45,945 nucleotides of DNA from Candidatus Thorarchaeota archaeon (lineage in GTDB: Archaea; Asgardarchaeota; Thorarchaeia; Thorarchaeales; Thorarchaeaceae): positions 1 to 45,945 of the forward strand of contig JAEOUN010000073.1 of assembly GCA_016839245.1 (NCBI GenBank). Direction: 5' to 3'. The translations under genes were made by a program, and so were the position numbers. How positions within the stretch are numbered: position 1 is the stretch's first letter; the number at the start of each line of letters is the position of its first letter. The notes beneath the pieces were generated by a model. That model was not told where the DNA came from. It did no database searches and worked only from the letters and a program-made list of their open reading frames with translations. Of the stretch, positions 1 to 45,945 are shown piece by piece.

Positions 1-126
1 AATCTTGTAGAACGCACTTGTAGAATCTATCTGATTGCTCAAATGTCAGGTGGCAGAGTATTTCAACTTCCAGAAGAAGTTGTAAAGGACGAACAAAGCC
101 TCTGGGAAATGATACATGGACACTAA
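1..126 (+). CDS. C-terminal end of a class II aldolase/adducin-like protein (partial)
   Basis: An open frame enters from the left edge and stops at TAA 124-126, leaving 41 residues. The tail reads as a helix followed by a short loop (VERTCRIYLIAQMSGG, then a LPEEVV segment). It resembles the last helix of class II aldolase/adducin-type enzymes (fuculose-phosphate aldolase family), which act on sugar phosphates with a zinc ion. The zinc-binding histidines would lie upstream of the window, so the assignment rests on the tail alone and is tentative. Confidence 0.45.
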   Translation, partial: NLVERTCRIYLIAQMSGGRVFQLPEEVVKDEQSLWEMIHGH

Positions 127-291
127 AGGGTAGACACAGTTGACAGCGAGGAATTAACAGTAGTTGATAAAGTAATTATTGTCTTGAAAGCGTCATTCTG
201 TTTATCTTACTCTTCATCCATCTCATATTCGTGTAGTTTCATGTTCAAACTGAAGGCATATATTGATTGCATTAAGAACACAAATTGAGTT

Positions 292-615
292 GTGTCTATT
301 TTGAGTGAGAAGGAATCAGACAAAGATCCTGCGGAAATCAGAGAGTCACTTGATGAACTAGTTCAGAAGCTTGAACAGGGTGTTTATTCAAGTGCGAGCT
401 GGAGCGAATCAATTTCTGAAGAGAGTGAGAAGTGGGAGCAGACTAAACAGCAAATTCATGAACGGCAAAAAGAATTGAAACAACTCGTTACTGATAAGAA
501 ATCTGGTTTGATAGGCATTGATGAATTCAATGAGCGATATCATCAACTACAAGATGAACTTCTCGAGTTGGAAAAAATAGTCTACAATATGAAACTTGGT
601 ACCCATGTTGAATAG
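292..615 (+). CDS. small coiled-coil protein of unknown function
   Basis: A 107-residue protein begins at GTG 292. It is almost entirely charged and helical, rich in Glu, Lys and Gln, with heptad-like leucines across residues 15-100, so a coiled coil is likely. It has no signal peptide, no membrane segment and no catalytic motif. It ends 8 bp before the convergent metal-binding lipoprotein gene. I do not recognise the family. The clean frame and absence of a competing ORF support it as a real gene. Confidence 0.55.
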   Translation: MSILSEKESDKDPAEIRESLDELVQKLEQGVYSSASWSESISEESEKWEQTKQQIHERQKELKQLVTDKKSGLIGIDEFNERYHQLQDELLELEKIVYNMKLGTHVE

Positions 616-623
616 AGTTCTTT

Positions 624-1700
624 TCAATCTGCTCTGGCTCTCTGAATTAATAGAATTCCTTCAATAACAGCAATTGTGGCAAATACAATGGATAGAGCTA
701 AAAATACAAGATTCGTTGGGTCTTGTATGATCGTCCCTGATCGTCCCTCCAATCCTGAAACAAGTGCTCCAAGATTGTACGACATCATAGAGAAATAATC
801 CATGTCACCGTAGAACACAGTCTTCCACCAGATGAGAGTACCCCCATAGTCTGTCTGGAGTTGATATGCAAATTCGCCGCCTGTTTGAAACTGGGCCAAA
901 TCTGAACCCAAAATCAAGGTGACAGATCCATTTTGTAACGCGTACTGTACTTCAAGTAATTGAGCTCCTGAGAGTGTTATATCCTCGACTTGAAGGACTG
1001 CATCACACTCAATACCGAAGGTTTCAGCAACATATGCCTCCGCTGGAGAAACGACAACAGCTCGCAGGGATGAAAAGCCATATGTTTCATCAAGCGAATC
1101 AATTAGGGACTGTAGGTTATTCATGTGATTTTCGAAGTCACTAAAATTATCATTCCAATAATTAGTGAGTGTTGAGTTGATGGTTGTCAATGCCATCCGT
1201 GTTGCATTTGCAATAGCTATTGCATTTCTTGGTAAAAGCCAGTATGCGTGTGGATTCCCTTCATGGACTAATTCTTCGTCTTCACTTGGCAATTCAATGA
1301 GTCCTGGGAGCGGAGAATAAGCTGCTCCAAAGTCTTCGTAATTTGCTAATGCACTATCTGAATGAAGTGTAATAAATGGTGTCGATGTCTGATTAGCTAA
1401 TTCTTCTTCCCAATGAAAGTGACCTGTTAAAACGAGTAAATCAGCAGCATCTGCCATGGTTAATATCTCTGTTGTCATTGTCACTGCGTGAGGATCTGCT
1501 TCCTGGTCGAGAAGAGATGATACAGCAACAAGATCACCCCCAATGTCTTTTACTATTCCAGCCAATGATGGTACAGACACGGCAACCTCATGTACTGGTT
1601 CGGTCTGTGCCTGTACTTCAATTGTAACACATCCTAACATAAGAGGAAGAACCAACAGGAGGAGGAAAATAATTGCCAATCTTTTCTGTTTCAATTTCAT
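624..1700 (-). CDS. metal ABC transporter substrate-binding protein (TroA/ZnuA type)
   Basis: The predicted protein has 358 residues from ATG 1700; TTG 1712 is an alternative start. An N-terminal hydrophobic segment ends in MLGC (residues 21-24), so it is exported and may be lipid-modified. A second hydrophobic helix closes the C-terminus (about 325-352), so the protein is probably membrane-anchored. TroA-family histidines are visible in ADPH (H71) and GNPHAYW (H151), with extra histidines at 94 and 96. The third family histidine, normally before an AFxY-like motif, appears replaced in VSPAEAYVAETFG, so the metal site may differ. It is transcribed divergently from the regulator-ATPase-permease genes and should deliver metal (zinc, manganese or nickel) to that transporter. 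Confidence 0.8.
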   Translation of the reverse strand: MKLKQKRLAIIFLLLLVLPLMLGCVTIEVQAQTEPVHEVAVSVPSLAGIVKDIGGDLVAVSSLLDQEADPHAVTMTTEILTMADAADLLVLTGHFHWEEELANQTSTPFITLHSDSALANYEDFGAAYSPLPGLIELPSEDEELVHEGNPHAYWLLPRNAIAIANATRMALTTINSTLTNYWNDNFSDFENHMNNLQSLIDSLDETYGFSSLRAVVVSPAEAYVAETFGIECDAVLQVEDITLSGAQLLEVQYALQNGSVTLILGSDLAQFQTGGEFAYQLQTDYGGTLIWWKTVFYGDMDYFSMMSYNLGALVSGLEGRSGTIIQDPTNLVFLALSIVFATIAVIEGILLIQRARAD

Positions 1701-1811
1701 CACACCAGACAAAATGCTATTATCTCTCAGAATATGGTGTGCTCCTTCTGAAATGTTATTAAGGATTGTGAAATAGTTACTAACTTGAATCTAGCCTATT
1801 TGGTGAGAAAT
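1701..1811. promoter_or_regulatory. divergent promoter region of the metal-uptake cluster
   Basis: This 111-bp gap separates the divergently transcribed binding protein and the NikR-like regulator, so it must hold both promoters and is the natural place for a NikR operator. I do not see the enterobacterial GTATGA-N16-TCATAC operator. A short dyad, AGTTA-c-TAACT, lies at 1775-1785. Its role is only a guess. Confidence 0.4.
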
Positions 1812-2207
1812 ATGCCAATCGTTGCAGTATCGATGTCCGATTCGGATTTTGAGGAGTTGGAGAATCTAAGAAATGAAGGTAAGTTCTCTAACAGGTCAGA
1901 GGTAGTTCGTCACGCTGTACAATCCCTGTTATCTGAGCACAGGTCTCTTGAAAAAGCAGAAGGGACTATTACAGCGATTATAACTGCATTGTATCATAAG
2001 AAAGGACACGATCATGCCATAAGTGCTGTACAACACGAGTTTCAAGAACACATCACAGCAACAGTACACGCACATACAACAGAAGGCAATTGCACAGAGG
2101 TAATCATAATCGAGGCAGATGCTCAACTTGTAAGGGATTTTCTAAAGAAGTTGAGGTCTCAGAAAAAAGTCTTGAGAGCTTTTTCAACTATTGTTGGAGG
2201 TGGATAA
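1812..2207 (+). CDS. nikR: NikR-like nickel-responsive ribbon-helix-helix regulator
   Basis: The 131-residue protein starts at ATG 1812; an upstream in-frame TTG at 1785 is less likely because the family begins just before the beta strand. Residues 1-45 form a CopG-type ribbon-helix-helix (VAVSMSDSDFEELENL, then FSNRSEVVRHAV). The remainder fits the ACT-like NikR metal domain. H75, H86, H88 and C94 have exactly the spacing of the E. coli nickel ligands H76, H87, H89 and C95. The gene sits 2 bp upstream of the ATPase gene, so it probably regulates this transporter and itself. Nickel sensing is known for the family. That nickel is the transported ion here is inference. Confidence 0.85.
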   Translation: MPIVAVSMSDSDFEELENLRNEGKFSNRSEVVRHAVQSLLSEHRSLEKAEGTITAIITALYHKKGHDHAISAVQHEFQEHITATVHAHTTEGNCTEVIIIEADAQLVRDFLKKLRSQKKVLRAFSTIVGGG

Positions 2208-2209
2208 TA

Positions 2210-3013
2210 ATGAATTCTGTTCCCTTAATTGAAGCTCAGAATCTTGCTGTTCGTTATCCAAATGGTGAATTAGCACTATACAATGTGACATTTAAAATCA
2301 AGTCACCGAGTTTCGTGGCAATAATTGGACCTAATGGATCAGGTAAATCTACTCTCATTAAGACAGCTCTTGGTCTTATTAAACCGGCTCGAGGATTTAT
2401 CCAAGTGAATGGCTATGATTCAGTCAAGCAAGCGGGAAAGATTCGTAAAATCGTACGTTATGTTCCTCAACGTGATCGAATAGAACTCTCAGTACCAATG
2501 AAGGTGAAAGATATTGTACTCATGGGTAGACTCGTTAAGAAACTTCCTCCACGCCTTTCATCACCAAAAGATATTGCTGCTGCAAAAGAGGCTTTGCGAC
2601 AGGTAAACATGGACGAGCTTTGGGAACATCCTTTTCCTGAGCTGTCAGGAGGACAACGACAACGCGTGCTTGTTGCTAGGGCCTTGGCAAGTGAGGGATC
2701 CATTTTGGTGCTCGATGAACCTCTTGCAGGTACAGATAATGAGAGTCAAGATCTAATAGTAGACGCACTAGGCAGATATCATAAAGAAAATGATGTCAGC
2801 ATAATCATGGTCACACATGACCTTAATCCTATCCATACTCTAGTCCAAGATGTTCTTCTGCTGAAGAATACTGTAATTGGCATTGGCGAACCATGCTCAA
2901 TAATGGATCCGGAGCTAATCAAAAAGGTCTATGGTCCCAGTGCAAGGATTGTGGAACATTCTGGTCATAGGTATTGTATGACTCAAGATTCGGGGATTGA
3001 TCGTCATGATTGA
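2210..3013 (+). CDS. metal ABC transporter ATP-binding protein (ZnuC type)
   Basis: Start ATG 2210 follows GGAGGTGG at 2196-2203, giving 267 residues; longer readings from 2090 overlap nikR and are rejected. Walker A is GPNGSGKST (40-48), the ABC signature LSGGQRQR (145-152) and Walker B ILVLDEP (165-171), followed by the His-switch in VTHD. The protein energises metal import with the downstream permease, which it overlaps by 8 bp. Length and motifs are typical of cluster 9 (Zn/Mn) ABC transporters. Confidence 0.9.
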   Translation: MNSVPLIEAQNLAVRYPNGELALYNVTFKIKSPSFVAIIGPNGSGKSTLIKTALGLIKPARGFIQVNGYDSVKQAGKIRKIVRYVPQRDRIELSVPMKVKDIVLMGRLVKKLPPRLSSPKDIAAAKEALRQVNMDELWEHPFPELSGGQRQRVLVARALASEGSILVLDEPLAGTDNESQDLIVDALGRYHKENDVSIIMVTHDLNPIHTLVQDVLLLKNTVIGIGEPCSIMDPELIKKVYGPSARIVEHSGHRYCMTQDSGIDRHD

Positions 3014-3950
3014 TATCATTCAAGTTATTATTCAAAGTCCATTCCTTCAAAGAGCTCTACTTGGAGCTTTCTTGATTGCAGTGATTGCAGCTGCGAGTGG
3101 GACTTTTCTTGTCTTTCGTGGACTCTCCTTTATGGCATCTGGTGTCGCTCATGCGGCACTTGGAGGAACTGCACTTGGAATTTTCCTCCAAGATACAGGT
3201 CTTGTACCATGGTTTGATCCAGTACTAGGAGCTTTACTCTTTAGTGTGCTAGTAGCAGTTTTTACTGGATATGCTGGTGAATCTGGTATCTCACAGAAGA
3301 TGGAGGTAGCAGTGGGCGTTTCCTTTGCTCTGTCCATGAGTCTAGCTGTCTTTCTAATGTACTATATACCACCTTATAGAGTTCCGCAGATTTGGGGCTA
3401 TCTTATTGGAGATATTCTCCTGCTAAACGATTTTGATGTTATTCTTTTAGTTGGTACAACCATCCTCTTAGTCTTCATAACATTACTCTTTAACAAGGAG
3501 TTTGTCTATGTAAGTGTGGACATGGAGGGTTCCACGGCTCAAGGTATGAACTCGCGTGCGTATCATTATCTTATGCTTATTGTTTCATCGTTAGCTATTG
3601 CATTTGCTACAAAGGCTGTTGGTGCAATTCTAGTCTATGCAATCATGGTTGCTCCAGCTGCTGCTTCAAATGAGATCGTGAAATCAATACGAGGGGTCAT
3701 CTTCTCTGTCTTTCTAATTGCCCTTATTGCTGAACTAGTAGGGATTGGAACATCATTTGTTGTGTATGTATCTCCTAGCGCAATTGCTGGATTACTCGCC
3801 GCTTTATCATATATTCTCGCACTTCAGATTAAGCGAGTACGAGAACGAGTTCATGTGGACATTGACGAATTGATTTCTAATTCTGTTGACTTGACACAAG
3901 TCTTTGATCAGTCCACAATATCCGAATCTCAAGACGAACATAGCCACTAG
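3006..3950 (+). CDS. metal ABC transporter permease (ABC-3 family, ZnuB type)
   Basis: The permease has 314 residues from ATG 3006, preceded by GGGGA about 10 bp upstream; TTG 2997 is an alternative start. It shows about eight hydrophobic segments and the family's glycine- and alanine-rich stretches (FMASGVAHAALGGTALG near the N-terminus and AVGAILVYAIMVAPAA later). A 30-residue acidic and histidine-containing tail ends in DEHSH. It overlaps the ATPase gene and completes the transporter with the divergent binding protein. Confidence 0.9.
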   Translation: MIDIIQVIIQSPFLQRALLGAFLIAVIAAASGTFLVFRGLSFMASGVAHAALGGTALGIFLQDTGLVPWFDPVLGALLFSVLVAVFTGYAGESGISQKMEVAVGVSFALSMSLAVFLMYYIPPYRVPQIWGYLIGDILLLNDFDVILLVGTTILLVFITLLFNKEFVYVSVDMEGSTAQGMNSRAYHYLMLIVSSLAIAFATKAVGAILVYAIMVAPAAASNEIVKSIRGVIFSVFLIALIAELVGIGTSFVVYVSPSAIAGLLAALSYILALQIKRVRERVHVDIDELISNSVDLTQVFDQSTISESQDEHSH

Positions 3951-4101
3951 TATTGATCAGCAATCTCCAAACTATACTCTGGCTGTATTACGCCGGGTCG
4001 TTACTTCGAGGAATAATAGAAATGTCAGAGGGGAAACAAGAGCACAATCTTGATTCCGTCGGTATGTTTAAGAGGAAATCATAAACCCTCGAATTTCAAG
4101 G

Positions 4102-4515
4102 TTGGTGTTAACAACAGTGAGCGACGATGTTCCAGAAAGAAGCGAAATGATACGATCCACAGTGATTACAGTGATTCTTACTGTTGTATTCATGATTATT
4201 GCGCTCACACTATGGGCTTGGACTTCTCTTATCGAGGTTGAAACAAGTCCAATCGACACGCTCAATGATATCAATCCATATATCACGATTATCATCGAGT
4301 CACTATTAATGTTGGGAGTATTCATTTTTCTTGTAGTTACGATTGCGAATCTTCGATTATTCATTAATCAGGTCAGAGCTGGTTGGTTTGAAACTGTCTT
4401 GACATACATTCTAGTCGTGGCTATGTCGTGGCTTATGTTTGGAGCAGTAGTTGGTGGTGTAACAGCAGTTTTTTCATTGGGTTTTATTGTCTATCTCTAT
4501 CTCTTGCAAGATTAA
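4102..4515 (+). CDS. small membrane protein, unknown function
   Basis: A 137-residue protein has three to four hydrophobic helices: roughly residues 18-44, 60-84 and 98-134, the last probably two spans. The N-terminal tail is short and charged. The start is uncertain among TTG 4102, GTG 4105 and GTG 4117, none with a clear ribosome site. It stands alone between the metal permease and the proteasome operon. I do not recognise the family. Confidence 0.6.
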   Translation: MVLTTVSDDVPERSEMIRSTVITVILTVVFMIIALTLWAWTSLIEVETSPIDTLNDINPYITIIIESLLMLGVFIFLVVTIANLRLFINQVRAGWFETVLTYILVVAMSWLMFGAVVGGVTAVFSLGFIVYLYLLQD

Positions 4516-4737
4516 TACGAGAGTGATTTATTCAGTATACAATGAATAACAGCAGTACTTTAGCGGATGTAACAGAAGCTTTAAGTGGTTTATCCGAAGA
4601 GTTGCCATAAGCCTAGTGATAAAAGGACTTACGGCTCACAGGAAAGGGTCAATTAACTCTTCGGAACTGCTCAGCTATGCCCACTAATAAGGTTCTGACT
4701 TCCGAATAGTTTGGATGATTCCCTGGAGGTATACATT

Positions 4738-5478
4738 GTGTTTGGAATCTCTGGCGCTGGTTATGATATGAGTACCAGCATCTTTAGTCCTGATGGACGT
4801 ATATTTGCAGCAGAATATGCAAAGAAAGCAGTAGAGTTGGGCGAGACCTCTATAGGTGTACTTGTCAATGAAGGTGTGATACTTCTCACAGAGAAGAGAA
4901 TTCAACCACTGCAAGAACCTGATAGTGTGGAAAAGATAACGAAGATTGAAGATCATATAGGCGTTGCAACAGCCGGTCTTATGGCTGATGCACGGAAGCT
5001 CATATACGAAGCAAGGATTAAGGCGCAGTCGTATTGGTTGACTTACGAAGAACCAGTTCCTGCTGAAGTAATTGCGGAACATATCTGTGACAAGAAGGCT
5101 GAATTCACACAAGGTGGTGGTGCTAGACCATATGGTGTGGCAATGATTATTGGCTCTGTCGATCATGATGGAACGCCACGATTATTTGTCACCGACCCTG
5201 TAGGTACATACTGGGGCTTTCTAGCTGCAGTCATCGGAAAGGGTACTGCAAAAGCCGGTGAGTATTTAGAGAAACATTATTCACGAGAGAAAACTCTCTC
5301 CAAAGCTATTGAAATTGCTCTTGGTGCCCTTCATGAAGCAAGCGAAAAGGATCTCAATGCTGACAATGTTGAGATTGCCAAGATACCTGTAGCTACACGA
5401 AAATTCGAGAAGCTCTCCCGTGTGGAGATTGAGAAACATCTTAATCCTCCTAAATCTGGAACGAAAAATAGGAGTTGA
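4738..5478 (+). CDS. psmA: proteasome subunit alpha
   Basis: The start is GTG 4738, placed 7 bp after GGAGGT (4725-4730), giving 246 residues; an upstream TTG at 4711 lies before that ribosome site. The N-terminal YDMSTSIFSPDGRIFAAEYA is the alpha-subunit signature, where the N-terminal helix gates the 20S chamber. RPYGVAMII and TDPVGTY are also family-conserved. Alpha rings cap the catalytic beta rings. No beta subunit is in this window. It opens the superoperon with SBDS and the exosome genes, an arrangement known across archaea. Confidence 0.95.
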   Translation: MFGISGAGYDMSTSIFSPDGRIFAAEYAKKAVELGETSIGVLVNEGVILLTEKRIQPLQEPDSVEKITKIEDHIGVATAGLMADARKLIYEARIKAQSYWLTYEEPVPAEVIAEHICDKKAEFTQGGGARPYGVAMIIGSVDHDGTPRLFVTDPVGTYWGFLAAVIGKGTAKAGEYLEKHYSREKTLSKAIEIALGALHEASEKDLNADNVEIAKIPVATRKFEKLSRVEIEKHLNPPKSGTKNRS

Positions 5479-5485
5479 AGAAATC

Positions 5486-6217
5486 ATGATGGGTGGAGGA
5501 TCTGGTAGAAAAACTGGTGATAAATGGGTAGATCTCGATGCCGTTGTTATTGGTATCAAGAAAGGTCATCTCCGATTCGAGATTTTAGTCGATCCAAATC
5601 TGGCGTTTGCGTATCGGCGAGGAGAAGATATTCCTTTACAAGATATCTTGAAGTCGTACAAAATCTATGAAGATGCAAAGCGTGGTGAGCATGCGACTGA
5701 GAATTTAGTCAAAGATGCTTTTGGTTCTGATGACATCTTTGATATTGCCCCTGAAATAATCAAATTTGGGGAGTTCAAACTCACCCATGAACAAAGGCTT
5801 CAACTCATTGAGGAGAAGACAGATGCAATCATAGATAATATTTCGAAACGTGCTATGAATCCACAGACTGGTCATCCTCATCCGCCGGATAGAATCAGAC
5901 AAGCAATGGAAGAAGCAAAGGTGCGAGTTGATCCATTCATTAGTGTGGATGAACAAATTCCTAATGTTGTAAAAGCTCTTAGAGTAATCATCCCAATATC
6001 CTTTGAAAGTGTCAAACTTCAGATTACTATCCCTGCTGCCTATGCCGGAAAAGGTTACAATATGGTAGCAAATGCTGGGATTATCAAATCGGAGTCATGG
6101 AATCTTGATGGCTCTTGGAATGGTTTGGTTGAACTGCCCGCACAAAAAAGACAGGATCTCTATGATGAACTAAACAAACTCACTAAAGGCCAAATTAGAA
6201 TCGAAGTTGTAAGGTAA
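5486..6217 (+). CDS. ribosome assembly factor SBDS/SDO1 homologue
   Basis: The protein has 243 residues from ATG 5486, 11 bp after GGAG. The FYSH-like N-terminal domain (about 15-105: KGHLRFEILVDPNLAF) is followed by the central helical domain, including ISKRAMNPQTGHPHPPDRI, and a ferredoxin-like C-terminal domain. In eukaryotes SBDS works with an EF-2-like GTPase to release eIF6 from 60S subunits; the archaeal protein is thought to act likewise. It lies 7 bp after psmA and 53 bp before rrp4. Confidence 0.95.
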   Translation: MMGGGSGRKTGDKWVDLDAVVIGIKKGHLRFEILVDPNLAFAYRRGEDIPLQDILKSYKIYEDAKRGEHATENLVKDAFGSDDIFDIAPEIIKFGEFKLTHEQRLQLIEEKTDAIIDNISKRAMNPQTGHPHPPDRIRQAMEEAKVRVDPFISVDEQIPNVVKALRVIIPISFESVKLQITIPAAYAGKGYNMVANAGIIKSESWNLDGSWNGLVELPAQKRQDLYDELNKLTKGQIRIEVVR

Positions 6218-6270
6218 TTAAACTTGATAATTTGAATTATAATTAAAATGAAATAGAAGGGAATGAATAA

Positions 6271-7188
6271 TTGGCAGTATATTTTCAAAAACGTGAAGTG
6301 GTAGTACCAGGACAATTACTTGCTGAAGGTAGGTATAGAGCCTCTTATGGTACATATCACGATGATGACAAGATATATTCCTCTCTAGTAGGCTTGGCAG
6401 AGCTCAGGGGTAACACTGTGAAAGTTGTTGCTCTCGAAGGTGCGTATATTCCGAAAGAGGGCGATTTAGTCATCGGTATCATTACAATGGTTGCCGGTAA
6501 TAATTGGAAAGTAGATATTGGTGGTCCTTATGGTGCATCTCTTCATGCAAATAATGCATTGAGAAGACCATACTCTGATGACATCTCAGAATACATGAAT
6601 ATTGGTGATGTGATTTCTGCAGAAGTACAAGCTTTTGACAGAGTAAGTGGCCCATTCCTTACCATGAAAGGTCGGGGTCTCCAAGTTCTACAAGGTGGAA
6701 TGATTCTTGAAGTCAGTCCTGCTAAGATTCCACGTATCATCGGTAGACGAGGGTCCATGATTAATATGATTAATGATCATTTGAGAATTGATTCGATGGT
6801 AGGTCAAAATGGTCGAATCTGGATAAAAGCTAATGATATCGCAATTCTTCGTCTTGCAATTAAAGCATTCAAGACAATTGAAGAACAAGCACACACATCT
6901 AATCTTACTGATCGAATAAGTACAATGATTGCAGAAGAGATGGATAAGATGCGTGAGAATAAGATCGTTGAGAGTAGTGATGATGAATCCATGACTGAGG
7001 CTGAGGACATAGTTGTTGAAGATGATGAACCTATTTCCAATGCTAGTGATATTACATCTGATGCTGAAGAAACTGAGCCTGAACTTGATATTGAGGTCCA
7101 GATAGAGTCTGCTGAGCCAGATATCGAAGAAGCATCTGATAGTCAAGAAGAAGATGATAAAGATAACAAAGAGGAAGTGAATGAGTGA
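6271..7188 (+). CDS. rrp4: exosome RNA-binding subunit Rrp4
   Basis: The 305-residue protein starts at TTG 6271 after AGAAGGGA. An N-terminal beta domain (1-55) precedes an S1 domain (about 60-140) and a KH domain (about 142-210, with IPRIIGRRGSMINMI). Rrp4 caps the Rrp41/Rrp42 ring and feeds RNA into it. Residues from about 226 to the end form a strongly acidic low-complexity tail of Asp, Glu and Ser that is not part of the conserved fold. The stop codon overlaps the rrp41 start by one base. Confidence 0.95.
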   Translation: MAVYFQKREVVVPGQLLAEGRYRASYGTYHDDDKIYSSLVGLAELRGNTVKVVALEGAYIPKEGDLVIGIITMVAGNNWKVDIGGPYGASLHANNALRRPYSDDISEYMNIGDVISAEVQAFDRVSGPFLTMKGRGLQVLQGGMILEVSPAKIPRIIGRRGSMINMINDHLRIDSMVGQNGRIWIKANDIAILRLAIKAFKTIEEQAHTSNLTDRISTMIAEEMDKMRENKIVESSDDESMTEAEDIVVEDDEPISNASDITSDAEETEPELDIEVQIESAEPDIEEASDSQEEDDKDNKEEVNE

Positions 7189-8003
7189 TGAGTCCTGAAT
7201 CAAAGCCTGATTTTCTGATTAGTCCAGAGGGCTTAAGAGTTGATGGTCGAAGACCTGATGAATTACGACCAATTGAATTGAAAGTGGGTGTTCTGAAACA
7301 AGCAGATGGCTCCGCGTCGATTAGGCAAGGCAAGACATACATTATAGCTGCCGTCTATGGACCAAGAGAGCTGCATCCAAGACACTTGACACTGAATGAT
7401 AGGGCATACCTTCGTGTAACATATAGGATGGCTACATTCTCAGTGCCAGATCGGAAAAAGCCAGCTCCTTCTCGAAGAGAAAAAGAGATCTCTATGGTCA
7501 TTGCAAATGCTCTAGGTCCCGCTATCTTTCTTGAAGAGTTTCCAAGGGCTGTGATTGATGTGTTTGTTCAAGTAATCCAGGCTGATGGAGGTACAAGATG
7601 TGCTGCAATCAATGCAGCTTCTCTTGCATTAGCAGATGCTGGAATTCCGATGAGGACACTTGTACCTGCAGTTGCTGTTGGGAAGGCTGATGGCACTCTT
7701 ATTGTAGACTTAGGGGATGCTGAAGATAAATATGGACAGGGTGACATTCCTTTGGCAATTATGCCACCTACTGAGGAGTTGACACTCCTTCAGCAAGATG
7801 GATTCTTCACAAAAGAAGAGTTGATTGAATGCATGCAAATGGGACTTGGAGCCTGCAAGTACATTCATGAACTACAAAAGGACGCACTCAAGAGAGCATA
7901 TGTTCGAAAAGCTCCAGATGATGGAGATGATGACGATGATGATGATTTTGAAGATGAACTTGAAATGGACCTTGGCGAGTCCGAACTAATGGAGGATGAG
8001 TAG
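7188..8003 (+). CDS. rrp41: exosome catalytic subunit Rrp41
   Basis: The start is ATG 7188, sharing its A with the rrp4 TGA, with GAGGAAG upstream; the length is 271 residues. The RNase PH fold carries active-site features: paired arginines in SRREKEIS (R96, R97) for RNA and phosphate, and acidic residues in DAEDKYGQGD (D180, D186). It degrades RNA 3'-5' using phosphate, in a hexamer with Rrp42. An acidic tail after about residue 243, including seven consecutive Asp, extends beyond the usual end. Confidence 0.95.
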   Translation: MSPESKPDFLISPEGLRVDGRRPDELRPIELKVGVLKQADGSASIRQGKTYIIAAVYGPRELHPRHLTLNDRAYLRVTYRMATFSVPDRKKPAPSRREKEISMVIANALGPAIFLEEFPRAVIDVFVQVIQADGGTRCAAINAASLALADAGIPMRTLVPAVAVGKADGTLIVDLGDAEDKYGQGDIPLAIMPPTEELTLLQQDGFFTKEELIECMQMGLGACKYIHELQKDALKRAYVRKAPDDGDDDDDDDFEDELEMDLGESELMEDE

Positions 8004-8004
8004 A

Positions 8005-8832
8005 ATGGGTGATTTCACAGCAGAAACCATCAGTCGCATTGATCGCGAATTCATTGCTGATCTTCTAAATAAAGGAGAACGTATCGACGGACGCGCATTC
8101 GACGAATTTCGTGAAATTATAATCGAAGCTGATGTCGTACCGGCAAAAGCAGAGGGATCAGCTCTAGTCCATCTGGGTGATACAAGTGTTGTTGCTGGAG
8201 TTAAGGTTCTAGTTGGTGAGCCATATCCTGACGCTCCTGATGAAGGTGTCACTATGGTGACAGCTGAGATGTCTCCAATAGCATCTCCACTATTCGAATT
8301 AGGTCCTCCGAAGGAGGATGCTATCGAACTAGCAAGGATTGTTGATCGTGGCGTCCGTGAGTCAGAAACTGTGGATGCTAAGGGCCTCTGCATTGAAGAA
8401 GGAAAGAAAGTATACACAGTCTTTGCAGACGTATATCCTCTAGAGTATGATGGAAATCTCATTGATGCGTCATCTATTGCCGTGAATACTGCACTGATGA
8501 CAACAAGATACCCTGAGATGATTGTAGAAGATAATGAACTTGTAGAAACTGGGAAGCTCATTGCTTTGCCAATTAAAAACATCGCAATTGAACACACTGT
8601 TGCGAAAATTGGCAAACACCTAATCCTAGATCCAGTTCTAAAAGAGGAATTTGTTCAAGACTGTCGTCTAACCATGGCTGTTGACCAGAACGACAATTTC
8701 ACAGCTTTGCAGAAAGGCGGTGGAATGGGTGCAATCTCACTTGATTTGATTGACCAAGCCATGAGTATGGCCATGAGTCAGGCAAAGGACATCAGAAAAA
8801 TAATCGATGATGCTGTAAAATTGATTGAATAA
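8005..8832 (+). CDS. rrp42: exosome non-catalytic subunit Rrp42
   Basis: ATG 8005 lies 9 bp after GGAGG (7991-7995) and gives 275 residues; ATG 7996 abuts the ribosome site and is less likely. RNase PH fold features include GERIDGRAFDEFR, the EGSALVHLGDTSV strand and MSPIASPLFE. Archaeal Rrp42 lacks phosphorolytic activity and supports Rrp41 in the ring. A hairpin 10 bp after its stop may separate this part of the operon from L37Ae. Confidence 0.95.
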   Translation: MGDFTAETISRIDREFIADLLNKGERIDGRAFDEFREIIIEADVVPAKAEGSALVHLGDTSVVAGVKVLVGEPYPDAPDEGVTMVTAEMSPIASPLFELGPPKEDAIELARIVDRGVRESETVDAKGLCIEEGKKVYTVFADVYPLEYDGNLIDASSIAVNTALMTTRYPEMIVEDNELVETGKLIALPIKNIAIEHTVAKIGKHLILDPVLKEEFVQDCRLTMAVDQNDNFTALQKGGGMGAISLDLIDQAMSMAMSQAKDIRKIIDDAVKLIE

Positions 8833-8841
8833 AAACAGATG

Positions 8842-8869
8842 GTGTGCTCAACTCAGAGTATGAGCACAC
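8842..8869 (+). terminator. 9-bp hairpin between rrp42 and L37Ae
   Basis: Perfect arms GTGTGCTCA (8842-8850) and TGAGCACAC (8861-8869) enclose a 10-nt loop and are followed by ATCATTGTTT. The hairpin lies in the 151-bp gap after rrp42. It could terminate, attenuate or protect a processed 3' end. The T-rich tail is short, so partial readthrough into L37Ae is plausible. Confidence 0.45.
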
Positions 8870-8983
8870 TATCATTGTTTACCAATAGGTATGCTAATAA
8901 GAGAAACATGCGGGCGACTGATAGGCTCTACAGCCCTCTCACATCCTACATGTGAAAAAAGCCATTACATGGAGAAGATAAAC

Positions 8984-9394
8984 ATGGCACGAATGAAGAA
9001 AGTTGGTAGCACAGGAAGATTCGGAGCTAGATACGGCGCTAAGCTTCGCCGACGTGTACTTGATATTGAGAAAAAGGCGAGTGAACCGAATCGTTGTCCC
9101 TCATGCGCTACACGGGCACTTAAGCGAGAGGCTGTTGGGCTCTGGAAATGCAACAAATGCGGACTTGTTTTTGCTGGCGGTGCGTATGTACCGTATACTG
9201 ATGCAGGCAGGGCTGCAAAAAGAGCTATTGCTCAAAGAGTTGCAGGAGACTTCTTAGCGTTACGTGATGATCAGGAAATTGAAGAAGTACTCGATTTCCT
9301 TCCAAACATCGAACATGAAGCCGAAGAATCAGTTATTGATGCGGAAACTGTTGTTCCAACTGATGAGGAAAAAGATAACTCTTCAGAAGAATAA
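8984..9394 (+). CDS. rpl37ae: ribosomal protein L37Ae (eL43)
   Basis: ATG 8984 is 6 bp after GGAGAAG and gives 136 residues. An upstream in-frame ATG at 8969 precedes the ribosome site. The core MKKVGSTGRFGARYG with a CxxC...CxxC zinc finger (C38, C41, C56, C59) identifies the large-subunit protein. The typical family length is about 90 residues. Here about 45 additional, mostly acidic residues follow, ending in EEKDNSSEE. It is followed two bases later by the Brix gene. The small RNA polymerase subunit P gene that commonly sits here is not present. Confidence 0.95.
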   Translation: MARMKKVGSTGRFGARYGAKLRRRVLDIEKKASEPNRCPSCATRALKREAVGLWKCNKCGLVFAGGAYVPYTDAGRAAKRAIAQRVAGDFLALRDDQEIEEVLDFLPNIEHEAEESVIDAETVVPTDEEKDNSSEE

Positions 9395-9396
9395 AC

Positions 9397-9972
9397 TTGA
9401 GCCGAATTGCATTGCTAAGTGTTCTTATCACAACTTCACGAAGGACTTCCAATAGAGTTCGGTCATTTGCGCGTGATCTCTCGTCAGTACTTCCAGGAGC
9501 TGAACGTTTCAACCGTGGTAGTATGAGCATCGAGGAACTTATCTCTCGTATAGCGCAATCTGGAGCTCAAGCTGCTTTTGTGATTTCTATTTGGAAGGGA
9601 AATCCAGGAGAATTAACTATATTCTCTCCAAATGGTGAAGAACTATTCAAGATTAAAATTGAAAGCGCCTTATTGCGACGAGAAACAAATCCTGCGATGA
9701 AACGTAAAATTGAGGGAATTGAGAGTATTTGTGTTAAAACAGGGAGTAGTAAAAAGACCGAGGCCCTTGCTAGAGATTTGGGTCAGCTCCTTGATATATC
9801 TGTTCAAGAATGTCAGAATCCACCAGTCATCCTATCCAATACTAATTATGCAATCATTTGGTTTGAGGATGCTTCTGAAGGAAAGATTCTTTGGACACAT
9901 TATACAACCCATAATGGTCTTGAACTAGGACCAAGGATCAAGGTTTCCTCTGTACGGAGGTTGCAGAAATGA
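9397..9972 (+). CDS. Brix domain protein (Imp4-like rRNA processing factor)
   Basis: The 191-residue protein starts at TTG 9397, two bases after the L37Ae stop. The N-terminal VLITTSRRTSNRVRSFARDLSS is the Brix/anticodon-binding-like opening: ITTSR, then R-x-F-x-(R/K)-x-L. The later AFVISIWKGNPGELTIF matches the second beta segment. Brix proteins bind pre-rRNA during ribosome assembly. The stop overlaps the pcc1 start by 4 bp, so translation is coupled to pcc1. Confidence 0.85.
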   Translation: MSRIALLSVLITTSRRTSNRVRSFARDLSSVLPGAERFNRGSMSIEELISRIAQSGAQAAFVISIWKGNPGELTIFSPNGEELFKIKIESALLRRETNPAMKRKIEGIESICVKTGSSKKTEALARDLGQLLDISVQECQNPPVILSNTNYAIIWFEDASEGKILWTHYTTHNGLELGPRIKVSSVRRLQK

Positions 9973-10235
9973 GTAATGACAACATCAACGGTTCCGCAAT
10001 ACTTGAGATTCCTATGGAATCTAATAAGGTCGCAACTATCCTATATCAAGCACTCTTACCAGAAACAGAATCAATTCCTTCAGATAGAGCAAATTCAACA
10101 GTATCGATTGAGAACGAAATGCTTGTTGTTAAAATTGAAGCAAATGATTTGACAGCGTTACGTGCATCTCTGAATTCATTTTCGGCCTGGATTGCTGCAT
10201 GTATTGCGACTCTTGAATCCATAGAGAAGTCATGA
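9969..10235 (+). CDS. pcc1: KEOPS complex subunit Pcc1
   Basis: The 88-residue size is typical. The sequence ends in the family signature: VKIEANDLTALRASLNSFSAWI. Pcc1 dimerises within KEOPS (Kae1, Bud32, Cgi121), which makes the t6A modification of tRNA. Cgi121 is at 24457 in this window and Sua5 at 25587; Kae1 and Bud32 are not. The gene overlaps the Brix gene by 4 bp. Confidence 0.85.
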   Translation: MSNDNINGSAILEIPMESNKVATILYQALLPETESIPSDRANSTVSIENEMLVVKIEANDLTALRASLNSFSAWIAACIATLESIEKS

Positions 10236-10304
10236 TGCAAAGCCTTAAGTCACAAGTTCAGACGCGCAAAGGAGAGGCAGATATTATTCAGGAGAGAATA
10301 AAGA

Positions 10305-10667
10305 ATGGCACAGAACATACCGCCTGCATTGGAACAAGAGTTACAAAAATTTGATACAATGAGAAAGAATCATGAAACCCTTTCTACAATGGTGCAAGCA
10401 ATTCAGACAGAATTAAGTGAAATAAACGCAACACTTGAGGAACTAAAAAAACAGCCTGATGATGTAGTCACTTACAAGGCTGTGGGACAAGTTATGTTCA
10501 AAATCGATAAACCAATTATTGTAGAACAACTTGATGATAGACAAAAGACCCTTGAGATGCGACTTGCATCGAATAAAAAACAGTTAGAAAGTTTGACTCA
10601 GAAGCTTCAAGAGCTTCAAAATAAAATACAGATAGAGCTCTCAAAGCAGAATTTGCGTCTTCAGTGA
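10305..10667 (+). CDS. pfdB: prefoldin subunit beta
   Basis: The 120-residue protein starts at ATG 10305 after GGAGAG. Two long coiled-coil helices (about 8-50 and 75-118) flank a beta hairpin containing YKAVGQVMFKIDKP, the beta-prefoldin signature. Prefoldin passes unfolded proteins, including actin and tubulin in eukaryotes, to the chaperonin. The presence of an actin gene elsewhere in this window makes that role relevant. Confidence 0.93.
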   Translation: MAQNIPPALEQELQKFDTMRKNHETLSTMVQAIQTELSEINATLEELKKQPDDVVTYKAVGQVMFKIDKPIIVEQLDDRQKTLEMRLASNKKQLESLTQKLQELQNKIQIELSKQNLRLQ

Positions 10668-10672
10668 GAGAA

Positions 10673-10975
10673 ATGAACACGGTTATCAATATTGGTCTGC
10701 CCGATATCTCAGACGAAGTACTTGAGCATCTAGCTGAAGAGTGTGAAGCTCAAATCACTCATTTCATTCGAAGTAAGATTTCAGAAAAGAGTATTGAAAC
10801 TCTCGTTGTCAGCTGTTCACTCAACCTCAATGATGGTCAACTTGATATTGAGGTTGATGTTGATATCAGCCAGAGTTATAGCACAGGTCTTGACCTAGAT
10901 GACATTATTCAGGAAGCTAGTGATTGTGGTATAGATTGGCTTGAGAAACAGCTGGTGGAGATGAAAAATAGATGA
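10673..10975 (+). CDS. DUF3194-like protein
   Basis: The frame opens at GTG 10664, overlapping the prefoldin stop. ATG 10673 gives a 100-residue protein and fits the family start better. The sequence (LPDISDEVLEHLAEECEA, then beta strands and an acidic helix) resembles the small archaeal DUF3194 proteins found beside prefoldin beta. Function is unknown. It overlaps the DHH gene by 4 bp. Confidence 0.7.
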   Translation: MNTVINIGLPDISDEVLEHLAEECEAQITHFIRSKISEKSIETLVVSCSLNLNDGQLDIEVDVDISQSYSTGLDLDDIIQEASDCGIDWLEKQLVEMKNR

Positions 10976-11973
10976 ATCTGAAAGATCTTCTCTCTAATTC
11001 AGATGCACCTCTGATATTGGGCCATCAGAATGCTGATCCTGATGCTATCTGTGCAATGATTGCTCTCAGTAGAATCTATCATGCTCTGAAACCTGATGGA
11101 AAACCAATCTTAATGGCTGATGATTTGAGCCGATTATCGAACCAAGTATTGACATACTTTGAATTGAATGATAAAATATTGGAAGATCCTCAAGCAGATT
11201 TTGATTTAGTAATACTTCTGGACACCAATAGTGTCTTTCAGTTGGGCCCGAATTTTCAAGACGTCCCTTCTAATCCATCAAAGACTTTAGTCATTGATCA
11301 TCATGAAGCAACATCAGAGGTCGAGAATATTGCAGACCATCGAATAGTAAAGAGTGATCGATTTTCAACATGTGAGATTATTGCACAGCTTTATGATGAA
11401 TTCGGTATTTCGATGGATTCCACAACTGCAAATCTTCTACTGACTGGGATTATCTTTGATACAAGGCGGTTTCTTTATTCAGACCTTCAGACTCTACAAA
11501 CTGTGGTGAATCTAATCCAGAAAGGTGCTCAATATACTAATTGCATCAAATCTCTTCAGATTAAACCAGATCGGTCTGAGAGAATAGCTCGGTTAAAAGC
11601 TGCTGGAAGATTGAACGTCCACCTCATCGGCGATTGGGTAGTTGTCAGTTCAACGATTAATGCTTTTGAAGCGAGCGCTTGTCGAGGTCTAATCGATATG
11701 GGTGCAGATGTTGCGATAATTGGAGGTCGGCCGTCCAAGGATATAGTGCGTATGAGTTCTCGAAGTACAGCTGAATTCTATCATCAAACTGGCATTAATC
11801 TTGGAACTGATATCATGGACCCATTAGGCGACTTGATCCAGGGCAAAGGTGGAGGTCATGCTAATGCTGCAGGAGCTAATGGAAAGAAGAATTTGAAAAA
11901 AGCTCTCAATAAAGCAGTAGAACTGATAAGACTAGCAATTGAAAGTCAATGTACCTCTAAATTAGAATCTTAG
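10972..11973 (+). CDS. DHH-family phosphoesterase (RecJ/NrnA-like)
   Basis: The protein has 333 residues. Metal-binding motifs follow the DHH order: HQNADPDAI (residues 18-26), LLDTN (motif II), IDHHE (motif III) and DTRRF (motif IV). A C-terminal DHHA1 substrate-binding domain contains GKGGGHANAAGA. Such enzymes hydrolyse phosphodiesters in short oligonucleotides, cyclic dinucleotides or single-stranded DNA. The exact substrate cannot be told from sequence. It closes the prefoldin-linked part of the operon. Confidence 0.85.
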   Translation: MNLKDLLSNSDAPLILGHQNADPDAICAMIALSRIYHALKPDGKPILMADDLSRLSNQVLTYFELNDKILEDPQADFDLVILLDTNSVFQLGPNFQDVPSNPSKTLVIDHHEATSEVENIADHRIVKSDRFSTCEIIAQLYDEFGISMDSTTANLLLTGIIFDTRRFLYSDLQTLQTVVNLIQKGAQYTNCIKSLQIKPDRSERIARLKAAGRLNVHLIGDWVVVSSTINAFEASACRGLIDMGADVAIIGGRPSKDIVRMSSRSTAEFYHQTGINLGTDIMDPLGDLIQGKGGGHANAAGANGKKNLKKALNKAVELIRLAIESQCTSKLES

Positions 11974-11985
11974 GAGGTTATGCGA

Positions 11986-12828
11986 GTGCCACTTGTAGAA
12001 ATCAAAGACTTCAGCTTCAAATACTATGGAGCAGACTGTCTGGCACTCAAGAAAATCAATCTAGCAATCGAAGAGGGCGAATATGTCGTTATTACTGGTC
12101 CTAGTGGATGTGGTAAGACTACTCTCTGTCGGACAATCAATGCTCTTGTTCCTCAATTTCATAGGGGATATATCGCAGGAAATGTCATTGTTGATGGAAT
12201 GAACACCCGAGAGCATAATGTTTCAGAATATGCAGCCACTGCTGGAATGGTCTTTCAACAACCTGAAAATCAGTTAGTTACACTTAATGTAGAAAAAGAG
12301 ATTGCCTTTGGTCCAGAAAATCTTGGTGTTGAGCCTAGTGAAATTCGCAGGCGCGTGGAAGAACTTATTGATCTCCTCGATCTTGAACATCTACGAGACA
12401 AGCATCCTCATGAAATGTCTGGAGGAGAACAGCAATGCGTGGCTATAGCAGCTACTTTGGCTCTTAAACCAAAGATATTGATTGCAGACGAACCAACATC
12501 TAACCTAGACCCAAAGAGTGCAGAGAATATTCTCAAGATAATATCTAGTCTAAATAAACGAGATTTAACTGTCGTCTTAGTTGAACATCGATTAGATCTC
12601 GTTTCAAATGATGCAAGTCGAGTAATATTGATGAATGAGGGGGCAATTATTGAAGATGGAGTACCAAGAGATGTGTTGGCAAAAGACATCTGCCAAGAAA
12701 TTGGAGTCGGAGTACCAAAGGCGACACTCATCTATAAACGACTTCTTAATCGAGGAATCAATCTAGGACAAGTTCCCCTAACTGGAGATGAACTTGCTCA
12801 GCTTGTAAAGGGTGGCTTGATGAAGTGA
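11986..12828 (+). CDS. ecfA1: ECF transporter ATPase A1
   Basis: GTG 11986 lies 7 bp after AGGAGGT (11972-11978), giving 280 residues; ATG 11980 is too close to that site. Walker A is GPSGCGKT (38-45), the Q-loop reads QQPENQ, the signature MSGGEQQ (144-150) and Walker B ILIADEP (164-170). QQPENQLV is typical of energy-coupling factor ATPases. It overlaps ecfA2 by 4 bp. Confidence 0.88.
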   Translation: MPLVEIKDFSFKYYGADCLALKKINLAIEEGEYVVITGPSGCGKTTLCRTINALVPQFHRGYIAGNVIVDGMNTREHNVSEYAATAGMVFQQPENQLVTLNVEKEIAFGPENLGVEPSEIRRRVEELIDLLDLEHLRDKHPHEMSGGEQQCVAIAATLALKPKILIADEPTSNLDPKSAENILKIISSLNKRDLTVVLVEHRLDLVSNDASRVILMNEGAIIEDGVPRDVLAKDICQEIGVGVPKATLIYKRLLNRGINLGQVPLTGDELAQLVKGGLMK

Positions 12829-13649
12829 TTATCTTAGAGGATATCCATTTTGCATATGATGGTCTATATACTGCACTCAATGGAATCTCTCTTCAAATCG
12901 ATGATGGTGAAAGGATAGCCATCATGGGAACAAATGGTGCAGGAAAAACAACACTTGTCAAGCACTTGAATGGTCTATTGCGCCCCAATAAGGGTCGAGT
13001 AATTCTCGATGGGGTAGATACCAAACAATATTCTGTTGCGGAATTAGCTCATGAAATCGGACTTGTAATGCAAAATCCTGATCATCAGTTGTTCTTGGAT
13101 ACAGTAGAGCGAGAAATCATATTTGGTTTAAAGCAGCTCGGATTTTCAAGTAATGAAATCAAAGACCGATATGAAAGAACTGCATTGGCACTTGGGCTTG
13201 AAAATTTATGTGATCGCTCTCCTTTTGCTCTCTCAGGTGGTGAACGAAAACGGGTAGCACTTGCCTCAGTATTAGCAACTGAACCAAGAGTTCTTGCTCT
13301 TGATGAACCAACAATTGGACAAGATGCTCACCAGAAAGAGAAACTAGCTGAGATGCTCATGGATCTCAATGATAGGGGACGCACGGTCATTGTAGTGACA
13401 CACGATATTGAGTTTGTCATTGAAAACTTTCCTAGAACCGTAGCAATGGCTAATGGTACGATAGTGGCTGATGGTCCGACTAATTCGGTTCTAAGTAATG
13501 AACGTGTTCTTTCTAGATGCTCTCTCACAATACCTCAGCTAACCCAAGCTGCTCAGTTACTACACGAACTTGCTCCTGATGTATCACGGCGACTTACTCT
13601 ATTATCCGATGTAGAACGAGAAATTGCACGGATTTTAGGAGGTGATTGA
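12825..13649 (+). CDS. ecfA2: ECF transporter ATPase A2
   Basis: The 274-residue protein starts at GTG 12825, overlapping the ecfA1 stop. Walker A is GTNGAGKTT (35-43), the Q-loop MQNPDHQLF, the signature LSGGERKR (136-143) and Walker B VLALDEP (156-162). It pairs with EcfA1 to power a vitamin or metal-ion importer. Ribosome-site sequence AGGAGGTG near its end serves ecfT. Confidence 0.9.
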   Translation: MIILEDIHFAYDGLYTALNGISLQIDDGERIAIMGTNGAGKTTLVKHLNGLLRPNKGRVILDGVDTKQYSVAELAHEIGLVMQNPDHQLFLDTVEREIIFGLKQLGFSSNEIKDRYERTALALGLENLCDRSPFALSGGERKRVALASVLATEPRVLALDEPTIGQDAHQKEKLAEMLMDLNDRGRTVIVVTHDIEFVIENFPRTVAMANGTIVADGPTNSVLSNERVLSRCSLTIPQLTQAAQLLHELAPDVSRRLTLLSDVEREIARILGGD

Positions 13650-13650
13650 T

Positions 13651-14412
13651 ATGGCATTCCTTGAAGTATTCCAATATACGAAACAGAACTCAGTCATTCA
13701 TCGTCTTGATCCTCGTGCTAAGCTTGTAATGACAATTGTACTGGCTACCATATCATTATTGTTTCTAGAGCTATTTCCTCTCATTATTCTTCTGATAGTT
13801 CTCATACCTTTGCTTGTATTGGCTAAATCAATACGTCGTTGGCTAAAAAGCATGAAAGGTCTCGCTGTTTTACTAGTCTTCATCCTAATTTTCAATACTC
13901 TTCTCTCAACTGCTCAATATCCTTTGAATCACTCAATTGCTTTAATTCTCAGACTAATCGCATTAATGACTTCATTTTCACTCTTCTTCCTCACGGTACA
14001 TCCTGACGAACTCTCTCAAGCATTAATTCAGATGCGAGTTCGCTTTGAATTTGCATTTGCTATGAGCATGGCTATGAGATATGTACCAACACTTGGACAA
14101 GAAGCATATGCAATAATGGATGCGCAGAAGGCACGTGGCGTTGAATTAGACAAGGGCAACATTCTGAAACGAATTAGGAATATTGTACCAATCATCGTTC
14201 CTCTCATTATAGTGTCAATACGTCGGGCTCTCTCTATTGCTGAGAGTATGGAATCCAGAGGTTTCGGAGCATGTCAAAATAGAACATATATGGAAAAACT
14301 AGTCTTCAGAAAAAGTGATTGGGCTATCGTATTCGTATCTATTCTCATTCTGATTCTAGTTGTCTACATTAAACTATATTTTCCACTTCCAAATTGGAGT
14401 ATTCCATTCTAA
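13651..14412 (+). CDS. ecfT: ECF transporter transmembrane component T
   Basis: ATG 13651 follows AGGAGGTG (13637-13644), giving 253 residues; GTG 13642 lies inside that site. There are five to six hydrophobic helices, with the two coupling motifs of EcfT: KARGVELD (ARG 161-163) and ESRGFG (SRG 202-204), which contact the ATPases. No S (substrate-binding) component is adjacent, so this is probably a shared group II ECF module whose S subunits are encoded elsewhere. Confidence 0.9.
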   Translation: MAFLEVFQYTKQNSVIHRLDPRAKLVMTIVLATISLLFLELFPLIILLIVLIPLLVLAKSIRRWLKSMKGLAVLLVFILIFNTLLSTAQYPLNHSIALILRLIALMTSFSLFFLTVHPDELSQALIQMRVRFEFAFAMSMAMRYVPTLGQEAYAIMDAQKARGVELDKGNILKRIRNIVPIIVPLIIVSIRRALSIAESMESRGFGACQNRTYMEKLVFRKSDWAIVFVSILILILVVYIKLYFPLPNWSIPF

Positions 14413-14510
14413 TTGAGTAATAATGAACTTTTTTTTGAATTGAGTTTGTCGTGCTATTATTTATCAGAAAGGAGATGTCATACTAGATGCACTAGGCGGG
14501 TGTGATTGCA

Positions 14511-15077
14511 ATGGAGTTACCTAAAAGAAAACAATATGCAATCAAGGATGTAATGAATGACCTGAAAAAGATTGGTCCAACTCCAAGCATCATGGAGGAA
14601 ATGGGTTCGAAACTCATCTATTATGAATGGAGTTGCTGTGAGAATCTATTAAGCTCAGACCATCCAGTGACATCAAACCTCCGTGATCTATTAGACTTCA
14701 TGGAGAACATCTATGAACTACAATTAGTCACTGGAGAATTATGGCGTGTTGCTGATACGCCTCAATCAGCAATCAATGCATTCCTAAAGGGTCGATCAAA
14801 GGAATTTCTTGAATACAAATTAGAGAGATCTCCTGACTATATTTACGATTTATTGCTGTCCGCAGCAAAATTAAGAAAAGATGAGATTAGTCAATACAAG
14901 AACCTTGAGAAGAATGTGCGCAAGGAGATAAAAGAGGACTCCGAGAATCCCGAACTTTGGAATAAATTGAGACTTCTACTTTGGATAACTGAAAATTACA
15001 GAGAGGCTACTGAGGCATTCAAAAAAGCTAAGGACCTTGGTTGGTCTGCAGAAAAAAGTAAACTTGTTGCATTGTAA
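14511..15077 (+). CDS. helical protein of unknown function, TPR-like C-terminus
   Basis: The protein has 188 residues from ATG 14511; GTG 14502 is an alternative. It is all-helical, soluble and charged. Residues 140-185 (NPELWNKLRLLLWITENYREATEAFKKAKDLG) resemble a TPR unit. No catalytic motif is seen. Upstream lies a T-run (14430-14437) that may end the ecfT transcript. The family is not recognised. Confidence 0.6.
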   Translation: MELPKRKQYAIKDVMNDLKKIGPTPSIMEEMGSKLIYYEWSCCENLLSSDHPVTSNLRDLLDFMENIYELQLVTGELWRVADTPQSAINAFLKGRSKEFLEYKLERSPDYIYDLLLSAAKLRKDEISQYKNLEKNVRKEIKEDSENPELWNKLRLLLWITENYREATEAFKKAKDLGWSAEKSKLVAL

Positions 15078-15137
15078 TGCTTCATCATCAATAACTGGGA
15101 AGATGTATATGTGGACTTCACAGATACTAACTAGGGA

Positions 15138-16073
15138 TTGGATATAAAGAAAGATTCGAAACCATTGCCATCTAGGATTTTGAGAAGACCCCCCAGCACG
15201 CATTTTATCATTAGAGCTATTGCTGTCGATAGCCAGCAGCTCTATGTGGCTGATACTGATGGTAATCTCACAATCTGGAAAAAAAGTATGTTGGATCATC
15301 CAATTGTTATTCCGAAACAGACATCTTCTATAATTGAGACATTACACTCTGATGACAAGTATCTCTTCACTGGAAGTATTACGGGCGATACGGTGGTCAG
15401 AGTATATAATCAAGATATCGATCTTCTCAAGGTACTTGAAGGTCATACAGGTACGATTTTTGATTTGGCAACAGTGGAGAATGTGTTAGTTTCTGGTTCT
15501 GGTGATGCTACTGTTAAACTGTGGACAAAAGATGATTGGACACTCATTGGAACAATTACTGCTCAAACCTATTTTGTTCTGTGTGTGGAGATAGATAGTA
15601 ATTTTGTCTACGCTGGAGGTATTGATAATTGTGTAAATATCTTCAGTCGTGATGAAAACATCAAAGTATCCTCTCTGCATGGTCATAATGCAAATATTCT
15701 CTCTCTTGCAACCGACTCCAAATATGTATACTCTGGATCTGGTGAGCTTTGGTGGGGGGGTCCAGGTTCTCCTCGTCCTAGCATATTTGAGAGTGCAATA
15801 CGAGTGTGGGATAAGGATAACTGGTCTTGCATCTCCATTCTCGAAGGCCATACTGACAATATCAATTCGATTTGTGTCGATAATCGAAACATATACTCTG
15901 CATCAGATGATGGAACTGTGAAAGTGTTTTCTAAATCGGACTGGTCGCTTCAAACATCTATTGATCCCGGAGTTGGTCGTATTCAGGACTTGGTTCATGA
16001 TGATAGGTACATCTATTTTGGATGTGCTGATGGTAATATTCGTTATATTTCGAAAAGGCTACTGAGTTCTTAG
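15138..16073 (+). CDS. WD40-repeat beta-propeller protein
   Basis: The 311-residue protein starts at TTG 15138. About seven WD40-like blades can be counted, ending in TIWKK, VRVYNQ, VKLWTK, VNIFSR, IRVWDK, VKVFSK and IRYISK. Several are preceded by GH dipeptides (LEGHTGTI, LHGHNANI, LEGHTDNI). No signal peptide or membrane helix is present, so it is a cytoplasmic scaffold. A Gly- and Trp-rich insert (SGELWWGGPGSPRPS) interrupts the fifth blade. Partners are unknown. Such propellers are common in eukaryotes and Asgard archaea. Confidence 0.85.
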   Translation: MDIKKDSKPLPSRILRRPPSTHFIIRAIAVDSQQLYVADTDGNLTIWKKSMLDHPIVIPKQTSSIIETLHSDDKYLFTGSITGDTVVRVYNQDIDLLKVLEGHTGTIFDLATVENVLVSGSGDATVKLWTKDDWTLIGTITAQTYFVLCVEIDSNFVYAGGIDNCVNIFSRDENIKVSSLHGHNANILSLATDSKYVYSGSGELWWGGPGSPRPSIFESAIRVWDKDNWSCISILEGHTDNINSICVDNRNIYSASDDGTVKVFSKSDWSLQTSIDPGVGRIQDLVHDDRYIYFGCADGNIRYISKRLLSS

Positions 16074-16136
16074 TTGATTCCGAGCGATTCGACTAGATGT
16101 AAAGATAGTATGAAACTCTGATTTTCCAGATGGTGT

Positions 16137-16168
16137 CTCAAAAACGCATCAATTATTTCGTTTTTGAG
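16137..16168 (+). terminator. 10-bp hairpin with T-rich tail after the WD40 gene
   Basis: Perfect arms CTCAAAAACG (16137-16146) and CGTTTTTGAG (16159-16168) enclose a 12-nt loop and are followed by CTCTTTTTATCC. The position, 63 bp after the WD40 stop and before the next promoter, suits a transcription terminator. Confidence 0.6.
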
Positions 16169-16207
16169 CTCTTTTTATCCTCTCTTTAGCTCAAATCATA
16201 CAATGGG

Positions 16208-16226
16208 TTCTCACACACATAGATAT
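16208..16226 (+). promoter_or_regulatory. operator-like motif upstream of the first wHTH cassette
   Basis: TTCTCACACACATAGATAT occurs here and, with two changes, at 17186-17204 upstream of the second winged-helix gene. A TATA-like TTTAAAT follows at 16231-16237, and the start codon is at 16270. A repeat of the motif in front of both paralogous regulators suggests a shared binding site. Confidence 0.5.
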
Positions 16227-16269
16227 TCACTTTAAATCCTTACAATAGTAGACTGGAGGTTAGAAGGAA

Positions 16270-16572
16270 TTGACTCGTAGATCAGGAAGAACTCCGAAAA
16301 GTGCGATGGCTATTCTTGGCACATTAGCTAACAATGGTCCTATGTGTCCTATGGAGATTTGTGAAGCATTGCAGATGGCTCCCAGAACGGTAAGCTTTGC
16401 GCTTAGGAAATTGTTGGGCAAAAAGCTTCTTCGGAAAATTCCAAATCTAACTGATATGCGCCGTCCTATGTATCATGTGAATATGGAAGCGGCAAAAGAA
16501 CTACTTCAGAAGTATAATGATGCAGCTTTAAGGGCTCATCCATCACCACTGGCATGGCACCAGAAGGCATGA
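16270..16572 (+). CDS. winged-helix regulator, cassette copy 1
   Basis: The 100-residue protein starts at TTG 16270, with GGAGGT at 16255-16260 and AAGGA nearer. A MarR/ArsR-like winged helix is visible: helices ILGTLANNGPMCPMEICEAL, recognition helix APRTVSFALRKLLGKKLL, then a wing with IPNLTDMRRPMYHVN. It is clearly paralogous to the protein at 17255, sharing RTV-FAL, KIPNL-DMRR and Y-VN. A partner gene follows 54 bp later. The ligand is unknown, but autoregulation through the upstream motif is likely. Confidence 0.8.
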   Translation: MTRRSGRTPKSAMAILGTLANNGPMCPMEICEALQMAPRTVSFALRKLLGKKLLRKIPNLTDMRRPMYHVNMEAAKELLQKYNDAALRAHPSPLAWHQKA

Positions 16573-16626
16573 TGGTCATCTTTGAAATGATATCATGTCT
16601 CTCAAAGTCAATTGTGGGTCACCATA

Positions 16627-17055
16627 ATGTCAAAAGGGAATTTTCTCCTCGATAAATTTGAACAGATTCTCACTAGGCATCCTGCTGACTATGCAGAACC
16701 TGGAAATCCAGAGGTTGCCTTTCTATTATATAGTACTGATTGGGTTAGAATATTCATCGTATGTCAAATAGATAGTCTTTCAAAGTCAATTGATGTTGAG
16801 GTCTCTATTCCCTCCTCCAATTCTTCAGGAAACTCACTTTATGATCTAATTGAAACAACTCCTATTCAAACGAAATATGTTCTCGAAAACTTGGTCAAGC
16901 ATATTAGATATATCCTGACGCTTGAGAGTCTCGGTTTTTCAGTAGATTTTATTGAAAATGGTTGTCTGTTATTGGCTTCTTTGAATTTTGATGAAATTCC
17001 TGACATTAGAATATTTGAACTCCTCCTCCCTCCTCATCCTCTTGATGAAATTTAA
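16627..17055 (+). CDS. unknown cassette partner protein, copy 1
   Basis: The protein has 142 residues from ATG 16627; TTG 16612 is an alternative. It is homologous to the protein at 17547: LYSTDWVRIFIV against LYNSEWVTILVI, SIDVEVSIP against SIEVEVSFP, and YILTLESLGFSVDFI against YLLKLQDSGFTLGII. The pattern suggests a mixed alpha/beta fold with an exposed Ser/Asn-rich loop. There is no membrane segment, cysteine pair or catalytic motif. It always follows a wHTH gene here, so it may be the sensor or the target of that regulator. Confidence 0.7.
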   Translation: MSKGNFLLDKFEQILTRHPADYAEPGNPEVAFLLYSTDWVRIFIVCQIDSLSKSIDVEVSIPSSNSSGNSLYDLIETTPIQTKYVLENLVKHIRYILTLESLGFSVDFIENGCLLLASLNFDEIPDIRIFELLLPPHPLDEI

Positions 17056-17186
17056 AGAATCTATTTCTCATATTGATGGATTTTCTGTAGATTACCTGAA
17101 AGTTGCGTTAATGTGCACAATTCAGAAGCTCTCATTTCAGTTTTTTACGTTCTTCCTCGTGAACAAGCATTATTCTGAACCGCGCT

Positions 17187-17246
17187 TCTCACACGAATAG
17201 ATATGCTCTCTATACTTCTCTCTATATAGATACTATTCATGTGAGA
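17187..17246 (+). promoter_or_regulatory. inverted-repeat operator flanking the TATA box of wHTH copy 2
   Basis: TCTCACACGAATAG (17187-17200) and CTATTCATGTGAGA (17233-17246) are inverted copies matching at 13 of 14 positions, 32 bp apart. Between them lies CTATATAGAT (17222-17231), a good TATA box about 25 bp before the ATG at 17255, implying a very short leader. A dimer bound here would cover the promoter. The left half also matches the motif before cassette copy 1. Confidence 0.65.
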
Positions 17247-17254
17247 TAGGAAAA

Positions 17255-17512
17255 ATGAGAACAGGAATACGTCTACCAAAAAGTGCTTTAATAATTCTTC
17301 AATTTCTAACAAAAAGAGGTCCTGTACCTCCTCGAACTATCAGTAAAGAAGCTAAAATGCCTTTACGAACAGTGACCTTTGCCCTAGATCGTCTGGTTGA
17401 CACTGAGATTTGCCAGAAAATCCCTAATCTTGAGGACATGCGTCGTACTCTGTATACTGTGAATACGGAGAAAGCACAGGTGATTTTCAATCATTATGGC
17501 TTACGAATGTAA
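17255..17512 (+). CDS. winged-helix regulator, cassette copy 2
   Basis: The 85-residue protein starts at ATG 17255. It has the same winged-helix layout as the protein at 16270, with LPKSALIILQFLTKRG, recognition helix PLRTVTFALDRLVD and wing IPNLEDMRRTLYTVN. It lacks the C-terminal extension of copy 1. It is followed by its own partner gene after 34 bp. The strong dyad around its TATA box suggests negative autoregulation. Confidence 0.8.
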   Translation: MRTGIRLPKSALIILQFLTKRGPVPPRTISKEAKMPLRTVTFALDRLVDTEICQKIPNLEDMRRTLYTVNTEKAQVIFNHYGLRM

Positions 17513-17546
17513 TTCACACATGTTCTACTAACTTGGAGGTAATTCT

Positions 17547-17957
17547 TTGGCAACACCAACTAATCTGATGCACAAATATAACGAAATCATACTGAGTCCT
17601 ATTGATTCAAGCGCCTGTGTATCTGGTGAATGTGCTTCAATGTTATACAATTCAGAATGGGTCACAATTCTTGTTATCCGTTCTCCAAAACTTGGTGAAC
17701 CACATTCGATTGAAGTTGAGGTGTCATTTCCAATTTGTGTCATAGATCCAAATTCATCCTCTTCAGGCATACAACAGAAAGAAGCTCGTGAATTCACTTA
17801 CTCAACTATTAATTATCTAAATTATCTCCTCAAGCTTCAGGATTCTGGTTTCACACTGGGAATTATATCCGCAGAAGGGATTTGGAGTGCTGTTATCGAA
17901 ATAAAAGAGGCTCTTGATGAGAGTTTTTTCGAGAAAATTATCCCTCCTACAAAATAA
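17547..17957 (+). CDS. unknown cassette partner protein, copy 2
   Basis: The 136-residue protein starts at TTG 17547, 6 bp after GGAGGT (17535-17540). It is homologous to the protein at 16627 (see the shared WV-I, SI-VEVS-P and L-L--GF motifs) but strongly diverged, so the duplication is old. It has a loop rich in Ser and Gln around residues 70-80 and ends in IIPPTK. The function is unknown. Confidence 0.7.
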   Translation: MATPTNLMHKYNEIILSPIDSSACVSGECASMLYNSEWVTILVIRSPKLGEPHSIEVEVSFPICVIDPNSSSSGIQQKEAREFTYSTINYLNYLLKLQDSGFTLGIISAEGIWSAVIEIKEALDESFFEKIIPPTK

Positions 17958-18088
17958 TCCTCTTGAAAATTGTGTAGTAAGATATCACTTCCTCATTAGA
18001 TTTCGACAGGAGTTCAAGGACTAGAGGAACTTAGTCTCACATTCTAAACCAATTAAAAAATCAAAGGATTTGATTTGTTGGCCCATTT

Positions 18089-18105
18089 CTACAGCTTATT
18101 CGATA
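18089..18105 (+). promoter_or_regulatory. possible hut regulatory motif upstream of hutU
   Basis: CTACAGCTTATTCGATA lies 38 bp before the hutU ATG, just upstream of a TATA-like CTTTATG (18109-18115). A close match, CTATAGCTTATTGATA, lies at 20864-20879 before hutH. This may be a shared regulator site or simply a similar promoter element. Confidence 0.35.
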
Positions 18106-18142
18106 ACCTCTTTATGTAGACTATCAATACTCATACCATCAG

Positions 18143-20201
18143 ATGGTGATACAAGTGCTTGATGTCTCAAAAGCAATGAAGGTCAAACTTTCGTCTGAGT
18201 TGCCTCCTGATCCAGTATTTGATCCACAGTATAGGCGAGCACCAGATCGTGGATTTAGTCTGAATGAGAATGAAACCATAATTGCATTAAAGAATGCTTT
18301 ACGCTACATTCCGCCAGACCATCATGAAAAACTCGCACCAGAGTTTCTTGATGAACTTCTATCCAGAGGTCGCATCTATGGCTACCGTTATCGTCCTCAG
18401 GGTGCGATTAAAGCAAAGCCTGTTAATGAATACAGGGGAGTCCTCGAGGCTCGAGCTATTCAGGTGATGATTGATAATAATCTGGATTTTGATGTTGCAC
18501 TCTATCCTTACGAACTGGTCACTTACGGAGCTTCATTCTAGATTTCCTAGATGAGTCGTTTAAAGTGGCCAAGTCTGTCAGAACTGGATGCAATATCAGC
18601 TCATTAAGAAGTATCTTGAAACTATGACTGAAGAACAGACCTTGGTAGTAAGTTCTGGCCATCCTGTTGGTCTATTCCCATCAAAACGAAATGCACCTCG
18701 TGTGATATCGACTAATGGTCTCATGGTCGGTATGTTTGATACACCGGAAGGTTTTCACCATGTTACACAGATGGGTGTCGCGAATTACGCACAAATGACT
18801 GCAGGCGGATGGATGTACATTGGACCACAGGGGATTGTCCATGGAACCTTCATTACTCTCCTAAATGCTGGTAGACTCTATCTTGGACTACCTGAGAATC
18901 AAGATCTTCGCGGGAAGGTGTTCCTGACCTCTGGATTGGGTGGCATGAGTGGAGCACAGGCAAAAGCAGTCGAGATAGCTGGCGGTATTGGAGTCATTGC
19001 TGAAGTTGACAAGAGTAGGATTGACACCCGACATGAGCAAGGTTGGCTGAGTAAATATTCATCTGATCTGAAAGAGATCTTTGAGTGGGTTGATGAATAT
19101 CGTAGGAAGAAAGAGCCTGTGTCAATTGGCTACTATGGAAATATTGTAAATCTCTGGGAATATGTGTATGATAACAATATCACTATCGAACTCTCCTCTG
19201 ACCAGACTTCATGTCACGCTGTCTATGATGGTGGTTACACTCCTCAAGGTGTGACCTTTGAAGAAGGTAGAGAATTACTCAAGGCAGATCGAGCTAGGTT
19301 CAACAAACTCGTAGATACGTCTCTTCGTCGGCAGTTCGAGCTTATAGAGGCAATGACAAAACGTGGTACATTCTTCTGGGACTACGGGAACTCCTTCATG
19401 AAGGCTGTCTTCGATGCTGGAGTAACGCGTATCGCACGCAATGGAAGGGATACCACTGAGGGATTCATCTTTCCGTCCTATGTAGAGGACATTATGGGTC
19501 CTATCTGTTTTGACTATGGTTATGGTCCTTTCCGCTGGGTATGTCTCAGTGGAAAACACGAGGATCTCATTGAGACCGATAGGGTAGCTATGTCAAAGAT
19601 AGACCCAACTCGAAGAGGGCAAGACCGTGACAACTATCACTGGATACGAGATGCAGAGAAGAATGCCTTAGTAGTGGGATCACAGGCACGAATTCTCTAT
19701 GCAGATGCTCAAGGGCGCGTGAATATCGCATTGTCATTCAACGAGCTGGTCAGAAATGGAAAAGTGGGTCCAATCATGCTGGGTCGAGACCATCATGACA
19801 CTGGCGGGACTGATTCTCCATTTCGTGAGACCGCAAACATATACGATGGCAGCAATATGATGAGTGATATGGCTCATCAATGTTGGTCTGGCAATGCTGC
19901 TCGTGGCATGACGATGTGTGTCCTTTCAAATGGTGGCGGCGTTGGAACTGGGAAAGCTATCAATGGTGGTTTTGGACTAGTCCTTGATGGATCGGAGCGG
20001 ATTGATGCAATCATCAAGTCTGCACTTGATTGGGATGTCATGGGCGGAGTTGCTCGACGTGCATGGGCTAGAAATGATCATGCCATAGAAACGGCAGCTG
20101 AATGGAATATTCGACTCAATGGAAAAGGTCAGATTTCACTCCCATATATTCCCGATGAACATCTTGTCGAGAAGTTGGTCAAGAAGAGACTTGGTAACTA
20201 A
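18143..20201 (+). CDS. hutU: urocanate hydratase, interrupted by a predicted 31-nt BHB intron
   Basis: HutU converts urocanate to imidazolonepropionate, the second step of histidine degradation, using NAD+. The predicted mRNA joins 18143-18530 to 18562-20201, giving 675 residues, close to the ~676 of the long urocanase type. Exon 1 encodes the N-terminal domain (PPDPVFDPQYRRAPDRGF ... ALYPYELVTYG). Exon 2 continues with GQVCQNWMQYQLIKKYLE, NAD-site motifs QMTAGGWMYIGPQGIVHG and GLGGMSGAQ, and SRDHHD-like GRDHHDTGGTDSPFRE near the active site. Without splicing, exon 1 stops at 18539-18541 and exon 2 has no start before ATG 18588, losing conserved residues. Its end overlaps the convergent endonuclease V gene by 4 bp. 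Confidence 0.9.
18531..18561 (+). other. predicted bulge-helix-bulge intron in hutU mRNA
   Basis: Seen in sequence: an outer helix of 9 pairs, 18516-18524 with 18563-18571 (one G-U), joins the two exons. A 3-nt bulge TTA (18560-18562) follows on the 3' strand. The central helix has 4 pairs, ACGG (18525-18528) with TCGT (18556-18559). A 3-nt bulge AGC (18529-18531) follows on the 5' strand. The inner helix pairs 18532-18541 with 18547-18555, with one bulged T and a 5-nt loop. Archaeal splicing endonuclease cuts after the second base of each bulge, here after 18530 and after 18561. Ligation gives the codons TAC GGA GAA AGT GGC CAA, that is YGESGQ, matching the urocanase family. The length of 31 nt shifts the frame, and the insert carries in-frame stops. 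Confidence 0.9.
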
Positions 20202-20827
20202 TCCATCTCTTCACGCAGTACTTCTCTTGACAATATATGTGCCCTTCGCAATGGTTCGGGATATCCATCCACACTAGAATTAGAAACAACTGTAACAGCG
20301 GTAGCTAGTGATATCTTATGTCCTATTGATACATAGACCGGCTTTTTTTCCTTGAGCCATAATACTTGTCCAATTATTTCATCCTCATGAATAATGTCCG
20401 CAGAATTTCCCAAACGAAAGCCAATAGTTCCAAGTAATAGTTTCTTTGCGACGCCAATAGTCTGAACATTCATTTTGACTCCAAGATATGAAGCGAGTCC
20501 AAACCTTCTTGGATGCAGTATTCCATTTCCATCTACTAATATTGTCCCTGAAGTCTTGAGAGTCTTTAGGAGTTCGATTAGAAATGGTCCTTCTCTGAGC
20601 TGGAAGAATCCTGGGATATAGTCTGATTCAATCTCTCTAACAACCGCTGTTGAAGATATGACCACCTTTTTTATGACATCAAGGGCTATTGCTACTCCTG
20701 CACCAAGATCCTCCGAATATGCGACATCTACACCAATAACTATCGGATACGATGAGGTAGATACATCCTCTCTTATGATAATCTTAGCAAGTTCTTCCTG
20801 TTCCTTTGCAAGTTTCTCTAGATCCAA
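20198..20827 (-). CDS. nfi: endonuclease V
   Basis: The 209-residue protein starts at TTG 20827. It cleaves DNA near deaminated bases such as inosine, or inosine-containing RNA. The catalytic acids are in place: D34 in IGVDVAY, E79 in FFQLREGP and D99 in LVDGNGILHPRRFG. The YIPGF wedge motif is at 70-74. It is convergent with hutU (4-bp overlap) and divergent from hutH. There is no functional link to histidine breakdown, so its placement looks incidental. Confidence 0.92.
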   Translation of the reverse strand: MDLEKLAKEQEELAKIIIREDVSTSSYPIVIGVDVAYSEDLGAGVAIALDVIKKVVISSTAVVREIESDYIPGFFQLREGPFLIELLKTLKTSGTILVDGNGILHPRRFGLASYLGVKMNVQTIGVAKKLLLGTIGFRLGNSADIIHEDEIIGQVLWLKEKKPVYVSIGHKISLATAVTVVSNSSVDGYPEPLRRAHILSREVLREEMD

Positions 20828-20863
20828 TATTATGCCACACTCTCTTGTATTGTCACACTCTCG

Positions 20864-20879
20864 CTATAGCTTATTGATA
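20864..20879 (+). promoter_or_regulatory. hut-like motif upstream of hutH
   Basis: CTATAGCTTATTGATA begins 66 bp before the hutH ATG and resembles CTACAGCTTATTCGATA before hutU. It contains the 8-bp palindrome GCTATAGC at 20863-20870. It could be an operator or promoter element. Support is the two-copy similarity only. Confidence 0.35.
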
Positions 20880-20929
20880 CTTGCTTTCAGTTCGATAACT
20901 ACTAAAGAGAGCAGGAGTGAAAGTAATCC

Positions 20930-22474
20930 ATGGTGAGTAGTGTGACTGTAGCAATTGATGGTGAGAATCTTACGATGAGTGATGTTATACAGGTCGCTCG
21001 CTATAATTCCAAAGTAGAATTGGCACAAGCCGCAGTAGAAAAAATCACCAAAAGCCGCGCTGTCGTTGAACACGCTATTAAAGATGGTCGCACAGTATAT
21101 GGTGTAAATACAGGTTTTGGTGAATTAGCTTCTGTATCTATCGGACCGAAGGATCTTGCCAAACTACAGGTGAATCTCATTCGCAGTCATAGTGTCGGAG
21201 TTGGTGAACCCTTCACCATTGATGTGGTCCGTGGTATGATGCTTCTTCGTGCAAACGCTTTAGCTAAAGGGTATTCAGGAGTCCGCCTTGAAGTAATTCA
21301 GACACTGATTGATCTATTAAATTCGGGAGTCACTCCTGTTGTTCCTCAACAAGGATCAGTTGGTTCTAGTGGCGACCTCGCGCCGCTTGCTCATATGGCG
21401 CTTGTCATGATTGGCGAGGGTGAGGTTTTCTATAAAGGGGAACGTATGAGTGGCGCAGAAGCGCTCAAAAAAGCTGGAATCAAACCCATTGAACTCAATG
21501 CAAAAGAAGGTGTTGCTCTCATTAATGGCACACAGCCTATGACCTCGGTAGGAACCCTAGCAATATATGACGCTCTTAATACAGTTAAAGATGCAATAAT
21601 CGCAGCCTCTCTTAGCTTAGAAGCCTTACGAGGTACGCGTACAGCATTTAATGAGAAAATCCATGCAGTCAGACCACATGAAGGGCAAAATGATGTAGCT
21701 CGAATAATGAGACTGATTTTGGACGATAGTGAAATCAATCAATCTCATGTCAATTGTGGCAAGGTTCAGGATGCTTATTCACTCCGGTGCTCACCTCAGG
21801 TGATTGGCGCAACACTTGATACAATTCGCTATGTTGAGAGTGTACTTGAGACTGAGATTAATTCTGCAACAGATAATCCACTCGTCTTTTCAGAAGACGA
21901 TACAGTCCTCTCGGGAGGTAATTTCCATGGTCAGCCTATAGCGTTGGCAATGGATTTTCTTGGTATTGCTCTCTCAGAACTTGCTAATATCTCAGAAAGG
22001 CGAATAAATCGGCTTGTTAATCCTCACCTGAGTGGTCTTCCTGCCTTCTTAACAACGGAGGGTGGTCTTGAATCAGGAATGATGATTGCACAGTATACTG
22101 CAGCTGCTCTTGTATCTGAGAACAAAGTTCTTGCTCATCCTGCCAGTGTGGACTCTATCCCAACAAGTGCAGACCAAGAGGACCATGTAAGTATGGGTAC
22201 GATTGCTGCACGAAAAGCCGCTCAAATTCTTGAGAATGTCAAGAATGTAATTGCTATTGAATACATGTGTGCACTTCAAGGGCTTGACCTCTTGGCTCCA
22301 ATGAAGACTTCGAAATCCTTAGAAAAAGCTCGAGGATGCATTCGTGAAGTGGTTGACAAGCTTGAGGATGATCGACCTTTGAGTCCTGATGTCCAAAAAA
22401 TAAGGTCATTGATGAATGACGGGGCAATCATTTCAGCTGTTGAATCAGTTGTTGGTCAAATTATTGATGCCTAA
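20930..22474 (+). CDS. hutH: histidine ammonia-lyase
   Basis: The 514-residue protein starts at ATG 20930, 12 bp after AGGAG. It removes ammonia from histidine to give urocanate. The N-loop tyrosine lies in YGVNTGFG (Y57). The MIO cofactor motif reads GSVGSSGDLAPL, so the cyclising tripeptide is Ser146-Ser147-Gly148 in place of the usual Ala-Ser-Gly. NTGFGE, SATDNPLVF-like NSATDNPLVF and NFHGQPIA are family-conserved. It ends 3 bp from the convergent hutI. Confidence 0.93.
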   Translation: MVSSVTVAIDGENLTMSDVIQVARYNSKVELAQAAVEKITKSRAVVEHAIKDGRTVYGVNTGFGELASVSIGPKDLAKLQVNLIRSHSVGVGEPFTIDVVRGMMLLRANALAKGYSGVRLEVIQTLIDLLNSGVTPVVPQQGSVGSSGDLAPLAHMALVMIGEGEVFYKGERMSGAEALKKAGIKPIELNAKEGVALINGTQPMTSVGTLAIYDALNTVKDAIIAASLSLEALRGTRTAFNEKIHAVRPHEGQNDVARIMRLILDDSEINQSHVNCGKVQDAYSLRCSPQVIGATLDTIRYVESVLETEINSATDNPLVFSEDDTVLSGGNFHGQPIALAMDFLGIALSELANISERRINRLVNPHLSGLPAFLTTEGGLESGMMIAQYTAAALVSENKVLAHPASVDSIPTSADQEDHVSMGTIAARKAAQILENVKNVIAIEYMCALQGLDLLAPMKTSKSLEKARGCIREVVDKLEDDRPLSPDVQKIRSLMNDGAIISAVESVVGQIIDA

Positions 22475-22476
22475 AT

Positions 22477-23751
22477 TTATGGTCCTAACCTTGTGTGAAC
22501 AACTTGTCCATTTGAGATTACTGTGTGCACTAAGTTTGCGCCAAATCGCCAAGACAGATATTCAGGATTAGGACAGTCAAGAACAAGAATATCAGCTTTC
22601 TTACCTACTTCAATGCTTCCAAGTTCTTCAGCTCTATCGATTGCGTGAGCTGCATTTATAGTGACTGCTGCTAGTGCCTCTCTCGGATACATCTTCATCC
22701 TGTAGCATGCTAATGCAATTGTAAAGAAAAGTGACTCATTGGCACAGTTTGGATTAAAATCCGTAGCTAGTGCTACTGGTAATCCCATGGTAATCATTTT
22801 TCGTGCATCAGCGTAGTTTGTGTTGAGACTAAAAGCAGTAGCAGGAAGAAGAGTTGCAATAGTACCCGTCTTTCTCATCGCTTCAAGTCCATCATCCGAT
22901 GCCATGAGTAAATGATCTGCAGAGACTGCTCTCATCTCAGCTGCGAGTTCAGCACCTCCAAGTTGTACAATCTCATCAGCATGAATCTTTAGTTTCAATC
23001 CTTTCGCTTTTGCTGCTCGTAGAATAGCTCGGGATTGTTCAATATCGAATACACCCTTTTCACAGAAGACATCACAGAATTCGGCCAGTCTACTATCTGC
23101 TACAGTAGGTATCATCTCGTTAATTATCAAATCTACATAGTTTTCTGGTCTTCCCTCGTATTCAGGAGGTATTGCATGAGCGCCGAGAAACGTAGACACA
23201 AGATTAGCAGGTATTTTACGTTGGATGTCTTCAACTGCTCTAAGCATCTTGAGCTCATTTTCAGTATCTAATCCATAACCACTCTTCGCTTCAATAGTTG
23301 TAGTACCATTGGCTAACATACTCTCAGCATAGGAGAATCCATTACTACTGAGCTCATCTAGTGATGCTTTCCTTGTTGATGTGAGCGTGTTGAGAATTCC
23401 TCCTCCTTCCTTGAGGATCTCAAGGTACGTCTTTCCCGCTAGTTTTAGAGCAAAATCCTTCTCACGAGATCCACCAAAAGTAAGATGGGTATGACTATCA
23501 ACAAATCCTGGTGTAGCCAACATTCCTGGAAATTCGATTAATGGTATATCCTGTTTATCATCTACTTCCGATAGGACTTCCTTAGTAGGTCCAACAGCAA
23601 TGATTGTTCCATCTTTAATTGCTATAGCACCATTCTCTATTATCGAGAGTTCCTTCAACTCATCTCCTCTCTTTGGTCTATCTGAGTGACCTTCAAGTGT
23701 GGCAAGCTGTCCAATATTCGTCAGGAGGATATCTGGTTTCATCTCAATCAC
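22477..23751 (-). CDS. hutI: imidazolonepropionase
   Basis: The 424-residue amidohydrolase starts at GTG 23751 or ATG 23742 (MKPDILLTN). It opens the imidazolone ring to formiminoglutamate, the third step of histidine degradation. Metal ligands are visible in FVDSHTHLTFGG, the substrate loop in FLGAHAIPPEY, and further ligands in LKIHADE and ATDFNPN. The length and order are typical. The final enzyme, a formiminoglutamase or formiminotransferase, is not in the window. Confidence 0.93.
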   Translation of the reverse strand: MIEMKPDILLTNIGQLATLEGHSDRPKRGDELKELSIIENGAIAIKDGTIIAVGPTKEVLSEVDDKQDIPLIEFPGMLATPGFVDSHTHLTFGGSREKDFALKLAGKTYLEILKEGGGILNTLTSTRKASLDELSSNGFSYAESMLANGTTTIEAKSGYGLDTENELKMLRAVEDIQRKIPANLVSTFLGAHAIPPEYEGRPENYVDLIINEMIPTVADSRLAEFCDVFCEKGVFDIEQSRAILRAAKAKGLKLKIHADEIVQLGGAELAAEMRAVSADHLLMASDDGLEAMRKTGTIATLLPATAFSLNTNYADARKMITMGLPVALATDFNPNCANESLFFTIALACYRMKMYPREALAAVTINAAHAIDRAEELGSIEVGKKADILVLDCPNPEYLSWRFGANLVHTVISNGQVVHTRLGP

Positions 23752-23786
23752 AAAATAATGAGTACAGTGGGTATTGATTTACATTA

Positions 23787-23800
23787 CGCTACATGTAGCG
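23787..23800. promoter_or_regulatory. 14-bp perfect palindrome upstream of hutI
   Basis: CGCTACATGTAGCG reads the same on both strands and lies in the 105-bp gap between hutI and the phosphoribosyltransferase gene, 36 bp from the hutI start. It is a plausible dimeric regulator site. Confidence 0.5.
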
Positions 23801-23856
23801 GCATTAATTAGGCAGATAGTTTGAAATTTGTCAAGCCAATCATGAGGCAAAACACA

Positions 23857-24438
23857 ATGGACTATCTTATCTTAAGCTGGCAAGATGTTTATAATCTCAC
23901 TTTGCAACTCTCTGAAAAGATTGTATCAAGTGGCTTTAAGCCTGATATTATCGTAGGAATTGCTAGAGGTGGATGGATTCCTGCACGAATTCTGTCTGAT
24001 GTATTATACATGGAAACTCTGCAAAACATTCGAATAGAATATTATACTGATGTCGGTGTCAGAGGTAAAGAACCGAAGATTACACAGCCGCTATCAGGTT
24101 CTCTTGAGGGCAAAAAAGTGCTTATCGTTGATGAGGTTGCTGACACTGGTGATAGTCTCTACCACGCAATTGAACATGTGAAGAAACTCGGGGTTGGCGA
24201 ATACAGATCTGCTGTCCTTCACCTCAAACCTAACTCTCGGATAACACCTGATTATTACATGGTGAAAACATCCAGCTGGACTGTATATCCTTGGGAAAAC
24301 CGTGAGTCTATAATCTCACTTGTCAAGATGTTTAAGGCTGAAAAACCTACAATGACAATGAAACAAATCCGTGATAAGTTAGTATTCGATGTTGGATTTG
24401 AACCAACTGTAGCTGATTATTTCATCAAACGGCTTTAG
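23857..24438 (+). CDS. phosphoribosyltransferase (purine/xanthine type)
   Basis: The start ATG 23857 follows GAGG (23844-23847) and matches the family opening, giving 193 residues; TTG 23821 is an upstream alternative. The PRPP loop is VLIVDEVADTGDSL, and an upstream IIVGIARGGWIPARIL segment matches the PRTase fold. It probably transfers a phosphoribosyl group to a purine base such as xanthine, guanine or hypoxanthine. The base specificity is not readable. cgi121 follows 18 bp later. Confidence 0.85.
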   Translation: MDYLILSWQDVYNLTLQLSEKIVSSGFKPDIIVGIARGGWIPARILSDVLYMETLQNIRIEYYTDVGVRGKEPKITQPLSGSLEGKKVLIVDEVADTGDSLYHAIEHVKKLGVGEYRSAVLHLKPNSRITPDYYMVKTSSWTVYPWENRESIISLVKMFKAEKPTMTMKQIRDKLVFDVGFEPTVADYFIKRL

Positions 24439-24456
24439 AATGATGAGGTCTATTCA

Positions 24457-25035
24457 TTGATTCAGAAATTATCATACAAAGATGATACTTACACTATTGG
24501 TCTATCTGAAATCGCAAATTTAAATGGATTAGGGGTGAACCAATTATTGGATTTGGCAAAATCACATTCAGAAGATGTCTTTGTAATTCAATTTTTCAAT
24601 AGTCATCTGATTGCAAGCGAGCTTCACCTCTTATCCGCTGCTCAAAACGCTCTTAATGCTTGGAGTGGTGGTTATATGATATCTAGGTCTCCTGATGTTG
24701 AGGTAATTGTATATGCATCAGCTCAGAGACAAATTCATCAAGCATTAGAGATTATGGGTGTGAAAGATGGACTTGCTACAATTACTGTGGTCGTAATAGA
24801 CAAGAATGAAGAGAATGTCACTAAAGTTCTTGAAGGTGTGACTGATAAAATCGGTGAAGAAATCGTTCCACCTTTCATACCGACTGAAGAAAAAATCAGT
24901 ACTTTGATGAAAGTCTTTGATATCACCGGTGCGGAAATTCAACAATTCCTTACTTCAGATGCTTTGACTGATAAAAAACACGCCTTAACAAGATGCATCA
25001 CTAGTAGGGTTTCTCTCGTGGCAATTGGTACATGA
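24457..25035 (+). CDS. cgi121: KEOPS complex subunit Cgi121
   Basis: The 192-residue protein starts at TTG 24457. HLLSAAQNALNAWSGGYMISRSPDVEVIVYASAQRQIHQAL is split here by the family core: the QNALNA helix, the MISRS turn and the VYASAQRQI strand-helix, all characteristic of Cgi121/TPRKB. It binds tRNA and recruits it to KEOPS for t6A synthesis. A ~40-residue C-terminal extension follows the core. Confidence 0.8.
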   Translation: MIQKLSYKDDTYTIGLSEIANLNGLGVNQLLDLAKSHSEDVFVIQFFNSHLIASELHLLSAAQNALNAWSGGYMISRSPDVEVIVYASAQRQIHQALEIMGVKDGLATITVVVIDKNEENVTKVLEGVTDKIGEEIVPPFIPTEEKISTLMKVFDITGAEIQQFLTSDALTDKKHALTRCITSRVSLVAIGT

Positions 25036-25048
25036 TTCAATTATGCTG

Positions 25049-25579
25049 CTAATCATCCATCATGCTCTTGATTGAAAGGATATCTGTATCTTCTTTTAAA
25101 ACTGCTATTCCAGTCCATTCTGCTACGATTTCTATTAAGACTGTATTATCAGGAGAATCTAGGTTTACCTTTCTTGGAATTTGATCAGCTACTGCAATAA
25201 CTACATCCATATTCTCAAGAGTAGTGTGTCTTCTCCGAACAGTGACTCTAAAACTTTCATTCTCTGGGATTTTTTCAAGCAATTTTCTTGCAGCTTCTTT
25301 TATTCTATCTAGGTCTGTTTCTATACAGAGGTCGAATGGAGTGAATCTAATGGCAAATCTAAACTGATAGGGATTTTCTAATGCAAAGCCCTTGAGGTGA
25401 TGCACGACTTCAAAAGGATTTAGTGAGGTCTTGCAGGTTAATAATCCTGAGATGTCTGTATTGAAGATCTCAAGTTCCGAATCCTGTAGGAGATCTCCAA
25501 TAAAATACTGAATCTCTGACTTTGCTGCACGTTCTCTCTCGCGTGGACATCCGATAAGCATGTTAAACTTTGACAGCAA
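25049..25579 (-). CDS. THUMP domain protein (Tan1-like)
   Basis: TTG 25579, 7 bp after the Sua5 stop, gives 176 residues and the expected FNMLIGCPRERE opening. The frame is open upstream to 25633, and ATG 25561 is another option. Residues 30-150 form a THUMP fold, with FALENPYQFRFAIRFTPFD and ESFRVTVRRRHTTLENMDV. Tan1 proteins help acetylate cytidine in tRNA. The gene forms a tRNA-modification pair with Sua5. Confidence 0.75.
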   Translation of the reverse strand: MLSKFNMLIGCPRERERAAKSEIQYFIGDLLQDSELEIFNTDISGLLTCKTSLNPFEVVHHLKGFALENPYQFRFAIRFTPFDLCIETDLDRIKEAARKLLEKIPENESFRVTVRRRHTTLENMDVVIAVADQIPRKVNLDSPDNTVLIEIVAEWTGIAVLKEDTDILSIKSMMDD

Positions 25580-25586
25580 CCTTCCC

Positions 25587-26291
25587 TCACATTTCCGGGT
25601 AAATGATACGACTTGTCCAGTACCTTCGTGCATCAGTATCTATATTCAATATCTCTTCCAGCTTGCTTATTGGAATAACGCCCTCTCGATATACTTTGAT
25701 ATTCAATATATCTCCCTCTCCCGCATCTTCGACTCCGATAATTGTGGAATTATTGGTTGCTGGAGTGGCTCCTGCATCTATGTAAAGATCAACCTCATCA
25801 CCAAGTTGATCCATAGCTACTGAAACATCGAATGGACTTGGTCCCCCTGTTCTATTTGCGCTGGTTCCTACAATTGGCCCACCAATTTTATCTGCAATTT
25901 GTCTAGGAATGATATGGTTAGGTACTCGTATAGCAATAGACGTACGCCCGGCTCTGATATGTTCAGGCACCTCCGGACGTGTCTTTACGATAATTGTCAA
26001 AGCTCCTGGCCAAAATAGACGTACAATTATCTTTTCCAAGCTACCAAAATCATGGTATATTTCACATTGATTATAGTCGCTAAAGAGGAGCGGAACCCCG
26101 AGTTGTCTGTCTCTTCTCTTCACAGCCACGAGGCGATCTAGTGCTTCTGAAATTCTAGGATCACATCCAAGTCCATAGCTCGTATCGGTCGGATACACAA
26201 TGACACCTCCGGCTTTTACAATTTCTGCGGCTCTCTCTATGATATGATCGCACTTGTTTAGATCGTCAATTTTCATTATTTCTGCTGTCAA
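25587..26291 (-). CDS. sua5: threonylcarbamoyl-AMP synthase (Sua5/YrdC family)
   Basis: The 234-residue protein starts at TTG 26291 or ATG 26276. It makes threonylcarbamoyl-AMP, the donor for t6A. YrdC motifs are VIVYPTDTSYGLGCD, KRRDRQLGVPLL, FWPGALTIIV and VGTSANRTGGPSP. The C-terminal Sua5 domain is only partly represented, so it is closer to YrdC with an extension. With Pcc1 and Cgi121 it gives three t6A-pathway genes in one window. Confidence 0.9.
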   Translation of the reverse strand: MTAEIMKIDDLNKCDHIIERAAEIVKAGGVIVYPTDTSYGLGCDPRISEALDRLVAVKRRDRQLGVPLLFSDYNQCEIYHDFGSLEKIIVRLFWPGALTIIVKTRPEVPEHIRAGRTSIAIRVPNHIIPRQIADKIGGPIVGTSANRTGGPSPFDVSVAMDQLGDEVDLYIDAGATPATNNSTIIGVEDAGEGDILNIKVYREGVIPISKLEEILNIDTDARRYWTSRIIYPEM

Positions 26292-26364
26292 GTGATTTCA
26301 TATATCTCCCCTGCAAACTTACATATGTCACTTGTGCTTGAATCTATTATAGGGAGGAATACCC

Positions 26365-27387
26365 ATTTTCGGGATTATACTGGCTGCTGGAAAGGGAACA
26401 CGATTGAATCCCCTTACTTTAGAAATCCCAAAGGCTCTACTTCATTTAGCAGGGAAAACCTTGTTAGAATGGAGTATTGACCGATTACATTCCGCAGGAT
26501 GCACTGATATTGTAGTCGCTGTTGGGTGGAAACGAGATTTAATAGAAAAGTCAATTGCCAGCTTAGAACGTCCATTTCCAATTCACACAATACGAGTCCC
26601 AGACTATGAGAGAGGTGCATTACAGACTTTCACTACAGCTACCACATTAGTGCATGGCACAATCAATATACTAAATCCTGTTGATCTTGTCACATCTTCA
26701 AAGGTAGTAGAATCAGTAATATCCGCACATCCTAAAGATAATCCCTTTGGCATTACCCTACTTGTTGACTATTCTATCACTTCTGAACACAATGTATCTG
26801 TTGGCTCTGATAAACATATCATCACAATCCATAGTGAAACTATGCCATCATCACATAACGCGAAAAGTGCAATGTTGATGGCATTCTCGTCAGGTTTTCC
26901 TACTTATTGCGAAGAAAGTTTGAGAAGAGGTGATACTACTGTTTTTTCAGCATTGAATTCACTTATTGATAGCCAAAACTCAGTATTTGCGTGTCCAATC
27001 AATGAACAATGGTATGATGTAGATACCATAGGCGATGCGTTAAGAGCGAATAGATATCTTCTTGAAACAAGTGTTGTTCCAGACCATGAATCAATTTTCA
27101 TTCCCCGCGGAGACCTAATGGAAGTTGGCGATTCTATTTCACTATCATCTGGTATCTCCTTTGATAAGGGGGTCGTCTTGAAGGGGCCATGTCTAATTCA
27201 GAGAAATTCACAAATTGGTGCGAGCTGTACAATCGGACCAAATGTGAGTTTGGCTGAATCAACAATCATTGAATCAAATAGTGTTGTCCACGATGTCTCC
27301 ATTTTTGGAGATTCTGTGATTTCTACCAATAGCAAAATCAATAATGCTCTTGTCTTTAAGTCCCAGATATATTCATGGGAGGTCTAA
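26365..27387 (+). CDS. nucleotidyltransferase with C-terminal beta-helix; probable ATT start
   Basis: The NTP-binding loop FGIILAAGKGTRLNPLT lies upstream of the first conventional start (TTG 26404). After an in-frame TAG at 26350-26352 there is no ATG, GTG or TTG before that loop. ATT 26365 lies 6 bp after GGGAGGA and yields MFGIILAAGKG, the expected beginning, for 340 residues. The N-terminal half is a sugar- or polyol-phosphate nucleotidyltransferase. From about residue 235, hexapeptide-like repeats suggest a left-handed beta-helix. Its partner is the CDP-alcohol phosphotransferase downstream, so a CDP-polyol such as CDP-inositol is a likely product (inference). Confidence 0.75.
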   Translation: MFGIILAAGKGTRLNPLTLEIPKALLHLAGKTLLEWSIDRLHSAGCTDIVVAVGWKRDLIEKSIASLERPFPIHTIRVPDYERGALQTFTTATTLVHGTINILNPVDLVTSSKVVESVISAHPKDNPFGITLLVDYSITSEHNVSVGSDKHIITIHSETMPSSHNAKSAMLMAFSSGFPTYCEESLRRGDTTVFSALNSLIDSQNSVFACPINEQWYDVDTIGDALRANRYLLETSVVPDHESIFIPRGDLMEVGDSISLSSGISFDKGVVLKGPCLIQRNSQIGASCTIGPNVSLAESTIIESNSVVHDVSIFGDSVISTNSKINNALVFKSQIYSWEV

Positions 27388-27389
27388 TC

Positions 27390-27998
27390 TTGCCAAGTAG
27401 GTTTAGAGTCCGAGGCATCTTCAAAGGATTAATACTCATGATAGCTAGATCCTTAGCGAGTGCTGGAGTATCAGCTGACGCAATAACTTACATCAGCCTA
27501 TTATTCGCGTTCCTTGCTTTTCTCTCTCTACCATTGACTCACTTTCAAATTCTCTTTGGAGTACTTGTCTTTATTTCGGGACTCTTGGATGGTGTAGATG
27601 GAAGTGTTGCTAGGCTTACTGAATCATCATCTTCATCCGGTGGTTTCACTGACTCGGTAACTGATAAGGTGTCTGAGATGTTTATCCTGACTGGGATTGC
27701 ATTAGAATACCAGAATGAAATCCTTCTAGGAATCTCTGTTCCTCTATGGGTAATATTTGCAGTCTTTGGTTGGTTGATGACCAGTTATTCACGAGCTAGA
27801 GCGCAAAGTCTTGGCGTTACAGATCTTGATATTGGTCTTGGAGGTAGATCTGAACGACTCCTCATCTTAGTCTTGTTTTCCATGTTTAGCATAATCTTAT
27901 GGGGACTTGTTGTTGTGACAATAATAGGTCTTGGAACTGCTGCATACAGATTTGACCATTATCGTTCACAAATGAGCGATAAAAGCTCATTAACTTGA
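27390..27998 (+). CDS. CDP-alcohol phosphatidyltransferase family protein
   Basis: TTG 27390, 6 bp after GGGAGGT (27377-27383), gives 202 residues; ATG 27375 is an alternative. The signature residues are spaced exactly as in the family: D67, D70, G71, A74, R75, G84, D88 and D92. Five to six membrane helices surround them. It should transfer an alcohol phosphate from or to a CDP-activated lipid or polyol. With the preceding nucleotidyltransferase it may make an inositol-phosphate head group for archaeal lipids or a compatible solute. Confidence 0.85.
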   Translation: MPSRFRVRGIFKGLILMIARSLASAGVSADAITYISLLFAFLAFLSLPLTHFQILFGVLVFISGLLDGVDGSVARLTESSSSSGGFTDSVTDKVSEMFILTGIALEYQNEILLGISVPLWVIFAVFGWLMTSYSRARAQSLGVTDLDIGLGGRSERLLILVLFSMFSIILWGLVVVTIIGLGTAAYRFDHYRSQMSDKSSLT

Positions 27999-28065
27999 TA
28001 GACCATTATACTTAAGAGCCGCACGCGGAAGGCCGCATAGAATCAGTAAATGGAGTCATACCTTG

Positions 28066-28485
28066 ATGGCAAAATTTAGAGCAGATCATTATCTTATCGC
28101 TGAATTCGAAGATGTTTCTGATACTAAGAGAATTGGAGAAAGTGTTCTAGATTCATTGAAGGAACTTACTGAATTGAAAGATCTTGCCATTGTTACAAAA
28201 AGGATGGAAGGAAAATCGTGGTTTGAGATTCTTGGTAGAATTGATGTTCCTGCCGGGTCAAAGGCTTTCTGGGCAATGATAAAGAAAGAATATACTCAGA
28301 GAGAACCTTATCACCTCTTTATTCGATTTGATATGAATGCAGAGGGTGAGAACATAGAGGATGCTCGATCTCGTGTGAAATCATGGATTGAGGAAAATGT
28401 GGTGCCAAGAATCAAAGAGAAGACTGCAGTGAAGACTTTGAAGGTTCTACAACCAAATGAGATCTATATGCCCAAGCTTGAATAA
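28066..28485 (+). CDS. conserved-looking protein of unknown function
   Basis: The 139-residue protein starts at ATG 28066 (TTG 28063 alternative), with TGGAG at 28051-28055. The sequence alternates beta strands and helices (HYLIAEFEDV, LAIVTKRMEGKSWFEILGRIDV, PYHLFIRFDM), suggesting a small alpha/beta fold. It is soluble and has no catalytic signature. An ATACTTAA promoter-like stretch lies about 55 bp upstream. The family is not recognised. Confidence 0.65.
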   Translation: MAKFRADHYLIAEFEDVSDTKRIGESVLDSLKELTELKDLAIVTKRMEGKSWFEILGRIDVPAGSKAFWAMIKKEYTQREPYHLFIRFDMNAEGENIEDARSRVKSWIEENVVPRIKEKTAVKTLKVLQPNEIYMPKLE

Positions 28486-28490
28486 TCTGA

Positions 28491-29504
28491 TTAATCATCG
28501 ATAAAGTCTAGTATGTGTAGGTTATTGCCAACAGCTTGCGCAATTTCATTTCTCGAATCCCCATCAATATCTCCAATCGAAATCAAAGACTCTGTGGATT
28601 TTTTCTCTGTTTTGAACACAGTTTCTTCAATGAGCCTTCTTCCAACAACAGTTAACAAGGCAATTGTTGAGTTTGCATGGCTAACTATAATTTGTCCCCT
28701 CGATGGGTTTAACTTCCAAAATTGCCCCATTTTTATTGTACTCACTGGATTAGGTGCTTTAATGGAATCTATTCTTTCTAGCGAACCTTTCATGACTCCA
28801 TAGAGATTGAGTGTTTTACCATTTGAAACTGTTAATATTTCTGAATTCTTGTCATTGGTAATGTCTCCTGTCGCTACTAGACTGATTTCTCCCCCGACAC
28901 TAATTTTTGCTCGTTCGTGAAGGCGGTCATCTGCATATTGATAGATTGATAAATAGCCTGAATCATCACCAAAAACAAATCTACTATAGGGCATTCCGAC
29001 AGTTTTGAGAGGCTGTAGTGAGAATGTTGGTCGCTCCAATACTTTGTGTGCCAATTTATCAAGAGCCACATCATACCAGCCATAGCATCTGAGACTGCCA
29101 TCATTTGTTGCCACTATTACTTCTTCACTATCATCATCAAGGACGTTCAAGACTGCAATTGCTGTTGGAAGACTCCCAAGTGGCGTAGTAGCTTTAACAC
29201 TAATCTCGTCATTCATATAAACAAGCACACGCATCACATTATCTAGACCTGCCATCACAAAATCTATGAAGCCATCACCTGTGACATCTCCAACACCAAT
29301 AGCTGCAAGAGGAGGCAAATTTCCAATTCGACACCGCTCCTTTAACGGATTCTTATCTTCTCTATCAAAATCGTAGACTCGAACATCTCCATTAAGTGTT
29401 GAGATAATTAGATTGGCAGGTTTTGTGTCTGTTAGTTTTGCGATTTCGACGGACGTGATAACCTCTTTGAAGCTGACCTTTGAAACAACATTGAACTCTG
29501 GCAT
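28491..29504 (-). CDS. intracellular FG-GAP/VCBS-type beta-propeller
   Basis: The 337-residue protein starts at ATG 29504. It has repeated blades with Asp-rich calcium-loop-like motifs: GVGDVTGDGFIDFVMAG, LNVLDDDSEEVIVAT, ATGDITNDKNSEIL and SIGDIDGDSRNEIAQA. These match integrin-alpha FG-GAP/VCBS repeats. No signal peptide or transmembrane helix is present, so it probably works in the cytoplasm as a scaffold, as related propellers do in eukaryotes. Its partners are unknown. Confidence 0.75.
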   Translation of the reverse strand: MPEFNVVSKVSFKEVITSVEIAKLTDTKPANLIISTLNGDVRVYDFDREDKNPLKERCRIGNLPPLAAIGVGDVTGDGFIDFVMAGLDNVMRVLVYMNDEISVKATTPLGSLPTAIAVLNVLDDDSEEVIVATNDGSLRCYGWYDVALDKLAHKVLERPTFSLQPLKTVGMPYSRFVFGDDSGYLSIYQYADDRLHERAKISVGGEISLVATGDITNDKNSEILTVSNGKTLNLYGVMKGSLERIDSIKAPNPVSTIKMGQFWKLNPSRGQIIVSHANSTIALLTVVGRRLIEETVFKTEKKSTESLISIGDIDGDSRNEIAQAVGNNLHILDFIDD

Positions 29505-29633
29505 ATGGTCGGTCCTCTTCTTAGGTTACCTCTTTACAATCGTTGAGGGCTTTGGTACCATTTAAGAGTTATTGGATTGGTGAATGATACTTACTGGTGA
29601 TGTGTTTATACGATTAATTGCGGACTTGATTTT

Positions 29634-30188
29634 ATGAGTGAAGAGTCACATTCAATATACACAGAGAAAAACGATTGGAACTGTAGTTTTTCAGCTCTCT
29701 CAAAAGAGATAGGTGTCTTCATCAATGAGTTCGGATCCTTCACTCCCGAGCTATTTGCAGAAGTCAATTTTCATCTTCTTCGAAAAGCTGGTCTCACAAA
29801 GTCAAGTCGTAATGCATTATGTAGATCTTCTATCAAAGGCAAACATTGCATTAGCTGCGATTTACTTTATGTTGCCAAGAAATGTCTGCTTTGGTCACAA
29901 CTTTATAAAATCATCACCTGGAATTTAATTGAAAGGTCACCTCCCTGTGTCCGACTTGCTTTTGCCAAGAAGTCAATTAGAACCGTTGCCAACTATCTTG
30001 TTCAAGCAAATCTAATCTCTCCACCATTCTATAAGAGTCGTGGAATATTATCATGTAACCTCATGCGTCGATGGGGATATTGTACTCCAAATGAGTATTG
30101 TAGAGCAATGAAGACAAATCGTGTTCTAGAATATGGGCCTGCACGTGAACGTGTAAAACTGTCAAGGAAGCACAATGAATTTACATGA
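29634..30188 (+). CDS. small cysteine-rich protein resembling the primase PriL Fe-S region
   Basis: The 184-residue protein starts at ATG 29634. The C-terminal part reads ERSPPC, then 36 residues later SCNLMRRWGYCTPNEYC and a VLEYGPAR end. The Cys-x8-Cys-x5-Cys spacing, the preceding PPC and the M-x3-G core match the 4Fe-4S C-terminal region of archaeal DNA primase large subunit. In PriL the gap between the first two cysteines is much longer. A CISC pair lies further upstream. It may be a stand-alone or degenerate PriL-like Fe-S module. This is a resemblance, not a firm identification. Confidence 0.5.
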   Translation: MSEESHSIYTEKNDWNCSFSALSKEIGVFINEFGSFTPELFAEVNFHLLRKAGLTKSSRNALCRSSIKGKHCISCDLLYVAKKCLLWSQLYKIITWNLIERSPPCVRLAFAKKSIRTVANYLVQANLISPPFYKSRGILSCNLMRRWGYCTPNEYCRAMKTNRVLEYGPARERVKLSRKHNEFT

Positions 30189-30243
30189 AGAGGAGGTAGT
30201 CTTGCTATCCAAGATTTATTGAATAATCCCAGAGAGAATACAA

Positions 30244-31752
30244 ATGATTAACGAAACTGATGCTGAACTCATCCAGCTTATCCGTCTTACAGGTCTGCGA
30301 GAACATGATATTCTCAATGAAAAGAAAACCGGTGATTTCTCAACAGGCCCCGTCAATCGGTTGATACAGGAGCATGATAAGCTAATCTCATTAAGTGAGA
30401 AGCATAGTCGACAGAAGGCAATCCAGGACCCAATCTATGGAGCAATTCTATTAGATCCTTGGGAGCTTGATATAATATCAACATATGAAATGCTTCGGTT
30501 ACGATATGTAATGCAGCTTGGTCCTGCTCATATAGTCTATCCCGGTGCTACTCATACCAGATTTCAACACTGCATCGGAACTAATCATCTCGCTCAGAAA
30601 TCAATTCGTGTTGTAAATTATTGCGATGATCTTGACAAGGCTTGTTTCATACCTCTCTCTGGACTATTTGATGACTATCAGAAAAAATTGTTCAGGGCAT
30701 CAGGGCTTCTTCATGATGTTGGCCATCCTCCAACATCGCATACTATTGAATTTGCACTCAAGCAGTGGATTGGTCTTGATCATTTGGAATTAGGAAAATT
30801 CCTGATTTTAAATAGTGGTCTCACTGATACTCTGAAGCAGAATGATTTCGATCCAATCGATATTGTAAATATCCTTACGCGACAAACCCATGACCCCATC
30901 CTTGGTCTTCTCTCTGATTTTCTAGACCATCCACTTGATATTGACAAGACTGATTATCTTATTCGTGATGCCTACTTTAGTGGAGTACAACTTGGCGTGT
31001 TTCCTGCTGAGCGTGTAATGTTGACAAATCGAGTTGTGAGAGATGATGATAACAACTACGTTCGCGCCTTTATGCTCAAAGCCATCCACTCCTTAGAAGC
31101 ATTAATACTGAGCCGTAACTGGATGTTTGCTGACCTTTACCTTCATCATGCAGTAAAACTTATAGAAGCAATGTTATCCAAAGCCACATACTTCAGACTT
31201 GAGGAAGCTGACCTTTCTAGAAATGAATGCATTGGATTTTTCACACGCATGACTGATGCAGATCTCTTTCAGTGGCTGCAAGAATCTGAGATCAATTTTG
31301 TACGAGAATATGTTTCGCGGATTAGATATAGACGATTATTCAAAGTAGCATTACTGAGACCTCTTGTATTATTTGAGCAAGATGCTAAAGAACATCTTCT
31401 CTCGATGCTGGATGACATCAAATTATTGGTTGAAACAGAACAGGAACTATCTGAAACCCTGGGCAGCGTCGTCTTAGATGTGGTAGTCCCTGAGCTTGGA
31501 GAGAAAAAACTTAGTAAAATTCCTCTTCTTGTAGGTGGAGAACATGGTTTTGATATTCTACCATTAAATGAATCAAAAGAAGGTACTCCATTAATACAGA
31601 CATTAAAACAGCAGACTCGTACAATACCCTCTGTTCGTGTATACTGTGATCCACACATAGCTAATGAGGTACGAAGACGATTTGACAAGCTCTTTCCTAC
31701 TGAAGATGCTCCAAACTATAGAGAGGAGCAATACGATTTTACCGAATACTAG
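30244..31752 (+). CDS. HD-domain phosphohydrolase (SAMHD1/dGTPase-like)
   Basis: The 502-residue protein starts at ATG 30244. HD motifs are YPGATHTRFQHCIGTNHL (H109), GLLHDVGHPPTSH (H157, D158) and LDIDKTDYLIRDAYFSG (D234). This order and the wording match SAMHD1-like enzymes that remove triphosphate from dNTPs. A ~100-residue extra C-terminal part is unassigned. Its end overlaps the convergent RNase III-like gene by 4 bp. Nucleotide-pool control is a likely role, but the substrate is not shown. Confidence 0.88.
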   Translation: MINETDAELIQLIRLTGLREHDILNEKKTGDFSTGPVNRLIQEHDKLISLSEKHSRQKAIQDPIYGAILLDPWELDIISTYEMLRLRYVMQLGPAHIVYPGATHTRFQHCIGTNHLAQKSIRVVNYCDDLDKACFIPLSGLFDDYQKKLFRASGLLHDVGHPPTSHTIEFALKQWIGLDHLELGKFLILNSGLTDTLKQNDFDPIDIVNILTRQTHDPILGLLSDFLDHPLDIDKTDYLIRDAYFSGVQLGVFPAERVMLTNRVVRDDDNNYVRAFMLKAIHSLEALILSRNWMFADLYLHHAVKLIEAMLSKATYFRLEEADLSRNECIGFFTRMTDADLFQWLQESEINFVREYVSRIRYRRLFKVALLRPLVLFEQDAKEHLLSMLDDIKLLVETEQELSETLGSVVLDVVVPELGEKKLSKIPLLVGGEHGFDILPLNESKEGTPLIQTLKQQTRTIPSVRVYCDPHIANEVRRRFDKLFPTEDAPNYREEQYDFTEY

Positions 31753-32435
31753 AATAGATAGTCAATTACCTTCATGACCTTTTCAAAGCCATGTTCCATC
31801 TGAATAATTCCATAGACTGCTTCTACTAATGTTCCTTTATCATGATCTATCTCTGATCTGCTAGGAACCGCAGGATCAAAATGAATTCTGTTTTCATAGA
31901 GGTTCCATTCATCACAGAGATTAGCCATATTCTCATTACTAACTATATTTGATTTCCTCTGTGTCAACCGACCTACATCAACAACACTTGGCTGCCAAAT
32001 ATGGTATAAGACTGCCATGGAAATCACAGCATCTCCCAAGAGAGCAATGACCTTTGCGGCCTCACTTAGAGATACCAGATGTTCAAGATCGTAAGCACTA
32101 AGTGGATTTTTTTCTCCCTGATATTCTGCTTGAATTTCCAGAAATAGATTCTTTGTGCTTGGTTGAAACATGGCAGTTACAAGAAACTCTTTATTCTGTA
32201 TCTTTACGCCTAAAATCTTCTCTAAGTTAGGTGTCAATTCATTTTTGATGTAGCCAATTCGTGTTACAATCTCTTCAATTTGTACTTTCCATCTATCAAT
32301 TTTACTTAGCAGTTTCGTCTTATTGTTGGGTGTATCTTCCCGCGTCTTCTCAATGGTTTCTAGAAGCTGTTGCAACTTCTCTTCAATATTGACTGGTACC
32401 CAAGTGAATCCCTGTTTTGTTCTAATGAGGCTCAA
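31749..32435 (-). CDS. degenerate RNase III-like domain protein
   Basis: TTG 32435, 9 bp after GAGGTG, gives 228 residues. A coiled-coil N-terminus (15-75) precedes an RNase III-like helical domain: FLVTAMFQPST, ALLGDAVISMAVLYHIW and GTLVEAVYGIIQ. Of the four catalytic acids, the LGD aspartate (D135) and the VEA glutamate (E205) remain. The usual first glutamate aligns with K128 and the third acid with T202. Cleavage activity is therefore doubtful. It may bind double-stranded RNA. It is cotranscribed with the wHTH/Rossmann gene 13 bp upstream. Confidence 0.65.
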   Translation of the reverse strand: MSLIRTKQGFTWVPVNIEEKLQQLLETIEKTREDTPNNKTKLLSKIDRWKVQIEEIVTRIGYIKNELTPNLEKILGVKIQNKEFLVTAMFQPSTKNLFLEIQAEYQGEKNPLSAYDLEHLVSLSEAAKVIALLGDAVISMAVLYHIWQPSVVDVGRLTQRKSNIVSNENMANLCDEWNLYENRIHFDPAVPSRSEIDHDKGTLVEAVYGIIQMEHGFEKVMKVIDYLF

Positions 32436-32448
32436 ATTCTAATTCACC

Positions 32449-33222
32449 TCAGTAATAGCTAATTTCAGAATTACTCACATCATATCTATTTACGTGGAAG
32501 GCAGGTACGGAATACTCTGATGCTAGCTTTCCCAACGATAATGAAATCAACGAGGGTCCTAACGTTAAATCAATTACCATGTCATGAATGAAGATATTAT
32601 CGATAACTGCAGACTCCATAAAATCCACTGCTCCTTGAAGATGGCCATACTCTGATGTATCCTCGGTTCCTGTTATTTCGTCAGGTACCTCTATCCACTC
32701 TGTTGTCCATCTTCTAAATGCCTCATCAGGAATGAATCTATCAACAATCCTGGATACGCCTCGTGTCCAATGCCGTGCCTCAACAAAGACTAGCAATTTT
32801 CTTGGATTGAAATAAGGATTATTTGTCAACCACTGGACAAAGGGTCGTTGATCCTCAGGACGACTTAGCGAAGTAATATACAATAGTGGTTTTGTGATAC
32901 CTAAAGCACGGCGAACCGCATGAATTGCTCTAGGTTCAAGTTCAAATAGGCGGTATTGAGATTGTTTCCAACTCACAACGATTCCAAGTTCTTCCAACCG
33001 TTTCGTGTTATGATACAACTTCGGGCTTGTAATCTCGACCTTTTCAATCTCTTTCTTACTTGCTCCTTCCAAGACCATCTGAGCTTTTGTATCTGTGGCA
33101 ATCTTTTCTCGCAATTCAGCTCCTGTCTTGAGACCTCCCTCAAGTTGGTCCAAGATGATTCGTCGTGCTCTGACTGTTTCAATCTCTTCACGAATGACAT
33201 CCTCGAGGCTTCTCTCAAGCAT
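32449..33222 (-). CDS. winged-helix protein with a CARF-like Rossmann domain
   Basis: The 257-residue protein starts at ATG 33222. Residues 1-105 are helical and end in a winged helix (TSPKLYHNTKRLEELGIVVSWKQSQYRLFEL). Residues 110-257 alternate strands and helices: LLYITSLSRPEDQ near the start and MVIDLTLGPSLISLSLGKLA late. Those two places correspond to the ligand-contacting strands of CARF domains. The domain order is the reverse of Csa3. It forms an operon with the RNase III-like gene and is divergent from actin. Cyclic oligonucleotide sensing is possible but unproven. Confidence 0.6.
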   Translation of the reverse strand: MLERSLEDVIREEIETVRARRIILDQLEGGLKTGAELREKIATDTKAQMVLEGASKKEIEKVEITSPKLYHNTKRLEELGIVVSWKQSQYRLFELEPRAIHAVRRALGITKPLLYITSLSRPEDQRPFVQWLTNNPYFNPRKLLVFVEARHWTRGVSRIVDRFIPDEAFRRWTTEWIEVPDEITGTEDTSEYGHLQGAVDFMESAVIDNIFIHDMVIDLTLGPSLISLSLGKLASEYSVPAFHVNRYDVSNSEISYY

Positions 33223-33387
33223 CCTATTGCACCATACGCGGATATATTAGCTAGTAATCTCTTGTACTTTCCTTTTATACTTATCTAAGATAATGTTCTA
33301 GAAATGGCAAAAAACGCTCTGAAAACACATAATAATATACATATATTAGATACTTTTCGAAGATATTTGATGCCGTCCGACGAATCC

Positions 33388-33395
33388 TTAAATAC
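33388..33395 (+). promoter_or_regulatory. TATA box of the actin gene
   Basis: TTAAATAC lies 105 bp before the actin ATG, preceded by a BRE-like GACGAATCC. Transcription would start near 33418, leaving a leader of about 80 nt. A second AT-rich element (ATATAAATAT, 33470-33479) is so close to the ATG that it would exclude the ribosome site. Confidence 0.6.
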
Positions 33396-33443
33396 AATCT
33401 GGACGAACGAAATTATAGTGCGGAGCTTTCAAAGTTCCACCAA

Positions 33444-33469
33444 GGTAAGTCTATTCCTTTAGACTTGTC
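33444..33469 (+). promoter_or_regulatory. stem-loop in the actin mRNA leader
   Basis: AAGTCTA (33447-33453) pairs perfectly with TAGACTT (33460-33466) around a 6-nt loop. Three more outer pairs (two G-U) bring the stem to 10 pairs. It lies 18 nt before the ribosome site GAGGA (33487-33491). It could stabilise or regulate the transcript. Confidence 0.5.
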
Positions 33470-33499
33470 ATATAAATATCAAAAAATGAGGACCGAAAA

Positions 33500-34639
33500 A
33501 TGGCTGAAGACGAGTTTCTTGGCGCAAAGCCGATTGTCATCGACAACGGCACAGGTTTGAGCAAGAACGGATACGCCGGCGAAGATCAGCCACGCAGTGT
33601 CTGGCCTACATTGATTGGATATCCCCGATATGAATCAATCATGACTGATGTTGATCACTACACACGTGACTACTACATTGGTGAAGAGGCTATCAACCTT
33701 CGTGGTGTCCTACGTCTGGTCTACCCAATCGCTCACGGAAAAATTGAAGACTGGGATGCCATCGAGAAGATATGGAGTTACACATTCTATAACGACTTGA
33801 AGGTTGATCCAAGTGAGAATCCAGTGCTTCTTACAGAGGCACCATTCAATCCCAGAGAGAACAGAGAGCGCATGGCCTCCGTCATGTTTGACAACTTCGG
33901 AGTGCCAGCAGTATATGTTGCCACGCAGGCAGTGCTCTCACTGTACGCATCTGGTCGAACAACTGGCTTGGTCATCGACTCTGGTGACGGTGTGACTCAC
34001 ATAGTACCAATCTATGAGGGTTTCTCAATCAATCACGCCATCAGAAGAATCGACTTGGCTGGAAGAGACATCACCGAGTACCTCCGCAGGCTACTTAGGC
34101 AGAGAGGTTACACTTTTGTCAGTGGTGCAGAGAAAGAGATTGTCCGAGATATCAAGGAGAAGCTATGTTATGTAGCTCTTGACCCCGAGCGGGAGAGGAC
34201 AGTCGCTGACAAGGCTGGAGTTGACAAACCCTATATGCTGCCTGATGGTGAAGTAATTACAATTGGTGCAGAGAGGTTCCAAGCTCCTGAGTTGTTCTTT
34301 AATCCAAGTGCCATAGGTCTTGATACTATTCCGCTCGATGAGCACATTGTCGAGTCAATCAAGGCCTGTGACGTTGACCTGCGACGTGACCTGTATGCCA
34401 ATGTTGTGTTGTCAGGCGGTTCAACTATGTTCCCAGGACTCAAGGAGAGGCTCCACAAGGAGATCACCGAACTAGTCCCAGAGAACATCGAAGTCCGAAT
34501 CATTGCTCCTCCTGAGAGACAGTACTCTGTCTGGATTGGTGGAAGCATTCTCGGCTCACTCAAGACATTCCAGAAGATGTGGGTGTCAAAGAAGGAGTTC
34601 GAAGAAGTCGGACCCGAAGTGATACACCGCTGTATCTAG
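33500..34639 (+). CDS. Asgard actin (lokiactin-type)
   Basis: The 379-residue protein starts at ATG 33500 after GAGGA. It aligns with eukaryotic actin across its length. It has phosphate loop 1 [53 protein letters not shown] (phosphate loop 2), [39 protein letters not shown] (adenosine loop), [16 protein letters not shown], and the ending [19 protein letters not shown]. It should bind ATP and form filaments. The DNase-loop region ([17 protein letters not shown]) differs from conventional actin. Codon use is richer in C-ending codons than in its neighbours, suggesting high expression. Prefoldin beta at 10305 could assist its folding. Confidence 0.97.
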
Positions 34640-34655
34640 TCTGTCCTAAGTTTAT

Positions 34656-34693
34656 CGAAGAGGGATGCTCTTCCCTCTTCGCTCTCTTGTTTT
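34656..34693 (+). terminator. actin terminator hairpin with pyrimidine tail
   Basis: Perfect 10-bp arms CGAAGAGGGA (34656-34665) and TCCCTCTTCG (34672-34681) enclose a 6-nt loop and are followed by CTCTCTTGTTTT. The tail, CTTCGCTCTCTTGTTTT (34677-34693), is the first copy of an element repeated five more times in the next 3 kb. Confidence 0.75.
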
Positions 34694-34701
34694 ATGTTGA
34701 A

Positions 34702-35229
34702 TTATCCAGAAAGAAAATCATCAGTAGATGTTCTCTCACTACTCTCTTCATTCCATAATTCAATCGATTTTGGAGTTCTAACTACTTTCAAAATTATGGC
34801 TCCGGCAATAAGTAGCAGTGGTATTGGAACACCATCTATTAGGATTACACCATATAACAAGCCATGACATACGTGAAACAGCATGATGCTAAGTTGCCAA
34901 AGTTCACTAATCCCTCCGATAAACAGAGCACGACGTGCTGTTGATTTCCTGATATAACATCGATATATCTCAAAGACAAACCAAAAACGAAGCAGAGTGT
35001 TGATTGGGTTGTTTACTATCAGATATGGCCAGAAAATGAAGAATGGACTCGCATTGGAATAATGTACCCAAGTCAGAGACATCATCATTAACACATAGAT
35101 CCCATCATAGGAATCGCAAGAATAGCGGAACATGTATGGAGTGAAGAGTGCAACAATGGCAATTATGAATGTAATAATCTTAGCCTTATTTTCCAGACCA
35201 AGATGAAGCATTCCCTGTTTATTTCCCAT
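34702..35229 (-). CDS. multi-pass membrane protein, unknown function
   Basis: The 175-residue protein starts at ATG 35229. It has four to five hydrophobic helices and a charged C-terminal tail ending in STDDFLSG. The last helix pattern (GVPIPLLLIAGAIILKVVRTPKS) recalls GPLPFQFIVGLIVMRLAKVGI in the protein at 35327, so it may be a distant member of the same 4-TM family. The stop is 8 bp from the actin terminator element. It is convergent with actin. The function is unknown. Confidence 0.65.
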   Translation of the reverse strand: MGNKQGMLHLGLENKAKIITFIIAIVALFTPYMFRYSCDSYDGIYVLMMMSLTWVHYSNASPFFIFWPYLIVNNPINTLLRFWFVFEIYRCYIRKSTARRALFIGGISELWQLSIMLFHVCHGLLYGVILIDGVPIPLLLIAGAIILKVVRTPKSIELWNEESSERTSTDDFLSG

Positions 35230-35283
35230 TCTCCTGACCTATTTACAATTGAAACAATCATTGGATAAATCTCTATCGCTCCT

Positions 35284-35354
35284 TTCGCTCTCTTGTTTTC
35301 ATTGTTTTTCTAAAATTATTCTTCTACTACCATCCTCTTTCGTTCTTTCCATCC
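35284..35354. repeat. 71-bp repeat, copy A
   Basis: This segment matches 37206-37276 with only two mismatches over 71 bp. It begins with the actin-terminator element (TTCGCTCTCTTGTTTT) and runs into the 3' end of the 4-TM gene at 35327. There it is read in a different frame from copy B, so the last ten or so residues of that protein come from a foreign segment. Confidence 0.9.
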
Positions 35355-35881
35355 ACATCAGAATCCGTTTGGTCCTTTTCCCACCATAGTGGTTTCTCCT
35401 CTAGTAATTCGTCCGTTGGGGTTTTTATCCCTACTTTTGCAAGCCGCATGACGATAAGACCAACTATGAATTGGAACGGTAATGGTCCCGCATAGGATCC
35501 ATCCAGTATTGCTCCAAATGGATACGAAATTCCTGCAAGAATCGCTGGAATGAGCAAACTGAGAATGCCAGAAATGATTACCCATCTTTTGATAGTCGGT
35601 GATACGCAATAAGATGTGACTTGAAGTGCATAGATTATGAAGAACAATAAAAAAATGGCTGCATAGGGCAAATACATCGGATCAATAATCCATCCTGTTC
35701 GCCCACTTCCTCCAGATGGGTCATATGCTCCAAAGATAAACAAGTACATTCTATCCACTTCCCATCCCATATTTGATTCGTAAGTGAGTGTTGTAGGAAG
35801 AATCACTAATGGTGTCAGAATTGTTATGATCCATAAAAGAACTAATCCGAATTTTACCTGCCACTTGTCCAAAGAATTCAT
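35327..35881 (-). CDS. 4-TM membrane protein of the island cassette, chimeric C-terminus
   Basis: ATG 35881 gives 184 residues; TTG 35893 is an alternative. It is clearly paralogous to the protein at 38171: KWQVKFGLVLLW against RWQVKIGLVLFW, LFIFGAYDPSGG against VFLFGTYNPPGG, LISLLIPA, and GPLPFQFIVGLI. Four hydrophobic helices are predicted. The tail DVDGKNERGW has no counterpart in the paralogue and arises from 71-bp repeat copy A. In the intact cassette a zinc-ribbon gene follows. Here only its 3' end remains. The function is unknown. Confidence 0.75.
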   Translation of the reverse strand: MNSLDKWQVKFGLVLLWIITILTPLVILPTTLTYESNMGWEVDRMYLFIFGAYDPSGGSGRTGWIIDPMYLPYAAIFLLFFIIYALQVTSYCVSPTIKRWVIISGILSLLIPAILAGISYPFGAILDGSYAGPLPFQFIVGLIVMRLAKVGIKTPTDELLEEKPLWWEKDQTDSDVDGKNERGW

Positions 35882-35967
35882 CAAATCACTCAATTGTCAT
35901 CAATATATCTTGAAAATAAACCTCATCACTGGCAAAAGGATGTACTAGATAGTTGAAACTAAGCCTT

Positions 35968-36018
35968 CAGAAGGAGTCCGAGTAAGTCGGATTCGAAGTT
36001 ATCCACTGCTGTATCTAG
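35968..36018 (+). pseudogene. remnant of an actin gene 3' end
   Basis: These 51 bases match the last 17 codons of the actin gene, counting the stop, at 42 of 51 positions. They translate as QKESE-stop-VGFEVIHCCI-stop against [20 protein letters not shown]. An internal TAA and the lack of upstream actin sequence show it is a decayed fragment. The downstream flank (36019-36075) also resembles the actin 3' flank, including the terminator element. Confidence 0.8.
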
Positions 36019-36058
36019 TATACACACAGTTTTACGAAGATGGGCTCTTTCAGTTTTT

Positions 36059-36075
36059 CTTCGTTCTCTTGTTTT
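36059..36075 (+). repeat. actin-terminator element, copy 3
   Basis: CTTCGTTCTCTTGTTTT differs by one base from the element in the actin terminator (34677-34693). It follows the actin remnant at the same relative position as in the true gene (about 40 bp after the stop), which supports duplication of the whole actin 3' end. Confidence 0.75.
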
Positions 36076-36147
36076 TCTTTAAATCACTCTCACATACTTT
36101 ATAATGCATGTTACTTCTCAAACTTAGTATCGACAAACCCAAAGACC

Positions 36148-36630
36148 ATGAGGCAAGAATCTGTGACTTATAGTAAGAAAGAGTTGAAGAATTACCTGAA
36201 ACATCTGCTGAAAGAGAAAACTGATTTAGCGAACTTCACATTTGAGTACCGATCTGGACACACTGCATTTCATTCTCGTCTCAGAATCATCATATCATCT
36301 GAAAAGATTATACATTGGAAAGTACCAAAAGGCACACCGCTTGATTCCAGTGAAGAATCTAAGGTGGCGAAAAAGAGAGAAATTGAGTTTTCACCTGACA
36401 AGTTGTCATTGTTTATACAGGAGCTGATTGAGAAGAAGATTTGGGACTTGAAGAATTGCTCTGAAACAGCACTTCCTGATACTGCTCTGCTATCCTTTTC
36501 AATTAGAGATAATGAAAACGTACTATTTGAACAGGAAACCTGGGAGAATTGTAGAAATGACAACAAACAGACAAAGGAGTTATTAAAATCGCTCTCAGGA
36601 CTTCTCCCTCCAGATTGGCCACCTCCATGA
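36148..36630 (+). CDS. unknown soluble protein in the accessory island
   Basis: ATG 36148 gives 160 residues; the frame is open upstream to 36040, but that stretch overlaps the duplicated actin flank. A TATA-like CTTTATAAT (about 36098) sits at a suitable distance. The protein is Lys- and Glu-rich with alternating strands and helices and ends in LLPPDWPPP. No known motif is seen. It is the only plus-strand gene between actin and the histidine kinase. Confidence 0.6.
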   Translation: MRQESVTYSKKELKNYLKHLLKEKTDLANFTFEYRSGHTAFHSRLRIIISSEKIIHWKVPKGTPLDSSEESKVAKKREIEFSPDKLSLFIQELIEKKIWDLKNCSETALPDTALLSFSIRDNENVLFEQETWENCRNDNKQTKELLKSLSGLLPPDWPPP

Positions 36631-36756
36631 GTTGACAACACTCTCTTTTTCCACCTGCATATGTCCACAAGAACCAATCAAGCATCTCTATGGCCTTTAA
36701 GTTTTTAATTCATCACTAACCAATCTCTCTACTACTCTCGCTTTATCTAATCTACC
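36620..36756 (-). pseudogene. remnant of the ArsR-like regulator C-terminus
   Basis: On the minus strand this reads LDKARVVERLVSDELKT-stop and, after a one-base deletion, KAIEMLDWFLWTYAGGKRECCQLM. The intact protein at 38777 has LEGAKAVEKLVSD, then KAVEMLEWFLWVYATGKEEYCDLL. The frameshift, stop and missing N-terminal DNA-binding part show a decayed copy. Confidence 0.75.
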
Positions 36757-36777
36757 CTTTGTTTTCAAAGGTGGGAA

Positions 36778-36794
36778 TTACGTTCTCTTGTCTT
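36778..36794. repeat. actin-terminator element, copy 4 (diverged)
   Basis: TTACGTTCTCTTGTCTT is a diverged copy of the element. It lies 4 bp after the stop of the minus-strand gene at 36799, as other copies do after their minus-strand genes. Confidence 0.5.
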
Positions 36795-36798
36795 GTAT

Positions 36799-37107
36799 TT
36801 ACGATGGACTTGTGGAAGATGGTCGCATTATACGTACCCGAGTATTATCGTAGTAGCTGGTCGCTTTACTCGCCATTCTCTGAAACTCTTCATCACCCCA
36901 TAGTTTTGCGAACTTATTCTCATCTGCAAAGAACATAAGAAAGACAACATGACCTGAATTGTCTGACCAGAAGCTATAGTCTTTGATTACCTCTTCTTTC
37001 TTCTTCTTTTCAATATAAGGTAAGGTCTTCTGAGAATGATCCCAATAGCCTTTCCACCGATTCTCATCTTTTGGAGTATCCCATTCAAACATAATACATG
37101 TTTTCAT
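36799..37107 (-). CDS. small DUF3303-like alpha/beta protein
   Basis: ATG 37107 follows a strong AAAGGAGGT site 6 bp upstream, giving 102 residues; the longer frame to 37170 is rejected. The MKTCIMFEWDTP opening and the later HVVFLMFFADENKFAKLWGD suggest a small ferredoxin-like fold of the DUF3303 type, or a dimeric alpha/beta barrel. Role unknown. It is a single gene within the island. Confidence 0.6.
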   Translation of the reverse strand: MKTCIMFEWDTPKDENRWKGYWDHSQKTLPYIEKKKKEEVIKDYSFWSDNSGHVVFLMFFADENKFAKLWGDEEFQRMASKATSYYDNTRVRIMRPSSTSPS

Positions 37108-37205
37108 ACACACACCTCCTTTGAATAGAAGCAGCCATATTATACTTAACTTGCATAACAATTTTATCATATCTTTAGATTACTAATTGAATAGAGTTTT
37201 TTCCC

Positions 37206-37276
37206 TTCGCTCTCTTGTTTTCATTGTTCTTCTAAAATTATTCTTTTACTACCATCCTCTTTCGTTCTTTCCATCC
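37206..37276. repeat. 71-bp repeat, copy B
   Basis: Two mismatches from 35284-35354. Here the shared bases encode the natural end of the zinc-ribbon protein (GWKERKRMVVKE), similar to GYIERKKEDHI in its paralogue at 37742. This copy is therefore probably the original and copy A the transplanted one. Confidence 0.9.
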
Positions 37277-37627
37277 CAAATATGCCTGCATTGAGCAACA
37301 TAGTGATGGGATCACTCCAAAGATAATGGCGAGGAATATCACTCCATCAAGAGGAAACATTGGATGACCTATGAGATACATTGAGAGCGCGAATGTAGTA
37401 AACAAGGGAAACAGTATTGCTCCAGTGACTAGGATATAAAACTCTCCCGCCATCCTACATGTGTGAGAACAGTAATTACGACCTAAGGAGGGGAAAAATA
37501 TGATCTGCCCAATTCTTGTTTCTTTTCCGCACCATCGACAATGTCGATAGGAACCTCCAAAACTTCCTGGTTCATAATTAAACGGTGATTCAGAAGATCT
37601 TTCATTTTTCATGTATCCGAACACCAT
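37238..37627 (-). CDS. zinc-ribbon membrane protein, cassette paralogue
   Basis: The 129-residue protein starts at ATG 37627 (ATG 37612 possible). An N-terminal zinc site CRWCGK...YCSHTCRMAG (CxxC, then CxxxC) precedes two hydrophobic helices (about 65-85 and 90-115). It is paralogous to the protein at 37742. There is no adjacent 4-TM or regulator gene, so it looks like a detached part of the cassette. The function is unknown. Confidence 0.7.
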   Translation of the reverse strand: MVFGYMKNERSSESPFNYEPGSFGGSYRHCRWCGKETRIGQIIFFPSLGRNYCSHTCRMAGEFYILVTGAILFPLFTTFALSMYLIGHPMFPLDGVIFLAIIFGVIPSLCCSMQAYLGWKERKRMVVKE

Positions 37628-37699
37628 CAGTGATCTATACTACCAATGAATAGTCCTACTTGAATCAAAATAAATCATCGGAATTATTTCGCAATCACT

Positions 37700-37716
37700 C
37701 TTCGCTCCATTGTTTC
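37700..37716. repeat. actin-terminator element, copy 6 (diverged)
   Basis: CTTCGCTCCATTGTTTC, with AATTATTCTTTTTCG downstream like the flank in repeat copies A and B, lies 25 bp after the stop of the minus-strand gene at 37742. Confidence 0.6.
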
Positions 37717-37741
37717 TGTAATTATTCTTTTTCGAAATCGT

Positions 37742-38119
37742 CTATATGTGATCTTCCTTCTTTCGTTCAATATAACCAAGAATAAGACATGACCACGTTG
37801 GTAGTCCACACATAGTGAATAGAGCTAGAAAGAATACTAAAAGTCCTGCAAATGTCGAAGATGTTGGAATTACCTGAGACATCCATACTAGAAAAATCAT
37901 CAAAGCAATTATCATTATACCTGAACATGCGCCATTGACATAGAAATCTCCTGCTGCGCGGCAAGAATAGGAACAATAGTATCGATTGAATGATCCTCCA
38001 ATACAACATCGAGTTCCAAAATCAACCGGTTTTCCACACCATGCGCACCTTGGCGTTGGGTCTCCATACTTTCCTCGTCTTGGATATTCTGAAGATTCAT
38101 CGTCATCATCCCATGACAT
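37742..38119 (-). CDS. zinc-ribbon membrane protein of the intact cassette
   Basis: The 125-residue protein starts at ATG 38119. The acidic N-terminus (SWDDDDESSE) is followed by CAWCGK and YCSYSCRAAGDFY, a treble-clef-like zinc site, then two hydrophobic helices. The zinc end is probably cytoplasmic, given the charged N-terminus. It is the third gene of the regulator/4-TM/zinc-ribbon cassette, 51 bp after the 4-TM gene. Confidence 0.7.
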   Translation of the reverse strand: MSWDDDDESSEYPRRGKYGDPTPRCAWCGKPVDFGTRCCIGGSFNRYYCSYSCRAAGDFYVNGACSGIMIIALMIFLVWMSQVIPTSSTFAGLLVFFLALFTMCGLPTWSCLILGYIERKKEDHI

Positions 38120-38170
38120 GATTCTACCACTGAATCCTAGTTAATCTGAAACTAAATAAACTCTGAGAGG

Positions 38171-38713
38171 TCACTGAGTACTAGGATTGTCTTGGCTCTC
38201 TTTCCACCACGAGGATTTCTTATCTAAAAGCTCGTCCTTTGGTTTTTCTATCCCTCTTTTTACCACCTGCATCAGAATTAGACCGATTATAAATTGAAAT
38301 GGCAATGGACCCACATACAATCCACTCTGCCATGCATCAAATGGAACAATCATTACTGCAAGAAAAGCAGGGATTAGTAAACTAATCAAACCAACTACAA
38401 TAGGTCCTCGTTGAGTATTGGGTTTATTGCAATAATTGGTGACCAATAGTGCATAGACTATAAAGAGGAATAAGAACATGAAACCAGAGAGTACGTATAC
38501 TGGTCCTGTTAACCATCCTGATGGCTCAGCTCCTCCTGGTGGGTTATAGGTTCCGAACAAAAAGACATACATCGGTTCAATGAACCAACCATTTCCAGAG
38601 TCAAATGAAATTGAATTAGGCATTATAATTAGAGGGGTGAAAATTGTGACACACCAAAATAGTACTAGTCCAATCTTCACTTGCCACCGACTTAACGAGA
38701 TCATATGATTCAT
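38171..38713 (-). CDS. 4-TM membrane protein of the intact cassette
   Basis: The 180-residue protein starts at ATG 38713. Four hydrophobic helices are seen (about 12-32, 70-92, 103-125, 132-152), with a charged cytoplasmic tail that begins KKPKDELLDKK-like and ends SWWKESQDNPSTQ. It is paralogous to 35327. It lies 63 bp downstream of the ArsR-like regulator gene. The family is not recognised. Confidence 0.75.
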   Translation of the reverse strand: MNHMISLSRWQVKIGLVLFWCVTIFTPLIIMPNSISFDSGNGWFIEPMYVFLFGTYNPPGGAEPSGWLTGPVYVLSGFMFLFLFIVYALLVTNYCNKPNTQRGPIVVGLISLLIPAFLAVMIVPFDAWQSGLYVGPLPFQFIIGLILMQVVKRGIEKPKDELLDKKSSWWKESQDNPSTQ

Positions 38714-38776
38714 CTTTCATCAATAGGTTGAATGTGTTGATAAACTTCATTTTTAATTATCATAGAGGATTCTATC

Positions 38777-39511
38777 TCATTCTGAGTTTCCAAAGATGAT
38801 TTTTCTCACTTGTTTGAGAAGATCACAATATTCTTCTTTTCCAGTGGCATATACCCATAGAAACCATTCAAGCATCTCAACTGCTTTATTCTCAGCAATA
38901 TCATCACTAACCAATTTCTCAACAGCCTTTGCTCCCTCTAGTTTCATTAGCTCTGATTGAATGGCAAGATCTAAGAATTTCTGTTTGTCTGATTCCGATA
39001 GGTTAAGATTGAAGAGTGCTAACGATTCTTCTCTATTTTTTTTAACTGCATCTCTATACTTATCCGGCTCATAGTGAAGACCAAATGTTACAAAATTGCC
39101 AGCTGTTCGTCTGTAGTAGTCAGTTGTACGTTTTCCCTTTCTTAAAACGCCATATAATTCTATAAGATCTGCTTTCACCATCTCAGGTATATGGTGGTAA
39201 AGCTGGTTTTTTGTTAGAGGTTCGAATTCTTTTTTTTCCTTTGATATCTTGATGATTTCATTCACTGATAGGGCATTTCGTTTGATGACTAGTTGACGAA
39301 TCACTCTCTCACGAGTTTCTTTATCAAATGTTTCAGTGGTTATGGTGTCATCTATTCCCTCCCTTAGAATCTGCAGAATTTGAAGTCTCGCTGGATGATG
39401 CATTGCACTGACTCGATCTTTATTATGTAGAAATTCAACTCTCTTGACAGGTCTGTTGGTTTTATTCTGGAGATCAATTCCCTTTATTGTGTCAGTTTCA
39501 TATTCTAACAA
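38777..39511 (-). CDS. ArsR-like winged-helix regulator of the island cassette
   Basis: The 244-residue protein starts at TTG 39511. The DNA-binding part (30-130) has ALHHPARLQILQIL-like MHHPARLQILQILREG, then a second helix and YHHIPEMVKADLIELYG with wing RKGKRTTDYYRRTA. A helical C-terminal half (150-244) contains AVEMLEWFLWVYATGKEEY. The gene is divergent from the histidine kinase and heads the 4-TM and zinc-ribbon genes, so it likely controls them. A decayed copy of its C-terminus is at 36620. Confidence 0.8.
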   Translation of the reverse strand: MLEYETDTIKGIDLQNKTNRPVKRVEFLHNKDRVSAMHHPARLQILQILREGIDDTITTETFDKETRERVIRQLVIKRNALSVNEIIKISKEKKEFEPLTKNQLYHHIPEMVKADLIELYGVLRKGKRTTDYYRRTAGNFVTFGLHYEPDKYRDAVKKNREESLALFNLNLSESDKQKFLDLAIQSELMKLEGAKAVEKLVSDDIAENKAVEMLEWFLWVYATGKEEYCDLLKQVRKIIFGNSE

Positions 39512-39563
39512 GTTGAATCACACATTTTCTTTATGTTCACACATCTATTAAGGCTTGTCCCAG

Positions 39564-39639
39564 CAAACCTTTAACGTAATAATAATATTCCTTAAACAAA
39601 CTTTAATTAAAATATTGGTGTCTTATAACAAACCTTATA
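39564..39639. promoter_or_regulatory. three direct repeats in the regulator/kinase intergenic region
   Basis: CAAACCTTTAA (39564-39574), CAAACTTTAA (39597-39606) and CAAACCTTATA (39629-39639) are spaced 33 and 32 bp apart, about three helical turns. They lie between the divergent ArsR-like and kinase genes and may be regulator sites or, being AT-rich, promoter parts. Confidence 0.45.
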
Positions 39640-39683
39640 TTGAATTAAATCCGGCCGCGACTTATTGGAGTGGAAAATTCTTA

Positions 39684-40793
39684 ATGCCCCAGATAAATTC
39701 AGAAAAATTCAATTCATCGGTTCTATATGATGCTTTATGTCCTATTAGTAAGGACTTTGTGAGATCAGTTTCAGATCCGATGTGTTTGTATGATTTTGAT
39801 TGTCGAATATTAATGGTTAATGAGAGCGCTACGAAGCTTTTTGGTTCTCAATCAGAGGATTTCTTTGTTGGCAAAAGTGTTCTTGATTTCATCTTACCAC
39901 AAGATCATCCACAATTATTGGAAAGTATCAAATGCTGTATCGATACACAACTTGCAAATCAAGCTGAGTGCTCAATTAGAACAATAACAGGAGATACCTT
40001 ATCTATCAAAACAACCTCTTTCATCCTTTCCAACAAGGATGCCGACCCTGTAGCATTATTAAGTCTCGTTAAGAATACAGGCGTTGATATATCTAAAAAG
40101 GATCAAGGTATTGAACCAGCCCAGAAGGCTCAACTCTATCTCGATCTTTTACGACATGATATCTCCAACAAACTTCAGATAATAATGTCTTCAGCAGAGT
40201 TACTTGGAGAGACTATCAATAAATCAACTAGGTCTGAACTGGTTCAAAATATAATAGATTCTATTTCTAGTTGTAAGAGTATTATTCTTCGGACAGAAAT
40301 TTTGGAGAATTATGCTTCTCAACCACTAAAGATCGAATATCTTGATGCCTACCTTAGATCTGCGCTCTATAATCTAGTCAAATCATCTAATGGTGTTATT
40401 GTTAATGCAAATATACAGGTTGATGAGGCTGCCATCATATGTGATGAATATATCACACATCTTTTAGAAAATGTACTCCAAAATGTATTGAAACAAAATA
40501 TCCAGAAAGAAAAGCAAATTTGGCTGACACTAGAAGAAGACAATGATGGATACCTACTTAGTGTAGATGATAACGGTCTTGGAATCCCCTCAGAAATAAA
40601 GAATAATGGTAATAATATCAACGGAAAAATCTCAGGCATCGGTCTATGTATATGCCATGCATTAATTGAGAAATATCAAGGCTGGATTCGAATAGCTAAT
40701 AGAATAGAGGAACATCCCGAAGAAGGAATTACGGTATTAGTATGGTTTCCAAAGTATAATCATCCTATTATGCAAGATATGAATCACTTTTAG
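39684..40793 (+). CDS. PAS-domain sensor histidine kinase
   Basis: ATG 39684 gives 369 residues; the frame is open back to 39555, but that part covers the regulatory repeats. A PAS domain (about 20-130: MCLYDFDCRILMVNESATKLFG) is followed by the phospho-acceptor box LLRHDISNKLQ (H158) and an HATPase domain with HLLENVLQNVLKQN (N-box), DDNGLGIP (G1) and GIGLCICH (G2). No membrane helix is present, so it senses a cytoplasmic signal. No response regulator gene is adjacent. Confidence 0.88.
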   Translation: MPQINSEKFNSSVLYDALCPISKDFVRSVSDPMCLYDFDCRILMVNESATKLFGSQSEDFFVGKSVLDFILPQDHPQLLESIKCCIDTQLANQAECSIRTITGDTLSIKTTSFILSNKDADPVALLSLVKNTGVDISKKDQGIEPAQKAQLYLDLLRHDISNKLQIIMSSAELLGETINKSTRSELVQNIIDSISSCKSIILRTEILENYASQPLKIEYLDAYLRSALYNLVKSSNGVIVNANIQVDEAAIICDEYITHLLENVLQNVLKQNIQKEKQIWLTLEEDNDGYLLSVDDNGLGIPSEIKNNGNNINGKISGIGLCICHALIEKYQGWIRIANRIEEHPEEGITVLVWFPKYNHPIMQDMNHF

Positions 40794-40808
40794 AATACGA
40801 CAGGGTCT

Positions 40809-41849
40809 TCATAGACTGCCATTATTATGCATCTTTTTAATCATCAATTTCAAATATTCCGCATTGCTATTGACTTCATTCATTGCTTCATTTTTACTCT
40901 GAGGATGACGAATTGCAACTCCTTGAAAGAAGAACATAAGTTGAGCAAAACGGGCGGCTATAAAGAGATCAAGATATTCCAGACTCTGTTTCTCTATTGA
41001 AATTATTTCCTGATATCCTTTGATCAGCGCATCGTGCATTGTTAAAGACATATCATTGGTATCAAAAATATAGTGGGCTAATGCGATTGCAAGATCGTAA
41101 ATCCAATAACCAAAACCGCAATCATCGAAATCAAAAGGAATCGCTTCATTATTTTGGATTACTATATTGTCGCCAAATGCCAGATCTGCGTGGATGAGTC
41201 CATAGTATTTTCTACTTTTGCCTAGATTATCCTCTACTTCATGGACTCTTGAAATTACTTCACCGAATGCACTCTGATGAATCTTGGGTATAGCAGTTCT
41301 AGCATCTTGTGCTGCTATACCATAATCGAATCCGTCACCATAGAGTCCCTTCCAATCCCAATGAGGTCTTGCAAATCCCTTTGGTGGCTTCCAGACCTTT
41401 GCCTGATTGTGAATTCTGGCAATTATCTTTCCGAGAGAATAGAAGTGCCCTGCATGGATGGACTTGCGTAATAATTTTCCATCAGTCCATCCTATTATCG
41501 TACATATTCTTGCTTGAGGAACATTATATCCTCCATCTACACTTGTCAACCAGTTTCCATCTAAATTTCGAATGGGTTTTGGAGTAGCGAGTCCTTCTTT
41601 GTTCATTGCTGAGAGCCATTCCATCTCGGAATTAATGTATTCAGATTTCATATAATTTGGCTGGTGCAATCTTAGCGTATATGTCCCTGAAGGTATTGGC
41701 TTGCCTGTGGGCACAACAATTTGGTATAGGCCATTACCACTATAGTTGATGAATTTTGGCCTTATTTGGTTCAATCCATAATACGCAAGGGCACGCTCTG
41801 CAATCTTTCTCATCCGTTGTAGAAAGGTCCTGTAACTTATTTGATTCAT
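40809..41849 (-). CDS. APH-family kinase (aminoglycoside/homoserine kinase-like)
   Basis: ATG 41849 gives 346 residues; ATG or other starts to 41936 extend it without added motifs. Kinase features are the catalytic loop LIHADLAFGDNIV and the metal site PFDFDDCGFG, with an N-terminal TYTLRLHQP strand. It resembles stress-related HSK/SrkA-like or APH enzymes that phosphorylate small molecules or proteins. The substrate cannot be deduced. It is not evidence for antibiotic resistance. Confidence 0.8.
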   Translation of the reverse strand: MNQISYRTFLQRMRKIAERALAYYGLNQIRPKFINYSGNGLYQIVVPTGKPIPSGTYTLRLHQPNYMKSEYINSEMEWLSAMNKEGLATPKPIRNLDGNWLTSVDGGYNVPQARICTIIGWTDGKLLRKSIHAGHFYSLGKIIARIHNQAKVWKPPKGFARPHWDWKGLYGDGFDYGIAAQDARTAIPKIHQSAFGEVISRVHEVEDNLGKSRKYYGLIHADLAFGDNIVIQNNEAIPFDFDDCGFGYWIYDLAIALAHYIFDTNDMSLTMHDALIKGYQEIISIEKQSLEYLDLFIAARFAQLMFFFQGVAIRHPQSKNEAMNEVNSNAEYLKLMIKKMHNNGSL

Positions 41850-42030
41850 ATTGTTCACAGGCTTTTCATGATAGTGGTTACAATAATTTTCTTGATAATA
41901 TATATCGCATCTATGCAAGAATATCAGGTTCTTCAAATTTTCAATGACAACTCAACAAAAAGGGCAAGACAAGTTGGCTAGATAGATTGCTCTATAAGAC
42001 AAATAAATATGAATGTGACCCGATGTTTCT

Positions 42031-43287
42031 TTGGCAGTGACTTCTTGGATTCCGCTTATTGCACTAGTTCTCGTCTTCATATTGATCATCCTTCGAAAGG
42101 TAGGTCAGTTCAATGTGAAAATCTGGCAGGCAATGGCTCTCGGAGCAATAGTGGTTCTAGTCACAGGTCAAATCTCACCAATAGACGCTTTATACTCAAT
42201 TAATATCGATGTCATGATTTTTCTCTTTGGCATGTTTGTAGTCGGAGTTGCAATGCAACGTAGTGGATATCTCAATAGACTATCCTATCGCTTGTTCAGA
42301 AGAGCCAATAGTGTGAATCGACTTGTTCTTCTCATCTTATTCCCTATAGGTTTCTTCTCAGCAATACTCATGAATGACACCTTGGCGATTATTGGAACTC
42401 CTGTTGTCCTGAGTATATCAAAGAAACAAGGTATCTCACCAAAATTGTTGTTGATGACACTGGCCGTATCTGTCACCACAGGAAGTGTACTTAGTCCCAT
42501 TGGTAATCCTCAAAACCTTCTCATTGCTAATTCTGATTCTTTCGTCAATCCCTTTATTTCGTTCATGCAATACCTTCTACTTCCCTCTGTTCTTTCACTA
42601 GGAATTGCTTTTGTCATTTTAAGGCTGTTTTATAGAAGAGAATTTACTCATCAAATCACGATAACTAATGATGGCAACTCTCAAGAAGATAATCAGCTGA
42701 TCACACTCTCAAAGTTTGCCCTTGGTATTATCATCATTCTCATTACAGTAAAAATTTGTTTTGGACTCTTTCTTCCATTAGTCGAGTTGAACCTCTCCTT
42801 TATTGCTCTCATTGCCTGCCTTCCAATCTTAATTATTAGTAGACAACGAATCACGATTATCCGCGAGGTCGATTGGTCTACTCTCTTGTTCTTTGCTTCT
42901 ATGTTTATACTCATGGCTAGCGTTTGGCAGAGTGGATTCTTTCAAGATCTTATTGAAACTCTAACGTTGGACATTACAGCAGTCCCCATCATTTTACTCA
43001 TTGGTGTTTTCTTTAGTCAATTGATATCCAATGTACCTCTCGTTGCATTATATTTGCCCATTCTCAATACAACAGGATCCTCTATTCCACAATTGATGGC
43101 TCTTGCTGCAGGAAGTACAATAGCTGGAAATATGCTCATTCTCGGAGCAGCTAGCAATGTGATAATCATTCAAAACGCAGAGAAACAAGATACTACACTG
43201 ACTTTTTTTGAATTTGCAAAAATTGGTGTTCCTCTCACAATTCTTCAGACACTAATTTATCTTGTTTTTTTGATGCTTGTGGCGTAA
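42031..43287 (+). CDS. SLC13/ArsB-type anion permease
   Basis: The 418-residue protein starts at TTG 42031. It has about eleven hydrophobic segments. Two homologous signature turns are visible: ILMNDTLAIIGTPVVL ... LSPIGNPQNLL in the first half and QLISNVPLVALYLPIL ... ILGAASNVIII in the second, matching the ion transporter superfamily (arsenite, dicarboxylate or Na+/H+ permeases). The substrate is not clear. It is convergent with the DUF362 gene, 6 bp away. Confidence 0.8.
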   Translation: MAVTSWIPLIALVLVFILIILRKVGQFNVKIWQAMALGAIVVLVTGQISPIDALYSINIDVMIFLFGMFVVGVAMQRSGYLNRLSYRLFRRANSVNRLVLLILFPIGFFSAILMNDTLAIIGTPVVLSISKKQGISPKLLLMTLAVSVTTGSVLSPIGNPQNLLIANSDSFVNPFISFMQYLLLPSVLSLGIAFVILRLFYRREFTHQITITNDGNSQEDNQLITLSKFALGIIIILITVKICFGLFLPLVELNLSFIALIACLPILIISRQRITIIREVDWSTLLFFASMFILMASVWQSGFFQDLIETLTLDITAVPIILLIGVFFSQLISNVPLVALYLPILNTTGSSIPQLMALAAGSTIAGNMLILGAASNVIIIQNAEKQDTTLTFFEFAKIGVPLTILQTLIYLVFLMLVA

Positions 43288-43293
43288 TTAATA

Positions 43294-44370
43294 CTACCTA
43301 GTCCCCCAGAACACCCATCCATTATCAGTTCTCTCACCTTGTAACTTGCCTTTTTCCATACGTCGTTTCGTAGTGGCATAGATCATCTTCTCTCTGCCTT
43401 TTGCTCTTGGGTCTTGTTGTTCAAGTTCAGATACAATATCTGAAAACGATCTCTTTTCTACAGTTTTGAAATACCCTCCTTGAATGAGACCATCGATTGC
43501 TTTTGACGCTGACCACGGATCTGGTTTCTGCGAAATTTCTGACTCTAATCTATGTCGCATCTCTTCGAATCTGGCTTCTAGCTTTTCCAATGATACTCCA
43601 ATCACATCAATTCTATCCAAATCTCCCACGCCTAGTTTCTTATCTACAAACGCCTGGATTAAATCATTCTTTTGCACTTTAATACCTGCAAGGTGCAATC
43701 CAAGTGCTTCAACAGCAACTGCGTCTCGTCCAACAAAAATGAAGTTTGATCTGACTCTTGCAGCTTTTCCCTTAAAGAATTGTGAAAAGTATGTGGCATC
43801 AAGTACAGCTAAATCTATACCACCAATTGCCTCATAGAGGCTTGTAAGTAGATTGAAGAAAATCTCACTCTTATGATATTGGACTTTTTTTCTTGTTGGT
43901 GGTAGGCCAAAAAGGTTCTTGAGGATACTACCTCTCGCATAAGTTCTCATCACATGAGTGTCAACAAATACTCGTGGTTTTAATACGAGTTTTGCTAAAT
44001 CAATAGTGACTTTTCTCAAGGGATTCTTTACATTAATAGTGGTTGTTTCTATTTCATCTGATAGATTGACAGGAATCACTGTATCGGAGAATAGGTTCTC
44101 CCACACTTTCAATCTCTCTGTTCCAGTACCTTGGTAGTTGTCAGTTTCTACCAAGTATTTCTTTGGAGCTCGTTTGAATGTCTTGATGATGCCATCAACT
44201 GTTTCGATTGTGGAATACCATCCGCTCTCTGGAAAAAAAACTCCTACTTTTATGGCGACTTCGCGGCTAGGGACATCAATATCTTCAATCCCTCCGATAA
44301 GTTCACATGCTTCTCTCACCGCATTCTTCTTAGACTTTGATAGATCAATAGCCGCCACAACAGATTTCAC
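43294..44370 (-). CDS. DUF362 family protein
   Basis: The 358-residue protein starts at ATG 44370. The pattern VAIKVGVFFPESGW, VDTHVMRTYARGSILKNLFGLPP and VGRDAVAVEALGLHLAG is characteristic of DUF362. Many members end in a 4Fe-4S ferredoxin domain. This one has no such cysteines and instead ends in a Lys/Arg-rich segment (KRRMEKGKLQGERTDNGWVFWG) resembling a small winged helix. The function is unknown. Confidence 0.75.
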   Translation of the reverse strand: MKSVVAAIDLSKSKKNAVREACELIGGIEDIDVPSREVAIKVGVFFPESGWYSTIETVDGIIKTFKRAPKKYLVETDNYQGTGTERLKVWENLFSDTVIPVNLSDEIETTTINVKNPLRKVTIDLAKLVLKPRVFVDTHVMRTYARGSILKNLFGLPPTRKKVQYHKSEIFFNLLTSLYEAIGGIDLAVLDATYFSQFFKGKAARVRSNFIFVGRDAVAVEALGLHLAGIKVQKNDLIQAFVDKKLGVGDLDRIDVIGVSLEKLEARFEEMRHRLESEISQKPDPWSASKAIDGLIQGGYFKTVEKRSFSDIVSELEQQDPRAKGREKMIYATTKRRMEKGKLQGERTDNGWVFWGTR

Positions 44371-44501
44371 ATCGACTCGCCTCTTGAGATGTATTATGAC
44401 CTCAACAGGCTCTTATTTTATCCACTCAAAGAGTCCGAGCTTGGTCATGATAGATAATCTTGTGTTTGGAGAAGACTTTTCAATTCTGCAACAATGGACA
44501 C

Positions 44502-45668
44502 TCATTCTTGCTGTTCATTTTTTTCTCGTTCTCTTTCAAGGTCTTTTATCCGCTTTCTAATATTATCTTCTGTCTTACTGATTTTTTTCTCTAGATCCTT
44601 GATGTGTTTCTCCCTCGATGAAATTTCATCCTTTTTTCGCTTATCGGCATTTTGATACACCTTACTAGCATCAGACCATTCCTGCTTCGCTAAGCGGAGT
44701 TGTTCTTCCAAGCTCTCAAACTGAATTCGTTTAACTTCTGCTTTGTTCCAGCATTCCTTGGCCTCTTTTTCAAGCCGGCCGCTCGTTGATCGAAGATCTG
44801 TTTCGTAGTGTTTCACTTCTTTATAGAGATTAGTCAGGTCATCGACAGTTTCCCTAATGACTTGATCTTGCAGAAAATCAGGACTTGAAATTTCAGAGAT
44901 GATTTGATCAAGCTCAGGTATAGGTGCTTTCAATGATGATGCTGTATCAATTGCGTTTGGTGCTAATCTTGTGACTTGTTCCGCAACAGGTGGTTCTTGT
45001 GGTAGTGTTATGGGTTTGTCTTGAATTGATGATGTAGGCATTTTCTTTTCCATAGGGGGAATGCTTCTTGGTTCTTCAAATACCTCGACCTTTGGTGGAA
45101 CTTGGGTTTGAGTATCTGTTGGTACCTGAGGTTGCGGTATTGTTGCAGTAGGAGGTTTTTCTGGAACACTTATCGGAGTTGCTCTCTGTACAGGTAGAGG
45201 ATGTTCAGGCTCTTGTTGAATTACATGAGTTGCTACTTCTTGTTGTCTTGAGATTCCTTCCATAAGCTCTTGGACTTCACTTGCTCTGACCATCCTTGTT
45301 TCGACAATCTCCCCATTCTCCTCAACAATTCCAACTTTTTCAGCCCTTGCAAAAGCCTCTTTGGCTTTTTCCATCTCAGATTTGCCCATTGTAGAAGAGG
45401 TAGTCCTAACCCTATCTCTACTGATTTCGCTTGGTTTTACCCACTTATCATCAGTTGTGACCTTAGGAGTTGTTGGTTGTGAAGCATTGTCTGGAGTAAT
45501 CACTTCTTCAAGTTGTTTAACAGCTCCATTGAACTTCTGCTCATCAGTTGAGATTGGTTGAGATACTGGCCGTTTTGGTTCCTTATCTTGATAGAGTGGC
45601 TTTCCACATCGAAGGCAATACTTTCGAGTTGGATTATTTGCTTTTCCGCAACTTGCACATGTTTTCAA
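44502..45668 (-). CDS. zinc-ribbon protein with disordered middle and coiled-coil end
   Basis: The 388-residue protein starts at TTG 45668. An N-terminal zinc ribbon CASCGKANNPTRKYCLRCGK (residues 4-23) is followed by a Pro/Thr/Gln-rich, probably disordered region (30-240) and a long charged coiled coil (about 265-388, ending KEREKNEQQE-like). It is a likely adaptor or scaffold. A TATA-like TATAAATA is read in the gap about 105 bp upstream. The family is not recognised beyond the ribbon. Confidence 0.7.
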   Translation of the reverse strand: MKTCASCGKANNPTRKYCLRCGKPLYQDKEPKRPVSQPISTDEQKFNGAVKQLEEVITPDNASQPTTPKVTTDDKWVKPSEISRDRVRTTSSTMGKSEMEKAKEAFARAEKVGIVEENGEIVETRMVRASEVQELMEGISRQQEVATHVIQQEPEHPLPVQRATPISVPEKPPTATIPQPQVPTDTQTQVPPKVEVFEEPRSIPPMEKKMPTSSIQDKPITLPQEPPVAEQVTRLAPNAIDTASSLKAPIPELDQIISEISSPDFLQDQVIRETVDDLTNLYKEVKHYETDLRSTSGRLEKEAKECWNKAEVKRIQFESLEEQLRLAKQEWSDASKVYQNADKRKKDEISSREKHIKDLEKKISKTEDNIRKRIKDLEREREKNEQQE

Positions 45669-45842
45669 GGTACTATCATCCCATTGAATCCACGCATCGC
45701 CTTAGATACAGCATCATTTACTGTAAAAGTTTTCTAAGGTGTTAAAATATTATTTTCATCATCAATACTAGGTATAAATAAGTCCAAAGACTTTTTTTAA
45801 ACTGCTTAGACATATCCCTCTATAATCTTGCAGTCATATCCA

Positions 45843-45945
45843 CTATTTGGATGGAAGTAGAATTGTGAAAGATGTACCCCTCTTCGCGTCATCCTGATTA
45901 TGCTGAATTGTTCCTCCATAGCCTTCAATTACTTTCTTCGTAAGA
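45843..45945 (-). CDS. C-terminal end of a sensor histidine kinase (partial)
   Basis: The minus-strand frame enters from the right edge and stops at TAG (45843-45845). The 33 residues LTKKVIEGYGGTIQHN and GTSFTILLPSK are the last strand-helix-strand of an HATPase domain, where the family has KxIVExHGGxI and GxxFxxxLP. The rest lies outside the window. Confidence 0.8.
   Translation of the reverse strand, partial: LTKKVIEGYGGTIQHNQDDAKRGTSFTILLPSK

What the first reader, a model, noticed from the sequence alone, without database searches (positions are those of the whole stretch)
18516..18571. A 31-nt bulge-helix-bulge intron splits the hutU (urocanase) gene
Seen in sequence: the urocanase frame is broken after YG by a 31-nt insert with stops, and resumes in another frame with GQVCQNW. 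The junction folds into a complete hBHBh' motif: a 9-bp exon-exon helix, 3-nt bulge TTA, 4-bp helix ACGG/TCGT, 3-nt bulge AGC, and an intron hairpin. Cutting at the canonical place in both bulges (after 18530 and after 18561) gives exactly YGESGQVCQNW, and a 675-residue product close to the ~676 of the long urocanase type. Established knowledge: archaeal EndA cuts BHB motifs in tRNA and rRNA precursors and in a few mRNAs, notably cbf5 of crenarchaea. Frame prediction and structure prediction agree to the base independently, so chance is unlikely. A BHB intron in a catabolic enzyme gene of an actin-bearing archaeon would be new as far as I know. It also means such genes would be annotated as two broken pieces.
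Basis: partly seen in the sequence, partly recalled or inferred. Interest (0 to 1): 0.96.

Follow-up and report, generated by a model that had tools for sequence, protein, structure and literature searches.

The report
Tiny spliced introns in Asgard urocanase
A 31-base insert splits the urocanase (histidine breakdown) gene of an Asgard archaeon, folds into the shape that the tRNA-splicing enzyme recognises, and is likely cut out of the messenger RNA to restore the protein; related Asgard genomes carry similar inserts at this and at a second place in the same gene.

Summary
hutU (18143-20201) is broken by 31 nt (18531-18561). The junction folds into a complete hBHBh' motif. Cutting between bulge bases 2 and 3 gives YGESGQVCQNW and a 675-residue urocanase; E follows TYG in 119 of 120 listed homologues. 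It is not a lone oddity. Among 227 genomes of the phylum (90 with an exon-1 match), four have an insert at the same codon and five have one at a second codon (NYG|Q, 29-30 nt), one of them a Lokiarchaeon. In all ten loci (window included) the BHB cut restores the conserved protein. Stems covary. Synonymous codons upstream of each insert pair exon to exon as well as any alternative can, and that wording is absent from the 115 (site 1) and 104 (site 2) distinct intact sequences compared. All nine intron-bearing genomes encode EndA and RtcB. Besides unconfirmed predictions, cbf5 of Crenarchaeota is the only archaeal coding gene with such introns in the papers I saw. No transcript has been seen: splicing is inferred. 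The scattered distribution suggests repeated gain (mobility) or frequent loss.

The parts
18143..18530 (+). hutU exon 1 (129 codons plus first base of codon 130)
   Evidence: Pfam Urocanase_N positions 1-43; homologues
18531..18561 (+). 31-nt BHB intron, phase 1; its in-frame TAG is at 18539-18541
   Evidence: sequence; CM hit 75.9 bits, though the window is one of the model's own sequences
18562..20201 (+). hutU exon 2 including stop
   Evidence: Pfam Urocanase_N 52-127, Urocanase, Urocanase_C on its ATG-to-stop part
18516..18524 (+). 5' strand of the 9-bp exon-exon helix (TGGTCACTT)
18525..18528 (+). 5' strand of the 4-bp central helix (ACGG)
18529..18531 (+). 5' bulge AGC, predicted cut after 18530
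18532..18555 (+). intron hairpin: arms 18532-18541 and 18547-18555, loop ATTTC 18542-18546
18556..18559 (+). 3' strand of the central helix (TCGT)
18560..18562 (+). 3' bulge TTA, predicted cut after 18561
18563..18571 (+). 3' strand of the exon-exon helix (AAGTGGCCA)
18792..18793 (+). empty second site (NYA C|AA ATG), where other Asgard hutU genes carry a 29-30-nt BHB intron
   Evidence: sequence; site-2 model matches the intron-less site at 18776-18802 with 22.9 bits
20930..22474 (+). hutH (histidine ammonia-lyase), unbroken neighbour
   Evidence: Pfam Lyase_aromatic
22477..23751 (-). hutI (imidazolonepropionase), unbroken neighbour
   Evidence: Pfam Amidohydro_1 over the cut-off; a hutI-specific composite domain only below its cut-off

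Best explanation
The 31 bases at 18531-18561 are most likely an archaeal bulge-helix-bulge intron in the hutU messenger, predicted to be cut out by the splicing endonuclease EndA and the exons then joined, probably by the ligase RtcB, to give a 675-residue urocanase. Shown from sequence: the insert, the BHB fold, the exact restoration of a conserved residue, homologous inserts with covarying stems in other Asgard genomes, and a second intron site in the same gene. Inferred: that EndA cuts between bases 2 and 3 of each bulge, that RtcB ligates, that the excised intron becomes a circle, and that the spliced mRNA is translated. Each intron splits one codon after its first base: E130 at site 1 and the Q of NYGQMTAG at site 2. 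These align with residues 50 and 127 of a urocanase of solved structure, 2fkn, which I recall (from no call) as NAD+-binding positions, so unspliced messenger would likely make no working enzyme.
For: BHB with exact frame restoration. E at that position in 119 of 120 listed homologues. Same-codon inserts in four and site-2 inserts in five of 227 genomes of the phylum, 90 of which have an exon-1 match. In silico splicing at the BHB cut restores ESGQ/ETGQ and QMTAG in 10 of 10 loci, window included, two of them cut by contig ends further down. Covariation: site 2 (5 sequences) 93.9% of cells paired, 11 cells with both sides changed against 4.4 in shuffles; site 1 (4 sequences) 87.5%, 7 against 2.6. 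Exon flanks: CTGGTCACTTACGGA in 4 of 4 distinct intron-bearing and 0 of 115 intact site-1 sequences; CTCGGCGTC in 5 of 5 and 0 of 104 at site 2. At site 1 none of 96 synonymous choices pairs better, and intact genes reach at most 6 of 9 pairs. Two intron-bearing genes (L111, L112) differ at dN 0.042, dS 0.43 and have the same 32-nt intron letter for letter. Nine of nine intron-bearing genomes have EndA and RtcB, eight of nine with two EndA-family genes. Of 120 listed of 1120 homologues of exon 1, by pattern 35 (window included) end just past site 1 and 34 just past site 2, nearly all with tails unlike the protein (one false hit removed by hand, P0171 with tail ERG is doubtful).
Against: No transcript or protein data; splicing is unproven. 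The motif alone is expected about once per 46-kb strand at this stringency. L111/L112 (32 nt) lack a canonical central helix (mismatches, or a bulged base), and the outermost central pair is not standard in 2 of 5 sequences at site 2 and 2 of 4 at site 1, so they would need an EndA of relaxed specificity. Alignments are small (4 and 5 sequences). At site 2 the exon-helix contrast is weaker: intact genes average 7.3 of 10 pairs, maximum 9. The window's own genome is not held, so its EndA could not be checked. The truncated database proteins are gene predictions whose DNA I mostly could not fetch.
Confidence: 0.9

Rival explanations
1. hutU is a decaying pseudogene and the insert is a lesion.
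For: The insert carries a stop and shifts the frame. Some relatives carry broken N-terminal hutU copies upstream.
Against: Exon 2 is open over its whole length. The intron-bearing pair L111/L112 has dN/dS about 0.1. The same codon is hit in separate branches of the tree. No second full-length copy was listed in the nine intron-bearing genomes. Stems covary.
Confidence: 0.04
2. Translational bypassing or frameshifting lets ribosomes hop over the insert without RNA splicing.
For: A hairpin sits in the gap, as in known bypass elements (recalled).
Against: In the window the triplet before the resumed frame (AGT at 18564) is TAA, no match to a take-off codon, so a hop would not give the conserved E (sequence). 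Insert lengths of 29, 30, 31 and 32 nt, and exon-exon pairing tuned by synonymous codons, are not expected of a hop.
Confidence: 0.03
3. Two separate functional proteins are made: 132 aa, and 537 aa from the ATG at 18588.
For: Both frames are open, and 18588 is an ATG.
Against: It would lose the stretch ESGQVCQNW, kept with few changes in the 120 listed homologues, and the break lies inside one Pfam domain (profile positions 1-43 and 52-127).
Confidence: 0.02
4. Assembly or sequencing error.
For: The window's source is not told and its genome is not held; the close relatives are metagenome assemblies.
Against: Homologous but diverged inserts at the same base in separate assemblies, with compensatory changes.
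Confidence: 0.01

Closest known systems
cbf5 pre-mRNA introns of Crenarchaeota (Yokobori et al. 2009, PMC2738675; passages seen)
   Same: Short BHB intron without an ORF (16 to 44 bp there, 29-32 nt here); splits a codon of a catalytic residue after its first base (there); cut predicted between bulge bases 2 and 3; heteromeric EndA invoked for unconventional motifs; lost in some lineages.
   Different: Other gene (a catabolic enzyme), other phylum, two sites in one gene, and in the window a canonical motif; there spliced cDNA was shown, here not.
BHB element in the 5' UTR of HVO_1309, Haloferax (PMC7714728; abstract, introduction and one discussion section read)
   Same: mRNA substrate of EndA, 46 nt removed.
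   Different: Untranslated region; the coding frame is not affected.
Asgard tRNA introns (PMC11291895, passages seen)
   Same: Same presumed machinery; 92% to 95% of tRNA genes in three complete Asgard genomes carry introns.
   Different: tRNA, not mRNA; the passages I saw speak of tRNA introns only.
Putative 12-bp introns in an archaeal virus (Peng et al., as cited in PMC2738675)
   Same: Short insertions into coding genes with possible mobility.
   Different: Splicing not shown; a virus genome; insertion mechanism unknown.

Membership tests
Archaeal BHB (EndA) pre-mRNA intron | hBHBh' motif: 4-bp central helix, two 3-nt bulges, flanking helices | tested here: met
   Window. Among relatives, L115 and L021 pass the same scan; L081 and L114 keep central helix and bulges but have imperfect intron stems; L113, L116, L118 mismatch the outermost central pair and L111/L112 are non-canonical
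Archaeal BHB (EndA) pre-mRNA intron | Cut between bulge bases 2 and 3 restores the reading frame and the conserved residue | tested here: met
   10 of 10 loci; E in 119 of 120 listed homologues
Archaeal BHB (EndA) pre-mRNA intron | Organism has the splicing endonuclease and a ligase | tested here: inconclusive
   Own genome not held; EndA in 12 of 12 and RtcB in 11 of 12 relatives searched, nine of nine intron-bearing ones with both
Archaeal BHB (EndA) pre-mRNA intron | Spliced mRNA and excised or circular intron observed | not testable with these tools
   No RNA data
cbf5 intron | Lies in the pseudouridine synthase gene cbf5 | tested here: not met
   The host gene is urocanase
Group I or group II intron | Conserved ribozyme fold | tested here: not met
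   No Rfam match in the window at gathering scores; 31 nt is too short
Translational bypass element | Matching take-off and landing codons | tested here: not met
   The triplet before the resumed frame is TAA; the product would lack E (sequence)

The most novel reading that the evidence does not exclude
hutU of Asgard archaea is a hot spot for a mobile kind of ultra-short BHB intron that repeatedly enters cofactor-binding codons, possibly by reverse splicing or by conversion that carries flanking exon wording along, crosses lineages (Thorarchaeia to Lokiarchaeia), and is tolerated because exon codons are tuned to fold the splice site. Messenger splicing by the tRNA enzyme would then be an ongoing, spreading process in the archaeal lineage closest to eukaryotes.
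Probability: 0.35. Interest if true: 0.92.

Novelty: new member of a known kind. Interest (0 to 1): 0.82.

Why it matters
A 2020 paper says that, besides its own 5' UTR case, only one BHB intron in an archaeal mRNA had been reported, in cbf5 of Crenarchaeota (PMC7714728); a 2009 paper mentions predicted but unconfirmed ones in other genes (PMC2738675). If spliced, this would be a second coding gene, in a different phylum and in ordinary metabolism, with two insertion sites and a natural series of filled, relaxed and empty sites in which to study gain, loss and exon co-adaptation. It also means that Asgard genes are being predicted as fragments, and that searches for conserved genes broken at one repeated codon could find more. 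It bears on messenger splicing by a protein enzyme in archaeal relatives of eukaryotes.

Tried and rejected
A de novo scan for BHB hits joining two coding frames (window and nine loci) was too permissive: many hits looked like adjacent overlapping genes, so I drew nothing from it. The 400 kb of G034 contig C11 trained its codon scores but was not itself scanned for split genes. Covariance models of the two introns over 227 genomes found only the hutU introns plus one weak match each: G169, which lies at the empty site 2 of hutU, and G104, outside hutU, whose sequence I printed but did not analyse. Those searches used strict filters. Over the window and G034 stretches (all 20 with the site-1 model, 10 of 20 with the site-2 model) nothing new appeared. 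The site-1 model does not find site-2 introns, so common descent of the two is not supported by that test. tRNA introns could not be shown: ARAGORN (400 kb of G034 and nine other loci) and Rfam (140 kb) found only tRNA-Sec. Rows dropped before counts: short frames in G189, G186 C128 and G159 end at contig ends and that in G168 runs into masked bases; 18 of 168 loci had no site-2 pattern match and identical rows were merged; four loci were too short for the tree and 156 proteins were merged to 120; P0184 was removed by hand from the site-1 list. One search had a letter-case fault and missed L021; one search replaces it.

Full report
Observation. The window's hutU reads from ATG 18143 to ..YG (18524-18529), meets a TAG at 18539-18541, and resumes in another frame with SGQVCQNW from 18564. 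Removing 18531-18561 gives one 675-residue frame with YGESGQVCQNW. Other registers of a 31-nt removal (+1 to +6) are also open but give A; E follows TYG in 119 of the 120 homologues listed (of 8000 scored). The minimum-energy fold of a 61-nt stretch is the complete motif: 9-bp exon-exon helix, ACGG/TCGT central helix, bulges AG|C and TT|A, and an intron hairpin with loop ATTTC. A motif of about this quality is expected roughly once per 46-kb strand, so its weight comes from lying exactly at the break, and from the homologues.

Source. The closest named homologues are Thorarchaeota; in a quick tree of 120 hutU proteins the window pairs with L033, named Thorarchaeota. The contig carries an actin gene at 33500-34639 and the hut neighbours hutH and hutI.

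Homologous inserts. With exon 1 alone as query, 120 of 1120 protein hits were listed. By pattern, 35 (window included, one false hit removed by hand, P0171 doubtful) end within a few residues of ELVTYG with tails such as VSD, VSY, VPD or ENY, and 34 end just after NYG of GVxNYGQMTAG; 30 of 120 matches end at residues 129-131 and 35 of 120 at 205-211 of the joined protein. In genomes, 90 of 227 of the phylum of G002 (a Thorarchaeota genome) have an exon-1 match. Site 1 is broken in G033, G045, G047 and G021; site 2 in G035, G040, G034, G005 and G166.

Architecture. Site-1 introns are 31 nt (window, L081, L113) and 32 nt (L111, L112); the three 31-nt ones share the stretch TAGATTTCCTA. Site-2 introns are 30 nt in four loci and 29 nt in L116. 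In each case a cut between bases 2 and 3 of the two bulges gives G|AR (E) or C|AR (Q), and the spliced frames of all ten loci carry ESGQ/ETGQ and QMTAG (L081 and L111 run into contig ends further down). The 29-, 31- and 32-nt inserts shift the frame and the four 30-nt ones carry an in-frame stop, so reading through is no option in these ten.

Structure tests. Pair counting for the stated structure: site 2 (5 sequences) 93.9% of cells paired, six pairs with changes on both sides (40 of 500 shuffles reach six), 11 such cells against a shuffled mean of 4.4 (0 of 500); site 1 (4 sequences) 87.5%, six pairs (4 of 500), 7 cells against 2.6 (0 of 500). The tool warns that related sequences can exceed shuffles without structure, and the structure was derived from these sequences; versions slid by 1 to 3 columns pair only 25-48% of cells. 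Weak spots: the outermost central pair is non-standard in 2 of 5 and 2 of 4 sequences, and L111/L112 have no canonical central helix.

Exon tuning. Intron-bearing genes share synonymous wording next to the insert that intact genes lack: CTGGTCACTTACGGA in 4 of 4 against 0 of 115 (site 1), CTCGGCGTC in 5 of 5 against 0 of 104 (site 2); the intact sets include bacterial homologues. At site 1 this wording gives 8-9 of 9 exon-exon pairs, unbeaten by any of 96 synonymous choices, while intact genes average 3.5 and reach at most 6. At site 2 it is likewise unbeaten in five of five, but intact genes already average 7.3 of 10. Against close intact relatives, third-position differences in the seven codons upstream are 4 to 6 of 7 in each of 11 (not independent) comparisons, above the gene-wide rates of 0.28-0.61, though only slightly for win-L002, L113-L016 and L114-L022. 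This fits selection for a foldable splice site, or transfer of the intron with its flanks; I cannot separate the two.

Constraint. L111 and L112 differ at dS 0.43, dN 0.042 (ratio about 0.1) yet have the same 32-nt intron; at their synonymous difference of 0.327 per site, 32 unchanged neutral sites would be expected about 3 times in a million (my arithmetic).

Machinery and controls. EndA-family genes: 12 of 12 genomes searched, two in 10 of 12; RtcB: 11 of 12. Two EndA genes would fit the heteromeric enzyme that accepts relaxed motifs in other archaea (PMC7714728 introduction; PMC2738675 passages); that the two Asgard genes form such an enzyme is inference. hutH over the same 227 genomes: the 42 listed rows from genomes of the class of G002 have no stop inside and open frames of 511-549 aa, except 467 in G033 where the match starts at residue 49; three listed rows of other genomes (G098, G089, G080) show one stop each and were not inspected, and the list was cut. 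The intron models found hutU introns and two weak matches.

Site choice. Both introns split one codon after its first base. By alignment to 2fkn these codons fall at residue 50 (second G of YGG) and residue 127 (Q of GQMTAG); that these bind NAD+ is recalled from annotation, not from a call. The cbf5 intron likewise splits the codon of the catalytic aspartate after its first base (PMC2738675).

Evolution. On the quick tree, site 1 needs at least 4 changes for its 5 carriers and site 2 at least 4 for its 5; intact genes are interleaved. Repeated gain, or an older intron with many losses, both fit.

Literature. Full-text searches of the held library: 'urocanate hydratase'+intron+archaea, 0 papers; Asgard+introns+'protein-coding genes'+BHB, 0. 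(listings; 6, 70 and 87 cut) show no title on BHB introns in Asgard coding genes. Most subscription journals and bioRxiv preprints are not held, so absence here is not proof.

Verdict. A real BHB intron system in a coding gene is the best explanation (0.9). What is missing is one transcript.

Noticed in passing
P0223: A 215-aa homologue has an in-frame 10-residue insert ADSRSPSFTV exactly at site 1 and ends just past site 2, as if a stop-less 30-nt intron at site 1 and an intron at site 2 lay in one gene.
   Followed up: no
P0153, P0180, P0181, P0187, P0196, P0198: Homologues that end at or near ELVT, a few bases before site 1, some with odd tails: perhaps introns in slightly different places, or contig ends.
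   Followed up: no
L112 3817-4373, L015 64-643, G046:C96:61-643, G021:C109:52721-52843: Broken extra copies of the hutU N-terminus near the full gene in several genomes of the class of G002.
   Followed up: partly
G022:C79, G037:C357, G038:C276 (L212, L211, L213): Three contigs start or end within hutU at residues 207-218, at or just after site 2; unexplained, perhaps assembly breaks caused by mixed intron states in the population.
   Followed up: partly
window 33500-34639: Actin-family gene (Pfam Actin, 440 bits), in keeping with an Asgard source.
   Followed up: yes
L154 12839-12925: Selenocysteine tRNA in the G034 genome; no other tRNA was found in the 400 kb given to ARAGORN, perhaps because intron-rich tRNAs are missed.
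   Followed up: partly
window 20198-20827, minus strand: Endonuclease V gene (Pfam) lies between hutU and hutH on the opposite strand.
   Followed up: no
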